The translations under genes were made by a program, and so were the position numbers. From a virus, in the IMG/VR virus record IMGVR_UViG_3300037189_015081, positions 52,682-116,681 of that record: a DNA stretch of 64,000 bases; one strand, written 5' to 3'. The notes beneath the pieces are model-generated. The model searched no databases. It worked only from the letters and a program-made list of their open reading frames with translations, and was not told the origin of the DNA. Shown one piece after another: positions 1-64,000 of the stretch. Positions within the stretch are counted from its first letter, which is position 1. Each line of letters begins with the position of its first letter.

Positions 1-804
1 TACGTCGGTGGACAGGCCAGTTCGGTAAGTGACGGAAGCTCCGCTGGCGCCAGCAACCCTGACGAAAAGTCCGTCCAGCAGAGCCTGCAGAAGCTTGGAC
101 TCTACAGCGGTCCTATCGACGGTATCTTTGGTCCTAACTCGTGGAAGGGTGTACAGACGTTCCTTACACAGCAGAAGGTCAAGATCGACCACATCGACGG
201 TGTTCCCGACGCTGAGACCAACCGCGGTCTGCAGACGTACGCCAAGAAAGGTGGTTACACTGGTCCCGTTGACGGTATCCTTGGACCAAAGTCCTGGGCT
301 GGTTTTGCTGCCGCGTTGAAGAAGGCACCTGCACCTGCACCTGCTGCCGCTGCACCAGCCGCAACTCCTGCGCCAGCTGCAACGCCAGTTGCTGACGCAG
401 CAGCGCCTGCCCCGGTCGCCACACCAGTCGCTGACGCACCAGCAAAAACCGATGCGCCAGCAGCCGTGCCAGTCGCAAAAAAGACAGCGCCTAAAAAACC
501 AGCACCAGCACCCGTACCCGTATCCAAAGAAATCCTTGAAGAACAGGAGAAGGAAATCGCTACTCTAAACGAACAACCACAGAACCAGAACCTTGGCGCG
601 ATCCTTCCAAACCCGGAAAGCCGTCGCATCGCATACGCCGTTTACACTGGCGCGTCGGTACTCGTAACCAACGTCGCCATTGGCTACTCCGCTCTGCACG
701 CAGAGTTCCCGGGTTGGTTGACCGTCGCCATCGCGGTAATTGGTAACCTGGCAGTGCCATTCGGTGCACTCGCCATCGCGAACTCTTCACCCAAAAAGAA
801 GTAA
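1..804 (+). CDS. Peptidoglycan-binding lysis protein with holin-like C-terminus (5' end outside window)
   Basis: Frame 1 is open from the first base, so the start lies upstream. The visible 267 residues begin with peptidoglycan-binding repeats: two units carry a Y(S/T)GP(I/V)DG(I/F) turn followed by GP(N/K)SW, typical of PGBD_1 domains of endolysins. Next comes an Ala/Pro-rich linker (about residues 104-175), then a charged stretch and two hydrophobic segments (about 207-228 and 238-261) ending in KKK. Two membrane spans with a basic tail look like a small phage holin, so this may be an endolysin carrying its own membrane segment. The catalytic domain, if any, is not in the window. It is followed by a strong hairpin terminator. 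Confidence 0.85.
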   Translation, partial: YVGGQASSVSDGSSAGASNPDEKSVQQSLQKLGLYSGPIDGIFGPNSWKGVQTFLTQQKVKIDHIDGVPDAETNRGLQTYAKKGGYTGPVDGILGPKSWAGFAAALKKAPAPAPAAAAPAATPAPAATPVADAAAPAPVATPVADAPAKTDAPAAVPVAKKTAPKKPAPAPVPVSKEILEEQEKEIATLNEQPQNQNLGAILPNPESRRIAYAVYTGASVLVTNVAIGYSALHAEFPGWLTVAIAVIGNLAVPFGALAIANSSPKKK

Positions 805-823
805 CCACGCGAACAAATGAAGA

Positions 824-851
824 AACCTCCCTGGTGAAAACCGGGGAGGTT
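824..851. terminator. Bidirectional rho-independent terminator
   Basis: AACCTCCCTGG pairs with CCGGGGAGGTT around a TGAAAA loop and is followed by TCTTCTTTT. It sits between the convergent lysis gene and the leftward gene at 871, and the opposite strand is also T-rich after the stem. Confidence 0.85.
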
Positions 852-870
852 CTTCTTTTACGCGAGGAAA

Positions 871-1005
871 CTAAACCTGCTTAGTTACAAGGCGACCCTT
901 AGCGTGATCAAAAACCTTTGGGCGCTTCTTATACGCCTTGTGGTTGTTACGATCCGTGGTCTCCTTTGCGACAGGCTTACCGCCGCCACCCTTACCTTTA
1001 GCCAT
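871..1005 (-). CDS. Small basic hypothetical protein, 44 aa
   Basis: Reading leftward from ATG at 1005 gives a 44-residue product beginning MAKGKGGGGKP and rich in Lys and Arg. A GGAT-containing purine stretch precedes the ATG. It ends 20 nt from the bidirectional terminator and lies just downstream of the leftward membrane protein gene, so it is probably the last gene of that transcript. A glycine-rich, strongly basic composition suggests nucleic-acid or envelope contact, but no family is recognised. Confidence 0.75.
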   Translation of the reverse strand: MAKGKGGGGKPVAKETTDRNNHKAYKKRPKVFDHAKGRLVTKQV

Positions 1006-1022
1006 GAGTAGATCCTATCCGG

Positions 1023-1835
1023 TTAGTTTAAAACAATTGCCTTGGCAAACACGACACGTGACGCCATTTTTGACGCGCTAATAATCGCCAATGGTGCAGC
1101 AACACTTAGCATGGTACCGGCCCAGAGACGAGGTTCAGCCCAGTCAAAGTTCCAGTAGTTCAAGGTGTGGAACGCGTTGGCAACAACCGCTACCACGCCA
1201 AAGGCAAACATGCCAAGGACCGCACCAAAGGTTTTCTCCTTGCGACCATTATCGTCAACACGTGACGCTAAAACAAGGTACGCGATAAGGAACAACAGGT
1301 ACATCAACTCGATGAAGAAAAAGAACAACCCGCCCATCCAGGCTTGCGACAAGCCAACAAACTGGGCAACCGCGGTAATCCCGTTATATGAAACAATCGC
1401 CGATGAAACAAAGGCAAGTGAAATACCAGCAATCCATAACCAGAGAACAAGGCGCTGATCAATCTGCACCTTTGGTGCGCGACGCTCCTCCTGGTGTTGG
1501 TAACGACGCAACCTTTGCAAACGTGCCTCGTCACGAAGAAGATCGTGCTCCAATCGCGCGGGTTCATCAACACTGGTAGACGCAGACGGCGCCTGTACAG
1601 GGACCGGGATAGGAACCGTCACGGCGGCAGGTTCATACTCTGGAACCTGTTCCGTTGCGTCAGGTAACACGTCAACAAGCGGCACACGCTCCAGCGTCGC
1701 GATCTCATCAAGTGTTAGCACAGGGACATCGGAAACCACCTGTGCCGGGAATGAGGCAGGTGGCGGGGCCGGGGCTGGTTCCGGTACCTGTGCTTGAGGG
1801 TCAAACCCAAAAGGGTCAATTTGTCTTGCGTCCAT
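1023..1835 (-). CDS. Four-span membrane protein, DUF2637-like
   Basis: The first half (about residues 1-125) is acidic, Pro/Ala/Val-rich and probably disordered or cytoplasmic. The second half holds four hydrophobic segments (roughly 131-151, 160-187, 204-222, 240-262), including a SYNG motif in the first pair. This resembles DUF2637-type membrane proteins of actinobacteria and their mobile elements, where the role is unclear. ATG at 1835 is 7 nt from a perfect TATAAT, so the mRNA should be leaderless. The DUF assignment is by resemblance only. Confidence 0.82.
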   Translation of the reverse strand: MDARQIDPFGFDPQAQVPEPAPAPPPASFPAQVVSDVPVLTLDEIATLERVPLVDVLPDATEQVPEYEPAAVTVPIPVPVQAPSASTSVDEPARLEHDLLRDEARLQRLRRYQHQEERRAPKVQIDQRLVLWLWIAGISLAFVSSAIVSYNGITAVAQFVGLSQAWMGGLFFFFIELMYLLFLIAYLVLASRVDDNGRKEKTFGAVLGMFAFGVVAVVANAFHTLNYWNFDWAEPRLWAGTMLSVAAPLAIISASKMASRVVFAKAIVLN

Positions 1836-1842
1836 AGGTTTG

Positions 1843-1848
1843 ATTATA
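1843..1848 (-). promoter_or_regulatory. -10 element of a leaderless promoter
   Basis: TATAAT on the minus strand followed by CAAACCT and then the ATG at 1835. No room remains for a Shine-Dalgarno site. Confidence 0.7.
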
Positions 1849-1882
1849 CCCTAAAACAGGATTAATGGATCACCAACTGTTA

Positions 1883-1888
1883 TACAAT
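1883..1888 (+). promoter_or_regulatory. -10 element of a leaderless promoter
   Basis: TACAAT, six bases (CATTCC), then ATG at 1895. It lies back to back with the leftward promoter at 1843-1848. Confidence 0.65.
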
Positions 1889-1894
1889 CATTCC

Positions 1895-2083
1895 ATGGCG
1901 ATAAGCAAAAACGACCTGATCGAACACCTTGTAGAGGTGTTACTTGTCGACCATGGATACGACGATGACAATGAACTCGAATGGGACCCTGAGGACCCTG
2001 AAAGCCAGTATTCCATTATCCGCGACGACGTGGAACTAATCATCGAGGTCCTTGAAAACATCGGGTTACTCAGCGAAAACTAG
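1895..2083 (+). CDS. Small acidic hypothetical protein, 62 aa
   Basis: I place the start at the second in-frame ATG (1895) because TACAAT lies exactly 6 nt upstream, the spacing seen at other leaderless genes here; an upstream ATG at 1865 has no such support. The product starts MAISKNDLIEHLVEVLL, is very acidic in the middle (WDPEDPES) and predicted mostly helical. It converges on the gene at 2080-2307 and the two stop codons share the four bases CTAG. No family is recognised. Confidence 0.7.
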   Translation: MAISKNDLIEHLVEVLLVDHGYDDDNELEWDPEDPESQYSIIRDDVELIIEVLENIGLLSEN

Positions 2084-2307
2084 CGCTTAAGCAGCTTATC
2101 CGTTTCATCGACAATGTCGTCAATCAACGGTAGCAATCGCGCACTATACCTTGACCAGTGGTGACCACAAAACATCAAGGGCAGTTGTAGCGTTGCAATA
2201 CTCACCATTACATACGCCTGTGCCCCGCAGGAATCACAGCGATCCGAGGCGGTGAGAATCTCAAACGCCTGATCCGGGTTGGCATTAGGTAGGGTGTCAG
2301 TGTCCAT
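2080..2307 (-). CDS. DUF7455-like zinc-binding protein
   Basis: Start chosen at the ATG 7 nt after a TATGAT hexamer. The 75-residue product has a CDSCGAQAYV block and a later FCGHHW block. I recognise this C-x2-C plus C-x2-H arrangement from DUF7455 proteins, common small zinc proteins in actinobacteria and their phages. A single zinc site made by the two Cys and the C/H pair is likely. Function is unknown. It overlaps the stop of the converging gene at 2083. Confidence 0.82.
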   Translation of the reverse strand: MDTDTLPNANPDQAFEILTASDRCDSCGAQAYVMVSIATLQLPLMFCGHHWSRYSARLLPLIDDIVDETDKLLKR

Positions 2308-2314
2308 TACAACA

Positions 2315-2320
2315 ATCATA
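2315..2320 (-). promoter_or_regulatory. -10 element of a leaderless promoter
   Basis: TATGAT on the minus strand, then TGTTGTA and ATG at 2307. Confidence 0.6.
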
Positions 2321-2432
2321 CATAAAACAACCAATAGCGACTAGGCTAAACGCCAAAACTAGTGGCGCTCAGACACTCTCTAAGACACTTTCAACCCTGC
2401 GCCAGGGTAAATACATGCCGGAAAAACAGGCA

Positions 2433-2438
2433 TATAGT
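2433..2438 (+). promoter_or_regulatory. -10 element of a leaderless promoter
   Basis: TATAGT, six bases (CAATAT), ATG at 2445. Confidence 0.65.
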
Positions 2439-2444
2439 CAATAT

Positions 2445-2681
2445 ATGAGCACCCTGGTCAAACCCGATGAAGCAGTAAACACTGACACTGGTGACCATGA
2501 CAAGTTCGCCCACTACGCGGAACGCGGCGAGGTCGTGCGCGCCTATATCGAAGGCATCCCGATCATCGCACTCTGCGGAAAAATATGGGTACCATTCGGT
2601 GACCCGACCAAGTACCCGGTATGCCAGACGTGTAAGGAAATAATGGATGCGCTATTCATCGGTGAAGGACATGAACAGTGA
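2445..2681 (+). CDS. DUF3039 family protein
   Basis: The 78-residue product contains DKFAHYAERGEVV, then ALCGKIWVPFGDP, then CQTCKEI. This order (FAHY, ALCGK-WVP, C-x2-C) is the signature of DUF3039, a short protein encoded by most actinobacteria and many of their phages; two cysteine pairs probably bind zinc. The start at 2445 is favoured over 2415 because the family begins there and a -10 hexamer sits 6 nt upstream. Its stop overlaps the GTG of the next gene. Confidence 0.88.
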   Translation: MSTLVKPDEAVNTDTGDHDKFAHYAERGEVVRAYIEGIPIIALCGKIWVPFGDPTKYPVCQTCKEIMDALFIGEGHEQ

Positions 2682-2836
2682 TTAAATACGGTTACCAGTG
2701 CGAGCGACACCATATGATCTGGGAGGACGGTGAACACATCCCTGGAATGGAACTATCCTGCCCTAAATGTGGTGAACCAATGACACTGCTATACATGGTA
2801 AGTGAATACCAGCGGCAAGGTAAGGACAGGAACTAG
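2678..2836 (+). CDS. Zinc-ribbon-like small protein, 52 aa
   Basis: A GTG at 2678 overlaps the previous stop (GTGA), a sign of translational coupling. The product has YQCERHHMIW near its start and CPKCGEPM later, which together give a plausible Cys/His zinc ribbon. It converges on the leftward gene at 2833, and the stops of the two share CTAG. Confidence 0.8.
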   Translation: MIKYGYQCERHHMIWEDGEHIPGMELSCPKCGEPMTLLYMVSEYQRQGKDRN

Positions 2837-3090
2837 TCCTCGTCGTCATCCCATTCAATGCCGTCATCGTCATCATCGGAAGACACGGAAATACCCACGC
2901 CGCCTTCCATGAAAAAATAACTGGTCAACCGTAAAGCCTGCTGCTCAGAAAAACCAGCCGACATGAACGTGATAAACAGTTCATGCATATAGAGCGCGTC
3001 CATTTGCAAGGACGTCAATGAGCTGCTCGTGAGTTCCTCGAGACTCTCAGTTTCACTGATCTCGGGTTCTTCAAACTCTTCACTATCCAA
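2833..3090 (-). CDS. Acidic hypothetical phage protein
   Basis: The frame is open to an ATG at 3123, but the best ribosome site, GCAGGAGGTG, lies 6 nt before a TTG at 3090, so I use that start (85 aa). The product is acidic at both ends (EEFEEPEISETESLEE; SSDDDDDGIEWDDDED) with a central helical region holding MHELFITFMSAGFSEQQA. That centre resembles a short helical module seen in several actinophage proteins of unknown role. Alternative start: 3123. Confidence 0.75.
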   Translation of the reverse strand: MDSEEFEEPEISETESLEELTSSSLTSLQMDALYMHELFITFMSAGFSEQQALRLTSYFFMEGGVGISVSSDDDDDGIEWDDDED

Positions 3091-3178
3091 AGAGAGCACC
3101 TCCTGCAGGTTCACATACAACAATACCGTGGGTACAACCTGGTTGAGCTTGATGACGCGCGCCTTTTAAATAACATAA

Positions 3179-3205
3179 ACCCGCGAGGTAAACACCTACA
3201 CGGGT
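3179..3205 (-). terminator. Hairpin ending the leftward block
   Basis: ACCCG/CGGGT outer stem and AGGT/ACCT inner stem. On the minus strand it is followed by a T-rich stretch and lies downstream of the stop at 3225. Confidence 0.5.
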
Positions 3206-3224
3206 CTATATTAGTGCTTTGAGA

Positions 3225-3473
3225 CTAGTCCGAAACCTTACCCTCAGCGCGAAGTTTAGCCATGATCTGCTCACCGAGCGCAAGCATCTCCTGCGTAAAC
3301 GCGTCACCGTCATCGATACGCGAACGACGAACCGTGTGACCACCAGGCGCGTACCTGAGAGCGGTATCGCGGGAAACACCCAGATACTCCGCGATCCGGT
3401 CGTGCGACCAGCCATTCGCACGCAATGAGCGCATCTCGCGAATCATTCTTTCGGTAACCTTTACATACTTCAA
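3225..3473 (-). CDS. Helix-turn-helix DNA-binding protein
   Basis: 82 residues. Positions about 8-42 (MIREMRSLRANGWSHDRIAE then YLGVSRDTALRYA) match a homeodomain-like/sigma-region-4-like helix-turn-helix with the GVSRDT recognition turn. The remainder is charged and helical. It is the last gene of a leftward chain in which each start overlaps the previous stop, so it is probably co-expressed with the five genes upstream and may regulate them. Confidence 0.85.
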   Translation of the reverse strand: MKYVKVTERMIREMRSLRANGWSHDRIAEYLGVSRDTALRYAPGGHTVRRSRIDDGDAFTQEMLALGEQIMAKLRAEGKVSD

Positions 3474-3757
3474 AGTGAAGCCTCCTCGATACTTACGACC
3501 CTCGTGGTCCAGCGAAACGTTGTAATCTCTGGGTCAATCGCGATAGCACTCGACGATATACCCATAAGTTGATCAACGGAACAATCAATGGCGATGAAAT
3601 CAAACCAGTCATGATCCCCGCGAAGAGTAGACGCGTCAACGGCTCCAGGGAACCGTATCGCCCGGTAACTGTCAAGGTCAATGATGTATGTGCTACTCAT
3701 GGTTGTCACCTTGTACTTACCAGTCAGGCGATCATTCAATGTCGTAATGTCACTCAC
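3470..3757 (-). CDS. Hypothetical protein, 95 aa
   Basis: Starts ATG at 3757, overlapping the previous gene's stop by 4 nt, and itself overlaps the next start (3470-3473). The product mixes beta-type segments (YKVTTMSSTYIIDLDSYRAI; WFDFIAIDCSVD) and looks like a small globular domain. No family recognised. An internal ATG (codon 20) is possible but has no better ribosome site. Confidence 0.8.
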   Translation of the reverse strand: MSDITTLNDRLTGKYKVTTMSSTYIIDLDSYRAIRFPGAVDASTLRGDHDWFDFIAIDCSVDQLMGISSSAIAIDPEITTFRWTTRVVSIEEASL

Positions 3758-3951
3758 TGAGAGTCTCCCTTAATAAGCGCAAGAGCAAAACAGGCCGCGC
3801 AATCATCAATGTACATTTTCTTATCCCCTTGATGTTGCGCCGTGAACTCGCTATGCTCAGAATCAAGCAGCGCGATAATACGCTCACGTTCCATCCACTC
3901 ACCAGTAGCAATCCCGAGCTGGTACGCGTCCTCGACGCTATCCCCTGTCAC
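3754..3951 (-). CDS. Hypothetical protein, 65 aa
   Basis: Short helical protein with the stretch AYQLGIATGEWMERERIIALL and a C-terminal CAACFALALI. The first part resembles the (Y-x-G)-x4-ERERI-x2-LL pattern of many small phage proteins that start with a Gly-rich turn and a charged helix; the gene at 4564-4707 has the same pattern. Overlaps both neighbours. Confidence 0.8.
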   Translation of the reverse strand: MTGDSVEDAYQLGIATGEWMERERIIALLDSEHSEFTAQHQGDKKMYIDDCAACFALALIKGDSQ

Positions 3952-4346
3952 TTCTCCATCCCGTACTTTGAATGATCAATCGAAAGATCAATACCCGCCA
4001 GGCGAAGCTCATTGATAATCGCGTCAATGTTCCACTTAATCGCGTCACGCTGAACAGGCAGCATCAACCCGTAAAACTCTGGTTCACCAAACAACTCTTC
4101 AAGAACCCGGATCTCATATTCCCCGGTTTTCTTATCGATCAAAAGATTAAAGGTAATGTCCTTACCAACAGACCTGGACAAATACCAGTGTGTACCTCGC
4201 TGGTCAATAAACCCGAGATTGCGCATCTTATCCACTACCGGAGAATGCTTCTGTTGCTCAGCGTTCTCCCTTGTTTTCGCAAAAACACGAACCACGACGT
4301 ATACGAGAAGTATACCAATCGCTACAAAAATCATTTTCAGTCTCAC
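3948..4346 (-). CDS. Single-span membrane-anchored protein
   Basis: 132 residues. An N-terminal hydrophobic segment (about residues 4-23, MIFVAIGILLVYVVVRVF) is followed by a basic patch, indicating a membrane anchor with most of the protein on one side. The soluble part alternates short strands and helices (THWYLSRSVGKDITFNLLID). No family recognised. Member of the overlapping leftward operon. Confidence 0.82.
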   Translation of the reverse strand: MRLKMIFVAIGILLVYVVVRVFAKTRENAEQQKHSPVVDKMRNLGFIDQRGTHWYLSRSVGKDITFNLLIDKKTGEYEIRVLEELFGEPEFYGLMLPVQRDAIKWNIDAIINELRLAGIDLSIDHSKYGMEK

Positions 4347-4567
4347 TTAAACAGGTTACCCGGTACTCGGCTACCAGTGTTCACAATCTCGATGACACGA
4401 GAAAGACTAACAAGAAGCCATTGCGCGTTTTCAAGCTCGAGTTCCTGTGCGTACTCGTCATTTAAATCCCGTACAATACGGTCACGCTCAAGCGCAACAG
4501 CGTCACAGGCGGGGCAGGTGTCCTCTTCCGAAAAGAAAACATTGTGTTTCTCGCAACTAGGATTCAC
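4343..4567 (-). CDS. Zinc-finger-like small protein with coiled segment
   Basis: 74 residues from a GTG at 4567. The N-terminus has C-x2-H (CEKH) and CPAC, together a candidate C2HC zinc site. The remainder is a long charged helix (ERDRIVRDLNDEYAQELELE). The start overlaps the stop of the 47-residue gene upstream and the stop overlaps the next start, so it is translated as part of the chain. Confidence 0.8.
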   Translation of the reverse strand: MNPSCEKHNVFFSEEDTCPACDAVALERDRIVRDLNDEYAQELELENAQWLLVSLSRVIEIVNTGSRVPGNLFK

Positions 4568-4707
4568 TTTGGGTCGCCACCAATACGATCCTTGAGCGCG
4601 CTCTTCTCGTCATCGGTCAACCATTTAACAGCGTCAAGTATTCGTAAAACACGTTCGCGTTCATGTTGAATACCCTGGCGGTATGCCCTTGTGTTCTTGT
4701 TCTCCAC
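4564..4707 (-). CDS. Small helical protein, 47 aa
   Basis: GTG at 4707 preceded by GAGGTG; product begins VENKNTRAYRQGIQHERERV and ends DRIGGDPK. It has the same Tyr-x2-Gly-x4-ERERV-x2-L layout as the protein at 3754-3951, so the two could share an origin. The TGA overlaps the GTG of the next gene. It opens the six-gene chain 4707 to 3225. Confidence 0.75.
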   Translation of the reverse strand: MENKNTRAYRQGIQHERERVLRILDAVKWLTDDEKSALKDRIGGDPK

Positions 4708-4737
4708 CTTACACCTCTTCTCCTTGGATCAATGTTT

Positions 4738-4752
4738 ACCCGTTACGCGGGT
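4738..4752 (-). terminator. Small hairpin between leftward units
   Basis: ACCCG and CGGGT around TTACG in the 58-nt gap between the genes at 4766 and 4707. It may end the upstream unit; no clear T tract. Confidence 0.3.
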
Positions 4753-4765
4753 GCGCAAAGGGAAC

Positions 4766-5038
4766 CTAGTCATCACCCTGTCGACGTGACAGGAGCAACA
4801 TTGCGTGTTTAAACCCTGCCTCAAATGAAACCTTGTCAACGTTCAAAGGGAGACAGTTATCGTCGTGCACATGCGCCTCGGTTTCCTCGAGAATATCGAG
4901 ACCACGTAGACGACCGCGAACAACACCCTGGTAGTGCGCGTAGTGTAATACCTCGTTAAACACGCTCTCAAGGAGTTCACGATGCGACCGGTCCAGGTTC
5001 TTAAACTTGAAACCGTACCTGTTCTTTTTCTTTGTCAC
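4766..5038 (-). CDS. Hypothetical protein, 90 aa
   Basis: GTG at 5038 overlaps the stop of the upstream gene (GTGA). The product is basic at its start (MTKKKNRYGFKFKN) and helical afterwards, with GRLRGLDIL and FKHAMLLLSRR near its ends. No motif identifies a function. Confidence 0.8.
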   Translation of the reverse strand: MTKKKNRYGFKFKNLDRSHRELLESVFNEVLHYAHYQGVVRGRLRGLDILEETEAHVHDDNCLPLNVDKVSFEAGFKHAMLLLSRRQGDD

Positions 5039-5340
5039 TGGGTACCTGCCAGTTTTCGTTCAACGTACTCGATACCACGCTGATGAGCGGCAAGGGCGTC
5101 ATCGAGTGTGTGGGTGCGCTCAACCCAGTCGTCCTGGAAATCACTGTCGGGTGGGAAAACCATTGTCTCAAAGATCAATGGTTTCTTATGCTTACCCCAG
5201 TCGTCGATACCAAGCCAGACCGTTGAGACAAACCAGCCGTCGATCTTCTTGGATGCAACATGGCGATACTCCTGGTCACTGAACAACTCAAGGAGCTTTT
5301 CCCGGGTAATCGGTTTACCTGTTTTGTCGAAGTACTTCAC
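5035..5340 (-). CDS. Conserved phage hypothetical protein, 101 aa
   Basis: GTG at 5340 with GGAAAGG upstream. The sequence reads MKYFDKTGKPIT, then VASKKIDGWFVSTVWLGIDD, then a stretch with FETMVF and a charged C-terminal helix. I recognise the pattern (Y-D-x2-G-x-P, then VSTVWLG-x-D and P-x-I-FETMVF) as a widespread phage protein of unknown function, often encoded in early regions of phages of many hosts. Coupled to the gene at 4766-5038. Confidence 0.85.
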   Translation of the reverse strand: MKYFDKTGKPITREKLLELFSDQEYRHVASKKIDGWFVSTVWLGIDDWGKHKKPLIFETMVFPPDSDFQDDWVERTHTLDDALAAHQRGIEYVERKLAGTQ

Positions 5341-5361
5341 TGCGTCACTGCCTTTCCTATG

Positions 5362-5820
5362 CTACGCGTTTGCCCGAATAGCTGCGCGCTGTACACCGAA
5401 ATAGAGAGGTTGCGATGAGGACAGGCCGAGACCCTTCGCGATCTTTGCAAGGGAAACACCGTTCTCATACTCGAGTGCGAGCTGGTCGTGGTACGCCTCT
5501 GGTCCTTGAAGCTTTGCCTCGCGAATACGCTCAATGGCGAGCTCGGTTTCCTCCGGGGTTGCACGTGAACGTGAACGATTTGGCAGGGCGGGTAGTTCAC
5601 TTGTCATAACGCGCCGACGCAACCCAGCGTATGTTACGCCGAGTTCCTTTGCCATGGCGACAAGGCTACCACCCTTATCCGTGTATTCAACGAGAAGTCG
5701 AGTGTATTCGCGGCTGGCCTCATGCTCGGGTGTTACATGCGTACGTGAACCATACGCCCGTTTTGCGAGTGGGAGAAGACGCTCAAGCTGCGCGCCATAC
5801 TCGCTAACAAGGTCAGTCAT
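5362..5820 (-). CDS. Protein with two helix-turn-helix-like repeats
   Basis: 152 residues. Two stretches look like helix-turn-helix units: VAMAKELGVTYAGLRRRV (about 54-71) and LAKIAKGLGLSSSQPLYFGV (about 124-143). The GVTYAGLRRRV turn is echoed in the protein at 31323-31823 (GVTYRAMARRLG). A DNA-binding role is inferred. GAAAGGA lies about 13 nt before the ATG. Confidence 0.82.
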   Translation of the reverse strand: MTDLVSEYGAQLERLLPLAKRAYGSRTHVTPEHEASREYTRLLVEYTDKGGSLVAMAKELGVTYAGLRRRVMTSELPALPNRSRSRATPEETELAIERIREAKLQGPEAYHDQLALEYENGVSLAKIAKGLGLSSSQPLYFGVQRAAIRANA

Positions 5821-5844
5821 TGTGTTGTTGTTCCTTTCAGTTGC

Positions 5845-6144
5845 CTAGTCGACGAGAATGTCAACAAGGATTTTCAGTGTTTTTACAGAGAATAGTTGCA
5901 CCGTGACAAGTGCGCGTAACGCGGTTTCGATCGAGGATATAAAGGTACCAGTTACCTTGTGGTTGACCGGGTCCTCAAGAGTGAACACACCGGTTGCGCC
6001 CCTAGCGGCGCTTGATGGTTCAAATGTTAGTGAACCAAGGTCAACACCGGCGCATGGTAGCGATAACCCGTCAATGGCGAGTGATATTGCCTGTTGGGCT
6101 ATTTCCTCGTCGACACCGGTAACGGTGACGTGTACAGTGTACAA
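5845..6144 (-). CDS. Hypothetical protein, 99 aa
   Basis: The open frame reaches 6186, but AAAGGAG lies 6 nt before a TTG at 6144, so I start there (MYTVHVTVTGVDEEI after initiation). The product is rich in beta-forming residues and ends with a hydrophobic VKTLKILVDILVD. No family is recognised. It has its own TATAAT at 6192-6197 and is the first strongly expressed-looking gene left of the control region. Confidence 0.72.
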   Translation of the reverse strand: MYTVHVTVTGVDEEIAQQAISLAIDGLSLPCAGVDLGSLTFEPSSAARGATGVFTLEDPVNHKVTGTFISSIETALRALVTVQLFSVKTLKILVDILVD

Positions 6145-6191
6145 GGGTGTCTCCTTTGTAATTGTCCTTACGTGATCCCCCTGCAAAAACC

Positions 6192-6197
6192 ATTATA
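6192..6197 (-). promoter_or_regulatory. -10 element for the gene at 5845-6144
   Basis: TATAAT on the minus strand, about 48 nt before the TTG start, leaving a leader with a Shine-Dalgarno site. Confidence 0.55.
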
Positions 6198-6223
6198 TAC
6201 GTGGTTTATGCTTTTTGGTACAA

Positions 6224-6505
6224 CTACCGGTACCTGTCGTCATCCTCGTCACGGTCATGAAGCGGGTCAGGGTCCATGAATGGTCCAACATCGCGCCAAG
6301 CGATCTCGCGGGTGCGCAGCGTAAGCTCCTGTGCCGCGGCGGTAATGTCCTCTGAAAGGAGCATCAGGTCAACCCGGTCATCAACGGTTTCAGGGTCGTT
6401 GACGCGTTCATTGAGTACATTGAGCGTGTTGAGTACCGTGCGCATTGCGCGCATGGTGCGTTCAGTGCGCACTTCTCGGTCCATGTCCATGTGTACATCG
6501 TACAT
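6224..6505 (-). CDS. Acidic helical hypothetical protein
   Basis: The frame stays open to 6757, but the upstream part translates repetitive DNA into a low-complexity basic tract (RKIRKIRKIRKK). I prefer ATG at 6505, giving 93 residues starting MYDVHMDMDREV. It contains a long helix (ERTMRAMRTVLNTLNVLNER) and an acidic tail (DRDEDDDRYR). No strong ribosome site is visible, so the start is uncertain. Confidence 0.6.
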   Translation of the reverse strand: MYDVHMDMDREVRTERTMRAMRTVLNTLNVLNERVNDPETVDDRVDLMLLSEDITAAAQELTLRTREIAWRDVGPFMDPDPLHDRDEDDDRYR

Positions 6506-6532
6506 TGCGGTGTAGAAACCGAGTGGTCTTTT

Positions 6533-6612
6533 CTTGCGTATCTTGCGTATCTTGCGTATCTTGCGTTTTGTCCGGCGTTCTGTCTTGCGTGTATCCTGCG
6601 CGTATCCTGCGT
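6533..6612. repeat. Tandem 9-bp repeat CTTGCGTAT
   Basis: Three perfect copies at 6533-6559, a fourth partial one to 6568, then degenerate CTTGCGTGTATCCTGCG units to 6612. It sits just right of the gene at 6224-6505. Confidence 0.8.
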
Positions 6613-6725
6613 TTAGGCGCCGGGCGGGCACCCTGGAACACGGCGCGGCGGGGTGTGAAACTCTGGCGGGCAGGCTAAAAGCGGAGGCGGCGGAGGGAGA
6701 AAAGGGGAGAGTTTTTTGACAAAAA
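6613..6725. other. Gene-free purine-rich stretch
   Basis: GC-rich then G/A-rich DNA ending in a run of six T and TTGACA at 6716-6721. No credible gene; the open minus frame here is low complexity. Confidence 0.5.
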
Positions 6726-6870
6726 CGCTTAGTACCTGAAAGGTCATGCGAAAACACGGCGGGTCAGTACTAAGCGAAAAAGAGGGAGACGAAGAGAAAA
6801 AACGCTTAGTATCAAGGGCAAGGGTACTAAGAAAGAAGAGTGAAGAAAAAACAGTTTAGGCGCTTAGTAC
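6726..6870. promoter_or_regulatory. Five-copy GCTTAGTAC element in the divergent control region
   Basis: CGCTTAGTAC at 6726-6735 and 6861-6870, CGCTTAGTAT at 6803-6812, and inverted GTACTAAGCG at 6767-6776 and GTACTAAG at 6824-6831. They alternate in orientation between the leftward block and the rightward gene at 7051. This is the layout of an operator cluster or of binding sites for a replication or partition protein. The last copy runs into TACTATAAAA. Confidence 0.65.
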
Positions 6871-7019
6871 TATAAAAAAACTATACATGAATAGCTGAAT
6901 ACTGGATTATTTCTAGTTTACGTGTATACACCTAGGCAGGGGCCCTTAACTAAAAATAGTTCAGTATCCAACTATTGTGTATTTTAGGTATCTTTTTGTT
7001 CGTATAGTCTCAGCTTTCC
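6871..7019. other. A/T-rich gene-free stretch
   Basis: Clearly more A/T-rich than its surroundings, with related CTGAATACTGGA and TTCAGTATCCA blocks near 6895 and 6960 and a TATAGT at 7003-7008. It could hold promoter or origin DNA; no gene is seen. Confidence 0.45.
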
Positions 7020-7028
7020 TGTTACAGT
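7020..7028 (+). promoter_or_regulatory. Extended -10 promoter for the 7051 gene
   Basis: TGTTACAGT (TG, one base, TACAGT), about 22 nt before the ATG at 7051; CCGAAAGGA provides the ribosome site. Confidence 0.55.
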
Positions 7029-7050
7029 ATAAACAACCGAAAGGAACACC

Positions 7051-7506
7051 ATGACGCAAAACAACCCATTCTCAGCATTCGACTTCACACTCGAGGAAGC
7101 GCTCAAGATCGACGCTGAACTCACATCACGCAAACCAAGAGACGGACGCATCTGCAGCTGCGGTCACGCCGCTGCGCGACATGACGTCACAAGCGGAGTC
7201 GTCTACTGCAAACCATCAAGACTCGAATGTAACTGCCGCGCACTAAAGGTAGTACTCGAATCAGATGACGTACGACCCTTCCTGAGAAAAACCGAGGGCG
7301 CAGGTGCACTACACGCACTCGGTCGAGGAACAGCGGCAGCACTCAAAAAAGGTATCCACTTTGAGTGGGTCATTGAGCCAGTATGCGAACGCTGCAAAAC
7401 ACCAGGACCAATCAGCCCGGTACCAGTAACCAAAAACGGTATCGCCGCTCGCGAGGATACCGGGTACAATGTGCTACTCTGCGCAACGTGCAGAACAGAG
7501 GTCTAA
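7051..7506 (+). CDS. Cysteine-rich zinc-binding protein, 151 aa
   Basis: First rightward gene after the control region. Cysteines come in two groups: CSCGHAAARHD with later YCKP and CNC (about residues 35-62), and CERCKTPGP with CATC (about 112-148), fitting two zinc sites. Between them is a helical stretch (GALHALGRGTAAALKK). I recall similar proteins in other actinophages, without known role. The stop overlaps the next start as TAATG. Confidence 0.85.
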   Translation: MTQNNPFSAFDFTLEEALKIDAELTSRKPRDGRICSCGHAAARHDVTSGVVYCKPSRLECNCRALKVVLESDDVRPFLRKTEGAGALHALGRGTAAALKKGIHFEWVIEPVCERCKTPGPISPVPVTKNGIAAREDTGYNVLLCATCRTEV

Positions 7507-7724
7507 TGGTACATGAGATAAGAAAAATCCGTGACGGGTTATCCGCGTGCCCATGGTGGGTAAAAATCGTTGTCGCGCTCGGTATCCTGTACCTGCTAAA
7601 CCCGATCGACCTGATCCCAGACTTCATACCAGTAATCGGAGTAATGGACGACGTCGCACTCGTCCTGGTACTCTCAAACCTAGTGAGGAAATATGCTGAC
7701 ACCAAAGATGCAACAAAACTTTGA
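7506..7724 (+). CDS. DUF1232 (YkvA-like) small membrane protein
   Basis: 72 residues. After a basic helix it reads VALGILYLLNPIDLIPDFIP and continues VIGVMDDVALVLVL, the hallmark of DUF1232: a short membrane-associated hairpin with a conserved P-x-D-x-IPD core. The family is widespread in bacteria and plants with no firm biochemical role. The start at 7506 overlaps the previous stop, so the upstream in-frame extension is rejected. Confidence 0.9.
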   Translation: MVHEIRKIRDGLSACPWWVKIVVALGILYLLNPIDLIPDFIPVIGVMDDVALVLVLSNLVRKYADTKDATKL

Positions 7725-8367
7725 CGTGCTAATCGCAACACCAGGAAGAATGCTGCACGCCGAATACGTGCAGTCCCTTGTCGAAACCTGTGCAGCACTC
7801 GACCAGCAACACATCACATACAAGTTCCTGAACAAATACTCGAGCCTTGTTGCGTCCGCTCGTGAACTCACAATCCTGGACTCGTACTCACATGAGTACG
7901 GACGGGTCAATGAGGTTGCGTCCGGGAAATACAAGTACAAGAAGATCATGTGGATCGACTCGGATATCTCATGGGAACCGCACGAGTTTCTGAGACTCTA
8001 CCAGAGCGACAAGGACATCATCGGTGGACTCTATCAGACGGGTCCAGACGGAACGGTCGCCGTGTCAATGAACGACAAAAACGGGAACCCGAGATTTGTG
8101 AACAAGAGCGAGTTCATCCTTGACGCTGAACCGATCAAGGTAGACGGGTTAGGTTTCGGCTTCCTGTGTGTCGGTGCAGGTGTCTTTGAAAAGATGCAGC
8201 GACCATGGTTCAAGACGAGAACAATGCAGTGGCCGGACGTTCCATACGAGACTGATATGGGTGAGGACTACTCCTGGTGTGTTGGCGCCAAGGATGCTGG
8301 TTTCGATATTTGGCTCGACCCGCTTGTGAATGTTGAGCACCACAAGGAAACCATCTACATGATATAA
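7693..8367 (+). CDS. Glycosyltransferase-like protein (GT-A fold)
   Basis: 224 residues. An N-terminal strand (FDVLIATPGR) and a K-x-IMWIDSDI motif (Asp89 and Asp91) give the DxD-type metal/nucleotide-sugar site of GT-A glycosyltransferases; later GGLYQT and a C-terminal EDYSWCVGAKDAGFDIWLD block match the acceptor-side region (E/D-D then a cysteine/glycine turn). It may modify DNA bases, virion protein or a host glycan. It overlaps the DUF1232 gene by 32 nt. Its last codons TAC ATG ATA TAA form the next promoter. Confidence 0.82.
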   Translation: MLTPKMQQNFDVLIATPGRMLHAEYVQSLVETCAALDQQHITYKFLNKYSSLVASARELTILDSYSHEYGRVNEVASGKYKYKKIMWIDSDISWEPHEFLRLYQSDKDIIGGLYQTGPDGTVAVSMNDKNGNPRFVNKSEFILDAEPIKVDGLGFGFLCVGAGVFEKMQRPWFKTRTMQWPDVPYETDMGEDYSWCVGAKDAGFDIWLDPLVNVEHHKETIYMI

Positions 8368-8368
8368 T
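8360..8368 (+). promoter_or_regulatory. Extended -10 promoter inside the end of the glycosyltransferase gene
   Basis: TGATATAAT overlapping the stop codon TAA; six bases (AGAATC) separate it from ATG 8375, so the transcript is leaderless. Confidence 0.75.
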
Positions 8369-8374
8369 AGAATC

Positions 8375-8749
8375 ATGAATGACGAACAAGAGCTGACCGC
8401 TGAGGCGGAGGCAAAAACCGAACCGACAAAACCAATCAAACCACGACGCACATCAAATGACGACCCTGCCGGGTACAAAGGTGGACGACGCGTAACACGC
8501 CAATCCCGATGCGGATGGTGCATGGACGACCTGCACGAAAAATGCAAACACGAAATCGCGCACTTCGACAAGCTCAGCATTTGCGCCTGCGACTGCAACA
8601 ATGACTGGACACCACGCGACCTTGGTAGCGGTGAAATCATCGACACTCCACGACCAGCAGTCGAGGACTTGGACAGCGAAGACGATGATGAAACCCAGGA
8701 ACCAGCAGCATCCAAGCCACACACCGTGAGACGCAAGACGACGCACTAA
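8375..8749 (+). CDS. Cysteine-rich hypothetical protein, 124 aa
   Basis: Charged, probably disordered arms flank a compact cysteine cluster: CGWCMDDLHEKCKH, then CACDCNNDW (about residues 46-77). The C-x2-C, C-x-H and C-x-C spacing suggests a zinc site. Leaderless from the promoter embedded in the previous gene. No named family recognised. Confidence 0.8.
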   Translation: MNDEQELTAEAEAKTEPTKPIKPRRTSNDDPAGYKGGRRVTRQSRCGWCMDDLHEKCKHEIAHFDKLSICACDCNNDWTPRDLGSGEIIDTPRPAVEDLDSEDDDETQEPAASKPHTVRRKTTH

Positions 8750-8911
8750 CGCGAGCAGTTATATACTTCTGTTTCTGAGGAGCCGAAACGGCCTCCCTGT
8801 CTCCCCTCTTTGCGCCAGAACCCTTGGAGTGTCCGCGTTTTTTCGTTTTGTACAACTCGGGTGTTTTCGTGGTGTGAGTGTCTTCTTACCCTCCTCACCT
8901 TCCCGTGACCC

Positions 8912-8920
8912 TGGTACACT
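8912..8920 (+). promoter_or_regulatory. Extended -10 promoter, leaderless
   Basis: TGGTACACT then GGTGGC and ATG at 8927. The 160 nt upstream to 8750 hold no gene, only a weak GAGGAGCCG/CGGCCTC hairpin. Confidence 0.6.
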
Positions 8921-8926
8921 GGTGGC

Positions 8927-9847
8927 ATGACAGAGCTGCGTAGTTTGTTTGGTGAACCTGAGGATGAGACCCCTGAGGTTCGCATTGATGAACCCGTGAA
9001 TCTTCGCCCTGATCTTTCGGAGATCGGGATCGAGGAGGTGGAGCGTGGCGTGTGTGAGGACACGTACGAGAACCGCGGGATTCTTCGTCGTGCGAAGATG
9101 GGTTGGGACACGGTGTACTCCACGAATGGTGTACCGACCGGGTTGATCATGGCTCGCAGTTACGCGATGAACAAGGAGCGTCGTCTTCTTTCGCTCGCGG
9201 AGAAGAAACCTTTGCTGGTGGACCCGGATCATTTGAACTCTGATTACCTGACGGGTCTTGACCTGGTAGCGGAGGAGGCATCGGATTACCTGGTTCCACC
9301 TTGGGTTATTGGTGCGACACGGATGTGGATCAAGGAGCAGGATGATCCGATCGCGACGGAGAAGCGGAAGCCAACGGCTTTACCTCATCGTTGTCGGGCG
9401 ATCAAGGATGACGGGATCCGGTGTATGCTCTGGTCATCTGGTCGTCCAAAGGATGATGGTTTGTGCCGGATCCATCTTCGCCATGTGAATAAGCGACCGG
9501 GTGATGATATTGAGCGTGCCCGTGCGCGTTTGACGCAGGCTGCGCCTCACGCGGTTGATACCCTTGAGGAGCTGATGATCTACGCGACCTCGGAGCCGGT
9601 GAAGTTGAAGGCGGCGACGGAGATCCTGGATCGTGCTGGTGTTCGCGGCGGTGTGGAGTTTGACGCGAACGTGAAGGTGATGGATGCTCGACCGGCGGCA
9701 CAGGTTATCGCGGAGCGTTTGCAGCGTCTTGCTGCTCCTGCCCTTGACGCGGCGGTTGATCTTGTCGGGGATGGAGTCACTGAAAACGGATCGGAACCTA
9801 ATATCATTGACGCTGTGGTCATTGACTCCACAGAGGAGAACGGGTAA
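8927..9847 (+). CDS. Putative terminase small subunit-like protein
   Basis: 306 residues. The middle has a cysteine motif, CRAIKDDGIRCMLW plus LCRIHL (about 156-186), a likely zinc knuckle. The following helical segment contains PHAVDTLEELMIYATSEPVK then LKAATEILDRAGVRGG. I associate this helical pattern with actinophage proteins annotated as small terminase subunits. It lies 20 kb from the large subunit, so the assignment is tentative; a general DNA-binding protein is the alternative. Leaderless. Confidence 0.7.
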   Translation: MTELRSLFGEPEDETPEVRIDEPVNLRPDLSEIGIEEVERGVCEDTYENRGILRRAKMGWDTVYSTNGVPTGLIMARSYAMNKERRLLSLAEKKPLLVDPDHLNSDYLTGLDLVAEEASDYLVPPWVIGATRMWIKEQDDPIATEKRKPTALPHRCRAIKDDGIRCMLWSSGRPKDDGLCRIHLRHVNKRPGDDIERARARLTQAAPHAVDTLEELMIYATSEPVKLKAATEILDRAGVRGGVEFDANVKVMDARPAAQVIAERLQRLAAPALDAAVDLVGDGVTENGSEPNIIDAVVIDSTEENG

Positions 9848-10009
9848 ATGGAACTTGATGGTGTTATCGCGGCTGCGGAAAAGGTTGCTGCCGGGTTGGA
9901 ACGGGATGTTCAATTGGCGTCTACGCGCGAGGAGCATGTCCGGTTGACGGCTCGCTGGAACGAGGCCGTTGCCCTGGTGAATTTGCTCGTGGCGAATCAG
10001 CCGTCCTGA
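9848..10009 (+). CDS. Small coiled-coil protein, 53 aa
   Basis: Starts right after the preceding stop; AGGAGAACGGG serves as ribosome site. The product is one amphipathic helix-rich chain (MELDGVIAAAEKVAAGLERD). Such short helical proteins follow terminase-small-like genes in other phages. Its TGA stop is the TGA of the next promoter, TGATAGTAT. Confidence 0.75.
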   Translation: MELDGVIAAAEKVAAGLERDVQLASTREEHVRLTARWNEAVALVNLLVANQPS

Positions 10010-10015
10010 TAGTAT
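10007..10015 (+). promoter_or_regulatory. Extended -10 promoter overlapping a stop codon, leaderless
   Basis: TGATAGTAT; the TGA is the stop of the 9848 gene; AAACGT then ATG at 10022. Confidence 0.6.
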
Positions 10016-10021
10016 AAACGT

Positions 10022-10798
10022 ATGTTTAAAGTGACGAATCGCACGGCCGTGTCCTTTCTGGAAGAGGCACGGGCGCAACTCGGGTACGTGGCTCGCCCGA
10101 ACCGGGATAGTTTTTACGGTGGTCAGGTCGGGTATCAGAATCTCCCGTGGGACGGGTCGTTTATTGACGTTGTAGCACGGGTGGCCGGGGTATCGGACCG
10201 GGTGCCAGCGTGCGCGTATAGCCCGAACGGGCTTGCCGGGTTTGTACGGGACGGGCGAGTGTACCCGAATCCGCAGCCCGGGGACGTCGTGTTTTTTACC
10301 TTTTCAACGGGCGCGAATTTTGAGGCTCCGCATGTGGGGATCGTGTCCGATGTTTCAGCCTGGCGAACACACCGGGTGTTTAAATCCATTGAGGGCATGG
10401 TTGCGTCGGGTAACCCGAAGGGTATTCCGACGAATGACGGGGTTTATGAGCGTGTTCGCTACGCGCATGAGGTGCTTGCTTTTGGACGCCCAGCCTGGGG
10501 GCGCAAAATAAGCTACCGGGTGACGGGTGATGTTTTACCTAAACCCGTGAAGTTTACGCATGTTCAGCCCGGGAACCGGAAACCTTTGCGTGCTGTGCGT
10601 CTGGTTCAGGACGCGTTGGCCTTGACGGTTGGGCTTGAAGGTTTTAGTGACGGGGTGTTTGACCCTGTTACGCGTTCCGGGTACGCGTCATGGCAACGAT
10701 TGTTGGGGTATGTGGGTTCGGATGCGAATGGTGTACCTGACATGGAGTCATTGACCTTGCTTGGTTCGCGTACCGGGTTGTTTAGTGTTGCCCAGTGA
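10022..10798 (+). CDS. CHAP/NlpC-like cell-wall hydrolase lacking the usual cysteine
   Basis: 258 residues. The N-terminal 150 have the CHAP/NlpC layout: a leading helix, then LPWDGSFIDVVARVAGV, then PQPGDVVFF and APHVGIVSDV (the His motif). In active members the PW is followed by Cys; here the place is taken by Asp-Gly-Ser. The C-terminal 70 residues (VRLVQDALAL...DGVFDPVTRSGYASWQ) look like a peptidoglycan-binding fold. So the protein may bind rather than cut, or use a different nucleophile. Leaderless. Confidence 0.75.
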   Translation: MFKVTNRTAVSFLEEARAQLGYVARPNRDSFYGGQVGYQNLPWDGSFIDVVARVAGVSDRVPACAYSPNGLAGFVRDGRVYPNPQPGDVVFFTFSTGANFEAPHVGIVSDVSAWRTHRVFKSIEGMVASGNPKGIPTNDGVYERVRYAHEVLAFGRPAWGRKISYRVTGDVLPKPVKFTHVQPGNRKPLRAVRLVQDALALTVGLEGFSDGVFDPVTRSGYASWQRLLGYVGSDANGVPDMESLTLLGSRTGLFSVAQ

Positions 10799-10831
10799 AC
10801 TAGAACTGGAGTGGACTTATGGACAGCTTCT

Positions 10832-10859
10832 AACTTCCCTGTGGGGTTACTAGGAAGTT
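10832..10859. terminator. Hairpin after the cell-wall protein gene
   Basis: AACTTCC and GGAAGTT arms 14 nt apart, without a T tract; possible terminator or processing site. Confidence 0.4.
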
Positions 10860-10879
10860 GGTTTCGTGTCGCTGGCGCG

Positions 10880-10934
10880 TGTTATATAAATCCATGATAT
10901 AACTGGCGCAAATTCCGCAAACACCTGATATAAT
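10880..10934 (+). promoter_or_regulatory. Cluster of extended -10 elements ahead of the leader peptide
   Basis: TGTTATATA (10880-10888), TGATATAAC (from 10895) and the full-consensus CCTGATATAAT (TG at 10926, TATAAT 10929-10934). The last is 6 nt from ATG 10941. Confidence 0.65.
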
Positions 10935-10940
10935 TCTGTT

Positions 10941-10991
10941 ATGGCGTTGCAACCCAGCATGCCTGTTGACGGAAGTGATATCACTACATGA
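10941..10991 (+). CDS. 16-residue leaderless leader peptide
   Basis: ATG lies exactly 6 nt after TATAAT and opens a 16-codon frame, MALQPSMPVDGSDITT, whose TGA overlaps the ATG of the next gene (ATGA). GACGGAAG inside the peptide gene serves as ribosome site for the downstream start. The overlap implies translational coupling. Too short for similarity to help; supported by position only. Confidence 0.6.
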   Translation: MALQPSMPVDGSDITT

Positions 10992-11557
10992 CAAATACCA
11001 AGATCGGATTCCACGAATCCCTTTTGAAGCGCAAGCGCGAGGCCGACGAGTTTCGCTCAATTGTTTTTGACGCGATCCTTGAGATCGGGCAGCCCGTGAC
11101 GGTTGCCGAGGTTCAGGCGTATGTCGGGCAGGAACTCAACCGTGAGTTCAATCAGCCTCGCATTCGCTACGCCTTTGACGCGCTTGTCCTTGAAGGGAAA
11201 CTTATTCACCGTAAGGAAACCGCACAGGAGCGGGTGCTCCGTTTCAACGGGCGTACCCCGGTTGCGGGTGCGGCTGAGCTGTACTATCCGGCGCACATCT
11301 CCGGGATTGTCCCAGCCCGCACGGCGGTGAGCGTGGTACCGGGTGTCGAGTTGACGGGTCCGCTTGGAGCCCGTGGTCGTAAGCCGGGTTCGAAAAACAA
11401 GTCGAAGCACGCGAAGCCCTCTGCGGGTTCGGTTTTTGACGGGCTTGCCTTTGATCTTCTCGTGGAGAAGCTTGTTGAAGCCCGCCACGCGGATCTCATT
11501 GCTGAGAACACCGGGTTGAAGAAGCAGCTCGCGGAAATCCGTAAACTCGTTTCATAG
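10988..11557 (+). CDS. Winged-helix DNA-binding protein with AT-hook-like segment
   Basis: 189 residues. Residues about 20-75 (VFDAILEIGQPVTVAEVQAY, then IRYAFDALVLEGKLIHRKE) fit a winged helix. A basic Gly-rich segment, GARGRKPGSKNKSKH (about 128-142), resembles an AT-hook. A C-terminal helix (AENTGLKKQLAEIRKLV) could dimerise. Likely a regulator or DNA-structuring protein; the coupled leader peptide hints at translational control. Its stop lies in a 20-bp block repeated at 18566-18585. Confidence 0.82.
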   Translation: MTNTKIGFHESLLKRKREADEFRSIVFDAILEIGQPVTVAEVQAYVGQELNREFNQPRIRYAFDALVLEGKLIHRKETAQERVLRFNGRTPVAGAAELYYPAHISGIVPARTAVSVVPGVELTGPLGARGRKPGSKNKSKHAKPSAGSVFDGLAFDLLVEKLVEARHADLIAENTGLKKQLAEIRKLVS

Positions 11558-11600
11558 CCTGCCTAGCCCGGGGGAGCGTTTACCGGGCGGGTGACGGGTC

Positions 11601-11627
11601 GACTCCAGTGCCAGTGGCATTGGAGTC
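11601..11627 (+). terminator. Strong hairpin downstream of the winged-helix gene
   Basis: GACTCCAGTGC pairs with GCATTGGAGTC (one G-T pair) around a five-base loop. Confidence 0.65.
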
Positions 11628-11651
11628 ACACTCGTTTCTAAAACTGGTCAC

Positions 11652-11719
11652 TTTTTTGAAGTGTAGCCTGGGGAGTACTAATAAGCCCGACGGGCGCGTT
11701 TTTTGAAGTGTAGCCTGGG
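11652..11719 (+). repeat. Direct repeat of 21 bp
   Basis: Identical 21-base blocks at 11652-11672 and 11699-11719, each beginning with six T followed by GAAGTG and ending GCCTGGG. A short hairpin GCCC-GAC-GGGC at 11685-11695 runs into the second T run and could terminate transcription. The stretch 11558-11848 holds no gene. Confidence 0.7.
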
Positions 11720-11848
11720 CAGGGGTTTATAAGGCGCTGCCGGGCTGGTTTTTCAGGTCTGCTGCGAAGTCCTCGCAGGTTAAGCCAGCTTCCTGGTGGG
11801 TACACGGAAGAGGCTTGATGCTACCCCATCCCGATCCGAAACCGTGCC

Positions 11849-11857
11849 TGATATAAT
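11849..11857 (+). promoter_or_regulatory. Extended -10 promoter (TGATATAAT)
   Basis: First of the promoters that use a translated-gene leader; AAGGAGG lies upstream of ATG 11886. Confidence 0.75.
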
Positions 11858-11885
11858 TGACACGTATCCAACCCAAGGAGGAAAA

Positions 11886-12059
11886 ATGGCAAAGTACAAG
11901 ATCTACGCAACCAAGACGATTACGCTTGAGGCGATCGTCGATGCTGAAAACGAATTCGAGGCATGGACTGCTTCGGATGAGCTCATCACCGATGACTTCG
12001 ATCAGGTCAACACCGTGTTCAAGATCGATGAGATCGTGTTCCAAGATCACCTGATATAA
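11886..12059 (+). CDS. Small hypothetical protein, 57 aa
   Basis: Begins MAKYKIYATKTITLEAIVDA after a strong AAGGAGG site. The strand-rich start followed by an acidic centre (ASDELITDDFDQV) looks like a small alpha/beta domain. Its last codons, CAC CTG ATA TAA (His-Leu-Ile-stop), are also the extended -10 of the next gene. No family recognised. Confidence 0.8.
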   Translation: MAKYKIYATKTITLEAIVDAENEFEAWTASDELITDDFDQVNTVFKIDEIVFQDHLI

Positions 12060-12060
12060 T
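12052..12060 (+). promoter_or_regulatory. Extended -10 promoter overlapping a stop codon
   Basis: TGATATAAT contains the TAA that ends the 11886 gene. Confidence 0.75.
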
Positions 12061-12114
12061 AGATATTGCTTCACAAGAGGCAAAATCCGAATGACGAAAC
12101 GAAACGAGGACAAC

Positions 12115-12309
12115 ATGGATCCTTTTGAGTGTGAAATCGAAGGCTGCTTCAACTCAGCCATGCAGGACGCAACACTTTCCAGTGAAACCGAGGGCGATGA
12201 AACCCTGCAGCTCTGTGACGAGTGTCTCGAGTTCTTCAAGGAAGAGCTCGAGTATGAGATCGTCAAGATCGAACGCTACAACTCGACGTGGACAGGCGAC
12301 TCCGAATAG
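12115..12309 (+). CDS. Small acidic zinc-finger-like protein, 64 aa
   Basis: ATG 12115 follows GAGGACAAC; an upstream in-frame ATG belongs to the leader block. The product has CEIEGC near its start and LCDEC in the middle, giving a C-x4-C plus C-x2-C zinc site, then an acidic helix (FFKEELEYEIVKIERY). No family named. Confidence 0.8.
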   Translation: MDPFECEIEGCFNSAMQDATLSSETEGDETLQLCDECLEFFKEELEYEIVKIERYNSTWTGDSE

Positions 12310-12314
12310 ATACC

Positions 12315-12323
12315 TGATATAAT
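12315..12323 (+). promoter_or_regulatory. Extended -10 promoter
   Basis: TGATATAATTAGATATATC about 60 nt before ATG 12382. Confidence 0.75.
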
Positions 12324-12381
12324 TAGATATATCAACGCGGAAACCCAAAATCCGCAATCCGAACGACGAAAGGAAACGCCC

Positions 12382-12696
12382 ATGGACGTTACCATCACCT
12401 CAGATAAAGAACGCGCCTGGTCCAAATTCAAGTCGACCAAGTACGACCACCCCTACCGTGAGAGCCGCGTGTTCGTCGACTTTGGCGAGAACGTGTGGGA
12501 ACACCTGCAGAACCGCAGGAACCGTCCCTACACGACGCTCAAGCCTCTCATCGCTGCCGCACTTCGTGAGCGCGGCATTCCCTTCACCAAGCTCTCATGG
12601 AACCGCTATGCGGGATGCGGCATGTGCCCCTGCTCCGGTGGGTTCATCATCGAGGGTGGACAGACTGGCCACGACCTCTGGGTCGCGGTCTCCTAA
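12382..12696 (+). CDS. Cysteine-motif hypothetical protein, 104 aa
   Basis: Starts after the canonical ACGACGAAAGGA block. The C-terminal part reads YAGCGMCPCSGGFIIEG: a C-x2-C-x-C cluster next to a glycine turn, suggesting metal binding. The N-terminal half is a charged alpha/beta segment. I recall similar sequences in other actinophages, without function. Confidence 0.8.
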   Translation: MDVTITSDKERAWSKFKSTKYDHPYRESRVFVDFGENVWEHLQNRRNRPYTTLKPLIAAALRERGIPFTKLSWNRYAGCGMCPCSGGFIIEGGQTGHDLWVAVS

Positions 12697-12703
12697 ACCA
12701 GGC

Positions 12704-12736
12704 GCCAGGTCGCGCATCCCCCCAGTGCGGCCTGGC
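12704..12736 (+). terminator. Hairpin between early genes
   Basis: GCCAGG/CCTGGC with further pairing inside; no T tract, four nt before the next promoter. Confidence 0.5.
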
Positions 12737-12739
12737 ACC

Positions 12740-12748
12740 TGATATAAT
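12740..12748 (+). promoter_or_regulatory. Extended -10 promoter
   Basis: TGATATAATTAGAACATAGC directly after the hairpin at 12704-12736. Confidence 0.75.
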
Positions 12749-12799
12749 TAGAACATAGCAACACCAACCCAATATCCGTAACGACGAAAGGAGTCCATC

Positions 12800-13228
12800 A
12801 TGGGCTACTACGTAAAGATCAAAGAATCCACATTCCGAATTCCCGCCGCAAACCTCGACGCAGCACTTGTCGAGCTCAAGGCACTCAACCACAAGCCAGA
12901 CGTCGAAAAGCACGGTGGCCACTTCAACAAGGATGGCGCCAAGGACGTTCGCTGGTTCTCGTGGATGCCGGAAGATTACGACAAGCACGTCAAGACCGCT
13001 GAAGAGGTTTTCGTTCTTCTCGGTTTCGAGTGCGAACAGGACCCGGCGACTGGTGATCTTCTCATCACCGACTACGACAATAAGACGGGTCAGGAGGAGC
13101 TCTTCCTTGACGCGGTCAAGAACCTGGTCAATCCAGACTCGTTCATCACCTGGATGGGTGAGGAAGGCGAGATGTGGCGCTGGACTCCTGAAGGAGTCTG
13201 GGAACCCGTCATCAGCTGGCGCAAATAA
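12800..13228 (+). CDS. Conserved phage hypothetical protein, 142 aa
   Basis: Begins MGYYVKIKESTFRIPAANLD, then a helix (AALVELKALNHKPD), a KDVRWFSWMPEDYDK segment and a C-terminal region with WMGEEGEMWRW. I recognise the MGYYVKI-x-ES-x-F-x-IP opening from many actinophage early regions; role unknown. ACGACGAAAGGAG supplies the ribosome site. Alone between its own promoter and a strong hairpin. Confidence 0.85.
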   Translation: MGYYVKIKESTFRIPAANLDAALVELKALNHKPDVEKHGGHFNKDGAKDVRWFSWMPEDYDKHVKTAEEVFVLLGFECEQDPATGDLLITDYDNKTGQEELFLDAVKNLVNPDSFITWMGEEGEMWRWTPEGVWEPVISWRK

Positions 13229-13230
13229 CC

Positions 13231-13272
13231 ACGACAGGAGCGTCTGCCATGCGGCAGGCGCTCCACTGTCGT
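13231..13272 (+). terminator. Long hairpin
   Basis: ACGACAG/CTGTCGT and AGCGTCTGCC/GGCAGGCGCT pair almost without interruption. No T tract; eight nt before the next promoter. Confidence 0.65.
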
Positions 13273-13279
13273 AGGCACC

Positions 13280-13288
13280 TGATATAAT
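13280..13288 (+). promoter_or_regulatory. Extended -10 promoter
   Basis: TGATATAATTAGCACATAGC, 32 nt before ATG 13321. Confidence 0.75.
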
Positions 13289-13320
13289 TAGCACATAGCG
13301 TAACGACGAAAGGACACGCC

Positions 13321-13728
13321 ATGACTACAAACCCAATCACCTACATCTACGACCCGGCTCAGATGGAAGCCATCTTCGAGGAGCTCACCCGTGAGGGTGG
13401 CGAGTACGAGGTAAACGCCATTTGGAACACCAAACGCATCTACGACGTTGACGCCCAGAAGTGGATTGACGTCGAGAACCAGACGCACGACACCTTCATC
13501 ATCAATGACGTGAGCTACCAGTGGTACCACGGTCACAACATGAAGCACCCGCAGACACCCACGCTCGTCGCGTTCTGGACGTCCAATCACCGCGAGGATG
13601 ACTGGGACGAGCACGAGGTCGAGATCGACGCGACTGCGGCTGAGGTCTACGCCTTCATGCGTAGCGTCAATGGCTACGACTTCTATGATGGTCCCGACAC
13701 CATCGCTGAGGCGCGAGGTGAGAGGTAA
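13321..13728 (+). CDS. Hypothetical protein, 135 aa
   Basis: An acidic alpha/beta protein (YIYDPAQMEAIFEELTREGG; DVSYQWYHGHNMKHPQTPTL). The HGHNMKH cluster of histidines is notable and could bind metal. No family recognised. Its stop overlaps the next ATG (TAATG), so the two are a two-gene unit. Confidence 0.82.
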   Translation: MTTNPITYIYDPAQMEAIFEELTREGGEYEVNAIWNTKRIYDVDAQKWIDVENQTHDTFIINDVSYQWYHGHNMKHPQTPTLVAFWTSNHREDDWDEHEVEIDATAAEVYAFMRSVNGYDFYDGPDTIAEARGER

Positions 13729-13907
13729 TGACACTGCGCGCGGTCATCGACGTCTACTGTGGATACTGTGATGGTGTCCATGAGACGCAGCCCGTCGAGG
13801 GAATCATCGATGGTGACAGTAAGTCCTTCAGCTGGATCGCGTTCTGCCCTGAATGTGATCTCCACATCGAGGGACAGGACTCGATCGAAAAGCTGAATCT
13901 CAAGTAG
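13728..13907 (+). CDS. Zinc-ribbon protein, 59 aa
   Basis: MTLRAVIDVYCGYCDGVHET near the start and AFCPECDLHIEG later form a classic two-knuckle zinc ribbon (C-x2-C, 28 residues, C-x2-C). Translationally coupled to the gene before it. The next promoter begins 6 nt after its stop. Confidence 0.82.
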   Translation: MTLRAVIDVYCGYCDGVHETQPVEGIIDGDSKSFSWIAFCPECDLHIEGQDSIEKLNLK

Positions 13908-13912
13908 GCACC

Positions 13913-13921
13913 TGATATAAT
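13913..13921 (+). promoter_or_regulatory. Extended -10 promoter
   Basis: TGATATAATTAGATATATC, 33 nt before ATG 13954. Confidence 0.75.
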
Positions 13922-13953
13922 TAGATATATCAAAACGACGAAAGGAAAATGCC

Positions 13954-14211
13954 ATGGGAATTTACTACCAGGACATCATCAAGGTCGAGGAGAAACTCTT
14001 CGAGGACCTGACCACTGCACTCGAGTGTGCACGCGCGGACTACGACAAGTGGTGCACGGTGAGCAAGAGCTACACCGAGCTGCGTGACGTTTTCCGTGAC
14101 GACGCGACTGGCGAGATCGTCATCAAGTACAAGTACGATGACGACCTTGACGAGTCGGAGCGAGAGGATCGCTTCAGCGTCGAGTGGATGGAAATCGCGA
14201 CCAGCGTCTAA
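13954..14211 (+). CDS. Hypothetical protein, 85 aa
   Basis: Acidic, helical first half (IIKVEEKLFEDLTTALECAR) and a second half with charged strands (GEIVIKYKYDDDLDESERED). No motif recognised. Single-gene unit. Confidence 0.8.
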   Translation: MGIYYQDIIKVEEKLFEDLTTALECARADYDKWCTVSKSYTELRDVFRDDATGEIVIKYKYDDDLDESEREDRFSVEWMEIATSV

Positions 14212-14215
14212 GACC

Positions 14216-14224
14216 TGATATAAT
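14216..14224 (+). promoter_or_regulatory. Extended -10 promoter
   Basis: TGATATAATTAGATCATC starting 5 nt after the previous stop. Confidence 0.75.
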
Positions 14225-14258
14225 TAGATCATCAACAAAACGACGAAAGGAAACTGCC

Positions 14259-14723
14259 ATGGAAAATATCCAGAGCAAGATCATCGGAAAAGCTCTCTAC
14301 CTTGAGCTCCGCAACGGAAACTACACCAACCAAATCATTCTGATGCCGGAAGGCACCAGCGCGGAGGGAAAGTACGTGCCCACAACCACGTACCGTCGCC
14401 GCATCTCTGAGTCGACGCCGCGCAAAACCTGGCGCGTCATGTCCAGCCTGTTCCGCAGCGAGCGAACCATCGATGGAACCCTCGTTCCGCTCGGTCGCGA
14501 GCACGCGCTCGCCACAGTCACAGATCGCCTTGGCTACACCAAGGGACTGTTCGACCAGCTCGTCAGTGGAGGGTACAGCATCTACAAGCAGCCCATCACT
14601 GTCGAGGTTACTCCCGAGGACCTGGTCGACGTGTACAACGCGAAGACTCCCTACAAGGTCATCGCGCGAATCACCCGTTCGCGCCGTGCGCTTGGCTTTG
14701 GCGAAGACCTCTTCGTCAAGTAG
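14259..14723 (+). CDS. Hypothetical protein, 154 aa
   Basis: ATG 14259 follows ACGACGAAAGGAAACTGCC. Strand-rich N-terminus (IIGKALYLELRNGNYTNQII), a basic loop (TYRRRISESTPRKTWRV) and a C-terminal basic tail (RITRSRRALGFGEDLF). It directly precedes the ATPase gene but has its own promoter. No family recognised. Confidence 0.82.
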   Translation: MENIQSKIIGKALYLELRNGNYTNQIILMPEGTSAEGKYVPTTTYRRRISESTPRKTWRVMSSLFRSERTIDGTLVPLGREHALATVTDRLGYTKGLFDQLVSGGYSIYKQPITVEVTPEDLVDVYNAKTPYKVIARITRSRRALGFGEDLFVK

Positions 14724-14727
14724 CACC

Positions 14728-14736
14728 TGATATAAT
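14728..14736 (+). promoter_or_regulatory. Extended -10 promoter of the MoxR ATPase gene
   Basis: TGATATAATTACATTACC, 36 nt before ATG 14772. Confidence 0.75.
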
Positions 14737-14771
14737 TACATTACCCAAACAAACGACGAAAGGACACGCCC

Positions 14772-15752
14772 ATGAATCCCACGGATTATGATGTGTTATA
14801 CCCAGGACTCGGAGAGATCCTGAACTCAGCTGCCACCCAGTCGGTGAACGACGACCTCGCGACACTGCTCGCGAAGTACATGGTCGACCAGGGCAAGGCA
14901 GTCGCAAAGACTCCCACCAAGAAGAAGGTTGTTCCAGTCGTGAACGCTGACGCACTGCTTGGCTCATCCAAGTACAAGCGCCCGAACGGCGACGACTACT
15001 TCACCCGCAAGTGGGGCGAGCACGATGACGTCGAGGTTGTGCGCAAGGCGCGCGACAAGTCACAGTTCATCCTTCTGTACGGTGCGCCAGGTTGCGGTAA
15101 GACCGCACTGGTCGAGGCCGCCTTTGGTGAAAACCTTCACACCGTTCTCGGTAGCGGTGACACCGAGGTCTCCGACCTTGTAGGTGGATACGTCCAGACG
15201 CCGTCTGGTGGATTCGTCTGGGAGGATGGTCCTCTGCTCAAGGCTGCAATCGCTGGTGAGCCGCTGCTCATCGATGAGGTTGGTCTCATCGACCCGAAGG
15301 TCCTGTCGATCGTGTACGGTCTGATGGATGGTCGCCGTGAGTACACTGTCACTGCGAACCCTGAGCGCGGTACCGTGAAGGCGAAGGATGGTTTCTACGT
15401 CATCGCCGCCACGAACCCGAACGCTCCTGGTGTTCGACTCAGCGAGGCGCTCCTGTCGCGATTCACCATGCACGCTGAGATGACGACTGACTGGTCACTC
15501 GCCAAGAAGCTTGGCGCTCCTGCCACCATCGTCACTGCGGCGCAGAACCTCGCGAAGAAGCAAAAGGAGGGCGAGGTAAGCTGGGCACCACAGATGCGCG
15601 AGCTTCTCGCGTTCCGTGACGTCTCTGCGGACTATGGCACCAAGTTCGCTATCGCGAACCTGCTGGCTGCTTCTCCTGAGATGGATCGCCCGGTCGTCGC
15701 TGACGTGTTCACTCGCGTCTTTGGCGAGGAGTGCCGTCCAGCCAAGATCTAA
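14772..15752 (+). CDS. MoxR/CobS-type AAA+ ATPase
   Basis: 326 residues. Walker A GAPGCGKT at 104-111, Walker B LLIDEVGLID with Asp168-Glu169, sensor-1 AATNPN and a later LLSRF that holds the likely arginine finger. The pore region GSGDTEVSDLVGG is typical of the MoxR/AAA_5 branch. These ATPases remodel or load cofactors into target complexes together with a von Willebrand A partner, which is exactly the next gene. The first 90 residues are an added N-terminal helical region. Target unknown. Confidence 0.93.
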   Translation: MNPTDYDVLYPGLGEILNSAATQSVNDDLATLLAKYMVDQGKAVAKTPTKKKVVPVVNADALLGSSKYKRPNGDDYFTRKWGEHDDVEVVRKARDKSQFILLYGAPGCGKTALVEAAFGENLHTVLGSGDTEVSDLVGGYVQTPSGGFVWEDGPLLKAAIAGEPLLIDEVGLIDPKVLSIVYGLMDGRREYTVTANPERGTVKAKDGFYVIAATNPNAPGVRLSEALLSRFTMHAEMTTDWSLAKKLGAPATIVTAAQNLAKKQKEGEVSWAPQMRELLAFRDVSADYGTKFAIANLLAASPEMDRPVVADVFTRVFGEECRPAKI

Positions 15753-15802
15753 CAAGCCCGGTGCCGCGGTTTCTTCGTCGTTCCCGCCGCACCGTTCCCC
15801 AA

Positions 15803-15835
15803 GGAGGGGGCCTGATTTGGGTTCAGGCTCCCTCC
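15803..15835 (+). terminator. Hairpin between ATPase and VWA genes
   Basis: GGAGGG.GCCTGA pairs with TCAGGC.CCCTCC; no T tract. The 145-nt gap otherwise holds only the next promoter. Confidence 0.6.
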
Positions 15836-15848
15836 ATCTAAAACGACC

Positions 15849-15857
15849 TGATATAAT
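15849..15857 (+). promoter_or_regulatory. Extended -10 promoter of the VWA gene
   Basis: TGATATAATTAGAACATAGC, 40 nt before ATG 15898. Confidence 0.75.
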
Positions 15858-15897
15858 TAGAACATAGCATAACGACATCTTGACGGAAGGACACGCT

Positions 15898-17682
15898 ATG
15901 GCACACATTCACTCTTCAAACACCCGCGCAGAGGCAACGCCATCCAAATGGCTCCGACTTGGCGCACAGCTCGGTGAACTCGTAAACACCTGGGCACATC
16001 GCACTGACCTGGTTGCCTACGTTGGTCCAGGCGCTGGTGGTCAAGCTCCCGCATGTTACAACCCGCGGCTCGCCGAGGTCGAGGTAAACGTAACCGTGGC
16101 ATTCGGTGCGGCAACCACTCCAGAGATGATTGACAACATCACCAAGCGCGACACGCAGTTCGAGTACCCCAAGGCAACAGGCGCCATCTACCACGAGGCG
16201 CTTCACGCCAAGTACTCACGCTGGTCGCTCGAGGATGCAGCACGCGAACTCAGCGAAAAGGAGCTCCAGGCAATCAACCTTCTCGAGGAAACGCGCATCG
16301 AGGCAAATGGCGTCAATGACGTCCCGAAGAACCAAGTGTTCCTTCGCGCCTGCGCACTGGAGATTGTTCTCGCTGACGCCGAGGAAGGACTCGGAAAGAT
16401 GACGTCCACTCGTGCGGCTGCCCAGCTCGCTGGACTCACACTCGCGCGCGTTGACGCTGGTGTCCTTGAGCGCAGCGACGTGGACATCATCGCTGACGTT
16501 CTCGATGGGATGCTCGGCGAAGACCTCATCATCAAGCTGCGTTCCATCTGGAATCGTTTCCAAATGCACGACCAGCACTATGACGCAACGCCGCTCTACG
16601 ACCTTGCCCGTGAATGGGTTGCGGTCGTCGAGGAAGCCGCCAAGGATGACGAGCCAGAGGGCACTGATGGCGAGGGTGACGAAGTACCCGAACACATCAA
16701 AGAACTTCTCGACGCTCTTGTAAATGATGCCGAGGCAACTGGGTTTGCTGCCGCAGACCAGGCTGCCGACCAGGCTGAAGGTGAGGCGTGGATCGAGATC
16801 GCTGGTGGAAAGTCGCGCGCGGCAAAGGAGCGTCAGGAAAACGCCAGGACTGCCACCACTGTCTTCAGCAAGGGCACTGGCCCGATGGCAACCAGCAAGT
16901 CAAGTTCGCGTCTCTATGAGAAGCGCAAGCCAACCTCTGAGGAGCGCGTTGCCGCGGTCAAGGTGGCGACCATGCTTGAGAAGGCGAAGTACCGTGAGCG
17001 CGACATGCACGAGATCCAGTCCGTGACTCCTCCCGGTCGCCTGCGCACTCGAGCTCTTGTTCAGGGCGCGGCACTCAAGTCTAAGGGAATCATGGCGCAG
17101 ACCGAGCCGTGGCGTCGTCACGTGCGCAAGCACACCGATGAGCCAACGCTCAAGGTTGGCGTGATGGTCGACATCTCTGGTTCTATGGGTTCCGCGATGG
17201 TTCCAATGGCTGTCACCGCGTGGGTCATGTCTGAGGCGTCTAAGCGCGTTCAGGCACGCGCCGCGATGGTGTACTACGGTAGCGACGTGTTCCCGACCTT
17301 GAAGCCAGGTCAGAGTCTCGACCAGGTGCACGTGTATACTGCGCCTGACGGAACCGAGAAGTTCGACAAGGCGTTCAAGGCGATCGACGGTGCGCTCGAT
17401 CTTCTGCACGGTGATGGCGCCCGCTTGCTCGTCGTGGTGAGCGATGGACACTACACCTACGAGGAGACCGCGCGAGCCGAAGCGTGGGTCAAGCGTTGTC
17501 ACGCTGAAGGCGTTGCCGTCCTGTGGTTGCCGTTTGACTCTGGCATGATGGCTCAGCGAGTCTGCAAGGGCACTGACGCGATTGTGCTCAGCGGTCGACT
17601 GGATCCCGCCGAGGCAGCAACCAAGATTGGTCAGGCTGCCGCGATGGCGCTGACCAAGGCAGGCGCACGCGCGGCTGCATAA
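15898..17682 (+). CDS. VWA-domain protein with HExxH metallopeptidase-like N-terminus
   Basis: 594 residues. The C-terminal domain holds a perfect MIDAS motif, D-x-S-x-S in VDISGSMGS (Asp425, Ser427, Ser429), and further VWA landmarks (VVVSDGHYT). The N-terminal domain carries HEALH (His99-His103) with LLEETRIE 27 residues later, matching a gluzincin-like zinc site. An acidic linker (about 235-300) joins them. The CobT/DUF2201 group combines the same domains. Partner of the MoxR ATPase upstream; separate promoters allow different amounts. Start at 15898 after GACGGAAGGA. Confidence 0.9.
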   Translation: MAHIHSSNTRAEATPSKWLRLGAQLGELVNTWAHRTDLVAYVGPGAGGQAPACYNPRLAEVEVNVTVAFGAATTPEMIDNITKRDTQFEYPKATGAIYHEALHAKYSRWSLEDAARELSEKELQAINLLEETRIEANGVNDVPKNQVFLRACALEIVLADAEEGLGKMTSTRAAAQLAGLTLARVDAGVLERSDVDIIADVLDGMLGEDLIIKLRSIWNRFQMHDQHYDATPLYDLAREWVAVVEEAAKDDEPEGTDGEGDEVPEHIKELLDALVNDAEATGFAAADQAADQAEGEAWIEIAGGKSRAAKERQENARTATTVFSKGTGPMATSKSSSRLYEKRKPTSEERVAAVKVATMLEKAKYRERDMHEIQSVTPPGRLRTRALVQGAALKSKGIMAQTEPWRRHVRKHTDEPTLKVGVMVDISGSMGSAMVPMAVTAWVMSEASKRVQARAAMVYYGSDVFPTLKPGQSLDQVHVYTAPDGTEKFDKAFKAIDGALDLLHGDGARLLVVVSDGHYTYEETARAEAWVKRCHAEGVAVLWLPFDSGMMAQRVCKGTDAIVLSGRLDPAEAATKIGQAAAMALTKAGARAAA

Positions 17683-17688
17683 CAAGCT

Positions 17689-17737
17689 CCAGTGCGGGGA
17701 CGGTTACCTTCCGTCAATCGTCCCGTCCCTGCACTGG
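17689..17737 (+). terminator. Long hairpin after the VWA gene
   Basis: CCAGTGC/GCACTGG continues as GGGACGG/CCGTCCC; 20 nt before the next promoter. Confidence 0.65.
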
Positions 17738-17756
17738 GTTCTCTGTCAGGGCGACC

Positions 17757-17765
17757 TGATATAAT
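17757..17765 (+). promoter_or_regulatory. Extended -10 promoter
   Basis: TGATATAATAAAACTAAC before ATG 17795. Confidence 0.75.
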
Positions 17766-17794
17766 AAAACTAACAACGACGAAAGGACAGCATT

Positions 17795-18034
17795 ATGGCT
17801 GAACAAATCTTCATCTCACACAACGGATCCGGAACCTTCTTCGGTCTGGACGACGACGTGCAGCTCATCAGCGCGACGGACGTCGAGAACAATGACAGCG
17901 AAGCACTTGTCTCCGGTGACATCTCCGACGTTGCGGTTGACTACGGGTACACGATTACGCCCGAGCTCGCACAGATTCTCTACGAGGTAGCAATGAACTA
18001 TCACGAAAAGGGAGTAGTACCCGTGATACAATAG
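17795..18034 (+). CDS. Hypothetical protein, 79 aa
   Basis: Acidic protein (FFGLDDDVQLISATDVENND) with a helical C-terminus (LAQILYEVAMNYHEKG). The last codons CCC GTG ATA CAA TAG contain the next extended -10 promoter. No family recognised. Confidence 0.8.
   Translation: MAEQIFISHNGSGTFFGLDDDVQLISATDVENNDSEALVSGDISDVAVDYGYTITPELAQILYEVAMNYHEKGVVPVIQ
18024..18032 (+). promoter_or_regulatory. Extended -10 promoter inside the end of a gene
   Basis: TGATACAAT within the codons for Val-Ile-Gln; drives the structured leader of the 18161 gene. Confidence 0.6.
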
Positions 18035-18041
18035 TATCTAC

Positions 18042-18109
18042 GGCCGCGGAGGCTACCACTAGTTTCCGCGGCCAAACACATACAACTGAATACCCGCGGC
18101 TGATGCGGG
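18042..18109 (+). promoter_or_regulatory. Two-hairpin 5' leader
   Basis: GGCCGCGGA/TCCGCGGCC (18042-18050, 18065-18073) and CCCGC/GCGGG (18093-18097, 18105-18109). They lie in an approximately 120-nt untranslated leader, much longer than other leaders here. Confidence 0.55.
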
Positions 18110-18160
18110 ACTGTGTGCAAGAAGAAGCGCGGGAAATACCCACGCAGGAAGGAGAACACA

Positions 18161-18757
18161 GTGACAAACAAGCAAACCAAAAAAGAACAACTAAACCAGC
18201 TCCGCGAAAAGTGGAACTGGGACTCCAAGGAAGCGATCGAAGACCGGGTCACTTTCATTCTCAACAAAGCCCGCCAGGATTACCTGCGGGTGTACGGCAA
18301 GGCGGACGGGATCGCACTGGCGCGGTATCAGTCCGAGCTACTGCACGAAGATCGTGCGGTCGGGACGCAGCGTGCGATCCGACGACAGGAGCGGGCACGG
18401 GCTCGTAACCTGATCCTTGAAACCTTCAAGGATTTCCCACGGGACACTGTCACTGGCATGATTGCAGCCGGGGTGGTAGACGAGATTACCGGGTCAGAGC
18501 CCGAGGACGTCTTCGCCCAGATTGAGCTCGATCCAAGCGTGGCACGCGTCGAGACAGGACCAATCAGCCTGCCTAGCCCGGGGGATATGACGGGTGCTGA
18601 CGGGTCACTATTTGACGACCTGACTAGCCCGACGAACCTTGGCGCGCTTTTTGGCAACCGGGTTGCCTTGTCAAGCAGGTCAGCGAAGGCTCGTGAGATC
18701 GTGCAAGCGGTTTCTGGATCTGTCCAGTACCCTACAACAGAGTACCTAGCCTCGTAG
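18161..18757 (+). CDS. Hypothetical protein with basic helical N-terminus, 198 aa
   Basis: GTG at 18161 follows AAGGAGAACACA. The first 90 residues are helical and basic (REKWNWDSKEAIEDRVTFIL; RAIRRQERARARNLIL); the second half is Gly/Ser/Asp-rich. A nucleic-acid contact role is possible, but no family is recognised. A 20-bp block in its coding sequence (18566-18585) is identical to one at the end of the winged-helix gene. Confidence 0.8.
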   Translation: MTNKQTKKEQLNQLREKWNWDSKEAIEDRVTFILNKARQDYLRVYGKADGIALARYQSELLHEDRAVGTQRAIRRQERARARNLILETFKDFPRDTVTGMIAAGVVDEITGSEPEDVFAQIELDPSVARVETGPISLPSPGDMTGADGSLFDDLTSPTNLGALFGNRVALSSRSAKAREIVQAVSGSVQYPTTEYLAS

Positions 18758-18780
18758 GTTCAAGCTACTCGTAACGGAAG

Positions 18781-18804
18781 TGGTCACCAGGTTACTGGTG
18801 GCCA
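18781..18804 (+). terminator. Hairpin
   Basis: TGGTCACCAG and CTGGTGGCCA around GTTA; weak T content after it. Confidence 0.5.
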
Positions 18805-18821
18805 TTTCTGTCATAGGTGCC

Positions 18822-18830
18822 TGATATAAT
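18822..18830 (+). promoter_or_regulatory. Extended -10 promoter
   Basis: TGATATAATTAGATATATC, 35 nt before ATG 18866. Confidence 0.75.
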
Positions 18831-18865
18831 TAGATATATCAACGCAATGACGAAAGGAGCCGATT

Positions 18866-19084
18866 ATGGCTGCTAATGAAATCCCTGAAACTCTGGTCAT
18901 CAACCTCAAGTTCTCTGTCGATCGAGACTGGATCGAGGAATACATCGCCGATGGCGAGGAAGTCACCTTGCAGATGATGCTTGACGCTCTTCGCGAACAG
19001 GCACTCGAATGGCTCGCAGATGACGCGTACAACATGGTTCAGACCGCTGACGTCTTCGACGGAGACGGAAACCAGGTCTGCTAG
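18866..19084 (+). CDS. Hypothetical protein, 72 aa
   Basis: Acidic protein with a strand-forming start (ETLVINLKFSVDRDWIEEYI) and a helix (MMLDALREQALEWLADDAYN). No family recognised. Followed directly by a double promoter. Confidence 0.8.
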   Translation: MAANEIPETLVINLKFSVDRDWIEEYIADGEEVTLQMMLDALREQALEWLADDAYNMVQTADVFDGDGNQVC

Positions 19085-19106
19085 TTGATTGGGTGTCACA
19101 GGCACC

Positions 19107-19201
19107 TGATATAATTAGATACATAAGCCCAAACCAAACGGTTTGGATATCCGGAGCGAAAGCACCTGATATAATTAGATACATCAAGCCAAACGGTTTG
19201 G
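19107..19201 (+). promoter_or_regulatory. Tandem promoters, each followed by a CCAAAC palindrome
   Basis: TGATATAATTAGATACAT at 19107 and again at 19167 (60-bp period). Downstream of each is CCAAACGGTTTGG (19134-19146 and 19189-19201), a 6-bp inverted repeat with one centre base. This looks like a duplicated promoter-operator unit. Confidence 0.7.
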
Positions 19202-19240
19202 TAAACGACGCAAGACAAAAACCGAAAGGACGTGATGATT

Positions 19241-19567
19241 ATGGCTACTGTCGAGATCACCACTACCATTACCACCCAGACCGAGGTCGCTGACCTCACC
19301 GGAACGAACGCAGCGGCCTTGCTCGCCGAGTTCGAGGAAACCAAGGCTGCCATCAAGGCGCTCGAGGAAAAGAAGGATGCTGCTGAAGCTCTCCTTCGCG
19401 AGCTGCTCGGTGACGCGGAGGTTGCCACCATCAACGGCGAGAAGCTGTTCAAGCTCGTACACGGCATGAACACTAGTTTCGACCGCGAGCTCATGAAGAA
19501 GGCATTCCCTGAAGCCTTCAGCGCGACGCTCAAGAAGAAGGCTTACACCTACATCAAGGCGATGTAG
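19241..19567 (+). CDS. Coiled-coil hypothetical protein, 108 aa
   Basis: Thr-rich start (MATVEITTTITTQTEVADLT), a clear coiled coil (EETKAAIKALEEKKDAAEALL), then LLGDAEVATINGEKLFKLVH and a basic C-terminus (KKKAYTYIKAM). The coiled coil plus short beta domain resembles small partner proteins of phage recombination genes, but no recombinase is nearby. Start could also be ATG 19235. Confidence 0.8.
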   Translation: MATVEITTTITTQTEVADLTGTNAAALLAEFEETKAAIKALEEKKDAAEALLRELLGDAEVATINGEKLFKLVHGMNTSFDRELMKKAFPEAFSATLKKKAYTYIKAM

Positions 19568-19578
19568 GTTCCCAGACT

Positions 19579-19660
19579 GGATACCGCACGTATGCAGAAT
19601 GTTGCACAACGCGTGCGGTATCCTCCGGCCCTGGTGAGAATCCCCCCTCTCATCAGGGCC
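19579..19660 (+). terminator. Two consecutive strong hairpins
   Basis: GGATACCGCACG/CGTGCGGTATCC (19579-19590, 19612-19623) is a perfect 12-bp stem. GGCCCTG/CAGGGCC (19627-19633, 19654-19660) follows. They separate the 19241 gene from the next one. Confidence 0.7.
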
Positions 19661-19709
19661 ATTTCCATTAGTGCGCGGTATCGTAGACACCAGGTCAACA
19701 AGGAGAATC

Positions 19710-19880
19710 ATGAACACAGTTGCTGAGTTACTCAGTGTGGTAAAGACACTCGCGCCTTACGCGCGGATTGAGCAATATCTTGATGGCAACATTGTCATCG
19801 TCCTCAATGCGCGGTTGGCAGATGACAACGCGCACCTTGAACCTCTGGACGCTGACGTTTTTGACGCGGCAGGAGAGTAG
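19710..19880 (+). CDS. Hypothetical protein, 56 aa
   Basis: ATG 19710 after AAGGAGAATC. Begins MNTVAELLSVVKTLAPYARI and ends acidic (DADVFDAAGE). The gene lacks the usual promoter and lies after the double hairpin, so it depends on read-through or an unrecognised promoter. The gene at 21022 also opens with MNTVKE-type sequence. Confidence 0.7.
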   Translation: MNTVAELLSVVKTLAPYARIEQYLDGNIVIVLNARLADDNAHLEPLDADVFDAAGE

Positions 19881-19906
19881 ATACCGCGCGGTCATTTGAA
19901 GTCGCC

Positions 19907-19915
19907 TGATATAAT
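19907..19915 (+). promoter_or_regulatory. Extended -10 promoter
   Basis: CCTGATATAATCATTAC, 35 nt before ATG 19951. Confidence 0.75.
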
Positions 19916-19950
19916 CATTACAGCAATACAAAATGACGAAAGGAGTCCTC

Positions 19951-20163
19951 ATGGACGCTACCAAACACGACTGCGAAGACGCCGGTGGGAACCTTGACTA
20001 CTGGGCAGAGACCTTCACCTGTGAGGACTGCGGCGCGGTACGCGCGGCAACTCAGAGCGAGCTTGATGACTACCGTGCCATGCTCCAGGAGGACTTTGAA
20101 AGGGACATGGCAATCATCTACCAGCAAGAACTCCGTGACGCCTCTGACGCTCTGGAGAGCTAG
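19951..20163 (+). CDS. Small zinc-motif protein, 70 aa
   Basis: Start at 19951 after ATGACGAAAGGAG (that ATG is part of the leader block). HDCEDAGG near the start and FTCEDCGAV (C-x2-C) suggest a Cys/His zinc site; the second half is an acidic helix (YRAMLQEDFERDMAIIYQQE). No family recognised. Confidence 0.8.
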   Translation: MDATKHDCEDAGGNLDYWAETFTCEDCGAVRAATQSELDDYRAMLQEDFERDMAIIYQQELRDASDALES

Positions 20164-20183
20164 CGCCCCGAGACTCGAGTACC

Positions 20184-20192
20184 TGATATAAT
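20184..20192 (+). promoter_or_regulatory. Extended -10 promoter of a three-gene unit
   Basis: TGATATAATAGGTACTAGC before ATG 20242. Confidence 0.75.
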
Positions 20193-20241
20193 AGGTACTA
20201 GCAACACGGAAACACAAAGACAAATGACGAAGGGAGTTGCC

Positions 20242-20424
20242 ATGGCAATTCGACTGACAGACGGAAACGCGTTCGCCATCATCGGTGAGGGACGCGAGGA
20301 ACTCAAAAAGCAGGGACGCAGCGATGAAATCGCCCAGTTCACTGCTGAAATGACCGCAGGTGACTACAATCACCTTTTGCAGACCATGCTCCGCTGGTTC
20401 CCAGACGTAGAGGTTGGTGAGTAA
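20242..20424 (+). CDS. Hypothetical protein, 60 aa
   Basis: MAIRLTDGNAFAIIGEGREE start, then a helix-loop-helix ending FPDVEVGE. The pattern (L-x-DGNAFAI-x-G, later YNHLLQT) is one I recognise from small phage proteins of unknown function encoded with DUF3846 genes. First gene of a three-gene unit; next ATG follows its stop directly. Confidence 0.82.
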   Translation: MAIRLTDGNAFAIIGEGREELKKQGRSDEIAQFTAEMTAGDYNHLLQTMLRWFPDVEVGE

Positions 20425-20772
20425 ATGAAGACAGCGCTTCGCGTCAACGCGGATCTCACCACTGAGGTCCTCGACCTGACCAATGACGAATACGACCAGC
20501 TCAGCAGAGCGGTGGATGGCTGGATTCAGGCCGTCAACCTAAACCCAAATCTCACCATCTGGTGTAATGAGGAAGGCAAGCTAAACGGCTTGCCAGTCAA
20601 CATCGCGGGAACAGCGGTCTGGGAGGAATACTTCGGCCGCACGGACGTAATCGTCGGAAACGTCGTATTCACTGGCACACCAGATGAGAATGGCGACACT
20701 CTTCCGCTCGCCGACTTCCAGGTTGCACAACTCCAGAAGATCGTCGCCAGCGTTCGCGAGCTGACGCAGTGA
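20425..20772 (+). CDS. DUF3846-like protein, 115 aa
   Basis: The C-terminal half contains NGLPVNIAGTAVWEEYF and later TDVIVGNVVFTG, the core of DUF3846 (L-x-N-x-x-A-x-x-l-W-x...D-x-i-x-G-x-vv). DUF3846 proteins are common in phage and conjugative-element early regions with unknown role. It abuts the gene before and overlaps the gene after by 4 nt. Confidence 0.82.
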   Translation: MKTALRVNADLTTEVLDLTNDEYDQLSRAVDGWIQAVNLNPNLTIWCNEEGKLNGLPVNIAGTAVWEEYFGRTDVIVGNVVFTGTPDENGDTLPLADFQVAQLQKIVASVRELTQ

Positions 20773-20960
20773 CCGAGCGCAAGAAGGCGAAAGGTGCGGG
20801 CGTCTGGGAAATCCTGGACGCTCACACCGGCGCACGTCTGAACAAGTTTCGTGCGCGGCGTCAAGCAGATGTCGATCGAAACATGCAAATCGTTCTCGTG
20901 GGTCTCGGTAAACAGCCAGACGACGTCAAACTCGTGTTCGTCGCAGACTGGGAAGACTAG
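20769..20960 (+). CDS. Small basic protein, 63 aa
   Basis: GTG at 20769 overlapping the preceding stop. Basic N-terminus (TERKKAKGAGVWEILDAHTG), then FRARRQADVDRNMQIVLVGL. Could contact nucleic acid; no family recognised. Confidence 0.78.
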   Translation: MTERKKAKGAGVWEILDAHTGARLNKFRARRQADVDRNMQIVLVGLGKQPDDVKLVFVADWED

Positions 20961-20982
20961 ACCGCGCGGTAACTAGAGTACC

Positions 20983-20991
20983 TGATATAAT
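20983..20991 (+). promoter_or_regulatory. Extended -10 promoter of a four-gene unit
   Basis: TGATATAATTAGAATATC, 30 nt before ATG 21022. Confidence 0.75.
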
Positions 20992-21021
20992 TAGAATATC
21001 AGCACGACGAAAGGACACCAC

Positions 21022-21192
21022 ATGAACACTGTAAAAGAAGTTCTGGAACTCCTGGAAACAAAAATAACCGAGACTCAGGAAGAAATCGACGCGGCAGACG
21101 CCGCAGGCGAAACTTCAGAGCTCGAGTACCTTGACGGTCTCATGGAAGCGTACACGCTTATCGAAACCGCAATCAAAACCAAGAGAGACTGA
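21022..21192 (+). CDS. Coiled-coil small protein, 56 aa
   Basis: Acidic two-helix protein (VKEVLELLETKITETQEEID; LEYLDGLMEAYTLIETAIK). Good ACGACGAAAGGA site. No family recognised; likely an oligomerising helical hairpin. Confidence 0.8.
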   Translation: MNTVKEVLELLETKITETQEEIDAADAAGETSELEYLDGLMEAYTLIETAIKTKRD

Positions 21193-21199
21193 GGTAGCC

Positions 21200-21412
21200 A
21201 TGACAGAAAACATCTGCACGGACTGCGGGCTAACGCCAGGCTATGAAATAGCCCAGCACTCTCTCAACAAGGCCGCCTTTATCAAACTTGACTCTGTGAA
21301 AGGCGTCATGATGACCGCAAACCAGCCAGACTACGCTGCGGCCATTGAAAAGGTTCTCACGGAATGGCGAACGCACGCTCTTCCAGCCTGTGATCCGTTG
21401 GCAATATCGTGA
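21200..21412 (+). CDS. Hypothetical protein, 70 aa
   Basis: Start at 21200 after GAGGTAGCC. ICTDCGLTPG near the N-terminus gives one C-x2-C pair; a single Cys near the end (PACDP) may complete it. The middle is a soluble helical domain. Its stop overlaps the GTG of the next gene. Confidence 0.78.
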   Translation: MTENICTDCGLTPGYEIAQHSLNKAAFIKLDSVKGVMMTANQPDYAAAIEKVLTEWRTHALPACDPLAIS

Positions 21413-21639
21413 AAGCCGTCTACTGGATCCAGGCCAGAATGAAAGGTGCCGTTTGGTACCTTGAACGAGGATACATACCAGTCTGGCTGTATGCGGCAAT
21501 CCACTTCACACTCTGGGCGATTGGGTTTACATTACTCGTTCTTCTCCAGCCGCTTATTCTTCTCGCCGACAGGCGCGAATCCCGGTCCCGACAGGGACTA
21601 GAAAATGAAACAATGACGAAAGGACAGGTGGTCGTATGA
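21409..21639 (+). CDS. Membrane protein, 76 aa
   Basis: GTG 21409 coupled to the previous gene. One long hydrophobic stretch (YAAIHFTLWAIGFTLLVLLQ and on, about residues 28-52) flanked by basic residues predicts one or two spans. The C-terminus (ENETMTKGQVVV) translates the ribosome-site block of the next gene. Confidence 0.78.
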   Translation: MKAVYWIQARMKGAVWYLERGYIPVWLYAAIHFTLWAIGFTLLVLLQPLILLADRRESRSRQGLENETMTKGQVVV

Positions 21640-21935
21640 CAACCGAAATCGAAACAGCAACTGCACCCACGGCAACAGCGAAGAAGCTCGTTCGCGTAAA
21701 ACCATACACGCGAACTGAAGAGCTCCCTGAACTTGCCGAGGGAGTGACCCTTCCCGCAGGATACACGCCCGCCTACTTCCGTAAGCGCAAGACCCTTGCG
21801 GTTTTGCGCGCGGTTGACCGAACGCACTACTTGGTGTTCGACACCTCAACTGGAAACAAGTTGAAGGTGGGAACCTGCAAGGAAGCGTCGTCCACGATGA
21901 GCGAGATTCGTCGAGGACTCAAGACCTTCGCGTAA
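21636..21935 (+). CDS. Hypothetical protein, 99 aa
   Basis: Thr/Ala-rich start, then basic VRVKPYTRTEELPEL, PAYFRKRKTLAVLRAVDRTH and a C-terminal helix. ATGA overlap with the previous gene. Strand-rich centre (HYLVFDTSTGNKLKVG). No family recognised. Followed by an intrinsic terminator. Confidence 0.8.
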   Translation: MTTEIETATAPTATAKKLVRVKPYTRTEELPELAEGVTLPAGYTPAYFRKRKTLAVLRAVDRTHYLVFDTSTGNKLKVGTCKEASSTMSEIRRGLKTFA

Positions 21936-21959
21936 ATGCCTCCTCGCGAAGAAAAAGGA

Positions 21960-21992
21960 GAGACCCGGACTGGACCCCGGGTCTCTTCCTTT
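21960..21992 (+). terminator. Rho-independent terminator
   Basis: GAGACCCGG/CCGGGTCTC stem followed by TTCCTTT. Confidence 0.8.
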
Positions 21993-22020
21993 ATGCGGCT
22001 GATGACCAGTCTGGAGTGCA

Positions 22021-22029
22021 TGATATAAT
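22021..22029 (+). promoter_or_regulatory. Extended -10 promoter
   Basis: TGATATAATTAGAATATC with CA instead of CC before TG; 36 nt before ATG 22065. Confidence 0.72.
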
Positions 22030-22064
22030 TAGAATATCACGGCAACCAGACGGAAGGAGATGCC

Positions 22065-22235
22065 ATGGCTAAAAACAAAAAGCCTAAGGGCACGGAGAAT
22101 AAGGCGTACATCGAAGGTATGCGTCAGATTCGCCGCTCCAATGCCGCGGGAACGCATGACAGCCGTCCCAACCGCGAACGCACTCGTTCCGCTGCGCGGA
22201 ACAAGGCAATTCACGAATATCGTGACATCTCGTAG
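22065..22235 (+). CDS. Small very basic protein, 56 aa
   Basis: Starts MAKNKKPKGTENKAYIEGMR and continues RSNAAGTHDSRPNRERTRSA; strongly positive. Frame chosen because the upstream CGGAAGGAGATGCC block fits ATG 22065, whereas the overlapping alternative frame has no such support. Possibly RNA- or DNA-binding; no family recognised. Confidence 0.78.
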   Translation: MAKNKKPKGTENKAYIEGMRQIRRSNAAGTHDSRPNRERTRSAARNKAIHEYRDIS

Positions 22236-22262
22236 CAAATAGAGTAAATACTCCAAAGCACC

Positions 22263-22271
22263 TGATATAAT
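22263..22271 (+). promoter_or_regulatory. Extended -10 promoter of a four-gene unit
   Basis: TGATATAATAGATATATC, 41 nt before ATG 22312. Confidence 0.75.
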
Positions 22272-22311
22272 AGATATATCAGCACAACGACGCATGACGG
22301 AAGGAACCATC

Positions 22312-22545
22312 ATGAATGAAAAACCAAAGTACATCATCCGACGAGCCATCATTGGACTCGCAAGCGTACCATTCATCGCCTCCATCTACACCATCGGATA
22401 CTCACTGCTCGTACTCGCAGGAGTAAACCCAACCAGCACGTTCGACGGTGTAATGGTGAACGGTGTCATCATCGGATTCGCGGTAGCAATCGTCTTCACC
22501 TTCATCAAGCAGGTAGTGCGATTCGCGGCATGGATCACGGAGTAA
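22312..22545 (+). CDS. Two-span membrane protein, 77 aa
   Basis: Two hydrophobic segments (about residues 12-35 and 46-67) separated by a short polar loop (VNPTSTFDGVM). Basic N-terminus (NEKPKYIIRR) should stay inside. No family recognised. Confidence 0.82.
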   Translation: MNEKPKYIIRRAIIGLASVPFIASIYTIGYSLLVLAGVNPTSTFDGVMVNGVIIGFAVAIVFTFIKQVVRFAAWITE

Positions 22546-22549
22546 CGAC

Positions 22550-22660
22550 ATGACAACCAGCACGTACGCAATCTTCGTATCAATTCCGTTCACCAAACTT
22601 CAACTCGAGATCGAGATCGATCTCCCGCTCTTCAGAAAGGCAGGACGCCATGAGTCTTGA
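22550..22660 (+). CDS. Hypothetical peptide, 36 aa
   Basis: MTTSTYAIFVSIPFTKLQLE followed by an acidic and basic tail. Its stop lies 11 nt inside the next gene. Weak ribosome site, so it may be an accidental frame. Confidence 0.5.
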   Translation: MTTSTYAIFVSIPFTKLQLEIEIDLPLFRKAGRHES

Positions 22661-22922
22661 AAATCTACAAATCATCTCAACCGATCACCACCGCAACGGT
22701 GTCGGAGGACACCCGTTCCGCGTCGCACTTGTCGACGACCCGAACGAAGGCGACACGAAACTCGTCATCATGTTCGCGGAACCAGGTTACACCGCGGTGC
22801 TATCGCTCGACAAGCTGATTCAGGACGAGGACATCGCCTTTGGATCAAACTCGTGGAGAGGCGACAAATACGAAGACGCTCTCCGCGACAAGCTCTTCTC
22901 CAGCGATGACGAGGACGACTAA
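22650..22922 (+). CDS. Hypothetical protein, 90 aa
   Basis: Good AAAGGCAGGA site. NGVGGHPFRVALVDD and TKLVIMFAEPGYTAVLSLDK form a compact strand-rich core; tail acidic (SSDDEDD). I recognise the NGV-G-x-PF-x-v opening from phage proteins of unknown role. Confidence 0.82.
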   Translation: MSLENLQIISTDHHRNGVGGHPFRVALVDDPNEGDTKLVIMFAEPGYTAVLSLDKLIQDEDIAFGSNSWRGDKYEDALRDKLFSSDDEDD

Positions 22923-22924
22923 CC

Positions 22925-23254
22925 ATGACCTCGACAGTTTCGATCCGTACGATCCTTGACCAAATCGTTTCCGGTGAACACGATGACCATCTTGCGGTTA
23001 TCATGAGCACCGCGAGTACGCGGCTAACCAGAGTACGCGGCAGCGTTGAGTATGGAATCGGCGACAGGGTCAGATTCAACTCAGCCTGTGGAACCAAGTA
23101 CCTGATTGGACACACTGCCCAGGTCGTGGGCAAACGACGCACCAAGGTCGTCGTCAAACTCGACAAACCAACAGGTCGATTCATTCGCATGACATCCGAT
23201 GGACCAGTCAGCGCGGAAATCACTGTTCCACCTGCAATCATTGACCTCGCCTAG
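22925..23254 (+). CDS. Hypothetical protein with KOW/SH3-like core, 109 aa
   Basis: Helical N-terminus (IRTILDQIVSGEHDDHLAVI), then EYGIGDRVRFN, YLIGHTAQVVGKRRTKVVVK: the G-D-x-V...G-x-x-A-x-V-x-x-x-R-x-x-K-V-V-V pattern of a small KOW/SH3 barrel, usually a nucleic-acid or ribosome contact module. Spaced 2 nt from the previous stop. Confidence 0.8.
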   Translation: MTSTVSIRTILDQIVSGEHDDHLAVIMSTASTRLTRVRGSVEYGIGDRVRFNSACGTKYLIGHTAQVVGKRRTKVVVKLDKPTGRFIRMTSDGPVSAEITVPPAIIDLA

Positions 23255-23281
23255 TCAATACAGCCATTTTCCACACCTTCT

Positions 23282-23290
23282 TGATACTAT
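23282..23290 (+). promoter_or_regulatory. Extended -10-like element TGATACTAT
   Basis: Lies 17 nt before ATG 23308 and upstream of AAGGAG. Confidence 0.5.
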
Positions 23291-23307
23291 TCACCTAAGG
23301 AGTTACC

Positions 23308-23472
23308 ATGACAGAACCATTGATAAACGCCTGGTACCCTGACGGAACCTGGGTTGGCTCATTCGTAAGCGCGGAATACGCAAAGGAATGGCTAACCAAC
23401 GCGGGTTACAAGATCGACGAGTGCGAGGTTTCAAACCGTCGCTACGTTCGTCCTGAAAAGAAAGAAGAATAG
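23308..23472 (+). CDS. Hypothetical protein, 54 aa
   Basis: AAGGAGTTACC ribosome site. AWYPDGTWVGSFVSAEYAKE and a basic tail (RRYVRPEKKEE). Small alpha/beta protein; no family recognised. Confidence 0.78.
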   Translation: MTEPLINAWYPDGTWVGSFVSAEYAKEWLTNAGYKIDECEVSNRRYVRPEKKEE

Positions 23473-23476
23473 CAAC

Positions 23477-23626
23477 ATGGAACCATGGACAATTCTCGGT
23501 TGGATTCTCGTTTTCCTCGCCGTGTTCGTAGGGGTTGTGTTCTGTATCGCCGTTATCGCCGCGCTATGGATCTCGATCAAGGGTGCAGGCGCCGACCTTC
23601 GCGGTAAAAGCCACAATAAGAACTAG
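23477..23626 (+). CDS. Single-span membrane protein, 49 aa
   Basis: One hydrophobic helix (about residues 6-33) then a short basic cytoplasmic tail (GKSHNKN). Follows the previous stop by 4 nt. Confidence 0.75.
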   Translation: MEPWTILGWILVFLAVFVGVVFCIAVIAALWISIKGAGADLRGKSHNKN

Positions 23627-23630
23627 CGCA

Positions 23631-23723
23631 ATGGACAGCAAACTTTCCAGCGCGGTTATCGCCTTGGCCTGCGCGGTTGCCATCGTGATTATTCTTGCTA
23701 TCTCAGCAACAGGTGCCAGGTAA
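23631..23723 (+). CDS. Single-span membrane peptide, 30 aa
   Basis: MDSKLSS followed by a 20-residue hydrophobic helix and GAR. Five nt after the previous stop; with its neighbour it forms a pair of minimal membrane proteins. Confidence 0.65.
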   Translation: MDSKLSSAVIALACAVAIVIILAISATGAR

Positions 23724-23740
23724 AATCTTCCCAACCTACC

Positions 23741-23749
23741 TGATATAAT
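23741..23749 (+). promoter_or_regulatory. Extended -10 promoter of a six-gene unit
   Basis: TGATATAATAAGTAATAC, 28 nt before ATG 23778. Confidence 0.75.
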
Positions 23750-23777
23750 AAGTAATACAAGAGACGAAAGGACGCAC

Positions 23778-24053
23778 ATGGACAAAGAAAAAGTCATCTA
23801 CTCTGTGCCAGTCAATGTCAAGCGCGCCGTAAAAATTACCAAGGAAAAAAACGCGCAAGCCGAGGCACTAGCCAAGGCCGCTGTTGAGCCAGCGCCACTC
23901 GGGCCAATCAGATCCTGGATCAAGTATCACACGACCAAGGACGAATACGGTTTCGTACCAGTCGAAACCCGTGAAGCCTACATCATTGTAGGTATCTGCT
24001 ACATCATTTTCCTACCCGTTGCCATTTGCGGCATCGTAATTGCCTTAACCTAA
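23778..24053 (+). CDS. C-terminally anchored membrane protein, 91 aa
   Basis: Basic, soluble first 65 residues (VKRAVKITKEKNAQAEALAK) then a hydrophobic C-terminal helix (about 68-90). A tail anchor is likely. No family recognised. Confidence 0.8.
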   Translation: MDKEKVIYSVPVNVKRAVKITKEKNAQAEALAKAAVEPAPLGPIRSWIKYHTTKDEYGFVPVETREAYIIVGICYIIFLPVAICGIVIALT

Positions 24054-24062
24054 GGAGCAAAC

Positions 24063-24344
24063 ATGAAGGATTACTCAACATACTTCGCCGGATACCGCTA
24101 CCGTCGCTACGCGGCAGCCTTGTGGCTCGCTGATCTGCTTTGGGCGGCCGGAATAACAGTCATCGCGGTTTTTGACGCAAATGACTGGTTTGAAATTCTC
24201 GCAGCCGCTCTTCTGATCTTTGCGGGCATATCGTCAATCACGGTTGCCGCTCTACACTTCGTTCACCTTTCACGCGCCGAGTTTGCAAAGATTCGACCGC
24301 TTATCGGGGTGGTCAGCCCTTTCGACTGGAGGTACGGACAGTGA
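24063..24344 (+). CDS. Two-span membrane protein, 93 aa
   Basis: Aromatic, basic N-terminus (YFAGYRYRRYAAALWLADLL), spans at about 17-37 and 42-67, basic C-terminus. AAGGAGCAAAC ribosome site. Coupled to the next gene through GTGA. Confidence 0.8.
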   Translation: MKDYSTYFAGYRYRRYAAALWLADLLWAAGITVIAVFDANDWFEILAAALLIFAGISSITVAALHFVHLSRAEFAKIRPLIGVVSPFDWRYGQ

Positions 24345-24481
24345 AAAACGCAATACTGTTCAGTACCTACGGAATGACAGCCCCGTGTCACCATTGCGGC
24401 AGCCCGGTTCGCGAAGGAATAAAGTTCTGCGACCCGTACTGCAGCGTGAGCTACAAGGCGAAACAGCAAGGTGCCAAATGA
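24341..24481 (+). CDS. Treble-clef-like zinc ribbon, 46 aa
   Basis: GTG 24341 overlaps the previous stop. PCHHCGSPVREGIKFCDPYC gives C-x2-C-x10-C-x3-C, the spacing of short zinc-ribbon proteins that bind nucleic acid or protein. The stop overlaps the next ATG. Confidence 0.8.
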   Translation: MKNAILFSTYGMTAPCHHCGSPVREGIKFCDPYCSVSYKAKQQGAK

Positions 24482-24786
24482 CACGCGGCACTGACCAGCG
24501 AGAAAAGATCTACGTTCGCCAAGCCTGTGAGATCTGCAAGGGTGACGAGGTTCTCGTATACGAGGCAGGCGACCAGCTGCTTTGCGCGGAACACACGCGC
24601 AAACATCTGCGCGCCAACCCGACCAAGCAAACCTGTGACACCTGCGGGTCAGATCAAAACGTGTTCCGCGACCCATCACATCGTCGCAATGAGTATCTCT
24701 GCATGAGCTGTCACAATGTGAACGGATTCAAGGTTCAGGACTCTGTCACGATGCGTGCGCTGCGTAACATCGCGGGAGGTTCATGA
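24478..24786 (+). CDS. Double zinc-finger protein, 102 aa
   Basis: Start at 24478 (ATGA overlap). Two sites are visible: CEICKGDE with LLCAEH, and CDTCGSDQ with LCMSCHNV. Basic surroundings (RGTDQREKIYVRQ; FRDPSHRRNEY) suggest nucleic-acid binding. No named family recognised. Confidence 0.82.
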   Translation: MTRGTDQREKIYVRQACEICKGDEVLVYEAGDQLLCAEHTRKHLRANPTKQTCDTCGSDQNVFRDPSHRRNEYLCMSCHNVNGFKVQDSVTMRALRNIAGGS

Positions 24787-24968
24787 TGGGAGAAATCCAG
24801 CAGGTCGCCGAGTTGTATCTTGGCGGTAAATCACTCGTCGAGGTTGCAGCGGCGATGGACATAACGTACGGCAAGGCGAGAAAGTTGCTTGCCGCTTCAG
24901 GAACAGAGCTTCGCGACCCGTCGAAGCGACTAGTTGGGCGCACGCGCCCGGAAAAGGAAAAGAAATGA
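24783..24968 (+). CDS. Small helix-turn-helix protein, 61 aa
   Basis: IQQVAELYLGGKSLVEVAAA then MDITYGKARKLLAASG is a compact homeodomain-like helix-turn-helix with a basic tail. Overlaps both neighbours by 4 nt. Likely a DNA-binding accessory regulator. Confidence 0.82.
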   Translation: MMGEIQQVAELYLGGKSLVEVAAAMDITYGKARKLLAASGTELRDPSKRLVGRTRPEKEKK

Positions 24969-25132
24969 GATTCACTCGTTTTATTCGCTCGATCGTTTGG
25001 CCCGCAGTACTTGCCGTCGCGTTTGGCATCGCGGCACTTGCCGTCGCGTTTCTTTCATCGGGCGATCTTGCCCAGGTAATCGCGCTTTCATCAGCCGCGG
25101 TAACATCTGCTCTTCTCGCAACGCGCGCATAA
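24965..25132 (+). CDS. Membrane protein, 55 aa
   Basis: Basic start (MRFTRFIRS) then two hydrophobic helices (about 10-29 and 35-53). ATGA overlap with the helix-turn-helix gene. Last gene of the unit. Confidence 0.75.
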   Translation: MRFTRFIRSIVWPAVLAVAFGIAALAVAFLSSGDLAQVIALSSAAVTSALLATRA

Positions 25133-25199
25133 CCTGACAAAAAGGTTTCAAACTTTTTTGAACTTTTTTAGCAAAATGACTCCAAATGAGCAATTGACC

Positions 25200-25208
25200 T
25201 GATATAAT
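25200..25208 (+). promoter_or_regulatory. Extended -10 promoter of the WGR gene
   Basis: TGATATAATAGATCTATC; a partial CCAAACGG half-site lies downstream at about 25222. Confidence 0.75.
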
Positions 25209-25257
25209 AGATCTATCAACGCCAAACGGCTAGATAAAACGACGGAAGGACAATGCC

Positions 25258-25500
25258 ATGGAAAAGAAATTCTGCCTCCTCAAGATCTCGGACGGTACTC
25301 GCGGAGCGAGCGGCAAGAAGAAGATCTACGAAGTAACTGTCAGCGGTCGCAAGGTGACCATGAGCTGGGGAATGGCTGAGAAGCCAAACCGTCAGACCAA
25401 GGTCGAATACGGCTACACGGAAAACGACGCGATGCAGATCGCGACCAACAAGGTCGGCGAGAAGCTCATCAGCGGATACCAGATGGCGTACAGCGTCTAG
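25258..25500 (+). CDS. Stand-alone WGR-like domain protein, 80 aa
   Basis: KKKIYEVTVSGRKVTMSWGM, then QTKVEYGYTENDAMQIATNK and KLISGYQ. This is the order of the WGR domain (strands, W-G-x, then a helix with A-x-x-x-x-x-K and final GY). In PARP1 and bacterial relatives WGR domains bind DNA ends or damaged DNA. Here it is the whole protein, with Met in place of Arg in WGR. Own promoter and terminator. Confidence 0.8.
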   Translation: MEKKFCLLKISDGTRGASGKKKIYEVTVSGRKVTMSWGMAEKPNRQTKVEYGYTENDAMQIATNKVGEKLISGYQMAYSV

Positions 25501-25518
25501 CAAAAAATCTCCAGGAGA

Positions 25519-25545
25519 GGAGACGCCGAAAGGCGTCTCCTTTCT
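25519..25545 (+). terminator. Rho-independent terminator with GAAA loop
   Basis: GGAGACGCC-GAAA-GGCGTCTCC followed by TTTCTCC. Confidence 0.85.
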
Positions 25546-25572
25546 CCATTTGTCGCGCAACTCCAAAGTACC

Positions 25573-25581
25573 TGATATAAT
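25573..25581 (+). promoter_or_regulatory. Extended -10 promoter
   Basis: TGATATAATAGATACATC, 36 nt before ATG 25618. Confidence 0.75.
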
Positions 25582-25617
25582 AGATACATCAGCAAGCCAA
25601 ACAAACAAGGAGTCAAT

Positions 25618-25740
25618 ATGAAGCGATACATCGACATCGAGGAAATCCAACTCATCGCAGGAGTAACTGCAACCATTCTCGCCATCGCCGGATTCGTCAC
25701 CTTCGTGGTAACCATCGCTTACCTGGCAAGCGTGCGCTAG
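25618..25740 (+). CDS. Single-span membrane peptide, 40 aa
   Basis: MKRYIDIEEIQ, then one hydrophobic helix (about residues 12-36) and SVR. AAGGAGTCAAT site. Single-gene unit. Confidence 0.75.
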   Translation: MKRYIDIEEIQLIAGVTATILAIAGFVTFVVTIAYLASVR

Positions 25741-25764
25741 TAGGCGCGCCGCTCCAAAGGCACC

Positions 25765-25773
25765 TGATATAAT
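25765..25773 (+). promoter_or_regulatory. Extended -10 promoter
   Basis: TGATATAATTACATACATAAC, 36 nt before ATG 25810. Confidence 0.75.
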
Positions 25774-25809
25774 TACATACATAACGACGCGACGACCAGA
25801 GGAGACGCC

Positions 25810-26388
25810 ATGACATCAACACTCATCACCAACGCGGCAAGCGAAAAACAAATCAACTTCATCAAGACACTCGTCGACGAACGAGAAATGACGCAGGACG
25901 AGCGCGACGCACGACGCATGACCACCCACCTGCTCACCAAGAAAACCGCGAGCGACCTCATCGACACCCTGCTCAAGCTACCAAAGCGCACGGACAAGGT
26001 CGCCTTCACTTCAACCGCGACAGGTTCACTGCAGGAGGCGTTAGCCAAGGCGCCCAAATCCAAGTACGCGATACCCGTCGATGAAATCGACATCGTTGTC
26101 GAAAACACGCCGATGCATGGTGACCTGCTCTTCATCGAAATCCGCGAATACATGAACCGCCTGTTCATGCGCCGCCTGACCGGAGCACCCGGCGGATTCA
26201 GCCGCTGGCACGTAAACCCCAAGGATGCAACCACCATCGTGGAACACATCGCCAAGGACCCATACCGTTACGCAAAAATCTTCGGTAAGCACTACAGCTG
26301 CTGCGGAAGTTGCGGCGCAGAACTAACCGACCCGGTAAGCCGCGAGCTCCAGCTCGGCCCGGAATGCCGAAAAAAGTTCGGAAAATGA
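25810..26388 (+). CDS. DUF6011-type zinc protein, 192 aa
   Basis: The helical first part (SEKQINFIKTLVDEREMTQD) resembles the N-terminus of phage and actinobacterial proteins that carry a C-terminal zinc motif. The C-terminus, YSCCGSCGAELTDPVSRELQ then LGPECRKKFG, matches DUF6011 (C-x2-C...T-x-P-x-S-x3-G-x-G-P-x-C). The family is common in actinophages; function unknown, nucleic-acid binding plausible. Confidence 0.85.
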   Translation: MTSTLITNAASEKQINFIKTLVDEREMTQDERDARRMTTHLLTKKTASDLIDTLLKLPKRTDKVAFTSTATGSLQEALAKAPKSKYAIPVDEIDIVVENTPMHGDLLFIEIREYMNRLFMRRLTGAPGGFSRWHVNPKDATTIVEHIAKDPYRYAKIFGKHYSCCGSCGAELTDPVSRELQLGPECRKKFGK

Positions 26389-26396
26389 AACCATGG

Positions 26397-26405
26397 TGAT
26401 AAAAT
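26397..26405 (+). promoter_or_regulatory. Extended -10-like element in a palindrome
   Basis: TGATAAAAT inside GGTGATAAAATCACC, 24 nt before ATG 26430. Confidence 0.5.
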
Positions 26406-26429
26406 CACCAATAACGAAAGGAGCCAGAC

Positions 26430-26639
26430 ATGGCCGACGTAATCGCACACAAAATCACAGCAACAGACTCAACCGGTGAAATCCTCATCCAGTACGTTCA
26501 ACCAGCATTCCTTCGACAGGTACGCAACATCCTCCAGGAGGAAGGTTACGACATCGTCAACGAGGAAGAAGTAACCGAACTACCAAGCGGGGTAGACTTC
26601 GACGTCACACCAGTAGAAAACACTGACGCCGTGGAATAA
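26430..26639 (+). CDS. Hypothetical protein, 69 aa
   Basis: Acidic alpha/beta protein (GEILIQYVQPAFLRQVRNIL; EEVTELPSGVDFDV). ACGAAAGGAG site. No family recognised. Confidence 0.8.
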   Translation: MADVIAHKITATDSTGEILIQYVQPAFLRQVRNILQEEGYDIVNEEEVTELPSGVDFDVTPVENTDAVE

Positions 26640-26698
26640 CACGCACCCGTCCGGGGGGACATCAACCAATGACACAATGACGAAAGGAATGATGCCCT

Positions 26699-27082
26699 AT
26701 GTGGATCTTCACTGAAACCGGATTCGTATCCGCCGTACAACACCGCGACAACCCCGACCTGCTCGTCGTCCGCGGTCGAGACATGCTCTCACTCGAACCA
26801 ATCACAAACAAGTTCCCTGAACTCGACATCACCAGCAACGCGACAAGCGACTACCCGCACCGAATCATCATGCCCAAAACAAAGTTCAACGACTGGGTAG
26901 GCGAAAGCATCACGGACCTGAACTACCCCAACTTCAAAAACCAGGTAGCCAAGGTACGCGGAAACGCGTTCGCAGGACTACTCGGCAAGGTCTGGGGTAT
27001 CATGCTCGGGGCCGAGGACGAGGAAGCCCGTCGCGTACGCGCCGCGTACGACCGCAAACACGGATTCGCGGAATACCGCTAA
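26699..27082 (+). CDS. Conserved actinophage hypothetical protein, 127 aa
   Basis: MWIFTETGFVSAVQHRDNPD then LLVVRGRDMLSLEPI. I recognise this opening from very many actinobacteriophages, where the gene lies in early regions; no function is established. The DYPHRI and LNYPNFKNQV blocks are also part of that pattern. Ribosome site ACGAAAGGAATG. Confidence 0.88.
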   Translation: MWIFTETGFVSAVQHRDNPDLLVVRGRDMLSLEPITNKFPELDITSNATSDYPHRIIMPKTKFNDWVGESITDLNYPNFKNQVAKVRGNAFAGLLGKVWGIMLGAEDEEARRVRAAYDRKHGFAEYR

Positions 27083-27116
27083 CCACAAAACCACTGACCA
27101 GGACACCCGGCCAGTA

Positions 27117-27190
27117 CGGGACGTAGCTCAGCTTGGTAGAGCGCTCGGTTTGGGACCGAGAAGTCGCAGGTTCAAATCCTGTCGTCCCGA
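27117..27190 (+). tRNA. tRNA-Pro (anticodon UGG)
   Basis: Acceptor CGGGACG pairs with CGTCCCG (27183-27189); D arm GCTC...GAGC; anticodon stem CTCGG/CCGAG with loop TTTGGGA (anticodon TGG at 27151-27153); T arm CAGGTTCAAATCCTG. CCA is not encoded. The only tRNA in the window. Confidence 0.95.
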
Positions 27191-27220
27191 CAATAAAAAC
27201 AAACCCGAAGGAGCAGTATC

Positions 27221-27697
27221 ATGGGAACACTTATCATTCTGCGAGGACTACCCGCCAGCGGGAAAAGCACGTGGGCAAAACAATGGGCCGACGAGGAACC
27301 CAACCGCCTGCGGGTAAACCGTGATGACCTGCGCTACGCGCTATTCGGTCGATACATCAACGTAGACGAAAACCTGGTAACCAAGGTACAAAAAGCCGCC
27401 ATGCAGGAGGCAATGCGCCATGGCTACGACATCGTACTAGACAACACCAACCTGAACACGATCCACGCCTACGCGGCAATGGACCTTGCCATACGTGCGG
27501 GGTACCACATCCAGGTTAAGGACTTCGAAATCACGCTCGAGGAATCCATAACCCGTGACGCCCTGCGACCAGACCGAAACGTAGGCCAGGACGCCATCAC
27601 AAAAATCTACAAACGGTACATGCCTGCGGGTAAACTCCCGTACCTGAAGATAAAACAGCCAGAAAACAAAACACATAGAACAGAAAATCAGGTATAG
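27221..27697 (+). CDS. Polynucleotide kinase-like P-loop protein
   Basis: 158 residues. Walker A GLPASGKST (9-17), NRDDLRYALFG (the general-base Asp/Arg motif of T4-type 5'-kinases), VLDNTN (D-x-TN) and a lid segment with RDALRPDRNVG. It lacks the C-terminal phosphatase domain of T4 Pnkp. It should phosphorylate 5'-OH ends of RNA or DNA. Placed 30 nt after tRNA-Pro. Its stop TAG is inside the next -10 element. Confidence 0.9.
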   Translation: MGTLIILRGLPASGKSTWAKQWADEEPNRLRVNRDDLRYALFGRYINVDENLVTKVQKAAMQEAMRHGYDIVLDNTNLNTIHAYAAMDLAIRAGYHIQVKDFEITLEESITRDALRPDRNVGQDAITKIYKRYMPAGKLPYLKIKQPENKTHRTENQV

Positions 27698-27698
27698 T
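27693..27698 (+). promoter_or_regulatory. -10 element overlapping a stop codon, leaderless
   Basis: TATAGT includes the TAG ending the kinase gene; ACAAAC, then ATG 27705. Confidence 0.65.
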
Positions 27699-27704
27699 AC
27701 AAAC

Positions 27705-28166
27705 ATGGAAAACGAAAAACCTGACTTCACGCCAATTGACGAACCCGTCGAGGTCGTCAAGCCTGCGGCTACTCCAAAACCAGCAGCACGCAAGATGCCA
27801 GTACCCGACATCGCGTTCATCGAGGACACTGAGTCCCCGAACGTCAAGGTAACAAGCATCTCCAACCCTGTCGCCGAACACGTCGTATCCGGTGGTGACC
27901 ACGACGAGGTACACCTCGCCAGTTGCGTGTTCAAAAACAAGTACGCACGTAAAAGCCTTACGGTACACCACCTTCAGCGCCGTCTAACCGAACTCGGCTA
28001 TGGCGAAGCATCCGTGGACAGTGACGGTTACTTCGGGGACTACACCCTGCAAGCCATCGAGGCTTTCCGCAAGGACAAGAACATCAAGGGAACAGACCCG
28101 ATCGATGCGGCAACCTTCGAAGCCATCTTCATCGGTGACCCTAACGTCAAGGTAGTCATCAAGTAA
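27705..28166 (+). CDS. Peptidoglycan-binding domain protein, 153 aa
   Basis: A Pro/Ala/Val-rich first half, then residues about 85-150 with LTVHHLQRRLTELGYGEASV, DGYFGDYTLQAIEAFRKD and DAATFEAIF: a complete PGBD_1 fold. No catalytic domain, so it probably anchors something to cell wall or assists lysis. Leaderless. Ends at a strong terminator. Confidence 0.87.
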   Translation: MENEKPDFTPIDEPVEVVKPAATPKPAARKMPVPDIAFIEDTESPNVKVTSISNPVAEHVVSGGDHDEVHLASCVFKNKYARKSLTVHHLQRRLTELGYGEASVDSDGYFGDYTLQAIEAFRKDKNIKGTDPIDAATFEAIFIGDPNVKVVIK

Positions 28167-28184
28167 CCTGCGGGTAACCAAGTA

Positions 28185-28218
28185 GACAGGATCCTCTTGT
28201 GGGGATCCTGTCTTTTTT
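28185..28218 (+). terminator. Strong rho-independent terminator
   Basis: GACAGGATCC/GGATCCTGTC followed by six T. Confidence 0.92.
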
Positions 28219-28985
28219 CATACCAAACCCTTGCGGGTATGCGGGAAACCCTTTCACACAACCAACACGACCCTAGTACATCGCCACGACACCCGAACAA
28301 ACCCCGCACTTACAAACAGCCAAATACCACGTGCCACATAGCGCTCGGGCGCCCATAGAGTCACTTTCACGTCACCAACACCATAACCATTGTTGCCCTA
28401 AAAAGCCCACCAGAACAGGCAACCAGGCTACATAAGCAACAGCCAGGCCCCCCGGGGAGCCCCTAGACGCCTGCCAAGACCTGCACCAACCAGCCAGACA
28501 GGCACCAGGCATACCCGTCAACCATCCCGAAAGCCCGGAACCCCGGGACACCATGGCAACCTAGCAGGTATCAGACCAGGACGATACCCAGGCGATCGAC
28601 AGGGACACCACAGGATACCCAGCATACATCAGCAGGGAACCCAGCACAACAACCCATGGAACCCCTGGAAACCTAGATAGGTTACACAGGCTATACCAGC
28701 CTGTCTACCAGGTTTTCCAAGGCCAACACATTGACCTGTCTACACCAACCTACAAAGCCAGCAACAACTAGAGTACAACATGGTGCCATTGACGCTCGCA
28801 GAAGTGTAACCCTGAAGGAAAAATGCAAATGGTTGCCACCGTCGGAAAAGTTCCTCGAGACACCTAGGAAAGGGCCTCTCGTATCCCGTAGCCTTCTCTC
28901 GCGTCCAAGCGAGTTTACCTTAAGGTACTACTTCTTCTCCGTCTGTACAAAAGTCTGCTGCCCTTGCTGGTACATCTCCGGATTG
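28219..28985. other. Gene-free, strand-skewed region before the terminase
   Basis: About 770 bp with no credible gene. The plus strand is rich in C and A and poor in G and T, with many CCAGG, CCTGG and ACCC words. Small hairpins occur at 28670-28683 (AACCTA/TAGGTT) and 28686-28704 (ACAGGCT/AGCCTGT), and a perfect 12-bp palindrome TACCTTAAGGTA at 28916-28927. Position just upstream of the large terminase makes a packaging (cos/pac) or replication role possible. Confidence 0.6.
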
Positions 28986-28988
28986 GAG

Positions 28989-28997
28989 TGATACAAT
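28989..28997 (+). promoter_or_regulatory. Extended -10 promoter of the terminase, leaderless
   Basis: TGATACAAT, AACTAA, ATG 29004. Confidence 0.7.
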
Positions 28998-29003
28998 AAC
29001 TAA

Positions 29004-30407
29004 ATGGCAAAGAGCATCATGGAACAGCTCGCCCTCCTCTCTGAAGAGGAGCGACGTGAAGTCTTGGCGGGCATGGATCCCGAGATGATCCTGTGGGACT
29101 GGTCCCTGTGGGGTCGACCTGAGCAGCACCAGCCCGTGGATAAGGACTGGAACATCTGGCTCGTGCTTGCTGGTCGTGGTTTTGGTAAGACACGTCTTGC
29201 ATCGGAGTGGGTTCGCGAGGAGGCAAAGTACACCACTACCGGTCAGCGTCGTTTCGCGCTTGTTGCGCGTACCGCCGCGGACGTGCGTGACGTTATCGTT
29301 GAGGGTGAGTCCGGGATCATCAATGTCTCTCCCCCGAGCGAGAAGCCGCACTATGAGCCGTCGAAGCGTCGTCTAACCTGGCCGAACGGTAATACCGCGA
29401 CCCTGTTTACCGCGGATGAGCCTGACTCATTGCGTGGTCCGCAGTTTACGCACGCCTGGGGTGACGAGATCGCCGCCTGGCGTCAAACACCTGACGCGGC
29501 TGGTATGACCGCGTTCGATAACCTTCGTGTGGGTACGCGTCTCGGTGATAAGCCAAAGCTCGTGTTGACAACGACCCCTAAGCGCGTGCCGATCCTGTAC
29601 CAGTTGATCCGTGAGTCTGAGAAGGGTAGTGACGTGCGGATCACCAAGGGTTCGACCATGGATAACGCTGGTAACCTGTCTAGCGCGTACCTGAACGCGA
29701 TCACGGGCGTGTATGAGGGTACGCGTCTTGCCCAGCAGGAGCTTATGGGTGAGATGTTGTCTGACGTTGAGGGTGCGTTGTGGACCCCGGAGCTGATTGA
29801 CGCTGCCCGTGAAAGCGCGCTCCCGCCGTCGACGCCTTTGCGTTTGATTGGCGTTGACCCCTCGGTCGCGGAGAATCCGCGTGACGAGTGCGGTATCGTT
29901 GTTGTTGCGTCGACGGGTGACCATGATCTGTATAAGCGCCACGCCTGGGTTCTCGAGGACGCCTCGGTGCTTGGTGCCCCGAATGTCTGGGCGCAGCGCG
30001 TTGTTGCCATGGCGCGTAAGTGGGGTTGCCCGGTTGTTGCCGAGGTGAATCAGGGTGGTGCCCTTGTTCGGAACGCGATTAACGCGATTGACCCGTCGGT
30101 GAAGGTTCTCGAGGTTCACTCGAAGTATGGTAAGGCTTTGCGCGCTGAGCCCGTGACTCTTGCGTATGAGCAGGGGCGTGTTCACCACGTGGATTACCAT
30201 GCGCAGCTTGAGTCGCAGATGATTTCCTGGATCCCGGGTGAAGGTAAGTCCCCGGACCGTGTTGACGCGCTGGTTCACGCCTTGACCGCTCTCTTGATTA
30301 AGCCGCCTGCCGGGTTTACTGGCGGTAAGGTCCGTGCGTCGTCACCGTCCGCCGCGCGTCTCCCGAATATGCGTGGCTCGGCTGGTCGAGTGTTTAAGGC
30401 GCGCTAG
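29004..30407 (+). CDS. terL: Terminase large subunit
   Basis: 467 residues. The ATPase half has AGRGFGKTR (Walker A, Lys62-Thr63), HAWGDEIA (Walker B, Asp154-Glu155) and the coupling segment LTTTPKRVP. The nuclease half has the RNase-H-like IGVDPSV (Asp285), VAEVNQGG and SPDRVDALVHAL (Asp418/Asp421). It packages DNA into the prohead in complex with portal and small subunit. Leaderless start at 29004. Confidence 0.96.
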   Translation: MAKSIMEQLALLSEEERREVLAGMDPEMILWDWSLWGRPEQHQPVDKDWNIWLVLAGRGFGKTRLASEWVREEAKYTTTGQRRFALVARTAADVRDVIVEGESGIINVSPPSEKPHYEPSKRRLTWPNGNTATLFTADEPDSLRGPQFTHAWGDEIAAWRQTPDAAGMTAFDNLRVGTRLGDKPKLVLTTTPKRVPILYQLIRESEKGSDVRITKGSTMDNAGNLSSAYLNAITGVYEGTRLAQQELMGEMLSDVEGALWTPELIDAARESALPPSTPLRLIGVDPSVAENPRDECGIVVVASTGDHDLYKRHAWVLEDASVLGAPNVWAQRVVAMARKWGCPVVAEVNQGGALVRNAINAIDPSVKVLEVHSKYGKALRAEPVTLAYEQGRVHHVDYHAQLESQMISWIPGEGKSPDRVDALVHALTALLIKPPAGFTGGKVRASSPSAARLPNMRGSAGRVFKAR

Positions 30408-30436
30408 TTTTTATTTTTCACTGATACCTGATACGG

Positions 30437-30442
30437 TATAAA
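30437..30442 (+). promoter_or_regulatory. -10 element of the candidate ncRNA
   Basis: TATAAA within TGATACGGTATAAATAAC, right after the terminase gene. Confidence 0.5.
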
Positions 30443-30448
30443 TAACGC

Positions 30449-30668
30449 AAGAACGACGGTTCGAGCGGAGTGATGGCTGAATGTGACCTTCCAGTAGGGT
30501 CCTAAGGCACGGCTGGCCCTAGCGGGTTTCCTTAGCGGGAGTAACGGCTGGTCGGGTGCGGTACATACTAATGTTCTGCTGGAAACCCGTGGTGGTAAAA
30601 CGCAATCCACCCACTCACACTAAACCCCCGGAACAAGTTCGAAAGAGCGCCGGGGGTTTTATTTTTCC
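30449..30668 (+). ncRNA. Candidate structured non-coding RNA
   Basis: About 220 nt without a good frame, flanked by a -10-like element and a strong terminator. Internal pairings: CGGGTTTCC (30523-30531) with GGAAACCCG (30581-30589), 9 bp perfect; GGTGG (30591-30595) with CCACC (30607-30611); CTAAGG (30502) with CCTTAG (30530) as an alternative. ACGGCTGG occurs twice (30509, 30544) and TAGCGGG twice (30520, 30533). No tRNA-like ends, so not a tmRNA that I can recognise. Confidence 0.6.
30623..30668 (+). terminator. Rho-independent terminator of the ncRNA
   Basis: AACCCCCG/CGGGGGTT, then TTATTTTT. Confidence 0.88.
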
Positions 30669-30687
30669 TGAATGAAAGGTGGTTCCC

Positions 30688-31287
30688 GTGTTGGTTAATG
30701 TTCCTACCGTTGACACGGTGTATATCAACCTTGATGATCGACCTGATCTGGACGCGCGGATGCGTGAGTTGCTCAGGGAATACAGGAGCGTGACAAGGTT
30801 ACCCGCCACGGTTTGGTCGTTACCAGCGGCGGTTTCGATGAGTCACCGTCGTGCCCTTGATCACAATGCGGATGATAAACCATTGTTGATCCTGGAGGAT
30901 GACTGTGTGCCTTTTGAGCCGCGCGCCTTGATCGAGGTTCCGGATGACGCGGACATTGTTTATCTCGGTATTTCGAGTATCCCGTATCTTGGTAACCCGG
31001 AGCGCAAGGAGGATTTTATTAAACCGTATGAACCTGTTGACGCGTCCCGTGATGTTTGGCGGGCGTATGGTTCACTGCTTACGCACGCGGTTTTGTATTT
31101 GACGCCTCGCGGGCGTGAGTATATGCGCGCGGTGTGTGATTTTGCGATCAAGGTGAATGGTCCGCATGATTTTTATGTCGCGGAGTCATTGTTCACGGTC
31201 AAGGCGTACGCATTGAATTCCCCCTTTTTTGCGCAGTCCTCGCAGTTTGAGGTGTCGAATGGTACGCTCGATTTTTTCTATGACTAA
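30688..31287 (+). CDS. GT25-like glycosyltransferase
   Basis: 199 residues from GTG 30688, five nt after AAAGGTGG. YINLDDRPDLDARM opens like family-25 glycosyltransferases (INL-x-RR-x-D-R), SHRRALDHN matches the S-H-x-x-x-x acceptor motif, and LLILEDDCVPF (Glu70-Asp71-Asp72) is the EDD metal site. Family 25 adds galactose to LPS or collagen; here a virion protein or host glycan is a likelier target. It sits among head genes. Confidence 0.85.
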   Translation: MLVNVPTVDTVYINLDDRPDLDARMRELLREYRSVTRLPATVWSLPAAVSMSHRRALDHNADDKPLLILEDDCVPFEPRALIEVPDDADIVYLGISSIPYLGNPERKEDFIKPYEPVDASRDVWRAYGSLLTHAVLYLTPRGREYMRAVCDFAIKVNGPHDFYVAESLFTVKAYALNSPFFAQSSQFEVSNGTLDFFYD

Positions 31288-31310
31288 CATAACGGTGTAC
31301 ACTTCCCCGA

Positions 31311-31316
31311 TATATT
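31311..31316 (+). promoter_or_regulatory. -10 element, leaderless
   Basis: TATATT, GAATAA, ATG 31323. Confidence 0.5.
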
Positions 31317-31322
31317 GAATAA

Positions 31323-31823
31323 ATGAGTTCAACTGAGCGCCGCCCCGCGTATCGACAGGCGCTACCACCGCAGGAGGCGGAGCTGTTGAACACGCTTTTT
31401 GACGAGGAACTCTACACCCGGGTTCGCAGCCTGTTTGATGCTGGCTGGACGTTGCAGGCTATCGGTGACGCCTTTACACCGCCGCGCACAAGGTCAACGG
31501 TACGGTACTGGGCTACGCGTCGCCATTCACCGTCAACGCTGCCACAGGAGCTTCCTGCACCCAGGTACAAGGCTCGCGGGTATGTTTCACGTCGACCCAA
31601 GTCGCCTGGTATCCCGCAGGATGTTCGCGACCGGATCCTGAACCTGTCAAATGTTGCCCGTCGCTACCGGGCGAAGATGAACCCTTTGTCCCGCGAGGCT
31701 TTGGCCAATGAGGAACTAACCAATCTTTGCACGTCACTGTACGAGGCAAATGTACCAGTCCGCGAACTTGCCGAGGCTGCTGGTGTCACCTATCGTGCAA
31801 TGGCACGTCGGCTTGGGAGATAG
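31323..31823 (+). CDS. Protein with two helix-turn-helix segments, 166 aa
   Basis: LFDAGWTLQAIGDAFTPPRT RS... (about 37-60) and LYEANVPVRELAEAAGVTYR then AMARRLGR at the C-terminus are both helix-turn-helix-like. Its C-terminal unit resembles that of the protein at 5362-5820. DNA binding near the packaging genes suggests a regulator or a packaging accessory. Leaderless. Confidence 0.8.
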   Translation: MSSTERRPAYRQALPPQEAELLNTLFDEELYTRVRSLFDAGWTLQAIGDAFTPPRTRSTVRYWATRRHSPSTLPQELPAPRYKARGYVSRRPKSPGIPQDVRDRILNLSNVARRYRAKMNPLSREALANEELTNLCTSLYEANVPVRELAEAAGVTYRAMARRLGR

Positions 31824-31825
31824 AA

Positions 31826-32188
31826 ATGCAGATCATCTATGACGTGTTCCCGGCGCATGTCGCTGTTGCACCCGCTGGTTTATGCGAGCTTTCAGAGATG
31901 ACCGCCTTTCCGCCACCGGAAGGGGCGTACCGCGTTGACAAGGCTCGCGTTGTTGTCACGGCAACGCATGTCATGGTCGCCAAGGACATGGATGGCGGGC
32001 CGGCGGTTATTTTTCGCGAGGAGTACAGTGAACTCGTGAAGAACAGCAAGGATAACGATTCATTTGTGAAAACGAGCTCCGGGAAGATGCTCGCGTTCCG
32101 AAAGGACACGACCTGTGGCTGTGGTTCGCGTCTTCGCGGCTGGAACCCGTTTACCGTGTTACACTCGTCAAGCGACCCGGCGCAGTAA
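31826..32188 (+). CDS. Hypothetical protein, 120 aa
   Basis: ATG 31826 after GGGAGATAG. Strand-rich core (ARVVVTATHVMVAKDMDGGP) and a C-terminal DTTCGCGSRLRGWNPF with C-x-C. Similar short proteins near terminase genes occur in actinophages from memory; role unknown. Confidence 0.8.
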   Translation: MQIIYDVFPAHVAVAPAGLCELSEMTAFPPPEGAYRVDKARVVVTATHVMVAKDMDGGPAVIFREEYSELVKNSKDNDSFVKTSSGKMLAFRKDTTCGCGSRLRGWNPFTVLHSSSDPAQ

Positions 32189-32197
32189 GGTAGAGCA

Positions 32198-32491
32198 ATG
32201 CCACAGGTTGATTTTTTAACGGTTATCGTTCTCGCACTCGCCGTGTACCGGTTGTGCCGACTTGTCATCGAGGACACGGTGTTTAACGGCCTGCGTAACC
32301 TGGTCTGGTCAAAGTTTCCGCCGTCCACGCTGGTTGGCTACTGGTTTACCTGTTACTGGTGTACGAGCGTCTGGTTCGCATCACTTGTTGTGATTTCATA
32401 TATGATTATTCCAGTACCTACTTTTGTGGTTTCGCTTATTTTAGCGTTGTCCACGATTGTTGGTATTGTTGCCGCGCGGATTGACAACTAG
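32198..32491 (+). CDS. DUF1360-like membrane protein, 97 aa
   Basis: Three hydrophobic helices and the signature CYWCTSVWFA, preceded by VYRLCRLVIEDTVFNGLR. DUF1360 has the same YRL-x-RL-x-x-x-D-t and C-x-x-C-x-x-x-W layout. The function of the family is unknown. Placed directly before the portal gene. Confidence 0.85.
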   Translation: MPQVDFLTVIVLALAVYRLCRLVIEDTVFNGLRNLVWSKFPPSTLVGYWFTCYWCTSVWFASLVVISYMIIPVPTFVVSLILALSTIVGIVAARIDN

Positions 32492-32526
32492 TCACCCGTT
32501 CCGTATACAGAGACGAGGAGAGTATC

Positions 32527-34284
32527 TTGGGAGTTTTTCGCCGCGAGGATGAGCCGGTTAACCGCGCCGCTCGCCGTGCCGCTGGTCAACGTTCGCAGCA
32601 GCCTAGCGTTCCAATTGTTCAGTCATTCCCGAACTACAACACGGCTAATTCCGCCGCGTTCTCTACCCCTCGTGCACTGACCGCTGCCGCGGCACAGATC
32701 AACCTTAATGATAAGGGTGAGGCTGAGCGGTTCCGTAATCGTCGCAATGGCGGTGGCGACTCCTGGCAGGATGAAGCCTGGGAGTATTACGACGCGATTG
32801 GCGAGATCAAGTACGCCTTTACACTTGTTGCCTCGGTTGTTTCGCGTATTCGTCTTTTCGCCGGGTACGTCGAGGACCCGAGCCAGCCTCCTATCCCTAT
32901 CCGTGCATCTACCATTGACGATGCGCGTCTTGCTTCGGCGGCTGAGCGTGCGATTGTGCGTCTTGACTCCGCCTATGGCGGCCAGGCTGGTCTTCTTCGT
33001 GACGCCGCCTTGAACCTGTCGGTTGCTGGCGAGTGTTACCTTGTTCAGATCCCTGAGCGTCTCGGTTCGGGTGTCCCTGAGTCATGGGATATTCGTTCAA
33101 TTGACGAGCTTCGCGTTGACCCTCGCGGCACGTACACCGTTGTTCCTCGCGGCGATGTTCAACAGGGTAGCGGCCAGAAGGGTAATGGCGGTTTCCCGCT
33201 TCCTAAGGGCGCATTTGTTGGTCGTATCTGGAAGGCTCACCCGCGTTACTCGGACGACCCGGATTCGTCGATGCGTGGTATCCTTGATCTCTGCTCGGAG
33301 CTGCTGCTGTTGAACCGTACGTTCCGTGCAACGGCGCGCTCGCGTCTTAACGCTGGAGCCTTGTATCTGCCTGACGGCCTGTCCGTGGCAAGTGACGCGG
33401 GACCTGACTATCCTTACGCTGATGACGCCATTAACCAGGATTACACCCCGGAGGAGGCCGAGGACGAATTCGAGGAGCAGCTCATCGACGCGATGACAAC
33501 TCCGATTCGTGACGAGGACTCTGCGGCCGCGGTTGTGCCATTGATTATCCGCGGTCCAGCTGAACTCGGGGATAAAATAAAGCAGTTCAAGTTTGAGCGC
33601 TCATTTGATGAGGCGCTGGTTGCTCGTGCTGACCGTGTCCTTGAGCGTATTCTTCAAGGTATCGACGTTCCAAAGGACGTTGTTACTGGTCTCGCGAACG
33701 TTAAGTACTCGAACGCCTTGCAAATTGACGAGTCCTTGTACAAGGCGCACATTGAGCCATTGATGCTTTTGATCGTTGATGCTCTTACCGTTGTTTATCT
33801 TCGCCCGTACCTCTTGGCCAATGGTTTTGACCCAGCGCATGTCGAGCGTGTATGCGTCTGGTATGACCCGTCGCAGGTCGCGACGCGCAATGACCGCGCG
33901 GCTGACGCTGATTCGGGCTTTGACAAGATGGCTGTGAGCTTTGACACCTGGCGTCGCGCACATGGCTTCACTGACGCGGACGCACCGCAACCAACGGAGC
34001 TTGCGTTGCGTCTGCTTATCGAGAAGGGCATGATCACTCCTGAAACGAGTGAGGCGATGCTCAAGGCGTTTGCTCCTGAGGCAATGGACGCGGCACGTGG
34101 CGCATCGCAGGCTTCCTCGGTTGCCCCGATCCCGTCTGCCTTGCAGGATTTGTTGAAGGGTGGAGCACCGGCTGCCCCGGTGGCTGAACCCGCGTCTGCG
34201 CCGGTTGAACCGCCTGTTCTCGCTGAACCTACCGCTCCTGCTGCACCGGAAGGGGATCAGGGTGAGCAGCCTGCAGGGTCATAA
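32527..34284 (+). CDS. Portal protein
   Basis: 585 residues from a TTG at 32527 with GAGGAGAG upstream. Disordered Arg/Ala N-terminus (NRAARRAAGQRS), then a portal-like body: WEYYDAIGEIKYAFTLVASV, GECYLVQIPERLGSG, SRLNAGALYLPDGL, QGIDVPKDVVTGLANVKYSN and a Pro/Ala-rich tail. Position between terminase and head protease supports the call. It forms the 12-mer DNA channel of the prohead. Confidence 0.92.
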   Translation: MGVFRREDEPVNRAARRAAGQRSQQPSVPIVQSFPNYNTANSAAFSTPRALTAAAAQINLNDKGEAERFRNRRNGGGDSWQDEAWEYYDAIGEIKYAFTLVASVVSRIRLFAGYVEDPSQPPIPIRASTIDDARLASAAERAIVRLDSAYGGQAGLLRDAALNLSVAGECYLVQIPERLGSGVPESWDIRSIDELRVDPRGTYTVVPRGDVQQGSGQKGNGGFPLPKGAFVGRIWKAHPRYSDDPDSSMRGILDLCSELLLLNRTFRATARSRLNAGALYLPDGLSVASDAGPDYPYADDAINQDYTPEEAEDEFEEQLIDAMTTPIRDEDSAAAVVPLIIRGPAELGDKIKQFKFERSFDEALVARADRVLERILQGIDVPKDVVTGLANVKYSNALQIDESLYKAHIEPLMLLIVDALTVVYLRPYLLANGFDPAHVERVCVWYDPSQVATRNDRAADADSGFDKMAVSFDTWRRAHGFTDADAPQPTELALRLLIEKGMITPETSEAMLKAFAPEAMDAARGASQASSVAPIPSALQDLLKGGAPAAPVAEPASAPVEPPVLAEPTAPAAPEGDQGEQPAGS

Positions 34285-34981
34285 CGCTGACGAGGACGCC
34301 GTTGTCACGGCTGCTGGTTCCAAGCCTGCGCCAAAGAAGGACCGGATTCACGGATCAAAGGTAAATAAGCCTGGTTCCGCTGAGACTGGCACAAAGGTGA
34401 AGTTTTCCGCACGCACCGAGGATCTGCTCCGTAAGAAACTCGAGGATCACAACAAAAAGGCGTCACCTGGTCGCAAGGCGACAATGGCGCAGCTCAAGGC
34501 TGTTTACCGTCGTGGCGCTGGTGCGTACTCGTCGAGCCACCGTGCTGGTGTTGGTCGTGACCAGTGGGCGATCGCTCGCGTTAACGCGTACCTTCACCTG
34601 TTGAAGAGCGGTAAACCAGCGAACTCTAACTACGTGCAGGATAATGATCTTCTCCCTGCGACCCACCCGCGCTCGACAAAGAACGAGGCGCAGGTTCTTA
34701 TCGCGTCCGGTGTTCTCCCCGAGGAGCACGCGCTCGAGATCGAGATTCTCCCCGAGGAGGAGTACGCATCCTCCGAGGACGCCTTGCTTGCCATGGCGGA
34801 GATTTCTGGTGCTGGCTATGAGATTATCCCGGCGCTACGCGCCGCGTGGCTTCGCGGGGTTCACGCAAAGGAATCACCTTTTGATCGTGCCATGTTGCTC
34901 GCGTCCGCCTTGTACGCCAGCGAGGACGCTGATCTTCTTCCACTAGTAAATGATGACACACGGGAAGGTTTTTACCTGTGA
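34262..34981 (+). CDS. Head-associated hypothetical protein, 239 aa
   Basis: GTG 34262 lies inside the portal gene end, preceded by GAAGGGG. A basic domain (HNKKASPGRKATMAQLKAVY, GAGAYSSSHRAGVGRDQW, IARVNAYLHLL) is one I have seen in actinophage and mobile-element proteins. The C-terminal half is acidic and helical. The stop overlaps the GTG of the giant head protein, so the two are coupled. Confidence 0.82.
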   Translation: MSSLQGHNADEDAVVTAAGSKPAPKKDRIHGSKVNKPGSAETGTKVKFSARTEDLLRKKLEDHNKKASPGRKATMAQLKAVYRRGAGAYSSSHRAGVGRDQWAIARVNAYLHLLKSGKPANSNYVQDNDLLPATHPRSTKNEAQVLIASGVLPEEHALEIEILPEEEYASSEDALLAMAEISGAGYEIIPALRAAWLRGVHAKESPFDRAMLLASALYASEDADLLPLVNDDTREGFYL

Positions 34982-37900
34982 ATGAGTTCCTGAACGCGCT
35001 GATCACGAAGATCGATGGCGAGCCAGTTAAGTCTACGGTCAAGCCACACGATTCTGCCTCGCTGCGTAAGGCTATTGCTGAGCTTGCCGCGTCAGAGAAC
35101 ACCCTGGTGCCCGCTGAGCGCCGCGTTACCGCGCGTGATATTGAAACCGTTGCTGCGCGTTCATTGACCGCGACGGCTGGTATGGAGCGCCAGGTTAGGT
35201 TCTTCCGCGCGTACCGTGACGTTGCCGCATTTGTGTCAATGGCGATCCACGGCAAGGTTCGCGAAGGTGACGTGCGTAACCGTGATCTTCTCCCGGTTGG
35301 TCACCCGTTGTCTGAGCGTCGTCACGCCATGACCGCCTCCGCCCACGCCACCGCGTACGCGCGCTGGGTCGCGGCTGATCCGCGTATCGCTGAGTCCGCG
35401 CGCGAGCTTGTTACCTCGGCGTATCTTGCCCCGGTGTCGTCAATTGAGTACACACACGCGACGACGCGTTTGCGCGCGATGACGGCTGGAGCTGTTCCTC
35501 AGGATGTTCTTCTTGCCTTGTCCGAGACGGTTTTACCGATCATCGCGGTTGGTAACCCGTTTACAGGAAATAACTCGAGTCTTGCCCGTTCTCTTCGCGC
35601 GCGCATGCAGCACCGCGATCGCCACGGCCAGTTTGCCTTCGAGGGCGGAGGTATCCAGTTCTTCCTGAAGTCGCCAAAGGGTGTCACATCGGTGACTGGT
35701 CGTTTTGCTGGTAACTCGTCAACGAGCAACGCGTTTATCGTCGAGGTGCACAATGACCCCGTGTTGAAGAACGGCTTGTATGCTGTTCCAGCGGCGGATT
35801 CCGAGGCAACAAAGGCGTATCTGCCTTTACCTGGTGGTGCTGAGAACCAGGCGACATATGTGACACCTCCAAGCGGTGTAAAGGTTGCTGAGCTTGGTGA
35901 TCTTACACCAATGCAGGCTCCGGATGGCTGGACGCTTATTCATGAGAAGAAACCCGGCGAATCTGGCCCTGACCGAGTGTATAAGACGGAGGACGGGTAC
36001 AGCGTTGCTGTTTTTGACGCCGGTGCGAACAAGGACGAGGTCAACGGCTTTATTAAGGACGGAGCCAATCCGTACTTTAAGAGTGTAACAAACACTAAGT
36101 ACAAGAAGGCGGAACCTGACGCGGCAAGTGTCTGGTACAAGCCATTTGATCAAAACGCCGTGCAGGTACCTCAGGCAGCGGCTGGCAAATGGTCTTCGGA
36201 CGAACCGTTCTACTTTACCTTCCGCGACGCGACGGATCACACGGATAAGCAGTGGGTCGGATTGTCGCAGTCCTGGGCAGACGTGAACGACCTGGTCCAG
36301 GCTGATCAGCCTAAGTTTGAAAAAGCGTATGGCGACATTGTCTCTGGTAAGGAAAGTGCCGCTCAGAAAAAGATCGAGCAGGACAAGCTTGACGCTGAAA
36401 ACGCGAAGAAAAAAGAGGCAACAACCGCTGAAGTACTCGCACACAATGACGCGGCACGCGCGCAGATTGCTGCCAATCTCGCTGACGGTAAGGACGCCGT
36501 AGGAAATGATCTTCCTGGCGGTTGGACGCCTGTCGCAAATGACGCGGTGTTGAACCCGACCCCTAGTCAAACATGGACTAAGCCGGACGGGTCGCAAGGG
36601 GCGTACTTCCTTGAATCGGCAAAGATCGACCCGTCAAAGGCGTACTCGTACGAGTACACCAGCAATGGCGTAAAGTTCACTGTCACTAACAATGAGGACG
36701 GGTCGCTGCAGATCAACGGTGCGGACGCGCCTGACTGGAACGCGGCAATAAAGATGGCAAGCGAGGCTGCTGCTGGTAAAAAGGCCGCGGACATCTACGA
36801 GGCAAAGAAGGCTGTTGCCAGCTTTGATCCAAATGGCGATATCGCCGCCGCGATTGACGCTGGAGCGTCGCCATCAGAGATCAACGCGATGCTCGATGAA
36901 AGTCCGGAATATAAGCAGTTCCTGACGGGTCTTCACGGCGCCGAAATGGCAGATTTCCCTAATGCCGGGGACAAGGCGCTGATCGAGCAGAGCAAGCAAC
37001 TGGGAGCCGCGATCCAGGCTCTCGGCACCCACGACACTGCACCGGGGCTTGATCCTGCATACGCCGACTACTCCGACGAGCAACTGCTAAAGGCGCTCAA
37101 TGCTCGAATTGCTGAGGGTACGTCAAGCGACAACCTAAAGAAGATCGAAAATCTTACCAATGAACTGAAGGCCCGCGGCGTAGAGAACATTCCTTCGCTC
37201 CAAACGGACGAGGAAAAGGCACAGGCAAAGGCTGAAGCCAAGGCGGCGGCGCAGGCAGGCGAGCCAGCGTGGAACATTCCTGACGGCGCATTCAAGCTCG
37301 TTCACCCAGAGGACTATCAACCCGAGGGGCGCATTGACGAGGTTGCCAGTGACTACACTGATGACCCGAAGGTTCTTGCCAATAAGTTTAATGCAGCCGA
37401 GCTAAAGGACGCCCTCGCCGAGGCTGTTCTCGGTGTCAACGATAGTTTCATCGAGGACATCATTAATTCTCCTGTAGACGAGAACATTGACGAAGAGGCT
37501 GCACCGCAGAAGGGTAAGCCTGGTCCTAAGAAGAAGAAACCAGAAACCCCCGTCGAGGGGTCCGGTTTCGGTAAACTAGCGTTTAAGGGTGGAGACGAGT
37601 TTGTCCCAGCAGACGCACTGTACAACGCGCTCATTGAGCAGGGTGTCGATGCACAGATGTACCTGGCTGAACTGTACGACTACAACACTGGTGAAAATAA
37701 GAACGTCAGCATTCTTGACGCATTCCGCAACAATAAGCCCGAAGAGGTCAAGGCCGCCGAGCCAAAGGCCGTAATTGACAACTTTGATCAGGGTGTTCCT
37801 CCTGCAGAGGATGTCGTGGCTAACCCCGATGCAGCGGCGAGGGTGGCTAATCTTTCGCCGGCCGCAGTTGCCCAGCTCGAGGAACTTTCAAAGCAGCCGG

Positions 37901-40900
37901 ACTCTAATCCACATATCAATGAGATCGCTGACTACGTTAAGAGCATCGAGGACAACAATGCGCCAATAAACCACTTTATTGGTATTATTGACAAGTTTGC
38001 CCCGTGGGCTATTGATGGTACGCCAGAGCAAAAGGACGCCTTCCGCGCTCTGTGGGGTGTCATGCTTTCACTTGACGGTGGATACGGTAGCCAAGAGAAT
38101 TACCAGGGCAGCGACTTCTACATGACACTGCATGACGCGATCATGAAGTACCAGGGTAGTAGCCCGACTAGTGCGGAGTTTAGAAAGCTTCTTGCAGAGC
38201 TCGGGTCATTCGCGGACTGGAAGAAAGATAAGACTGCCATCGCGAATGGTAGCGTCGATGCTGCCAATAGCGACGGTATTGCCGCTCTCTCGTACCGACT
38301 TATGGCGCAGCTGAGTTCTCCAAACACCACCGATCTGTATCGCGGGATCCAAGCAAATGTTGGATCCGATAAGCTTGCCGCTTATACTGGTGAAGGAAAC
38401 ATTCTGTCCTTTGACCCTCGCTCATTTAGCACCGGTAGAAACACCGCCGCTAGTTTTGCTGGCGTTTTCGGTAATAGTGGCGAACTGGCTGCGGTTATTT
38501 TCCATATTCCTACAGGTGACGGTGTCTCTGTAGGTGTTAGCGACATTTCTCCGTACCAGGAGGAGGGCGAGCAGCTCGCCTGGGGAAACTATAAGGTTGT
38601 CAGTGTAAAGAAGACGATGAATGGCGATAAGCCAATCTACGAGGTTACACTTGGCAAGGTTGACGAAAACGCCGCTGTTCTTAACGGGCAGTCAAGTGAC
38701 TACTCGAAGCTTTTGACGCCAAATGAGGACGTCAGTCTTCCAGAGTTCGCGTACACACCCAACCCTGAACCGTACACGCCGCAGGGTATCAATGTCGACG
38801 GTGTGCCTGCTGGTGTAACCGATAATCCTGCCGATATCGCTAAGCAGTTCGACGTGACCGAGCTCGAGCATGCCTTTGAGTCTGGTATCATCGATGGTAG
38901 CGGAAAGGCGATCCTGGAGTTCCCCGCCGATGGCGGATACATGGCCGTTGTCGATGTCGAGGCAATTCGCGACGCTCTGCAGATTCACGGCGTTGATACT
39001 AATGAGATCTTGAAGAGTATCTCAAGTGACGAACTAATGGCTGACACCGCGCAGAGCCCCGTGAGTGCCCCTGAGAACAAGGAAGCCGTCACAGCTCCTG
39101 GAGTTGTTGACGTTTCTGGCTGGACAAAGATCGGCAACCAGGCTGGTTCTAACCCGGGAGGGTTCTACCAGGACGAGAATGGCAATAAGTACTACGTCAA
39201 GTATCCTTTGACTGATCTTCACGGCGAGAACGAGGCGCTTGCCTCGGAGCTGTACAAGCTCGCTGGCGTAGATTCTGCACAGCAGCTTATTGGTCGTGAC
39301 GGGCAGGGAAATCTTGTCACCGTGTCGCCGCTTATTCCAGACGCGAAGGCTGACATGGCTGATCGTTTGAAGAACCCGGACTACAAGAAGAAACTTCAGG
39401 ACGGTTTTGCCATTGACGCATGGCTCGCGAACTGGGACGTCGCTGGTCTAGGGTTTGACAATGTTGTCACTGACGCCAATGGTGATCCTGTTCGCGTTGA
39501 CCCCGGTGGGGCTCTTCTGTTCCGCGCTATGGGTAACCCCAAGGGCGGTGCATTTGGCGATACCGTCCCTGAGCTCGATTCACTGCGTGACCCGAATAAA
39601 AACTCGAAGTCAGCCGCGGTGTTTGGTGACATGACCACCGAGCAGCAGATCGACTCTGCCCGCAAGTTGCTTGATATCACCCCGGATCAGATCGATCAGC
39701 TTGTTGACTCCATGATCACGGATCCTGCCGCCCGCGACAAGCTCAAGTCGACTCTAAAGGCGCGTCGTGATTATATTCTGGATCGCTATGGCCTAAACGG
39801 TAACGCGCCTGAAGCGGCACCGAGCGCGCCTGAGACAAGCGTACCCGAGACTCCTGCCGGTGAGGTAAAGCGTATCACGTCCGATGGTGCAGAGATTTCG
39901 ATCGGCATGCAGGTTGGTCACAAGAAGTCTGGCGAAACTGGAACCATTGTCAAGTACGACAAGGGTAACCCCAAGTACGTGTACGTACAGTACCCTGACG
40001 GCACAATAAAGAACACGTCAACAAACCAACTCGTATCCAAGAACAGCGGAGGTGGTGGTGGTAACGGCGGAACAGAGACCCCGTCTGCTCCTGAGACGCC
40101 ATCAGTTGGTGAACCAAACGCTGTCGAGACGCTGGCTAACCCAACCTCGACGCCTGATCTGCAGAAAACCCAAGGCGAGGAAGCGCTGACTCCTCCTCCT
40201 GGAGCGATGACGATCAAGGACAGTACCGGCGGGGACGTTTGGGCTGGTCTTGAGGTTACCGATAAGAACGGTGCAACTGCAACAGTCGTAAGGGTCAATA
40301 AGGACAACTACGCAGAGGTTCAGTTCCCTGACGGTAAAAAGGCTTGGCGCTCTGGTAAGACTCTTACAGCCACAGGAAACCAGGGCAAGGCTGCTATCAC
40401 GCCAGCAAAAATTAAAACAGGAAAAGTAACGCCGGCTGGAACAGCGCCAGTTGTTGTTCAGGAGCAGCTCGACTGGAACACGCCTCAGATTGATGGAACG
40501 CCCTCACTTGGTACTATTCTTTCCGATGTTGTAAATGGCACGGGTCCAAATCGCGGCATGGCCGGTGCATCCGCCGCTGTCGACAGTGACTCGATCGAGG
40601 ACCTAGATGTTCGCGTCATGCACGTCAAGGATGTAAATGGCACCGACGGCGTTCGTCTAAAGTTCAAGCTCACCGCGTGGGCTGGAAACAACAAGGTCAA
40701 GGAGCTTTTGAAGATGTCGGACGCGGAACTTGCCGCGGCCGGTGTCCAAAAGTTCAATGGAATTAAGATTGAAAAGATCATGGTAGACGCCAATGGCGTC
40801 GGCCGCGTCGTGCCCAATGAGTACGGATTCCAGGACTACGCGGGACAGGCGTTTAAGATCACGACACCCGACGGGATCACGATTACGCTGTATCGTGCAA

Positions 40901-41817
40901 ACACCACCTCGGGATCAGCGATAAGTAGCGGATCGCCAAAGGCGTTCCACAACCTGGTGCAGATCCAGGCTCCAGCCGGGGCGACACAGGAGCAGATCGC
41001 AGACGCGATCCACCGGGCTGGTGTTGTCGACACGCGACCGGCAACTCCTGCGGACGCAAGAATTCTTATCGAGAATCGTCTAATGAGCATCTTTGACTCA
41101 AAGGTAGACGCCACGAAGAACCTGTCTGGCGCAGAGCGCGAGGCAAGCCTGAAGCGAATTGCTGACAAGTACGGTATCACACCGGACGACGTCGTCATGG
41201 CAACCGGCGCAGCTGGTCGCATCGAGACGCGCCTGAGCCCCGAAGGAGCGCAAAAGATTGTCCAGGCAACTGGAAACCCGACGGCGATTCAGCACAATGT
41301 TACTGTTCCGTTCTTTGGTAGCAACATTTCCGATGAAGAAAAGGCGCAGAAGCTGGCCGAGTGGATCGCAAATCTATTAGCTACTCCTCAAGGTGGTCTT
41401 CTGTCTACGACAGTTCGCTGGACTGAGGGAGTCGGTGGAAGTGGAATGTCAAGTCAGAAGGACGTAACCACTGGCGGAGCTGACTACGTGTTCACCAAGC
41501 CAGTCAAGCACATCTGGGACAAGGTTGGTTATGGCGTAGTTGTCTACTTCGATCCAGCCAAGTTGTATGAGCGCCTAGACTTCTACGCCAACTACAGTGA
41601 CAACTTCGGTAAGCGCCATTCCTCGCAGGACATTCTAAAGGCCGCGAATGTTGGAGCGTATGAGTTGATGTTTAAGAACCGCGTGTCCTTTGACGCGGCA
41701 ACAAAGATTCTTGTTCCAAGTCAGGATATTCGCACCAGAATTATTACTATTCTTCGTCAGAGGGGGATCACCGAGATCGGTGGTATGCCTCTTGAGCAAG
41801 CAATTATCGCAGGTTAG
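34978..41817 (+). CDS. Giant head protein with ADP-ribosyltransferase and kinase-like domains
   Basis: 2279 residues. The N-terminal 250 include RMQHRDRHGQFAFEGGG, typical of actinophage head proteins. After charged coiled regions comes an ART domain: LYRGI (Arg1122), SFSTGR (Ser1149-Thr1152) and EGE (Glu1196/Glu1198), the R-S-E triad of VIP2/C3-like toxins. Residues about 1380-1570 look like a PI-kinase/HipA-like fold: YYVKYP (Lys1408), LANWDVAGLGFDN (Asn1485-Asn1495), VRVDPGGALLFRA (Asp1508). Two KOW-like units follow near 1642 and 1757. Repeated modules (DNPADIAKQFDVTELEHAF type) flank the ART. It is probably injected with the DNA. Confidence 0.85.
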   Translation: MNEFLNALITKIDGEPVKSTVKPHDSASLRKAIAELAASENTLVPAERRVTARDIETVAARSLTATAGMERQVRFFRAYRDVAAFVSMAIHGKVREGDVRNRDLLPVGHPLSERRHAMTASAHATAYARWVAADPRIAESARELVTSAYLAPVSSIEYTHATTRLRAMTAGAVPQDVLLALSETVLPIIAVGNPFTGNNSSLARSLRARMQHRDRHGQFAFEGGGIQFFLKSPKGVTSVTGRFAGNSSTSNAFIVEVHNDPVLKNGLYAVPAADSEATKAYLPLPGGAENQATYVTPPSGVKVAELGDLTPMQAPDGWTLIHEKKPGESGPDRVYKTEDGYSVAVFDAGANKDEVNGFIKDGANPYFKSVTNTKYKKAEPDAASVWYKPFDQNAVQVPQAAAGKWSSDEPFYFTFRDATDHTDKQWVGLSQSWADVNDLVQADQPKFEKAYGDIVSGKESAAQKKIEQDKLDAENAKKKEATTAEVLAHNDAARAQIAANLADGKDAVGNDLPGGWTPVANDAVLNPTPSQTWTKPDGSQGAYFLESAKIDPSKAYSYEYTSNGVKFTVTNNEDGSLQINGADAPDWNAAIKMASEAAAGKKAADIYEAKKAVASFDPNGDIAAAIDAGASPSEINAMLDESPEYKQFLTGLHGAEMADFPNAGDKALIEQSKQLGAAIQALGTHDTAPGLDPAYADYSDEQLLKALNARIAEGTSSDNLKKIENLTNELKARGVENIPSLQTDEEKAQAKAEAKAAAQAGEPAWNIPDGAFKLVHPEDYQPEGRIDEVASDYTDDPKVLANKFNAAELKDALAEAVLGVNDSFIEDIINSPVDENIDEEAAPQKGKPGPKKKKPETPVEGSGFGKLAFKGGDEFVPADALYNALIEQGVDAQMYLAELYDYNTGENKNVSILDAFRNNKPEEVKAAEPKAVIDNFDQGVPPAEDVVANPDAAARVANLSPAAVAQLEELSKQPDSNPHINEIADYVKSIEDNNAPINHFIGIIDKFAPWAIDGTPEQKDAFRALWGVMLSLDGGYGSQENYQGSDFYMTLHDAIMKYQGSSPTSAEFRKLLAELGSFADWKKDKTAIANGSVDAANSDGIAALSYRLMAQLSSPNTTDLYRGIQANVGSDKLAAYTGEGNILSFDPRSFSTGRNTAASFAGVFGNSGELAAVIFHIPTGDGVSVGVSDISPYQEEGEQLAWGNYKVVSVKKTMNGDKPIYEVTLGKVDENAAVLNGQSSDYSKLLTPNEDVSLPEFAYTPNPEPYTPQGINVDGVPAGVTDNPADIAKQFDVTELEHAFESGIIDGSGKAILEFPADGGYMAVVDVEAIRDALQIHGVDTNEILKSISSDELMADTAQSPVSAPENKEAVTAPGVVDVSGWTKIGNQAGSNPGGFYQDENGNKYYVKYPLTDLHGENEALASELYKLAGVDSAQQLIGRDGQGNLVTVSPLIPDAKADMADRLKNPDYKKKLQDGFAIDAWLANWDVAGLGFDNVVTDANGDPVRVDPGGALLFRAMGNPKGGAFGDTVPELDSLRDPNKNSKSAAVFGDMTTEQQIDSARKLLDITPDQIDQLVDSMITDPAARDKLKSTLKARRDYILDRYGLNGNAPEAAPSAPETSVPETPAGEVKRITSDGAEISIGMQVGHKKSGETGTIVKYDKGNPKYVYVQYPDGTIKNTSTNQLVSKNSGGGGGNGGTETPSAPETPSVGEPNAVETLANPTSTPDLQKTQGEEALTPPPGAMTIKDSTGGDVWAGLEVTDKNGATATVVRVNKDNYAEVQFPDGKKAWRSGKTLTATGNQGKAAITPAKIKTGKVTPAGTAPVVVQEQLDWNTPQIDGTPSLGTILSDVVNGTGPNRGMAGASAAVDSDSIEDLDVRVMHVKDVNGTDGVRLKFKLTAWAGNNKVKELLKMSDAELAAAGVQKFNGIKIEKIMVDANGVGRVVPNEYGFQDYAGQAFKITTPDGITITLYRANTTSGSAISSGSPKAFHNLVQIQAPAGATQEQIADAIHRAGVVDTRPATPADARILIENRLMSIFDSKVDATKNLSGAEREASLKRIADKYGITPDDVVMATGAAGRIETRLSPEGAQKIVQATGNPTAIQHNVTVPFFGSNISDEEKAQKLAEWIANLLATPQGGLLSTTVRWTEGVGGSGMSSQKDVTTGGADYVFTKPVKHIWDKVGYGVVVYFDPAKLYERLDFYANYSDNFGKRHSSQDILKAANVGAYELMFKNRVSFDAATKILVPSQDIRTRIITILRQRGITEIGGMPLEQAIIAG

Positions 41818-41828
41818 GAAAAGACACA

Positions 41829-42497
41829 ATGGCTGACAATCGCAAATTGACCCTGGTTCCAGTAGACAATCGTCTCACGGATGGCTTCGTCCAGGGACCC
41901 TGTGTGTTCGTAACCGAGGATGACGAAGGAAATGTCGCGTATGTTCCGATCTATGCGGTTACTCTTGAGATCATTGACGGGCAGTACCATGTCGGCGCCG
42001 CTGAGGTTTCTGGAACACGTTACTACCCGATCGACAAGGTCTCGGACGTGAAAATCAGTGACGCTCGCGGGACACTAACCTTCTCGAGCTACGGTAATAT
42101 CTATAAGGTACGTGCGTTCCAAGAGTCAGACGGTTCCTGGGCCTCACGGTTTGGCGCTGTTGTGCCTGTAGAATCATTAGAGGAGCGATACATGGCCGAG
42201 GTCGAGAACGCGTTTTCTCCCAACGCGCCGGCGGATGATGAAAATCTTTACGCCGCTATTGACGAGAACACCAATGAGGTAAAGTACCTCGTGTACTCCT
42301 GCGCAAGCGGTCTTTACATTCGCTCAAATGGCGGATGGTTTGCTCTCCCGTCAGATGACGAATCCCTGGACAATCTCATTGTTGACGAGATGGACCCCAA
42401 GGTTATTAAGATTTTTGACCTCGCCGAGGCGGAAAACGAAACACTCATGTCGGACGACGTGCAGAAGTACGCGGTCGCATTTCGGAATGGACAGTAA
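41829..42497 (+). CDS. Head-region hypothetical protein, 222 aa
   Basis: Strand-rich protein (KLTLVPVDNRLTDGFVQGPC; GNVAYVPIYAVTLEIIDGQY; RGTLTFSSYGNIYKVRAF) with a second, similar sheet-rich half. Its stop overlaps the ATG of the protease gene (TAATG). Probably a small head accessory or decoration protein; no family recognised. Confidence 0.8.
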   Translation: MADNRKLTLVPVDNRLTDGFVQGPCVFVTEDDEGNVAYVPIYAVTLEIIDGQYHVGAAEVSGTRYYPIDKVSDVKISDARGTLTFSSYGNIYKVRAFQESDGSWASRFGAVVPVESLEERYMAEVENAFSPNAPADDENLYAAIDENTNEVKYLVYSCASGLYIRSNGGWFALPSDDESLDNLIVDEMDPKVIKIFDLAEAENETLMSDDVQKYAVAFRNGQ

Positions 42498-45400
42498 TGG
42501 CTGAGTTTCTTGGATCGCAGGGTTCATATGTTCTATTTAGCAATGGAGCAAATGGCGCAATCGTCGATACCGCGCTGAACATCGTTGTAGAGACAGGCGA
42601 CGCTCGTACTATTTTTTCTGCTGGAGAGTGGAGTCTGTCTCCTGTAGAAGTAAGTCAAGCTGCCCGCGATCTCGCCGATGCGGCCATGTCGTCGCTTGAC
42701 ATCCGCGTAATCACTGCTTCTGGTCGCATGTACACGATCCCTAAGGGTGTACAGGCCGAGGCACAGCGCGCACTTGACTGGCACAAGGAATTTAATCGCG
42801 GCGGAACCCCTGTAGGTCTAGGCATGGCACGCACTCTTGCCGAGGGCGGACAGATTGGTATCGAGCGTGTTCGTCACATCGCGAAGTATTTTCCACGTCA
42901 CGAAGTTGACAAGAAGGCGACAGGTTACCAGCCTGGAGAGGACGGGTTCCCTTCAGCTGGCCGTATCGCCTGGGCTCTTTGGGGCGGGGACGCCGGGTGG
43001 CGCTGGGCTAGCGTAATCGTTGATCGCGAAAATAAGAAGGCCGTGACAGCTGATGGACTCGGCTATGAGCCGTCACCAGCAGTAGACTTTGACTATGACG
43101 CTGATCTTGACGCATTCCACGCGGCTAATGAGCTCGATGAAGGTGTTGGACCAGAGTTCATCGCCCGTGTGCGCATGGACGGTTCAGGTATCGACCGTCT
43201 GTACCGCGTTGACATCGACGGTCAGGTTTACGTATGGGACGACCTTTCCTGGGACGATCTCGGGCACGTCAATGGCGACATCTATACCTATGACCGTGCG
43301 CTCGACGACCCGTACGACATGGTCGAAAAGGACTACGTCATTATTGACCCGGCATCGGCCGTTGTTATCTCCGCGTATATGCAGCAGAATCCGTATGACT
43401 ACGTTTCTATTGACCAAATCGACTCCGTAGAGGCTCAGATGGTCGCTGATGCCCTGGCCGAGATCGACTGGGAGCTTATTGACCGCGCCATTGTCTCGGC
43501 TGGTGCGCCTGTCGCCGATCCTTCAGCGACTGACGGCCAGTATACGCCAGAGGAGCGCGCAGCTAACGCCTCGAAGCAGGTTCGCGACGCTGGAGGCAAG
43601 TTTGCCGCCGCTGGTAACCGTGTAACCGTTGGCGGTGACTCGAGTAGGACCGGTGAGGTTACCCAGGTAAACCAGAGCGACGGCTCGGTTGTTGTCAAAA
43701 TGGACGCAGGCGGATCGGTGACTGTTCCAGCGAACACTACCCGCCAGATTAACGCTGAAGCCATTGGCACCGAGTCGCTCGGGACAACCGCCCCGAGCGC
43801 AACAGCCACCGCACCTGCTGGTCAGCCCGTTGACCGCGGACAGGTTCTCGACACCTCTGGTATTCTTGGAGAACCACGCGTACCGATCAATCAGCCAAAC
43901 GCTCGTATCCCTGGAACGCTCCCTGCCATGACCGCGGCTGACCTTAAGCAGGTCATGTACAACTATCCTGCCTGGGTGAAGTCGCAGCGTGACCAGTTTG
44001 CTCCGCAGAAGCAGATGGCACCAGTCGAGGTGCAGTCTAAGGGAAGCCTCGACGTTGGAGCACCGGCAAAGGCGCTGGAAAAATCATCTGGTAAGCAGAT
44101 CATTCTTGATGCGTACAACCACCCGCTGATTCAGAACTGGCTGCACGGTCGGGACAAGCAGACCGGAACCCCTAACGCGCTATGGTATCACCCGGTAACC
44201 GCTGATGCGTCACCGCAGGGTGAAACCGTTGTCCCGGGTGCGACCCCGGAACCGGCACCTTCAACCGACGCGGCATCGGTTTCCGCTGAACCAATGACCC
44301 CGGAAACATCCGATGTTCAGCCACTGTACTTCGCGGTTGTTTCACCAGATGATCCTCGCGCGGTTCTTGACCTTGTCGCCATTGTTCCAGCAAGCGCCAC
44401 ATCCAATCTTCCTACAGCGTACAAGCGTGTTAAGGGAGACTGGCAACAGGACGAGGGAATTCTTGGAGATCTAAACTCTGCAACACCTCCGCCTGTCGTT
44501 CCTCTTGACACTGACACGTTGAACAGCGTTCTTCAGCAGATCGACGGTCTTGCGCCTATTGCTGCTGGTGGAACACTTCTATCCCACGCGCTCATGGTTC
44601 TATGGAACAGTGATATTGAGACCATTATCGCCGCTGGCGGCCTGGACCGCAACCGTGGTAACGCAGAACGCCTGCGTCGCTACTGGGTACACGGAGAGGG
44701 TGCCGCAAAGATTCGCTGGGGTAAGGGTGGAGACTGGAAGCGCTGCGTGCGCTATCTGTCGAAGTATCTGGGTGTTCGCGCAAAGGGCTACTGCCAGTTG
44801 CGGCACAAGGAGGCACTTGGCTTTTACACCTCTACCCACCGTAAGATGCTCAACAAGGCTAAGGGTCGTAACAACTCGATTATCGAGGAGTTTAGCGGCG
44901 GAACTGGAATCGCTGAGCCAGTGTACGAAGTTCCAGTACCTGAAGAGTACAAGGACGTCCCTGACATTGATCTTAAGATGGATGTCGACGCCATGCACGC
45001 GGAGCACGACGATCTGTACGATGAGTCGTGGCAACCCGACGAGGAAATTGCTGCCGCAATGGACGAGTTGTCCAAGTGCAGTGACGAGGACTACCTTGTT
45101 CTTATTGCCGCTGGCGGCCTGGACCGCAACCGTGGTAATGCTGAAAAGCTTCGCCGTTACTGGACCATTGGTAAGGGCGGGGCGAAGATTCGCTGGAACA
45201 CTAAGGGCGACTGGACACGTTGTGTTCGTCACCTTGAAAAGTACCTTGGTCCTCGCGCCAAGGGTTACTGCGCACTGCGACACCACGAGATGACTGGAAT
45301 GTGGACAGGCGATCGTGCCCACGCCGCATTGTACGGTCGAAAAGGTCGTCGAAACAACATGTTTAGTTCAGATGTTCTTGTCTCGACCGATGAGATGATC

Positions 45401-47719
45401 AATCTGTCAACAAGCACGCCGGAGACAATCACCGCTGACGCTGGACTTGACAACGGAGCGCGCTTCTTTATCCCGCTCGTAATCCCCGAGAACCTGGAGT
45501 CTGGTGACGGACGCAGCTTTGAGGAAGGATCGATTGATATTCGCGATCTTCCTCTCCCGCTCCTTTGGCAGATTAAAACTGGCGACGGTCACATGGGTTC
45601 GGTTGTTGTTGGTCGCATTGACAACATGGAGCGAACCGATCAGGGTATTGGAAATGCCCAGGGAGTGTTCGACACTGGCCACTTTGGCGCCGAGGCAGAG
45701 CGCCTTGTTCGAAACGGCTTCCTGCGCGGAGTTTCCGCTGACATGGACAAGTTTGAGGCGGAAGAAGTTACCGCTGAAGTTGACGGTGAAGACGGTCAAA
45801 CCATTGAAAAACAAAAACTAAAGATCACTCATGCCCGAGTGATGGCAGTTACTATTGTACCTAAGCCCGCATTCCAGGAATGCACAATCCGCATTGTCGA
45901 CGACATTCCGGAGATTGAACAACAGGAGGAAAACGTGATTCCTGACGGAGTCTATGTAGAAGACGTCGACCCGACGGAGGCAGCCGCAATTGTTGCATCT
46001 GGTATGATTGCTGGAGCAATCCCAGTTGTACCGCCGACATTGTGGTTTGCTGATCAGAAACTCAACAAGGCAACGCCACTCACGGTAACGGATGAGGGTC
46101 AGGTATTCGGCCACATTGCCGCGTGGCACGTTGACCACATTGGCATGGCATTTGGCACCAAGCCTCCCCGCTCGCGCAGCAAGTACGCGTACTTCCACAC
46201 TGGAGTTGTTCGTACCGAGGATGGAACGGACGTTCCAGTTGGTCAGCTCACGCTCGCTGGTGGACACGCCTCGCTCGAGGCAAGTGCACTCGAGGCGGCG
46301 CGCCACTACGACGACACCGCGTCTGCAATCGCTGACGTTCACGCTGGCGAGGACGCCTACGGTATCTGGGTCGCTGGATCTCTTCGCCCGGGAGCTACTC
46401 CTGAGCAGGTTCGCGCGCTTCGCGCATCGGCACCGTCTGGTGACTGGCGCCCGATCAAGGGTGGTCTCGAACTCGTAGCCGTTTGTCAGGTAAATGTTCC
46501 CGGCTTCCCGATCGCACGCGCACGCGTTGCATCCGGCCAGGTAATGGCTCTGGTCGCGGCCGGCGCGAACACACTCGCTCGTATGAAGAGTGACCCAGTA
46601 ACGGAACTCGCTGCACGCCTGGAGCTGCTCGAGCGTAAGCAGAATGAGAGTGGTATGGAAGACATCCGCGCACGTTTCAACTCGATCAAGGCTGACTTGA
46701 ACATCGAGCCTGTCACCGCAGACGCTGGTTACGAGGAGATCGAGCCAGCCGAAGTCGCCGAGACGGTTGACGAGAACGAGTCCCACCTTGTCGAGGAGCT
46801 TGAAGCTCTTCTTTCAAATGTTGTCTCGGTCTACTTCCGCGCGCACGGCTACCACTGGAACGTAAAGGGCCAGGACTTCTCGCAGTACCACGAGCTCTTT
46901 GGCGAGATCTACGAGGACGTGTACAGCTCGATCGACCCGATCGCCGAGAACATTCGCAAGCTTGGTTCGGACTCGCCATTCAACCTTGGCGCATTTGCGT
47001 CGTCGGACAGCATCGGTGACTCAACAATTGACACCGCTACCGCGACTGGAATGGCATACGACCTTTACAGCGCGAATGAGGAACTCGTCGAGCAGCTTAA
47101 GAGCGTGTTCCGTTGTGCCAATGAGTACGACGAGCAGGGTATCGCGAACTTCATCGCGGAGCGCATCGACATGCACCAGAAATGGTCATGGCAGCTGAAG
47201 GCTTCGGTCACACCGGAACAGATGCAGATCCTTGACAATGAGACTGGCGAGCCTGCCTATGAGGACGAGGACGCGGAGACCGAGATGGTCGGCGGACACG
47301 AGATCGAACCAGTGTACGCCTCGGGCGGAGAAGAACTCGAGCAGTTGAGCGCTTCAGAGTTTAGCGCAGCTCAGAACCTGTCAATTCAGGTTGAAGAGAT
47401 GCGCGCACGCATCGCCGAGTTCAGCAGCGTAACTGAGTTTAAGAACTTCACCCCGGAGGAGCGCAAGGCTCTCGCTGAAAAGGGATTTGCTCTCCCGGAC
47501 GGTTCCTACCCGATCCGTAACGTCGACGATCTCAAGAACGCGATCCACGCGTATGGTCGCTCACCTCTCAAGGGACGCATGGAGGTGCGCAAGCACATCA
47601 TCAAGCGTGCCAAGGCGCTTGACTCCCGCGACCTGATCCCTACCGCCTGGGCAAACCCGACCAACTCGCCAAGCCACTACGCGGCTGACAGCGAGGACAC
47701 AAGCCTGGGAAAAGCGTAA
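42497..47719 (+). CDS. Capsid maturation protease polyprotein with Dps-like domain
   Basis: 1740 residues. N-terminal region with WALWGGDAGWRWA; a duplicated module (GLDRNRGNAE...RRYW...GAKIRW...RC...KGYC.LRH) at about 713-780 and 874-945; the protease core (LPLPLLWQIKTGDGHMGSVV, GFLRGVSADMDKFE, MAVTIVPKPAF), as in actinophage prohead proteases; a C-terminal LWFADQKLNKATPLTVTDEG domain. Residues about 1430-1570 are Dps-like: His1453, His1465, Asp1480, Glu1484. The end has the ALPDGSYPI/HIIKRAKAL domain. A -1 frameshift signal lies at the stop. Confidence 0.9.
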   Translation: MAEFLGSQGSYVLFSNGANGAIVDTALNIVVETGDARTIFSAGEWSLSPVEVSQAARDLADAAMSSLDIRVITASGRMYTIPKGVQAEAQRALDWHKEFNRGGTPVGLGMARTLAEGGQIGIERVRHIAKYFPRHEVDKKATGYQPGEDGFPSAGRIAWALWGGDAGWRWASVIVDRENKKAVTADGLGYEPSPAVDFDYDADLDAFHAANELDEGVGPEFIARVRMDGSGIDRLYRVDIDGQVYVWDDLSWDDLGHVNGDIYTYDRALDDPYDMVEKDYVIIDPASAVVISAYMQQNPYDYVSIDQIDSVEAQMVADALAEIDWELIDRAIVSAGAPVADPSATDGQYTPEERAANASKQVRDAGGKFAAAGNRVTVGGDSSRTGEVTQVNQSDGSVVVKMDAGGSVTVPANTTRQINAEAIGTESLGTTAPSATATAPAGQPVDRGQVLDTSGILGEPRVPINQPNARIPGTLPAMTAADLKQVMYNYPAWVKSQRDQFAPQKQMAPVEVQSKGSLDVGAPAKALEKSSGKQIILDAYNHPLIQNWLHGRDKQTGTPNALWYHPVTADASPQGETVVPGATPEPAPSTDAASVSAEPMTPETSDVQPLYFAVVSPDDPRAVLDLVAIVPASATSNLPTAYKRVKGDWQQDEGILGDLNSATPPPVVPLDTDTLNSVLQQIDGLAPIAAGGTLLSHALMVLWNSDIETIIAAGGLDRNRGNAERLRRYWVHGEGAAKIRWGKGGDWKRCVRYLSKYLGVRAKGYCQLRHKEALGFYTSTHRKMLNKAKGRNNSIIEEFSGGTGIAEPVYEVPVPEEYKDVPDIDLKMDVDAMHAEHDDLYDESWQPDEEIAAAMDELSKCSDEDYLVLIAAGGLDRNRGNAEKLRRYWTIGKGGAKIRWNTKGDWTRCVRHLEKYLGPRAKGYCALRHHEMTGMWTGDRAHAALYGRKGRRNNMFSSDVLVSTDEMINLSTSTPETITADAGLDNGARFFIPLVIPENLESGDGRSFEEGSIDIRDLPLPLLWQIKTGDGHMGSVVVGRIDNMERTDQGIGNAQGVFDTGHFGAEAERLVRNGFLRGVSADMDKFEAEEVTAEVDGEDGQTIEKQKLKITHARVMAVTIVPKPAFQECTIRIVDDIPEIEQQEENVIPDGVYVEDVDPTEAAAIVASGMIAGAIPVVPPTLWFADQKLNKATPLTVTDEGQVFGHIAAWHVDHIGMAFGTKPPRSRSKYAYFHTGVVRTEDGTDVPVGQLTLAGGHASLEASALEAARHYDDTASAIADVHAGEDAYGIWVAGSLRPGATPEQVRALRASAPSGDWRPIKGGLELVAVCQVNVPGFPIARARVASGQVMALVAAGANTLARMKSDPVTELAARLELLERKQNESGMEDIRARFNSIKADLNIEPVTADAGYEEIEPAEVAETVDENESHLVEELEALLSNVVSVYFRAHGYHWNVKGQDFSQYHELFGEIYEDVYSSIDPIAENIRKLGSDSPFNLGAFASSDSIGDSTIDTATATGMAYDLYSANEELVEQLKSVFRCANEYDEQGIANFIAERIDMHQKWSWQLKASVTPEQMQILDNETGEPAYEDEDAETEMVGGHEIEPVYASGGEELEQLSASEFSAAQNLSIQVEEMRARIAEFSSVTEFKNFTPEERKALAEKGFALPDGSYPIRNVDDLKNAIHAYGRSPLKGRMEVRKHIIKRAKALDSRDLIPTAWANPTNSPSHYAADSEDTSLGKA

Positions 47720-47778
47720 CGGCTGAGTTTGCCGAGCAGTCGGTCGATACTGGCCGGTACACTGCAAAAACTCAGCCG
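47707..47778 (+). promoter_or_regulatory. -1 programmed ribosomal frameshift signal
   Basis: G GGA AAA (47707-47713) in the zero frame, stop TAA at 47717-47719, six-base spacer, then CGGCTGAGTTT (47720-47730) pairing perfectly with AAACTCAGCCG (47768-47778). Inside the loop CCGA-GCAG-TCGG can form a second hairpin. Confidence 0.85.
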
Positions 47779-48261
47779 CGGGATATAAAAGGTAAATTCC
47801 GCGAGGTCCTTGCAAGAATCAAGGTTGACGCTGGCGTATCCGGTATTCAGGACGTTCTTACCAAGGTAAAAGAGGCTGAGAACTACGACAACACCGGTAA
47901 CTATGTCGAGGCAACAAAGTCCGCAGCTGATCTGATCGGCCTTATCGACCGTATTGATTCAAAGGCTGTTACACCTCACACGCTTGAAAGCGTGCGCCAG
48001 GCGTCAAAGGACCTGGGTAGCGCGGTTGCCAATCTCCCTCTGCCATTTGGTAGTGAAAATGAAAAGGTTCGCTTCAGCGATCTCCCTCCAGCGTTGCAGA
48101 CGCTTATTGGTGACATGATGAAGCGTGTAACAAAAAAGATTGGCGCGAAGGACGCGGCTGAGGCTACGGCAAAGCTTAGCAACTTCAAGTCAGGCGGTGA
48201 TTACTTCACCCAAAGTGAAGTAAGTGCTGAATTGAGCAAGATGCTCAGATTACTTACCTAG
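47710..48261 (+). CDS. Frameshift extension of the capsid maturation protease
   Basis: The -1 frame is open from 47689 to the TAG at 48259-48261 and has no good start before a GTG at 47992, which lacks a ribosome site. Slippage at GGGAAAA would join 1739 protease residues to 182 more (total about 1921). The extension is helical and looks like a real domain: GKFREVLARIKVDAGVSGIQ, NTGNYVEATKSAADLIGLID, ANLPLPFG, LPPALQTLIGDMMKR. I recall similar sequence as the C-terminus of other actinophage proteases. Reported here as coding only through the shift. Confidence 0.8.
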   Translation, partial: KSVTAEFAEQSVDTGRYTAKTQPRDIKGKFREVLARIKVDAGVSGIQDVLTKVKEAENYDNTGNYVEATKSAADLIGLIDRIDSKAVTPHTLESVRQASKDLGSAVANLPLPFGSENEKVRFSDLPPALQTLIGDMMKRVTKKIGAKDAAEATAKLSNFKSGGDYFTQSEVSAELSKMLRLLT

Positions 48262-48391
48262 TAGGTAATGTAATATCTAGATTAGGTGGAGTGCCTCCAA
48301 CGCCTTGCGCGGGCAGAGTCCCTCAGCCTTGACTAATCAACTAGATCATCGGGAAATACTCGATGATCCTGACTGGCCCGGAGGAGGGACA
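48262..48391 (+). promoter_or_regulatory. Untranslated leader of the major capsid gene
   Basis: Contains hairpins TGGAG-TGC-CTCCA near 48287 and GATCATCG/CGATGATC (48344-48351, 48361-48368), then GGAGGAGGG before the GTG at 48392. Confidence 0.5.
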
Positions 48392-50437
48392 GTGGACCAC
48401 ATCAAAGAAATGCTCGACACACTGACCGAGCTCAGCGACGACCAGGTCGCAGAGCTTCAGTCGGCAATCGTCGGCGAATTTGAGACGGTTGAGAAAGAAG
48501 ATCCTACTCCGCAGACAGTAGATGCCATGACATCGCTTGCTGACATGCTTGACACCGTGCGCGGTGAAGTACAGCGTCGTGAGGCCGCAGCTGAAGAGCT
48601 TGCGTCGCGCGCCGCCGAGGCTGCTACCCGCGTTGCGGAAGCCAAGGACGCACAGCCTGCCGATGCCGTGAGCGGTGATAACAAGGAAGAAGGGGCAATG
48701 GATAAGCCTGCAGATGCAGAGACCCCCGAAGCCGATGTGACCGAAACAGCCAAGTCAAACCCGGCTGAAGCATCGTCTGCTACGGAAGAGGGTTCTGAAC
48801 TTTCGACCACAACTGACGTCGAGGCTGCTGTTGAAGCAGAGTTCGCCGTCGAAGAGGCAGCTACCGAAGAAGAGATCGTCCCAGTTGACGCTCCTGAAGA
48901 GGTTCCTGCTGTAGAGGAACAGCCTGCAGCTCCCGCTGAAGGCGAGCCCGTCGTTGAAGGCGAGCCTGCACCCGAGGGTGAAATCGCCCCCGAGGTCGAG
49001 CCCGTCGTCGAGGAAGAGGTTGTTCCAGTTTCAGAAGAGGAAGTCAAGCCAGCTGCCGCTGAAGCAGCTATTGACGCCGACGCTGAGGCAGAAGCATCAA
49101 ACACACCATCAATCGCTCAAGATGAGCAGAAGGAGCAGGAGGCCCCAGTGACCGCCGCAGCAGAACAGCCTTTCGAGGCACCCGCTGACCGTCAGCCTGT
49201 CGCCCAGGTAACAGAAGCAGCAGCAGTGGCAATCACCGCTGGTGCTGACATCCCTGGCTACACCGCCGGCAGCACCGTATCCGACATGCAGGAAGTTGCA
49301 ACGCTTATGTCAAAGCGTCTGCACGGCCTGCGCAACGTCAACGGTGGAAACGGAGAGCAGCACATCGTTGCCTCCATCACCACCTCTTTCCCAGAGGAGC
49401 GTGTCCTTACTCAGGATGCAGAGTCCAACTGGGCAAAGATCCGCGAGGTCGTTTCGCCTGAGGCAATCGTTGCTTCTGGTGGACACGTCGCTCCGTTCGA
49501 GAGCCGCTACGACGTCTTCGGCATCGGCACCACAGCACGCCCAGTGCGCGACTCGCTCGCTCGCTTCCAGGCTGACCGCGGTGGTATCCGTTTCATCACC
49601 CCGCCGGTGCTTTCGAGCTACGACTCGGCTGTAAGCGTTTGGACCGCTGCTAACGACGCAGCAACCACCCCAAACCCTTCGGCAAAGTCAAGCCTGACCG
49701 TCGCTGCCGCCCAGGAGAACACCGTCGCTACCGACGCTGTTACCCTGCAGCTCCAGTTCGGTAACCTCGCTACTCGCGCCTACCCCGAGCTCATCGCTCG
49801 TCACAACGAGTTGGGTCTCATCCAGCACGCTCGTGAGGCTGAGCAGTACCTCGTCAGCAAGATCAACGCTGCTTCGACGGCAGTCACCTCGACCAACCTT
49901 ATTGGTTTCGGTCGCGACTTCCTCGTTCAGATTGGTCGCGCCGCCGCTGCGTACCGTTCGCGTCACCGCATGGAGACCGATGCACCGCTGCGTGCAATCG
50001 TTCCCGGCTGGGTAAAGGACGCCATGGCTGCTGACCTCGCGCTCAACATGCCTGGTGACAACCTGCTCAACGCTTACGCTGAGATCGACGGCTACGTCGC
50101 CGCTCGTGGCGTAAACCTGACCGTTTCGCTTGACAACACCGTTTTCGGTGCTCAGGGCGCAACTGCTCTGGTTGAGTTCCCGGACTCGTTCGTCTGGCAG
50201 CTGTTCGCTGAGGGCTCGTTCCTCTTCCTGGACGGTGGCACGCTGGACCTCGGTATCATCCGTGACAGCACGCTCGTCGGTACCAACGACTACAAGATGT
50301 TCGTGGAAACCTTCGAAGGTATCGCCTTCGTTGGTGTCGAGTCCCTCTCGATCACATCGACCATCTCGGTCAACGGTGTCGCAGCTGCTCTTCGCGACAC
50401 AACTGGTGGCGCTACCGCCGCTGCTATCGAGCTCTAA
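48392..50437 (+). CDS. Major capsid protein with acidic scaffold-like N-terminus
   Basis: 681 residues from GTG 48392. Residues 1-290 are Glu/Ala/Pro/Val-rich, with EGEPVVEGEP-type repeats, and probably act as a scaffold or delta domain removed by the protease. The remaining 390 fit an HK97-fold subunit: ESRYDVFGIGTTARPVRDSL, GGIRFITPPVLSSYDSAV, YLVSKINAAST, NMPGDNLLNAYAEIDGY and DSTLVGTNDYKMFVETFEGI. It builds the shell. Confidence 0.92.
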   Translation: MDHIKEMLDTLTELSDDQVAELQSAIVGEFETVEKEDPTPQTVDAMTSLADMLDTVRGEVQRREAAAEELASRAAEAATRVAEAKDAQPADAVSGDNKEEGAMDKPADAETPEADVTETAKSNPAEASSATEEGSELSTTTDVEAAVEAEFAVEEAATEEEIVPVDAPEEVPAVEEQPAAPAEGEPVVEGEPAPEGEIAPEVEPVVEEEVVPVSEEEVKPAAAEAAIDADAEAEASNTPSIAQDEQKEQEAPVTAAAEQPFEAPADRQPVAQVTEAAAVAITAGADIPGYTAGSTVSDMQEVATLMSKRLHGLRNVNGGNGEQHIVASITTSFPEERVLTQDAESNWAKIREVVSPEAIVASGGHVAPFESRYDVFGIGTTARPVRDSLARFQADRGGIRFITPPVLSSYDSAVSVWTAANDAATTPNPSAKSSLTVAAAQENTVATDAVTLQLQFGNLATRAYPELIARHNELGLIQHAREAEQYLVSKINAASTAVTSTNLIGFGRDFLVQIGRAAAAYRSRHRMETDAPLRAIVPGWVKDAMAADLALNMPGDNLLNAYAEIDGYVAARGVNLTVSLDNTVFGAQGATALVEFPDSFVWQLFAEGSFLFLDGGTLDLGIIRDSTLVGTNDYKMFVETFEGIAFVGVESLSITSTISVNGVAAALRDTTGGATAAAIEL

Positions 50438-50460
50438 GCCCGATACAAACCCAACTGGGA

Positions 50461-50488
50461 TCTCCCGGGGACTTCGGTCCCCGGGAGA
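50461..50488 (+). terminator. Strong hairpin after the major capsid gene
   Basis: TCTCCCGGGGA/TCCCCGGGAGA around CTTCGG; no T tract, so it may attenuate transcription or stabilise the capsid mRNA. Confidence 0.6.
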
Positions 50489-50521
50489 CAACCCGGGTAA
50501 TCACAGACTTTAGGAAATCAA

Positions 50522-51625
50522 ATGGCGTTCAAAGGAAACTTCCCGGCACCAGACCTCGAGCCAACCGAGTTCGGTCTGTTCGCTGTTGCCAAGCCTAACG
50601 CGCACCTGACCGGTGCGGAAGATGAGTCCTGGGTTCGCGGATTCTCACAGATTTACGACACACGTCCGAACTACGTTCGCGCGTGGGACGAGACGTCGCT
50701 GGTGTCATACACTGCTTATTCAAACCCGACGTCAACACTGTATGAGCGTCTCACCCCGATCTTCCTCGAGGTTGACGACCAGCGCTCGACATTTGGCCTC
50801 AACGGAGAAGACCGCATGGTGCGTGTTATCCGTCAACTCGAGGGAACGTCACAAAAGGCTCTTGAGTATGAACTCTGGAACGGAGAAATTGCTCTCGCTA
50901 AGGGTCTTTCAAACCCGTTCCTTACCAAACCGACGGTGACAGTGATTCACGACGAGGCAGCGCATGGTGCTCCTTACACGGCGCGTCGCGCGCTTGCTCT
51001 TCTCGAGCACTACACTGGTGAAATGTCAGCCGCCGGTGAACACGGCGTCGTGCACCTGACACGCGATGTGTTCGTGCTTATGACAAGTAACAACAACCTG
51101 TTCCTTGACAACAAGGACAAGCAGCACATGCAAACCGCGACCGGTACACAGGTTGTCATCGGCTCCGGCTACTCAGGAGACGGTCCTCACCGTCTTATCT
51201 CCACACTGGCAGTATCCTCTGGAGTAGGAACAGTCGTCACAACGGATGCGCACTACATGAAGGTAGGAGAGACGGTTTCTCTCGTCACTGACGCCGGTGG
51301 AACTGCGTACGACGGAACTTGGGTTGTTGCCTCTGTAACCAACACGACTACCTTCACTCTTACAATGACGGGTGTTGCGAACCGTTCCGCGGCCGCTCTC
51401 GCTGGAAACGTACAGATGCAGGGCAACGACAACACTAAATGGATTTACGCCACCGGCCGCTGCGATGTTATGCTCGGAGAGTCTGTTGTCGTGAACGAAA
51501 ATCTGGCACAAGGCTACAACGTGTCGGGTAACAAGAATGACATGAGGATCAAGGCTACACGACCTGCAATCGCGTACTTTGACCCTTCAATCCACCTCGC
51601 AATCAAAGTCGACCTAACGGCTTAG
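50522..51625 (+). CDS. Virion structural protein with beta-sandwich insertion, 367 aa
   Basis: Opens MAFKGNFPAPDLEPTEFGLF; a central part with HGAPYTARRALALLEHYTGE and HGVVHLTRDVFVLM is followed by TGTQVVIGSGYSGDGP and WIYATGRCDVML. This resembles capsid-associated proteins encoded after the capsid gene in actinophages. Between the last two blocks sits a strand-rich module (YMKVGETVSLVTDAGGTAYD and on, residues about 240-300) also found in the next gene and the tail gene at 59524. Confidence 0.75.
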   Translation: MAFKGNFPAPDLEPTEFGLFAVAKPNAHLTGAEDESWVRGFSQIYDTRPNYVRAWDETSLVSYTAYSNPTSTLYERLTPIFLEVDDQRSTFGLNGEDRMVRVIRQLEGTSQKALEYELWNGEIALAKGLSNPFLTKPTVTVIHDEAAHGAPYTARRALALLEHYTGEMSAAGEHGVVHLTRDVFVLMTSNNNLFLDNKDKQHMQTATGTQVVIGSGYSGDGPHRLISTLAVSSGVGTVVTTDAHYMKVGETVSLVTDAGGTAYDGTWVVASVTNTTTFTLTMTGVANRSAAALAGNVQMQGNDNTKWIYATGRCDVMLGESVVVNENLAQGYNVSGNKNDMRIKATRPAIAYFDPSIHLAIKVDLTA

Positions 51626-51629
51626 ACTG

Positions 51630-51635
51630 TATAAT
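51630..51635 (+). promoter_or_regulatory. -10 element of the major tail protein gene
   Basis: CTGTATAATTAGATC: the early-promoter consensus within the virion region, 32 nt before ATG 51668. Confidence 0.6.
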
Positions 51636-51667
51636 TAGATCAAATCAACCCAAAGGAGAATAGCTCA

Positions 51668-52732
51668 ATGGCTACTCAAGAATATGCCGCAAGCATCCAG
51701 GGTGTCGCCATTCGTGTCACCCGCCTCGACGCTTCCGGTAACCTGCAGAACGGCCCTGGTGACAGCTACACCACCTCGGCTTTCATGCGCATCTCGTTCA
51801 CACCAGAGTACGAGGAAGGCGACGAAATCGTTGAAAAGTCGGCTAACGGCTCGATCTGCGTTTCGTACAAGGCTCCTGACACCCTCAAGCGTGTAACCAT
51901 GGAGCTCGCCATCTGTGAGCCTGACCCTGAGCTTACAAACCTCATCTCCGGCGGTCTTCTTCTTCGCAAGAACCTCGGAACGTTCTCGACAAAGGACACG
52001 ACAACCAAGTCGGTCGGTTGGGCTTCGCCAAACGTCGGTGACGACCCCGCCGGTTACGGTGTTGCCATCGAGGCATGGTCGTTCGCCGTCAAGGACGGTA
52101 AGCGCGCCGCTACGCTGCCTTACTTCCACTGGGTGTTCCCGTACGCTCGTCTCCGCCAGTCGGGTGACCGCGTCATCGAGAACGGCATGCTCGCCACGAC
52201 ATTCGAGGGCTACGCACTTGGAAACGGCCTGTTTGACAGTGGCCTTGACGAGCGCTGGGAGTTCCCGCTTGCTACCGAGCGTCCATACTCGTACGCACGT
52301 ACCACATGGGCACCGACTGGTCGTCACGGTTTCTACACCTGGCACGGCGAGCTCACCGCATCGGTCAACAACAAGGCTCTTGCCAGCAACGTCGCGACTC
52401 TTACAACTGCAGCCGCTCACGGTTTTGCTGCTGGAGAGACCGTAACGATTTCCGGTGTTGACGCCACGTTCAACGGAACATACACGATCGCCTCGGTCCC
52501 GACAACCACGACGTTCACCTACGCCAAGACCGCTACTGACGTCACGTCAGCCGCTGTCTCGCCGGTCGGTGCCGCATCGGTTGCTGCTGGTAGCCGCGAG
52601 GTTGTTACCCTTCTTGACCCTGCTACAACGAAGACGTCGGCTGACGGATTCAACGTACCTGGTGCGGTCGAGTTCAACGCTGATCAGACAATCGACTTCG
52701 TCCTTACATCTTCGGCGGATCCGACTAACTAA
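51668..52732 (+). CDS. Major tail protein
   Basis: 354 residues. The body (FMRISFTPEYEEGDEIVEKS; CEPDPELTNLISGGLLL; GYGVAIEAWSFAV; PYFHWVFPYARLRQSGDRVI) matches actinophage tail tube proteins as I know them. A C-terminal module (HGFAAGETVTISGVDATFNG TYTIAS...) is added as a surface decoration, related to those in the 50522 and 59524 proteins. AAAGGAGAA site and its own promoter; a strong hairpin follows. Confidence 0.87.
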   Translation: MATQEYAASIQGVAIRVTRLDASGNLQNGPGDSYTTSAFMRISFTPEYEEGDEIVEKSANGSICVSYKAPDTLKRVTMELAICEPDPELTNLISGGLLLRKNLGTFSTKDTTTKSVGWASPNVGDDPAGYGVAIEAWSFAVKDGKRAATLPYFHWVFPYARLRQSGDRVIENGMLATTFEGYALGNGLFDSGLDERWEFPLATERPYSYARTTWAPTGRHGFYTWHGELTASVNNKALASNVATLTTAAAHGFAAGETVTISGVDATFNGTYTIASVPTTTTFTYAKTATDVTSAAVSPVGAASVAAGSREVVTLLDPATTKTSADGFNVPGAVEFNADQTIDFVLTSSADPTN

Positions 52733-52751
52733 TCACTCAGCAACTATAACG

Positions 52752-52786
52752 AACGGGTGGCATGCAACCGTGTGCCACCCGTTTGT
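52752..52786 (+). terminator. Rho-independent terminator after the major tail gene
   Basis: AACGGGTGGCA/TGCCACCCGTT, then TGT. Confidence 0.75.
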
Positions 52787-52803
52787 ACATAGGAGGACAT
52801 TAA

Positions 52804-53856
52804 ATGGCAGGATTGTGGGTTACACCAGCGGACCTTGGTGCGCAGTGGGAGAACTCAGAGTACGCCGATGACGCGTGCAAGGCTGCGTCGTATCTTCTTT
52901 GGGTTTTGTCCGGTCGCCGATACACTGGCACTACTACGGTAACCGAACACTATATTCGCTTTGCGCCTTTGATCAACACCCACCTGATCCGTGAAGCGGC
53001 GATCATCTATTCGCACATCGACGAGACTCTCCCGCTGGTTAAGCCGTGGGCCACCAATGAGACTCGGATCCGTCTCCGCGGGCAACCAGTGCAGGAAGTA
53101 CACGCTGTTCGTAACGCGAATGGTGGAATTGTGTCGCCGGACACGTACTATGTTGTCGACCACTCCGCCGTATACTTTTATCGCCCGGCACTCATCATTC
53201 CCGCCGACATCGAGATCACCTACACGTACGGCACCAATCCACCTCTTCTAGGTAAGATGGCTGCACGCCGTATCGCGACCGAGTTCATCAAGCTGTGGAT
53301 GGGTCACGAAGACTGCGCGCTACCAGAGCGCGTAACATCCGTAACCCGCCAGGGCGTGTCGTACACCGTGCTTGACTCGCAGGACTTCCTTGAGGAAATG
53401 CGACTCGGTATCTATGAGATCGACCTGTTCCTTAAGACAGTGAACCCGAACAAGGCGCAGAAGCGCTCAAAGGTTTACACTCCTGACCTGCCACATGCGC
53501 GACGCTACAGCCCGCCATCATACGCCTACAGCCGTAGCTCATTTGATTTTACGGTATCAAAGCGCGGAGGAACAAAGACTCTTGCTCTCTCAGACATTGA
53601 CGCAGAGTACCTTGGAACGGAAAGTGGCTGGACCCTTGAGCTTATTTTGCGAAGCAACGGTGCGACTCGCTCGGTGAGTGTTCCGGGTGGAGCTGTAGTA
53701 GACGGAACAGAAGTTGTTTTTACCGTGTCGTATAGTAATGTATATGACGCGCTGAAAATGATGTCAGCCGGCGTGTGGGATCTATACGCCACAAACAATG
53801 CCGGTCAAAAGACGCTCGTAGCGTCCGCGAACTTGATCCTGGACATGTCGGTCTAG
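52804..53856 (+). CDS. Head-to-tail connector with Ig-like C-terminus
   Basis: 350 residues. The first 230 resemble gp6/gp15-type adaptor proteins: WVTPADLGAQWENSEYADDA, AASYLLWVLSGRRY, RLRGQPVQEVHAV, YTYGTNPPLLGKMAARRIAT. The last 100 form a beta domain (SDIDAEYLGTESGWTLELIL...) that may be an extra decoration. Its position after the tail tube gene is unusual but the fold pattern is good. Confidence 0.82.
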   Translation: MAGLWVTPADLGAQWENSEYADDACKAASYLLWVLSGRRYTGTTTVTEHYIRFAPLINTHLIREAAIIYSHIDETLPLVKPWATNETRIRLRGQPVQEVHAVRNANGGIVSPDTYYVVDHSAVYFYRPALIIPADIEITYTYGTNPPLLGKMAARRIATEFIKLWMGHEDCALPERVTSVTRQGVSYTVLDSQDFLEEMRLGIYEIDLFLKTVNPNKAQKRSKVYTPDLPHARRYSPPSYAYSRSSFDFTVSKRGGTKTLALSDIDAEYLGTESGWTLELILRSNGATRSVSVPGGAVVDGTEVVFTVSYSNVYDALKMMSAGVWDLYATNNAGQKTLVASANLILDMSV

Positions 53857-53888
53857 AATCAATATCAAATAACCACAAGGAGAACAGA

Positions 53889-54077
53889 ATGTCAATCATG
53901 ACAAACTTCCGCGCCGAGGACATGCCTGGCGCTAAGAAGCCTGCAGCGAAGCCTGTTGCAAAGAAGTCTGCGCCTGCAGCTGCTGCAAAGAAGGTCGCGC
54001 CTGTCGTTGAGGCACCCGTTGAGGTCGTCGAGGTTACCGAGCCTGTCGTCGAGGAAGCACCAGTAGTCGAGGACTAG
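53889..54077 (+). CDS. Lys/Ala/Val-rich low-complexity protein, 62 aa
   Basis: Start at 53889 after AAGGAGAACAG. A basic half (KKPAAKPVAKKSAPAAAAKK) followed by an acidic Val/Glu half (VVEEAPVVED). Disordered, perhaps a linker or decoration peptide. Three nt before the next gene. Confidence 0.75.
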   Translation: MSIMTNFRAEDMPGAKKPAAKPVAKKSAPAAAAKKVAPVVEAPVEVVEVTEPVVEEAPVVED

Positions 54078-54080
54078 TCG

Positions 54081-54593
54081 ATGGTCGACATCATCAATCT
54101 TGACGCGTATGACGTGGATCCAGACGTCTTCAGTGTATCAAATACACTGCAAGGCGTGCTGGACCGTGTCGTAGCGGTTTACACCTCGTACGGTGTGCCG
54201 CTTCCTACGCGTCAATACTGGACTATGGGGGCACCTGCCGTTGATTGCGAGCAGGTCGTCGTGTCCTTTATCCAGATGTACCTTGGTCCTCCCGGGGACG
54301 AGGCAACAAAGCCGCAGCGGTGTAACCAGCCGCGCACAATCGTGATGAACATTACGATTAGTCGCGCCATCCCGATCGTTGGCCAGTCTGGCCGTGCACC
54401 GTCCGCTGAGCGTATTCAAGACGGGTCAGTCATTTCCGCCGTTGACGCGTGGATTCTCATGGCGTCAATCAACCAACTTGACCAGTGGGAAGACGGCTCA
54501 TTTGGTCTAGGCGTTATCGCCACATTGAACACTCCGGATCCGCAGGGCGGTTTCCAAAACGTGAACATGCAGATCACGATGGCTGTCCCGTAA
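54081..54593 (+). CDS. Head-to-tail connector (tail terminator-like), 170 aa
   Basis: VVAVYTSYGVPLPTRQYWTM, DCEQVVVSFIQMYLGPPGD, then PRTIVMNITISRAIP and a C-terminal FQNVNMQITMAVP. The alternating sheet/helix pattern and place between adaptor and gp10-like gene fit a tail-terminator or stopper. I recognise the C-E-x-V-V-V and R-x-x-x-P motifs from actinophage connectors. Stop overlaps the next ATG. Confidence 0.8.
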   Translation: MVDIINLDAYDVDPDVFSVSNTLQGVLDRVVAVYTSYGVPLPTRQYWTMGAPAVDCEQVVVSFIQMYLGPPGDEATKPQRCNQPRTIVMNITISRAIPIVGQSGRAPSAERIQDGSVISAVDAWILMASINQLDQWEDGSFGLGVIATLNTPDPQGGFQNVNMQITMAVP

Positions 54594-54988
54594 TGCCAAA
54601 CTATTCTGTAGTTTTCCGGCAGCCAGTCTTCAATGACTTCCTTAACAGCCCTAAGGGAGAGGTTGGCGAGAAACTCGATAAATGGGCTAAACTCATGTTG
54701 TTCCAGGCAAAGCGCCAGGTAGGGGTGAGAACCGGCGCGCTAAGGGCGTCAATTCACATGACCCATGAGCGCATGATCAATGGTCAAGAGTTTCGTATTG
54801 GCTCTGATCTAAACTATGCTCTTGTCCATCACCAGGGCAGCAGGCCGCACCTGATTACCCCTGACCGGGCAGAGATGCTCAGGTTTACGTCGCGCGGGCG
54901 AGTAGTGTACAGTCACCAGGTTATGCACCCGGGGACAAAGGCGAATAGGTACCTTTCAGACCAGCTCGCCGTTGTCCGCGTGATGTAA
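54593..54988 (+). CDS. HK97 gp10-like tail completion protein, 131 aa
   Basis: AKRQVGVRTGALRASIHMTH, then YALVHHQGSRPHLI and HPGTKANRYLSDQL: the standard order of gp10-like neck proteins (VRTG-x-L-x-x-S-I...YA-x-x-x-H-x-G...PGTK-x-x-x-F/Y). It joins head connector and tail tube. Confidence 0.88.
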   Translation: MPNYSVVFRQPVFNDFLNSPKGEVGEKLDKWAKLMLFQAKRQVGVRTGALRASIHMTHERMINGQEFRIGSDLNYALVHHQGSRPHLITPDRAEMLRFTSRGRVVYSHQVMHPGTKANRYLSDQLAVVRVM

Positions 54989-55042
54989 AATAAAAACGAT
55001 ACACACCGTATCAATGACAAAGAAGAAAGAGAAATAAACAAC

Positions 55043-55378
55043 ATGACTGCACGCTTCAAAGACTTTGGATCTGGTGCCGCTGGTAACCAGGAGCCGATCT
55101 CGTTCAAGCTCTACGATGAAACCTTTGACTGTGTAAAGCAGGTTCAGGGGCACGTTCTTCTTGAGCTTGTTGCTGACTCAAGCAGCACCGACCCCGCAAA
55201 GGCTTCCGCTGTTGTTACCAAGTTCTTTGAGTACGTTTTGACGGACGAAAGCTACGCCCGTTTTGACCTGCTCGTCAAGGACAAGGAGAAGATCGTTTCC
55301 GTTGAGACACTCGCTGACATCACGAGCTGGCTTGTTGAGGAGTACAGCGCCCGCCCGGAAACGCAGCCAGAGGTCTAG
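55043..55378 (+). CDS. Tail assembly chaperone (G-type), 111 aa
   Basis: Short helical protein starting MTARFKDFGS, with ISFKLYDETFDCVKQVQGHV and AVVTKFFEYVLTDESYARFD, and placed right before the -1 frame partner and the tape measure gene, the canonical position of chaperone G. The partner frame overlaps its 3' end, as expected for G/GT pairs. Confidence 0.85.
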   Translation: MTARFKDFGSGAAGNQEPISFKLYDETFDCVKQVQGHVLLELVADSSSTDPAKASAVVTKFFEYVLTDESYARFDLLVKDKEKIVSVETLADITSWLVEEYSARPETQPEV

Positions 55379-55803
55379 CAAACTGGGCAATTGACCTCTG
55401 GCCATACATAAATGGTAAAGCCCTTGTTCACGGATTGAAGCTAATGGAAATGGAAGTGAGTGACATGCTAGACGTTATCCACTTCTTCTTCGAGGAAGAC
55501 CTTAACTTCACATCCGGTGAACAGGCGGAAGCCCAGTCCAAGATGCGCACGGAAATGTACCAAACAATGTACGGGGTGGAGTACAAGTACCCCATGGCGC
55601 AAAGCAACACCAAGCAGGGTTTTCAGACGAGCGCGACATCGAACTTCGACTTTGAACCTGAAGATGAGGCGACAATGGCCGCCCGTGAGATTAAACCATT
55701 TGACCCGTTGAAACCACCGACAAAGGCGTTCGTACCAGCGACCGACTTTGACGTGGACTCGGCTAAACCGTTTGGCACCGCGCTGGACGCGCCTCTAGGA
55801 TAA
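55339..55803 (+). CDS. Tail assembly chaperone T-part (-1 frame)
   Basis: Frame -1 relative to the previous gene is open from 55339 to 55803. It reads NWAIDLWPYINGKALVHGLK upstream of the first possible start (TTG 55435, no ribosome site), then DMLDVIHFFFEEDLNFTSGE. The reading into the overlap implies a G-T frameshift. The best slippery site I see is C CCG GAA at 55354-55360, which is not canonical. It binds the tape measure during tail assembly. Confidence 0.75.
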   Translation, partial: GVQRPPGNAARGLANWAIDLWPYINGKALVHGLKLMEMEVSDMLDVIHFFFEEDLNFTSGEQAEAQSKMRTEMYQTMYGVEYKYPMAQSNTKQGFQTSATSNFDFEPEDEATMAAREIKPFDPLKPPTKAFVPATDFDVDSAKPFGTALDAPLG

Positions 55804-55816
55804 CAAGGAATACACG

Positions 55817-58800
55817 ATGGCTGTTGTCGGTGATGCATATATCATCGTTCGTGCCCTGACCGATAAGGTCGAGGGCGACATCCGTCGTGGATTCAGCGGG
55901 GTTGACAAGATCGGTGAAAAGGCCGGTAAGGACCTGGCGACAGTTTTCTCTGACGCGTTTAGCAACAATAAATCCAATGGCGATTTCTTCGGGAATCTTG
56001 CCAGCGGTCTTGAGGCTATTGCTCCAGAGGCGCTCAATACGCGCAAGGCGGTACAGGATCTGACAGCTAGCGGAAACGTCTTTGGTACTAGCGTTGCTAC
56101 TCTCATCGGCTCCGTATCGGCTCTTATCGGTGGTCTGGTTGCTCTTGGTGGTAACGCTATCGGAGCAGCGGCCTCGCTTGCCGCGGCTGGAAACGTCCTG
56201 GCAAGTTTTGGTCTTGGCATGGTCGCGGCAAAGATCGGTCTGGGGGGTGTCGGTCAAGCCTTTACCGCGCTAAACAAGATCGCCAATGGTGGAGGCGCGT
56301 CATACTCCGCCAGGCTCGCCGCGGTGAACCGCGTGCAGGACGCCGAAGCCAATCTTGCCAAGACTATCGAGCAGAACCGTAACAAGCTCGCTGACGCAAA
56401 TGAGGCTGTTCGCCGCGCACAGATCGCGCTAAACCAGGCGATCATCAAGGGTCGCGAAGAGATCCAGCAGCTCGGGTTTGACGCTGAAGGTGCGGCTCTT
56501 TCTGAGAAGAAAGCCGCACTCGAGTTAGACAAGGCACGCGCCAATCTCGCCGCGGTTCAGGATCTTCCGCCAAACTCGCGAGTGCGCAAGGAGGCCGAGC
56601 TCGCGTACCAGGAGGCTGAGCTCAACCTGCGCAAGGCTAAGGACAAATCGGCGGATCTAAACAAGGAGCAGAACCGTCTTGCAAAGACTGGCGTTGCTGG
56701 AACCGCTGGCGTTATCGAGGCAACACAGCGATTGTCCGACGCGGAAAAGGCGCGCGCGCGTGATGGTGTAGAGGCGCTGCGTTCACAGGCGGCTGCTGAA
56801 CTTGAGCTTGCCCGTGCGAAAGCCGCCAATGACAGGGTAGGTAGTGGAAGCGGTGGTGCAAATCCATTAGCGGGTCTCACCGCCGCGCAGGTGACATTTG
56901 TACGGTTCCTGCAATCGATCAATCCTAAGCTTAAAGAAATCCGCCAGAACATCTCTGAGGCGTTCCTGGTACCGCTGCAGCAAGCCATTACTCTTCTAGT
57001 TAATCGCGCGTTCCCGACAATTAATGCCGGGATGACAAAGATCGCTGGCGCCATGGGCGGTGTCGCCGTGGAGATCGCCAAGTCGGTGACAAGCAGCCAG
57101 AATCTTTTAGCTCTTGGTAAGTTTTTCACGTCATCCTCAAAGCTTCTTCGCACATTTGGTGGAGCTCTCGGAAACATCTACGGTATCGCACTGACATTGC
57201 TAAACGCTCTTGCCCCGACGGCGCAGCGTTTCGCGGACTGGCTTAAAACAACGACGGGTCGCTGGGATACCTGGATGAAGAGCGCCCAGGGTAGTGCGGC
57301 GGTTACAGACTTCTTCACCAAGTCATCGGACGCTGCCGCGAAGTTTGGCAAGGTCTTTGGAAATATCTTTAAGGGTATTGGCGCTATTATCTCCGCCAAC
57401 CTTGGACCAGGCACTGGCGGAGACTATCTATTAAACTGGCTCGTTACCGCAACTGACGGTTTCGGTAAACTAGGCGATTCTGCGAATGGTAAAGGAAACC
57501 TTAAACAGTACTTTAATGATGTCGCGGTAAACTCACAGAAGATCTTCTCGTCGGTCGGTGCTCTTATTGGTCAACTCGTGAAGCTTGGCGCTGATCCGAC
57601 AATCGGTAAAACATTTGACATTCTAAAGCAAGGTGCACCGGCTCTTGGCGAGTTACTTAGTAAGGCGCAAAAGGCCGGACCGTCACTGGCCGGTCTGGTC
57701 ACGTCGCTTATCGGTATCGCAAACAAGATGGCCGATACCGGTGCGATAAAGATATTCTTTGACACGCTTAAGATCGCGGCTGATACCGTAAGAGCGTTCT
57801 TAGACAACCCAGTTGTTAACGCTATTCTTACGGTAACAGGGCGACTCTTCGGCATTGGTGTAGCCTTGAACATGCTTATCAAGGTAAGCAAGTTTGCCTT
57901 TAACTTTCTTATCGGTGACCTGATCGCGTATCTCAAAAAGATCTCGTTTGTTGTTAGTGGTATTGGCGACATGGCCAAGGCGTTTGGCGAGCTTCAAAAG
58001 GCCGGGTCTGGTGTTGAGGGAATGCTCATTAAACTTGCTGACTCAAACAATAAGTTTGTTTCAACACTTGGCAACGCCGGCATCAAGGCATATGACACAT
58101 GGGGAAAGATTGGTCCGTCTGTTGGAAAGATGGGCACGGCTATCGGCGGCACATTTGCTGGTATCGGTAGAAGCCTTGGAACGTTCTTCACCGGCCCTGT
58201 CGGTATTGCTCTCGGGGTAATTGCTCTTCTTGTCGGAGCATTCATTCTCCTTTACAAAACATCCGACACGTTCCGCGCGCAAATGGACGCAGTGTTCGCC
58301 CAGCTCATGGCTGTGTTCGCCCAGGCGGGTCAACAGATCATGGCCGCGATCCAGCCGCTCATCCCTGTCCTCATGGGCGCGTTCACGCAGATCATGAACG
58401 CGGTTGCTCCTCTAATTCCAATACTACTAAACTCACTTGTTCCAGCATTCCAGAGTATTGTCACCGCGCTCATTCCTGTCGTGACAATGCTTCTGTCCTC
58501 ACTTGTCCCGGTAATCGGACAGGTTGCCTCGGCGATTATTCCGCTTATTGGTACGATCATCACAGCTCTCGTTCCGGCCATTGTCGCGATTGTTAACGCG
58601 GTTGTCCCGGTTGTCGTGACACTTATCAACATACTGGTGCCAGTGTTTACGACGATCATCAACGCGATGATGCCATTGATCACGATGATCATTAACATGC
58701 TTGTCCCGGTTATCACGCAGATCGCGACAGCGTTTACGCCTGTGATCACGATGATTGTTCAACAGGTCGTTCCAGTCTTCACGCAGATCATGAACACGCT

Positions 58801-59524
58801 CATGCCATTGATCACGATGATCATTAACATGCTGGTGCCTGTTATTTCACAGATTATCACCGCGTTTATGCCAGTGATCACAATGATCCTGCAGTTGCTC
58901 ATGCCAGTTTTGACGGTTCTGATCAACATTTTCTCTGGTATCATTACTGTCGTGATGAACGTTGTCATGGCGCTCATTAAGTTCCTTATGCCAATCATCA
59001 CGACCGTTATCGGAGCATTCGCCGGGTTCATTAAGTTCCTCCCGCAGATCGGCACCGTGTTCGCGGGGGTATGGAACGGTATCGTAAGTTTCTTCAAGGG
59101 TATCGCCAACTGGTTGATCGGCCTAGTTGAGGGAATGGTCAATGGCATGATTGACGCGATCAACAGGTTCACTAAACCATTCAAGGACGCTATTCAAGCT
59201 GTTGTAAAGTTCTTTGGTGGCAACATTCAGATCGGTATCATCCCTCACGTGTCGCTCCCCCGTCTCGCTAAGGGTGGCGTTGTTGCGCCGTCGCCCGGCG
59301 GTTCACTCGTGAACGTCGCCGAGGCTGGTCGCCCTGAGCGTATCGAGCCGCTCGACGCAAACGGTATGTCAAAGCGCGACAAGGCGATGCTTGACGCCAT
59401 GCGAAACAGCGGCGCCAGTGGTATTCAGATCAATGTTCACCCTGCTCCAGGAATGAACGAACAGGAGCTTGCCGCGAAGGTCGGTCGCGAACTCGCGCTC
59501 CAGATGCGTAAGGGTGCAATCTAA
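55817..59524 (+). CDS. Tail tape measure protein
   Basis: 1235 residues. N-terminus DAYIIVRALTDKVEGDIRRG, coiled coils near 155-310, then a hydrophobic zone. Residues about 847-1041 contain about seventeen tandem 11-residue units of the type P-(V/L)-(I/V)-T-x-I-x4-(V/L) (for example PLITMIINMLV, PVITQIATAFT). The C-terminus (NVAEAGRPERIEPLDANGMS) is typical of actinophage tape measures. It sets tail length and is the longest tail gene, followed directly by distal-tail genes. Confidence 0.95.
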   Translation: MAVVGDAYIIVRALTDKVEGDIRRGFSGVDKIGEKAGKDLATVFSDAFSNNKSNGDFFGNLASGLEAIAPEALNTRKAVQDLTASGNVFGTSVATLIGSVSALIGGLVALGGNAIGAAASLAAAGNVLASFGLGMVAAKIGLGGVGQAFTALNKIANGGGASYSARLAAVNRVQDAEANLAKTIEQNRNKLADANEAVRRAQIALNQAIIKGREEIQQLGFDAEGAALSEKKAALELDKARANLAAVQDLPPNSRVRKEAELAYQEAELNLRKAKDKSADLNKEQNRLAKTGVAGTAGVIEATQRLSDAEKARARDGVEALRSQAAAELELARAKAANDRVGSGSGGANPLAGLTAAQVTFVRFLQSINPKLKEIRQNISEAFLVPLQQAITLLVNRAFPTINAGMTKIAGAMGGVAVEIAKSVTSSQNLLALGKFFTSSSKLLRTFGGALGNIYGIALTLLNALAPTAQRFADWLKTTTGRWDTWMKSAQGSAAVTDFFTKSSDAAAKFGKVFGNIFKGIGAIISANLGPGTGGDYLLNWLVTATDGFGKLGDSANGKGNLKQYFNDVAVNSQKIFSSVGALIGQLVKLGADPTIGKTFDILKQGAPALGELLSKAQKAGPSLAGLVTSLIGIANKMADTGAIKIFFDTLKIAADTVRAFLDNPVVNAILTVTGRLFGIGVALNMLIKVSKFAFNFLIGDLIAYLKKISFVVSGIGDMAKAFGELQKAGSGVEGMLIKLADSNNKFVSTLGNAGIKAYDTWGKIGPSVGKMGTAIGGTFAGIGRSLGTFFTGPVGIALGVIALLVGAFILLYKTSDTFRAQMDAVFAQLMAVFAQAGQQIMAAIQPLIPVLMGAFTQIMNAVAPLIPILLNSLVPAFQSIVTALIPVVTMLLSSLVPVIGQVASAIIPLIGTIITALVPAIVAIVNAVVPVVVTLINILVPVFTTIINAMMPLITMIINMLVPVITQIATAFTPVITMIVQQVVPVFTQIMNTLMPLITMIINMLVPVISQIITAFMPVITMILQLLMPVLTVLINIFSGIITVVMNVVMALIKFLMPIITTVIGAFAGFIKFLPQIGTVFAGVWNGIVSFFKGIANWLIGLVEGMVNGMIDAINRFTKPFKDAIQAVVKFFGGNIQIGIIPHVSLPRLAKGGVVAPSPGGSLVNVAEAGRPERIEPLDANGMSKRDKAMLDAMRNSGASGIQINVHPAPGMNEQELAAKVGRELALQMRKGAI

Positions 59525-62500
59525 TGGCTAGACGTAATCTAATTTCCAACCCGAGTTTCACGACTGGAATCTCCGGTTGGGGCGGTCGCCAGGGCGCGAC
59601 GCTGCTGCCGTTCAGTGAAGACGGCAGAGCATGCGTCAAGGTTGTAAAGACTATTCTGCTCAACTCCGGTGCGATAACCGCTGACTACATCGCGGTAACA
59701 GGCGGAGCCTCACACTCAATCTCCGGGTACTTCTATATCCCTGTCGGTCAACCTACCAGTAGTCTTACCATATCCGTTATCTGGTACAACTTTACCGCAC
59801 CGGACGTTTACGAGGAGGTCGGCGTACTCGCGGCCACCCCGGTTACCGTGTCCACCGGTGACGGATGGGTGCGCATTACGCAGATTGGAACCGCGCCTGC
59901 CACTGCGACGCACGCCAAGGTTAGCGCGTACCAGCCGGCGACTGGAACGGCTGACTCCTTCTTCCTTCTTGACTCTGTTCTCTTCGAACAGTCAGACTAT
60001 GTCGGTTCATTTATCGACGTTATCAATCAGGCGCAGGAGACAGAAATTGTCAACCGCGCACTGAGCAAGTACCATGACCTGAACTACATCACCGGGTTGC
60101 AGCTTAACGCTGATGTTCAACTTGGTGATCTAGTTTTTAACACGATTGACGAGAACGATATTGTCTGGATGTGTACCGATATTGAGGGATGGTGGACAGT
60201 CGCTGAACCGTCACTACCAGACATTCCTCGTGGTTTCCAGGATGGCTCCTACGACGTCTCAGGACGCTACCAGGCGCGTGTTTTAACGCTTACTGGCGTA
60301 TTTATTACCCAGCACCCGAGCGACGTCGGTATCGCCCGTGAGAAGCTTCTAACCGCCGTTGACTTGGTACGTAAGGGCGCCTGGTTGCGCACCAGTGAGA
60401 ACCCGACGCGCGCCTCCTTTGTGCGCCTTAGCGGTAAACCAACGATCACAACGGTTAACGCCCGCGGGCGCACCGAGTTCTCGATTGGCCTAAAAGCGGC
60501 TGATCCTATTAAATACAAATGGGATGACACAAAGGTAGACGGTGTCACTGTTTCATCATTTGATCTCGCGGAACAGGCTCCAAATGAGTACCAAACCACG
60601 GACGTAACAAATGAGGGAACCGCTACTGTAACCGCTAAACTGGTTTTCACTGGCCCACTCGGTGCCGGGTCAACCCTTGACGTGTATCACGACGTTGATG
60701 GTTCAACCGAGAAAATGACGATCATCGATGAACTACGTGGGGCTGGAGCTGTTGCCACTATTACCTATGTGGAAATGACTGAGGGGGTCGTGACAGTTAC
60801 GACCCTTGAACAACACGGGTTGTCGATCGGTGAAACCGTTTCGGTTTCTGGAACATCAACAATTGTTGACACGACCGCTGCCTTGATAACCGCGGTAACC
60901 GATACTCTGCCTTATAGTTTCAACTATGTTTTGAACACTACAGCCTCTATTGCAAAGACAGCCTCGTCCGGTGTCGTGTCACTTAACGCGCCAGATGAGA
61001 TGATCGTTGACACGTATCACCGCAATGTGAGCGTCAACGGTAGCACGGCTGGTTATCGCTCAAAACTTGAAACACTCACTGATTGGCCTACTCTCACCCC
61101 GGGTGTTAGCACGGTAACATTTACCGATAGTATTGACCCGTCTCTTGTCTCGCTTAAAGAGTACAACCCGATAAACAACATTGTCACATTGACAACTAAC
61201 TCTTCCCACTTTTTAACGCCAGGGCAGAATATAACGGTTAATTTTCCAACAACGGCTCAGATCGCATATAAGTCCATGGCGTCATCCGTTGCGACAATAA
61301 CAACGAAGTCCGCGCACGGGTACTCTGACGGGGATATTGTCACGGTTGCCACTACGCTTGACAAAACAATCACAAATAAGCAGATGACGTCAGGCGTGGC
61401 CACGCTCAAGGTCAGTCTCGCGTCCGGTGAAACTCTGCCATTCTCGTCTGGTGACTCGGTACTTGTCGCACTTAACACCTCTGCTTCTATTATCTCCAAG
61501 AGCCGAGTCGGCACAACGGTAACCCTTACAACGGCTGGTGCACACGGTTTCTCAAACGGCGACCTCGTGACCGTGCCATTTTCCGTGTCAAACTATGTTG
61601 GCACAAAGGCGTATGACAAAAACGTTGCAACAATTACAACGCAAACGCCGCACAACTACTCGGTTACCGACCAGGTCACGGTAGCGCTACCAGTGACAAC
61701 AACGGTTACCACAAAAACTATTACTGGAACGCAGGTTGTTCTCACAACGAGTAGCACCCACAACTATTCACTCGGGGATAAAATATCCGTGTCACTTCCT
61801 GTCACGGCAACACCAACGAGCACTAAAACGTTCTATGGTTCATCAAGGTTTACGGTTACCGCGCGTAGCGCGGACACGGCAACATGCACCTTGACAACGT
61901 CCGCGGCACATAACATTAGTGTCGGTAACACGATCACCGTGTTTGGTGTAGGTGCCCGCTATGACGGCGTGTCGCTTGTCGCCAAGACCGGCACAACAGG
62001 GACAACGGTCGTGTATGACCGGGATGGTTCCGCTGAGTCATCAATCTCTTCAATTGGTGCCGTAACCAATACGTCGCTAAGCCACAAGGTGCTCGTTGAG
62101 ACAACATCAGCCCACGGGTATGTGGTTGGTGATCAGGTGACAATTAACCCTGGTATACCGTCAACAGTGAGTATCGCGACGCGCTCAGCAACGTCATCCG
62201 CCTGTACTTTAACCGTGGCGAACCATGGTTTCGTGGCGGGTGAACATATCACTGTTACCGGTGTTTCAGCGCGCTATAACATTGCTGACGCGGTTATTAC
62301 CAGTGTGACAACGAACACGTTTACGTATAGTAATTCTGGTACCGCGGAAAGCTCGACGTCATCTACTGGTACAGTTGTTAACAATACTCTAGCCAATGGT
62401 TACGGTGGAACCAAGATTGTCGAGGCTGTTCCAAGCTCAACGACGTTTACGTGTTACTACTATGGTCAGGAAAACGCTGTAGTGAACAGTAATGCCGGGT

Positions 62501-62601
62501 CGTCCCCGAGTATCACGAATGACACGAACACGTCGCTAAATGGAACGGTAACATTGACCGCCGTGTCAACTAACACCATGACGTATACAAAGGGAGCATA
62601 G
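59524..62601 (+). CDS. Distal tail/minor tail protein with beta-module repeats
   Basis: 1025 residues; start overlaps the tape measure stop. Residues 1-165 look like a carbohydrate-binding module (NLISNPSFTTGISGWGGRQG; VSTGDGWVRITQIG). Residues about 215-340 match a Dit-like ring protein (YDVSGRYQARVLTLTGVF; GAWLRTSENPTRASFVRLSG; GRTEFSIGLKAADPIKYKWD). The rest is a string of about eight beta modules with H-(G/N)-x-S-x-G-D-x-V-T-V cores. It connects tube to baseplate and may bind host glycans. Confidence 0.87.
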   Translation: MARRNLISNPSFTTGISGWGGRQGATLLPFSEDGRACVKVVKTILLNSGAITADYIAVTGGASHSISGYFYIPVGQPTSSLTISVIWYNFTAPDVYEEVGVLAATPVTVSTGDGWVRITQIGTAPATATHAKVSAYQPATGTADSFFLLDSVLFEQSDYVGSFIDVINQAQETEIVNRALSKYHDLNYITGLQLNADVQLGDLVFNTIDENDIVWMCTDIEGWWTVAEPSLPDIPRGFQDGSYDVSGRYQARVLTLTGVFITQHPSDVGIAREKLLTAVDLVRKGAWLRTSENPTRASFVRLSGKPTITTVNARGRTEFSIGLKAADPIKYKWDDTKVDGVTVSSFDLAEQAPNEYQTTDVTNEGTATVTAKLVFTGPLGAGSTLDVYHDVDGSTEKMTIIDELRGAGAVATITYVEMTEGVVTVTTLEQHGLSIGETVSVSGTSTIVDTTAALITAVTDTLPYSFNYVLNTTASIAKTASSGVVSLNAPDEMIVDTYHRNVSVNGSTAGYRSKLETLTDWPTLTPGVSTVTFTDSIDPSLVSLKEYNPINNIVTLTTNSSHFLTPGQNITVNFPTTAQIAYKSMASSVATITTKSAHGYSDGDIVTVATTLDKTITNKQMTSGVATLKVSLASGETLPFSSGDSVLVALNTSASIISKSRVGTTVTLTTAGAHGFSNGDLVTVPFSVSNYVGTKAYDKNVATITTQTPHNYSVTDQVTVALPVTTTVTTKTITGTQVVLTTSSTHNYSLGDKISVSLPVTATPTSTKTFYGSSRFTVTARSADTATCTLTTSAAHNISVGNTITVFGVGARYDGVSLVAKTGTTGTTVVYDRDGSAESSISSIGAVTNTSLSHKVLVETTSAHGYVVGDQVTINPGIPSTVSIATRSATSSACTLTVANHGFVAGEHITVTGVSARYNIADAVITSVTTNTFTYSNSGTAESSTSSTGTVVNNTLANGYGGTKIVEAVPSSTTFTCYYYGQENAVVNSNAGSSPSITNDTNTSLNGTVTLTAVSTNTMTYTKGA

Positions 62602-62607
62602 CATAGC

Positions 62608-64000
62608 ATGGCTGGTACAGTAAACGTTGGTTCGGGTGGAACAAGCAATAATGGTGCTTCCTGGACTGGTGCATCCTGGATTCGTACAGGGTACTCTATG
62701 CCAACAGGTAACCTTGCCTGGGATGGTAGTCGCCCGGTAAGGATCAACTCCGCGAGCCTGTCCGGAACAAAAAGCAATGTTAAAAGTGTTTCCTTTAACG
62801 GCTATCTGTACGCGTACAAGGGTAGCGGTAGCATGTACTTCAGCCGTTACACCGGTGACGGCAGATCCGTAACGGACTCCACTGGATACACGTGGAGTAA
62901 CGGTGGTATACACGGTTCATATAACTGGTCGACGTGCCCGGCCCAGATGTCACCACCATCAGTGTCGGCAAGCAGTACCGTTAGTGGCCGCATTGATTTC
63001 TCATGGTCCGCGCCGGACAGTGGTAATGACGGTATTTTTTATTACTACATTTTTCAAGACGGAAACCCCGTTGTAGGTACCAGTAATACGTCAGGGTACG
63101 TTGACGGTCTAACCGTTGGTTCAAGCTATCAGTTTGCGGTCTCAGCGATCAACGGTGTCGCTGTTGCAACCCCGTCTGGCTACTCAAACTGGGTTACCGT
63201 TCGAGGCGTGTCCTCCGAGCCACGGAACCTGCGTGGTTCAACGGCGACAACCGGCTGGTCTCTCGGGCGCGTTGACCTTTATTGGGACGCACCCGCGATA
63301 AGCGGTGACGGCGGCTCTTTCATGTACGTCATTAAGACTCTCGTAGACGGCAACTGGTATGACTGGGCGACGACGTCTAATACGTCACTTCAGGTAGCGA
63401 ACCTTACACCAGGGCGGTCGTACACGTTTGCGATATCGGCGATTAACTCATTTGGTCAAAGCGGCTGGTCAAATCAAATTGACGTGACAGCGTCATATGC
63501 GCCATCAGCGGTACAATCGCCGACAGCCGCCCAGACCGGCGGGGTTGGTGAGGTGTACCTTACCTGGGCGCCACCAGCGGACACCGCGGGTGGTATCGCC
63601 AATTACTACATCTATCAGTCAACGAGTCCTGACACGGTTTACGCCACGGTTTCCGGGTCAACAACAACGTTCACGGCGACAGGTCTAACACCTGGTGGCT
63701 ATTTTGGTTTCTTCATTCGCGCCGCGAACGACGCCGGCAACAGCGCGAACTCGTACGGTCCAGCATCGTCAACGGTTTACGCGACCGCACTCGGTCTGCC
63801 ACTGGCACCAACAAACCTAACCGCGTACAATGATTCGCATGTTGCCGGGGCTTTGACCCTGTCATGGGCACCGGCCGCTGGTTCACTTAAAACAAACATC
63901 TACTACAACACGAACCCTCCGACATACATCACGTCAGTTGACGCGACAAGTTACCGTATCTACGGGTTGACACCTGGCCAGGAATACTCATTCATTGTTA
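62608..64000 (+). CDS. Fibronectin type III tail protein (3' end outside window)
   Basis: Starts ATG 62608, 6 nt after the previous stop; GGGAGC serves as site. 464 visible residues. After a Gly/Ser/Trp-rich first 115 come at least four fibronectin III repeats, recognisable by the paired IDFSWSAPDSG or VDLYWDAPAISG strand and GLTVGSSYQFAVSAIN or NLTPGRSYTFAISAIN strand. Such repeats act as spacers or weak adhesins on tail tips. The open frame runs off the window. Confidence 0.9.
   Translation, partial: MAGTVNVGSGGTSNNGASWTGASWIRTGYSMPTGNLAWDGSRPVRINSASLSGTKSNVKSVSFNGYLYAYKGSGSMYFSRYTGDGRSVTDSTGYTWSNGGIHGSYNWSTCPAQMSPPSVSASSTVSGRIDFSWSAPDSGNDGIFYYYIFQDGNPVVGTSNTSGYVDGLTVGSSYQFAVSAINGVAVATPSGYSNWVTVRGVSSEPRNLRGSTATTGWSLGRVDLYWDAPAISGDGGSFMYVIKTLVDGNWYDWATTSNTSLQVANLTPGRSYTFAISAINSFGQSGWSNQIDVTASYAPSAVQSPTAAQTGGVGEVYLTWAPPADTAGGIANYYIYQSTSPDTVYATVSGSTTTFTATGLTPGGYFGFFIRAANDAGNSANSYGPASSTVYATALGLPLAPTNLTAYNDSHVAGALTLSWAPAAGSLKTNIYYNTNPPTYITSVDATSYRIYGLTPGQEYSFIV

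Follow-up and report, generated by a model that had tools for sequence, protein, structure and literature searches.

A bacterial example of programmed −1 ribosomal frameshifting is dnaX (tau/gamma), in which a heptamer A AAA AAG is followed by a stem of about 11 bp, part of the family has a Shine-Dalgarno (SD)-like site upstream, and a −1 stop lies directly after the slip, so that shifting makes the short form; reversed polarity is also reported in some bacteria (PMC5009743). In tailed phages, known uses are tail assembly chaperones and major capsid or tail proteins. Lambda G/GT is a low-level −1 shift near the end of a morphogenesis ORF that adds a domain (PMC5009743), and the heptamer GGGAAAA is used for tail chaperones in, for example, Microbacterium phage Bush (PMC11749239). 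As for head proteins, frameshifting in T3/T7 gene 10, Lactobacillus phage A2, and Listeria phage PSA yields two forms of the coat protein, which is often extended by an Ig-like domain (PMC5009743).

The locus considered here differs from each of these in its gene, a predicted phage head maturation protease located directly before the major capsid gene. Compared with dnaX, the heptamer is GGGAAAA, AAAAAAA, or CCCAAAA depending on the clade, and most relatives have the truncating polarity, in contrast to lambda G/GT. Unlike the major capsid cases, it is the protease polyprotein that gains or loses a helical (predicted) domain. In the literature searched, which does not cover most subscription papers, no precedent for frameshifting in this gene was found.

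The frameshift signal and its surroundings

The window is a stretch of 64,000 nucleotides (positions 52,682 to 116,681) from the 116,681-base IMG/VR virus record IMGVR_UViG_3300037189_015081. The relevant features, all on the plus strand, are as follows.

42497..47719 (+), 0-frame ORF of 1,740 aa, head maturation protease polyprotein, short form ending ...LGKA
47694..47697 (+), SD-like AGGA, 9 nt before the heptamer, a possible stimulator
47707..47713 (+), slippery heptamer G GGA AAA
47717..47719 (+), 0-frame stop TAA that ends the short form
47720..47730 (+), 5' arm of the stem, CGGCTGAGTTT
47768..47778 (+), 3' arm of the stem, AAACTCAGCCG
47713..48261 (+), −1 frame extension of 182 aa, the C-terminal domain of the long form
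48392..50437 (+), major capsid protein homologue, with the start GTG inferred from locus L002

The ORF is assigned to head maturation proteases by PHROG (phrog_18402, E 4.8e-57; phrog_859, E 4.2e-89) and has a ferritin/Dps-like domain at residues 1433-1569 (Pfam PF00210, E 6.9e-11), which is absent from L002 and probably from most relatives. Homologues of the next gene annotated as major capsid protein in DSL-LC01, Cece, and A3Wally lie directly after the extension. The tape measure gene, in contrast, is located at 55817-59524. It is preceded by a pair of ORFs (55043-55378 and 55435-55803) that looks like tail assembly chaperones in −1 relation, although the first ORF has no in-frame X XXY YYZ heptamer.

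The initial annotation, which proposed a programmed −1 frameshift extending the protease, is confirmed with respect to the sequence elements. The ORF ends with ...AGC CTG GGA AAA GCG TAA; thus, one codon (GCG) lies between the heptamer and the stop, a detail in which the initial annotation differs. The 6-nt spacer GCGTAA is followed by a perfect 11-bp stem, and the segment folds to −31 kcal/mol with an inner stem. The −1 frame is open to 48261, with no ATG, GTG, or TTG before 47992. G GGA AAA is the only in-frame X XXY YYZ heptamer (Y = A or T) in the 1,740 codons, and at 1,708 other in-frame positions the longest perfect stem in the matching place is 8 bp (mean 4.1). The extension is homologous to the C-terminus of continuous ORFs in relatives (62-66% identity to the closest) and is under purifying selection (pN 0.22 and pS 0.81 versus locus L108).

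Conservation of the junction among relatives

Protein searches and two DNA-pattern scans of the viral collection gave 213 loci with the extension, 102 of them non-redundant; one pattern match, L122, is unrelated. Relatives include Microbacterium phages Pumpernickel, Zooman, Big4, Cece, and A3Wally, as well as Actinomycetia phage DSL-LC01. In most of them protease and extension form one open frame, which by itself would suggest a broken gene in the window. The DNA, however, shows otherwise: among 79 testable ORFs, 62 have a canonical heptamer in the 18-codon junction, against 3.5% expected from the rest of the same ORFs.

In the 33-member GGGAAAA clade every sequence reads NNG GGA AAA NNN NNN GCG GYT GAG ... 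ACT CAR CCG CGN. The heptamer is invariant although the preceding codon varies (Leu, Met, Val, or Ala, always ending in G). The 9-bp stem GCGGYTGAG/CTCARCCGC is present in all members, including those found by protein search alone, and is thus not a product of the pattern search. Its variable pair is always matched, GTT with CAA and GCT with CAG (26 T-A, 9 C-G, and no mismatch in 35 rows that include the window and locus L136), which ties a Val/Ala replacement to a silent Gln codon farther downstream. The tree requires four switches on each side, of which, however, only one lies on strongly supported branches, so the covariation argument leans on the whole tree. An SD-like site is located 8-14 nt upstream in 15 of the 33 members, against 7% background. 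The distance of 9 nt in the window falls within the 9-14 nt reported for −1 stimulation (PMC5009743), but since only about half of the clade has such a site, an SD stimulator throughout is not supported.

The second clade (25 members) has CTA AAA AAA, the third one (7 members) has a run of seven A further downstream, and the Microbacterium phages have CCCAAAA or AAAAAAA. Stems of other sequence follow at about 7 nt in the Microbacterium phages and in most of the third clade, but are weaker in the second. In all 65 members of the three clades the −1 frame stops 1, 2, or 4 codons after the heptamer, while the background share within five codons is 39%. In the two large clades the slip site with its downstream codons is the least synonymously variable 7-codon segment of about 350 codons (observed/expected 0.02 and 0.03, with medians of 0.77 and 0.66, respectively).

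About a quarter of relatives, however, have no canonical heptamer at the junction, and some have the extension as a separate ORF after the protease (DSL-LC01, L040, L053, L068, and L074). Fused, frameshifted, and separate arrangements thus exist in one family, and two forms by frameshift are not universal. In relatives without a junction heptamer, no canonical heptamer was found. In these and in the third clade the lowest synonymous diversity belongs to a stretch AATTYWGAAGCASTTTTT (protein NSEA[VL]F; L178, L171, L200, L034, and others), about 53-61 codons before the QPRD motif; MTNSEAV is also the start of the separate extension gene in DSL-LC01. This T-run element is unexplained and could be another recoding site, a nested start, or a cleavage site. 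Frame breaks inside the protease region but away from the junction, in L080 near 2886 and L086 near 2094, are probably mutations or assembly errors.

Polarity and interpretation

In nearly all relatives the 0 frame gives the long protein and the slip should truncate it, as in dnaX. In 82 of 85 pattern matches the distance from the heptamer to CGG is 7 nt, and the exceptions, at 6 nt, are the window and L131/L136. The latter two loci, identical over 9,283 bases, come from two metagenomes and have CTG GGA AAA TAG in the 0 frame, the extension intact in the −1 frame, and no start codon before its conserved QPRD core. Thus, in both lineages the roles of shifted and unshifted product are swapped. 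The best trees place them apart (the window near L082 or L108, L136 near L107, which has the forward polarity), but a single clade is not rejected by the AU test (p 0.20), so independent origin is likely rather than shown.

The best explanation, with a probability of roughly 0.83, appears to be a conserved programmed −1 ribosomal frameshift that makes two forms of the head protease. According to this reading, ribosomes meet the stem, and perhaps also the upstream SD-like site, while G GGA AAA is in their decoding sites, and a fraction slips back one base to GGG AAA. In this phage, ribosomes that do not slip stop one codon later (...LGKA), and those that slip add the 182-aa domain (...LGKSVTAEF...), a one-base deletion in the spacer having swapped the roles. 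The signal, its conservation and covariation, and both polarities are seen in the sequences, whereas actual shifting, its frequency, and the use of both proteins are inferred without experimental data. The initial annotation also suggested that the longer form could be a minor scaffold or carry a capsid-binding domain. A rare minor product is, however, unlikely, because a reversible polarity suggests an efficiency not far from 50%; such a swap is best tolerated if efficiency is near this value and both forms are needed. As for function, the extension is predicted to be all-helical (mean pLDDT 71.8), and sequence and fold searches gave nothing useful, with no detectable relative of known function and no detectable similarity to a known scaffold. 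Since it is a separate gene in some relatives, it can act in trans. A role in placing or scaffolding the protease during head assembly is the likeliest guess, but still only a guess.

Among alternatives, an error in this contig survives best, although it is unlikely. Relatives are continuous and differ at the spacer by one base, and the missing base rests on one contig, without a second assembly of this virus for comparison. In contrast, another lineage shows the same polarity in two metagenome assemblies, and in the window the bottom G-C pair of the stem is also lost, which keeps the spacer at 6 nt and would not be explained by an isolated read error. An assembly error cannot be fully excluded, but the heptamer and stem would then still act as a dnaX-type truncating frameshift. 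Slippage of RNA polymerase on the A run, which makes the two dnaX products in Thermus (PMC5009743), seems improbable: two clades do have runs of seven A with weak or variable stems, but GGGAAAA and CCCAAAA have only four A, and the stems, the spacing, the codon phase of the heptamer, and the SD-like sites all fit ribosomal shifting. A simple gene split, with the extension re-initiated or not made at all, is the least likely, since, although DSL-LC01, L040, and L074 show a plausible ATG or GTG start for their separate ORF, in the window the first ATG/GTG/TTG lies 93 codons into the conserved domain, and the heptamer, spacing, and stem are conserved in relatives that have no split.

A bolder reading, more likely than not but less certain than the frameshift itself, is a third standing use of programmed frameshifting in tailed phages besides tail chaperones and major capsid or tail proteins, namely, a dnaX-like switch, near 1:1, that sets the ratio of head protease with and without a helical assembly domain. 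It would be old enough to have changed its heptamer and stem between clades, and robust enough that one-base deletions have reversed its polarity, probably more than once, without loss of function. The finding would add a head-assembly protease to the known homes of phage frameshifting and show that a short and a long form of it are both under selection. The family holds both polarities of one signal and is thus a natural test of the idea that a one-base change can swap the roles of shifted and unshifted product when efficiency is near 50%. Cultured Microbacterium phages carry the signal inside a single CDS annotated without a frameshift, so a truncated form of their protease may have been overlooked.
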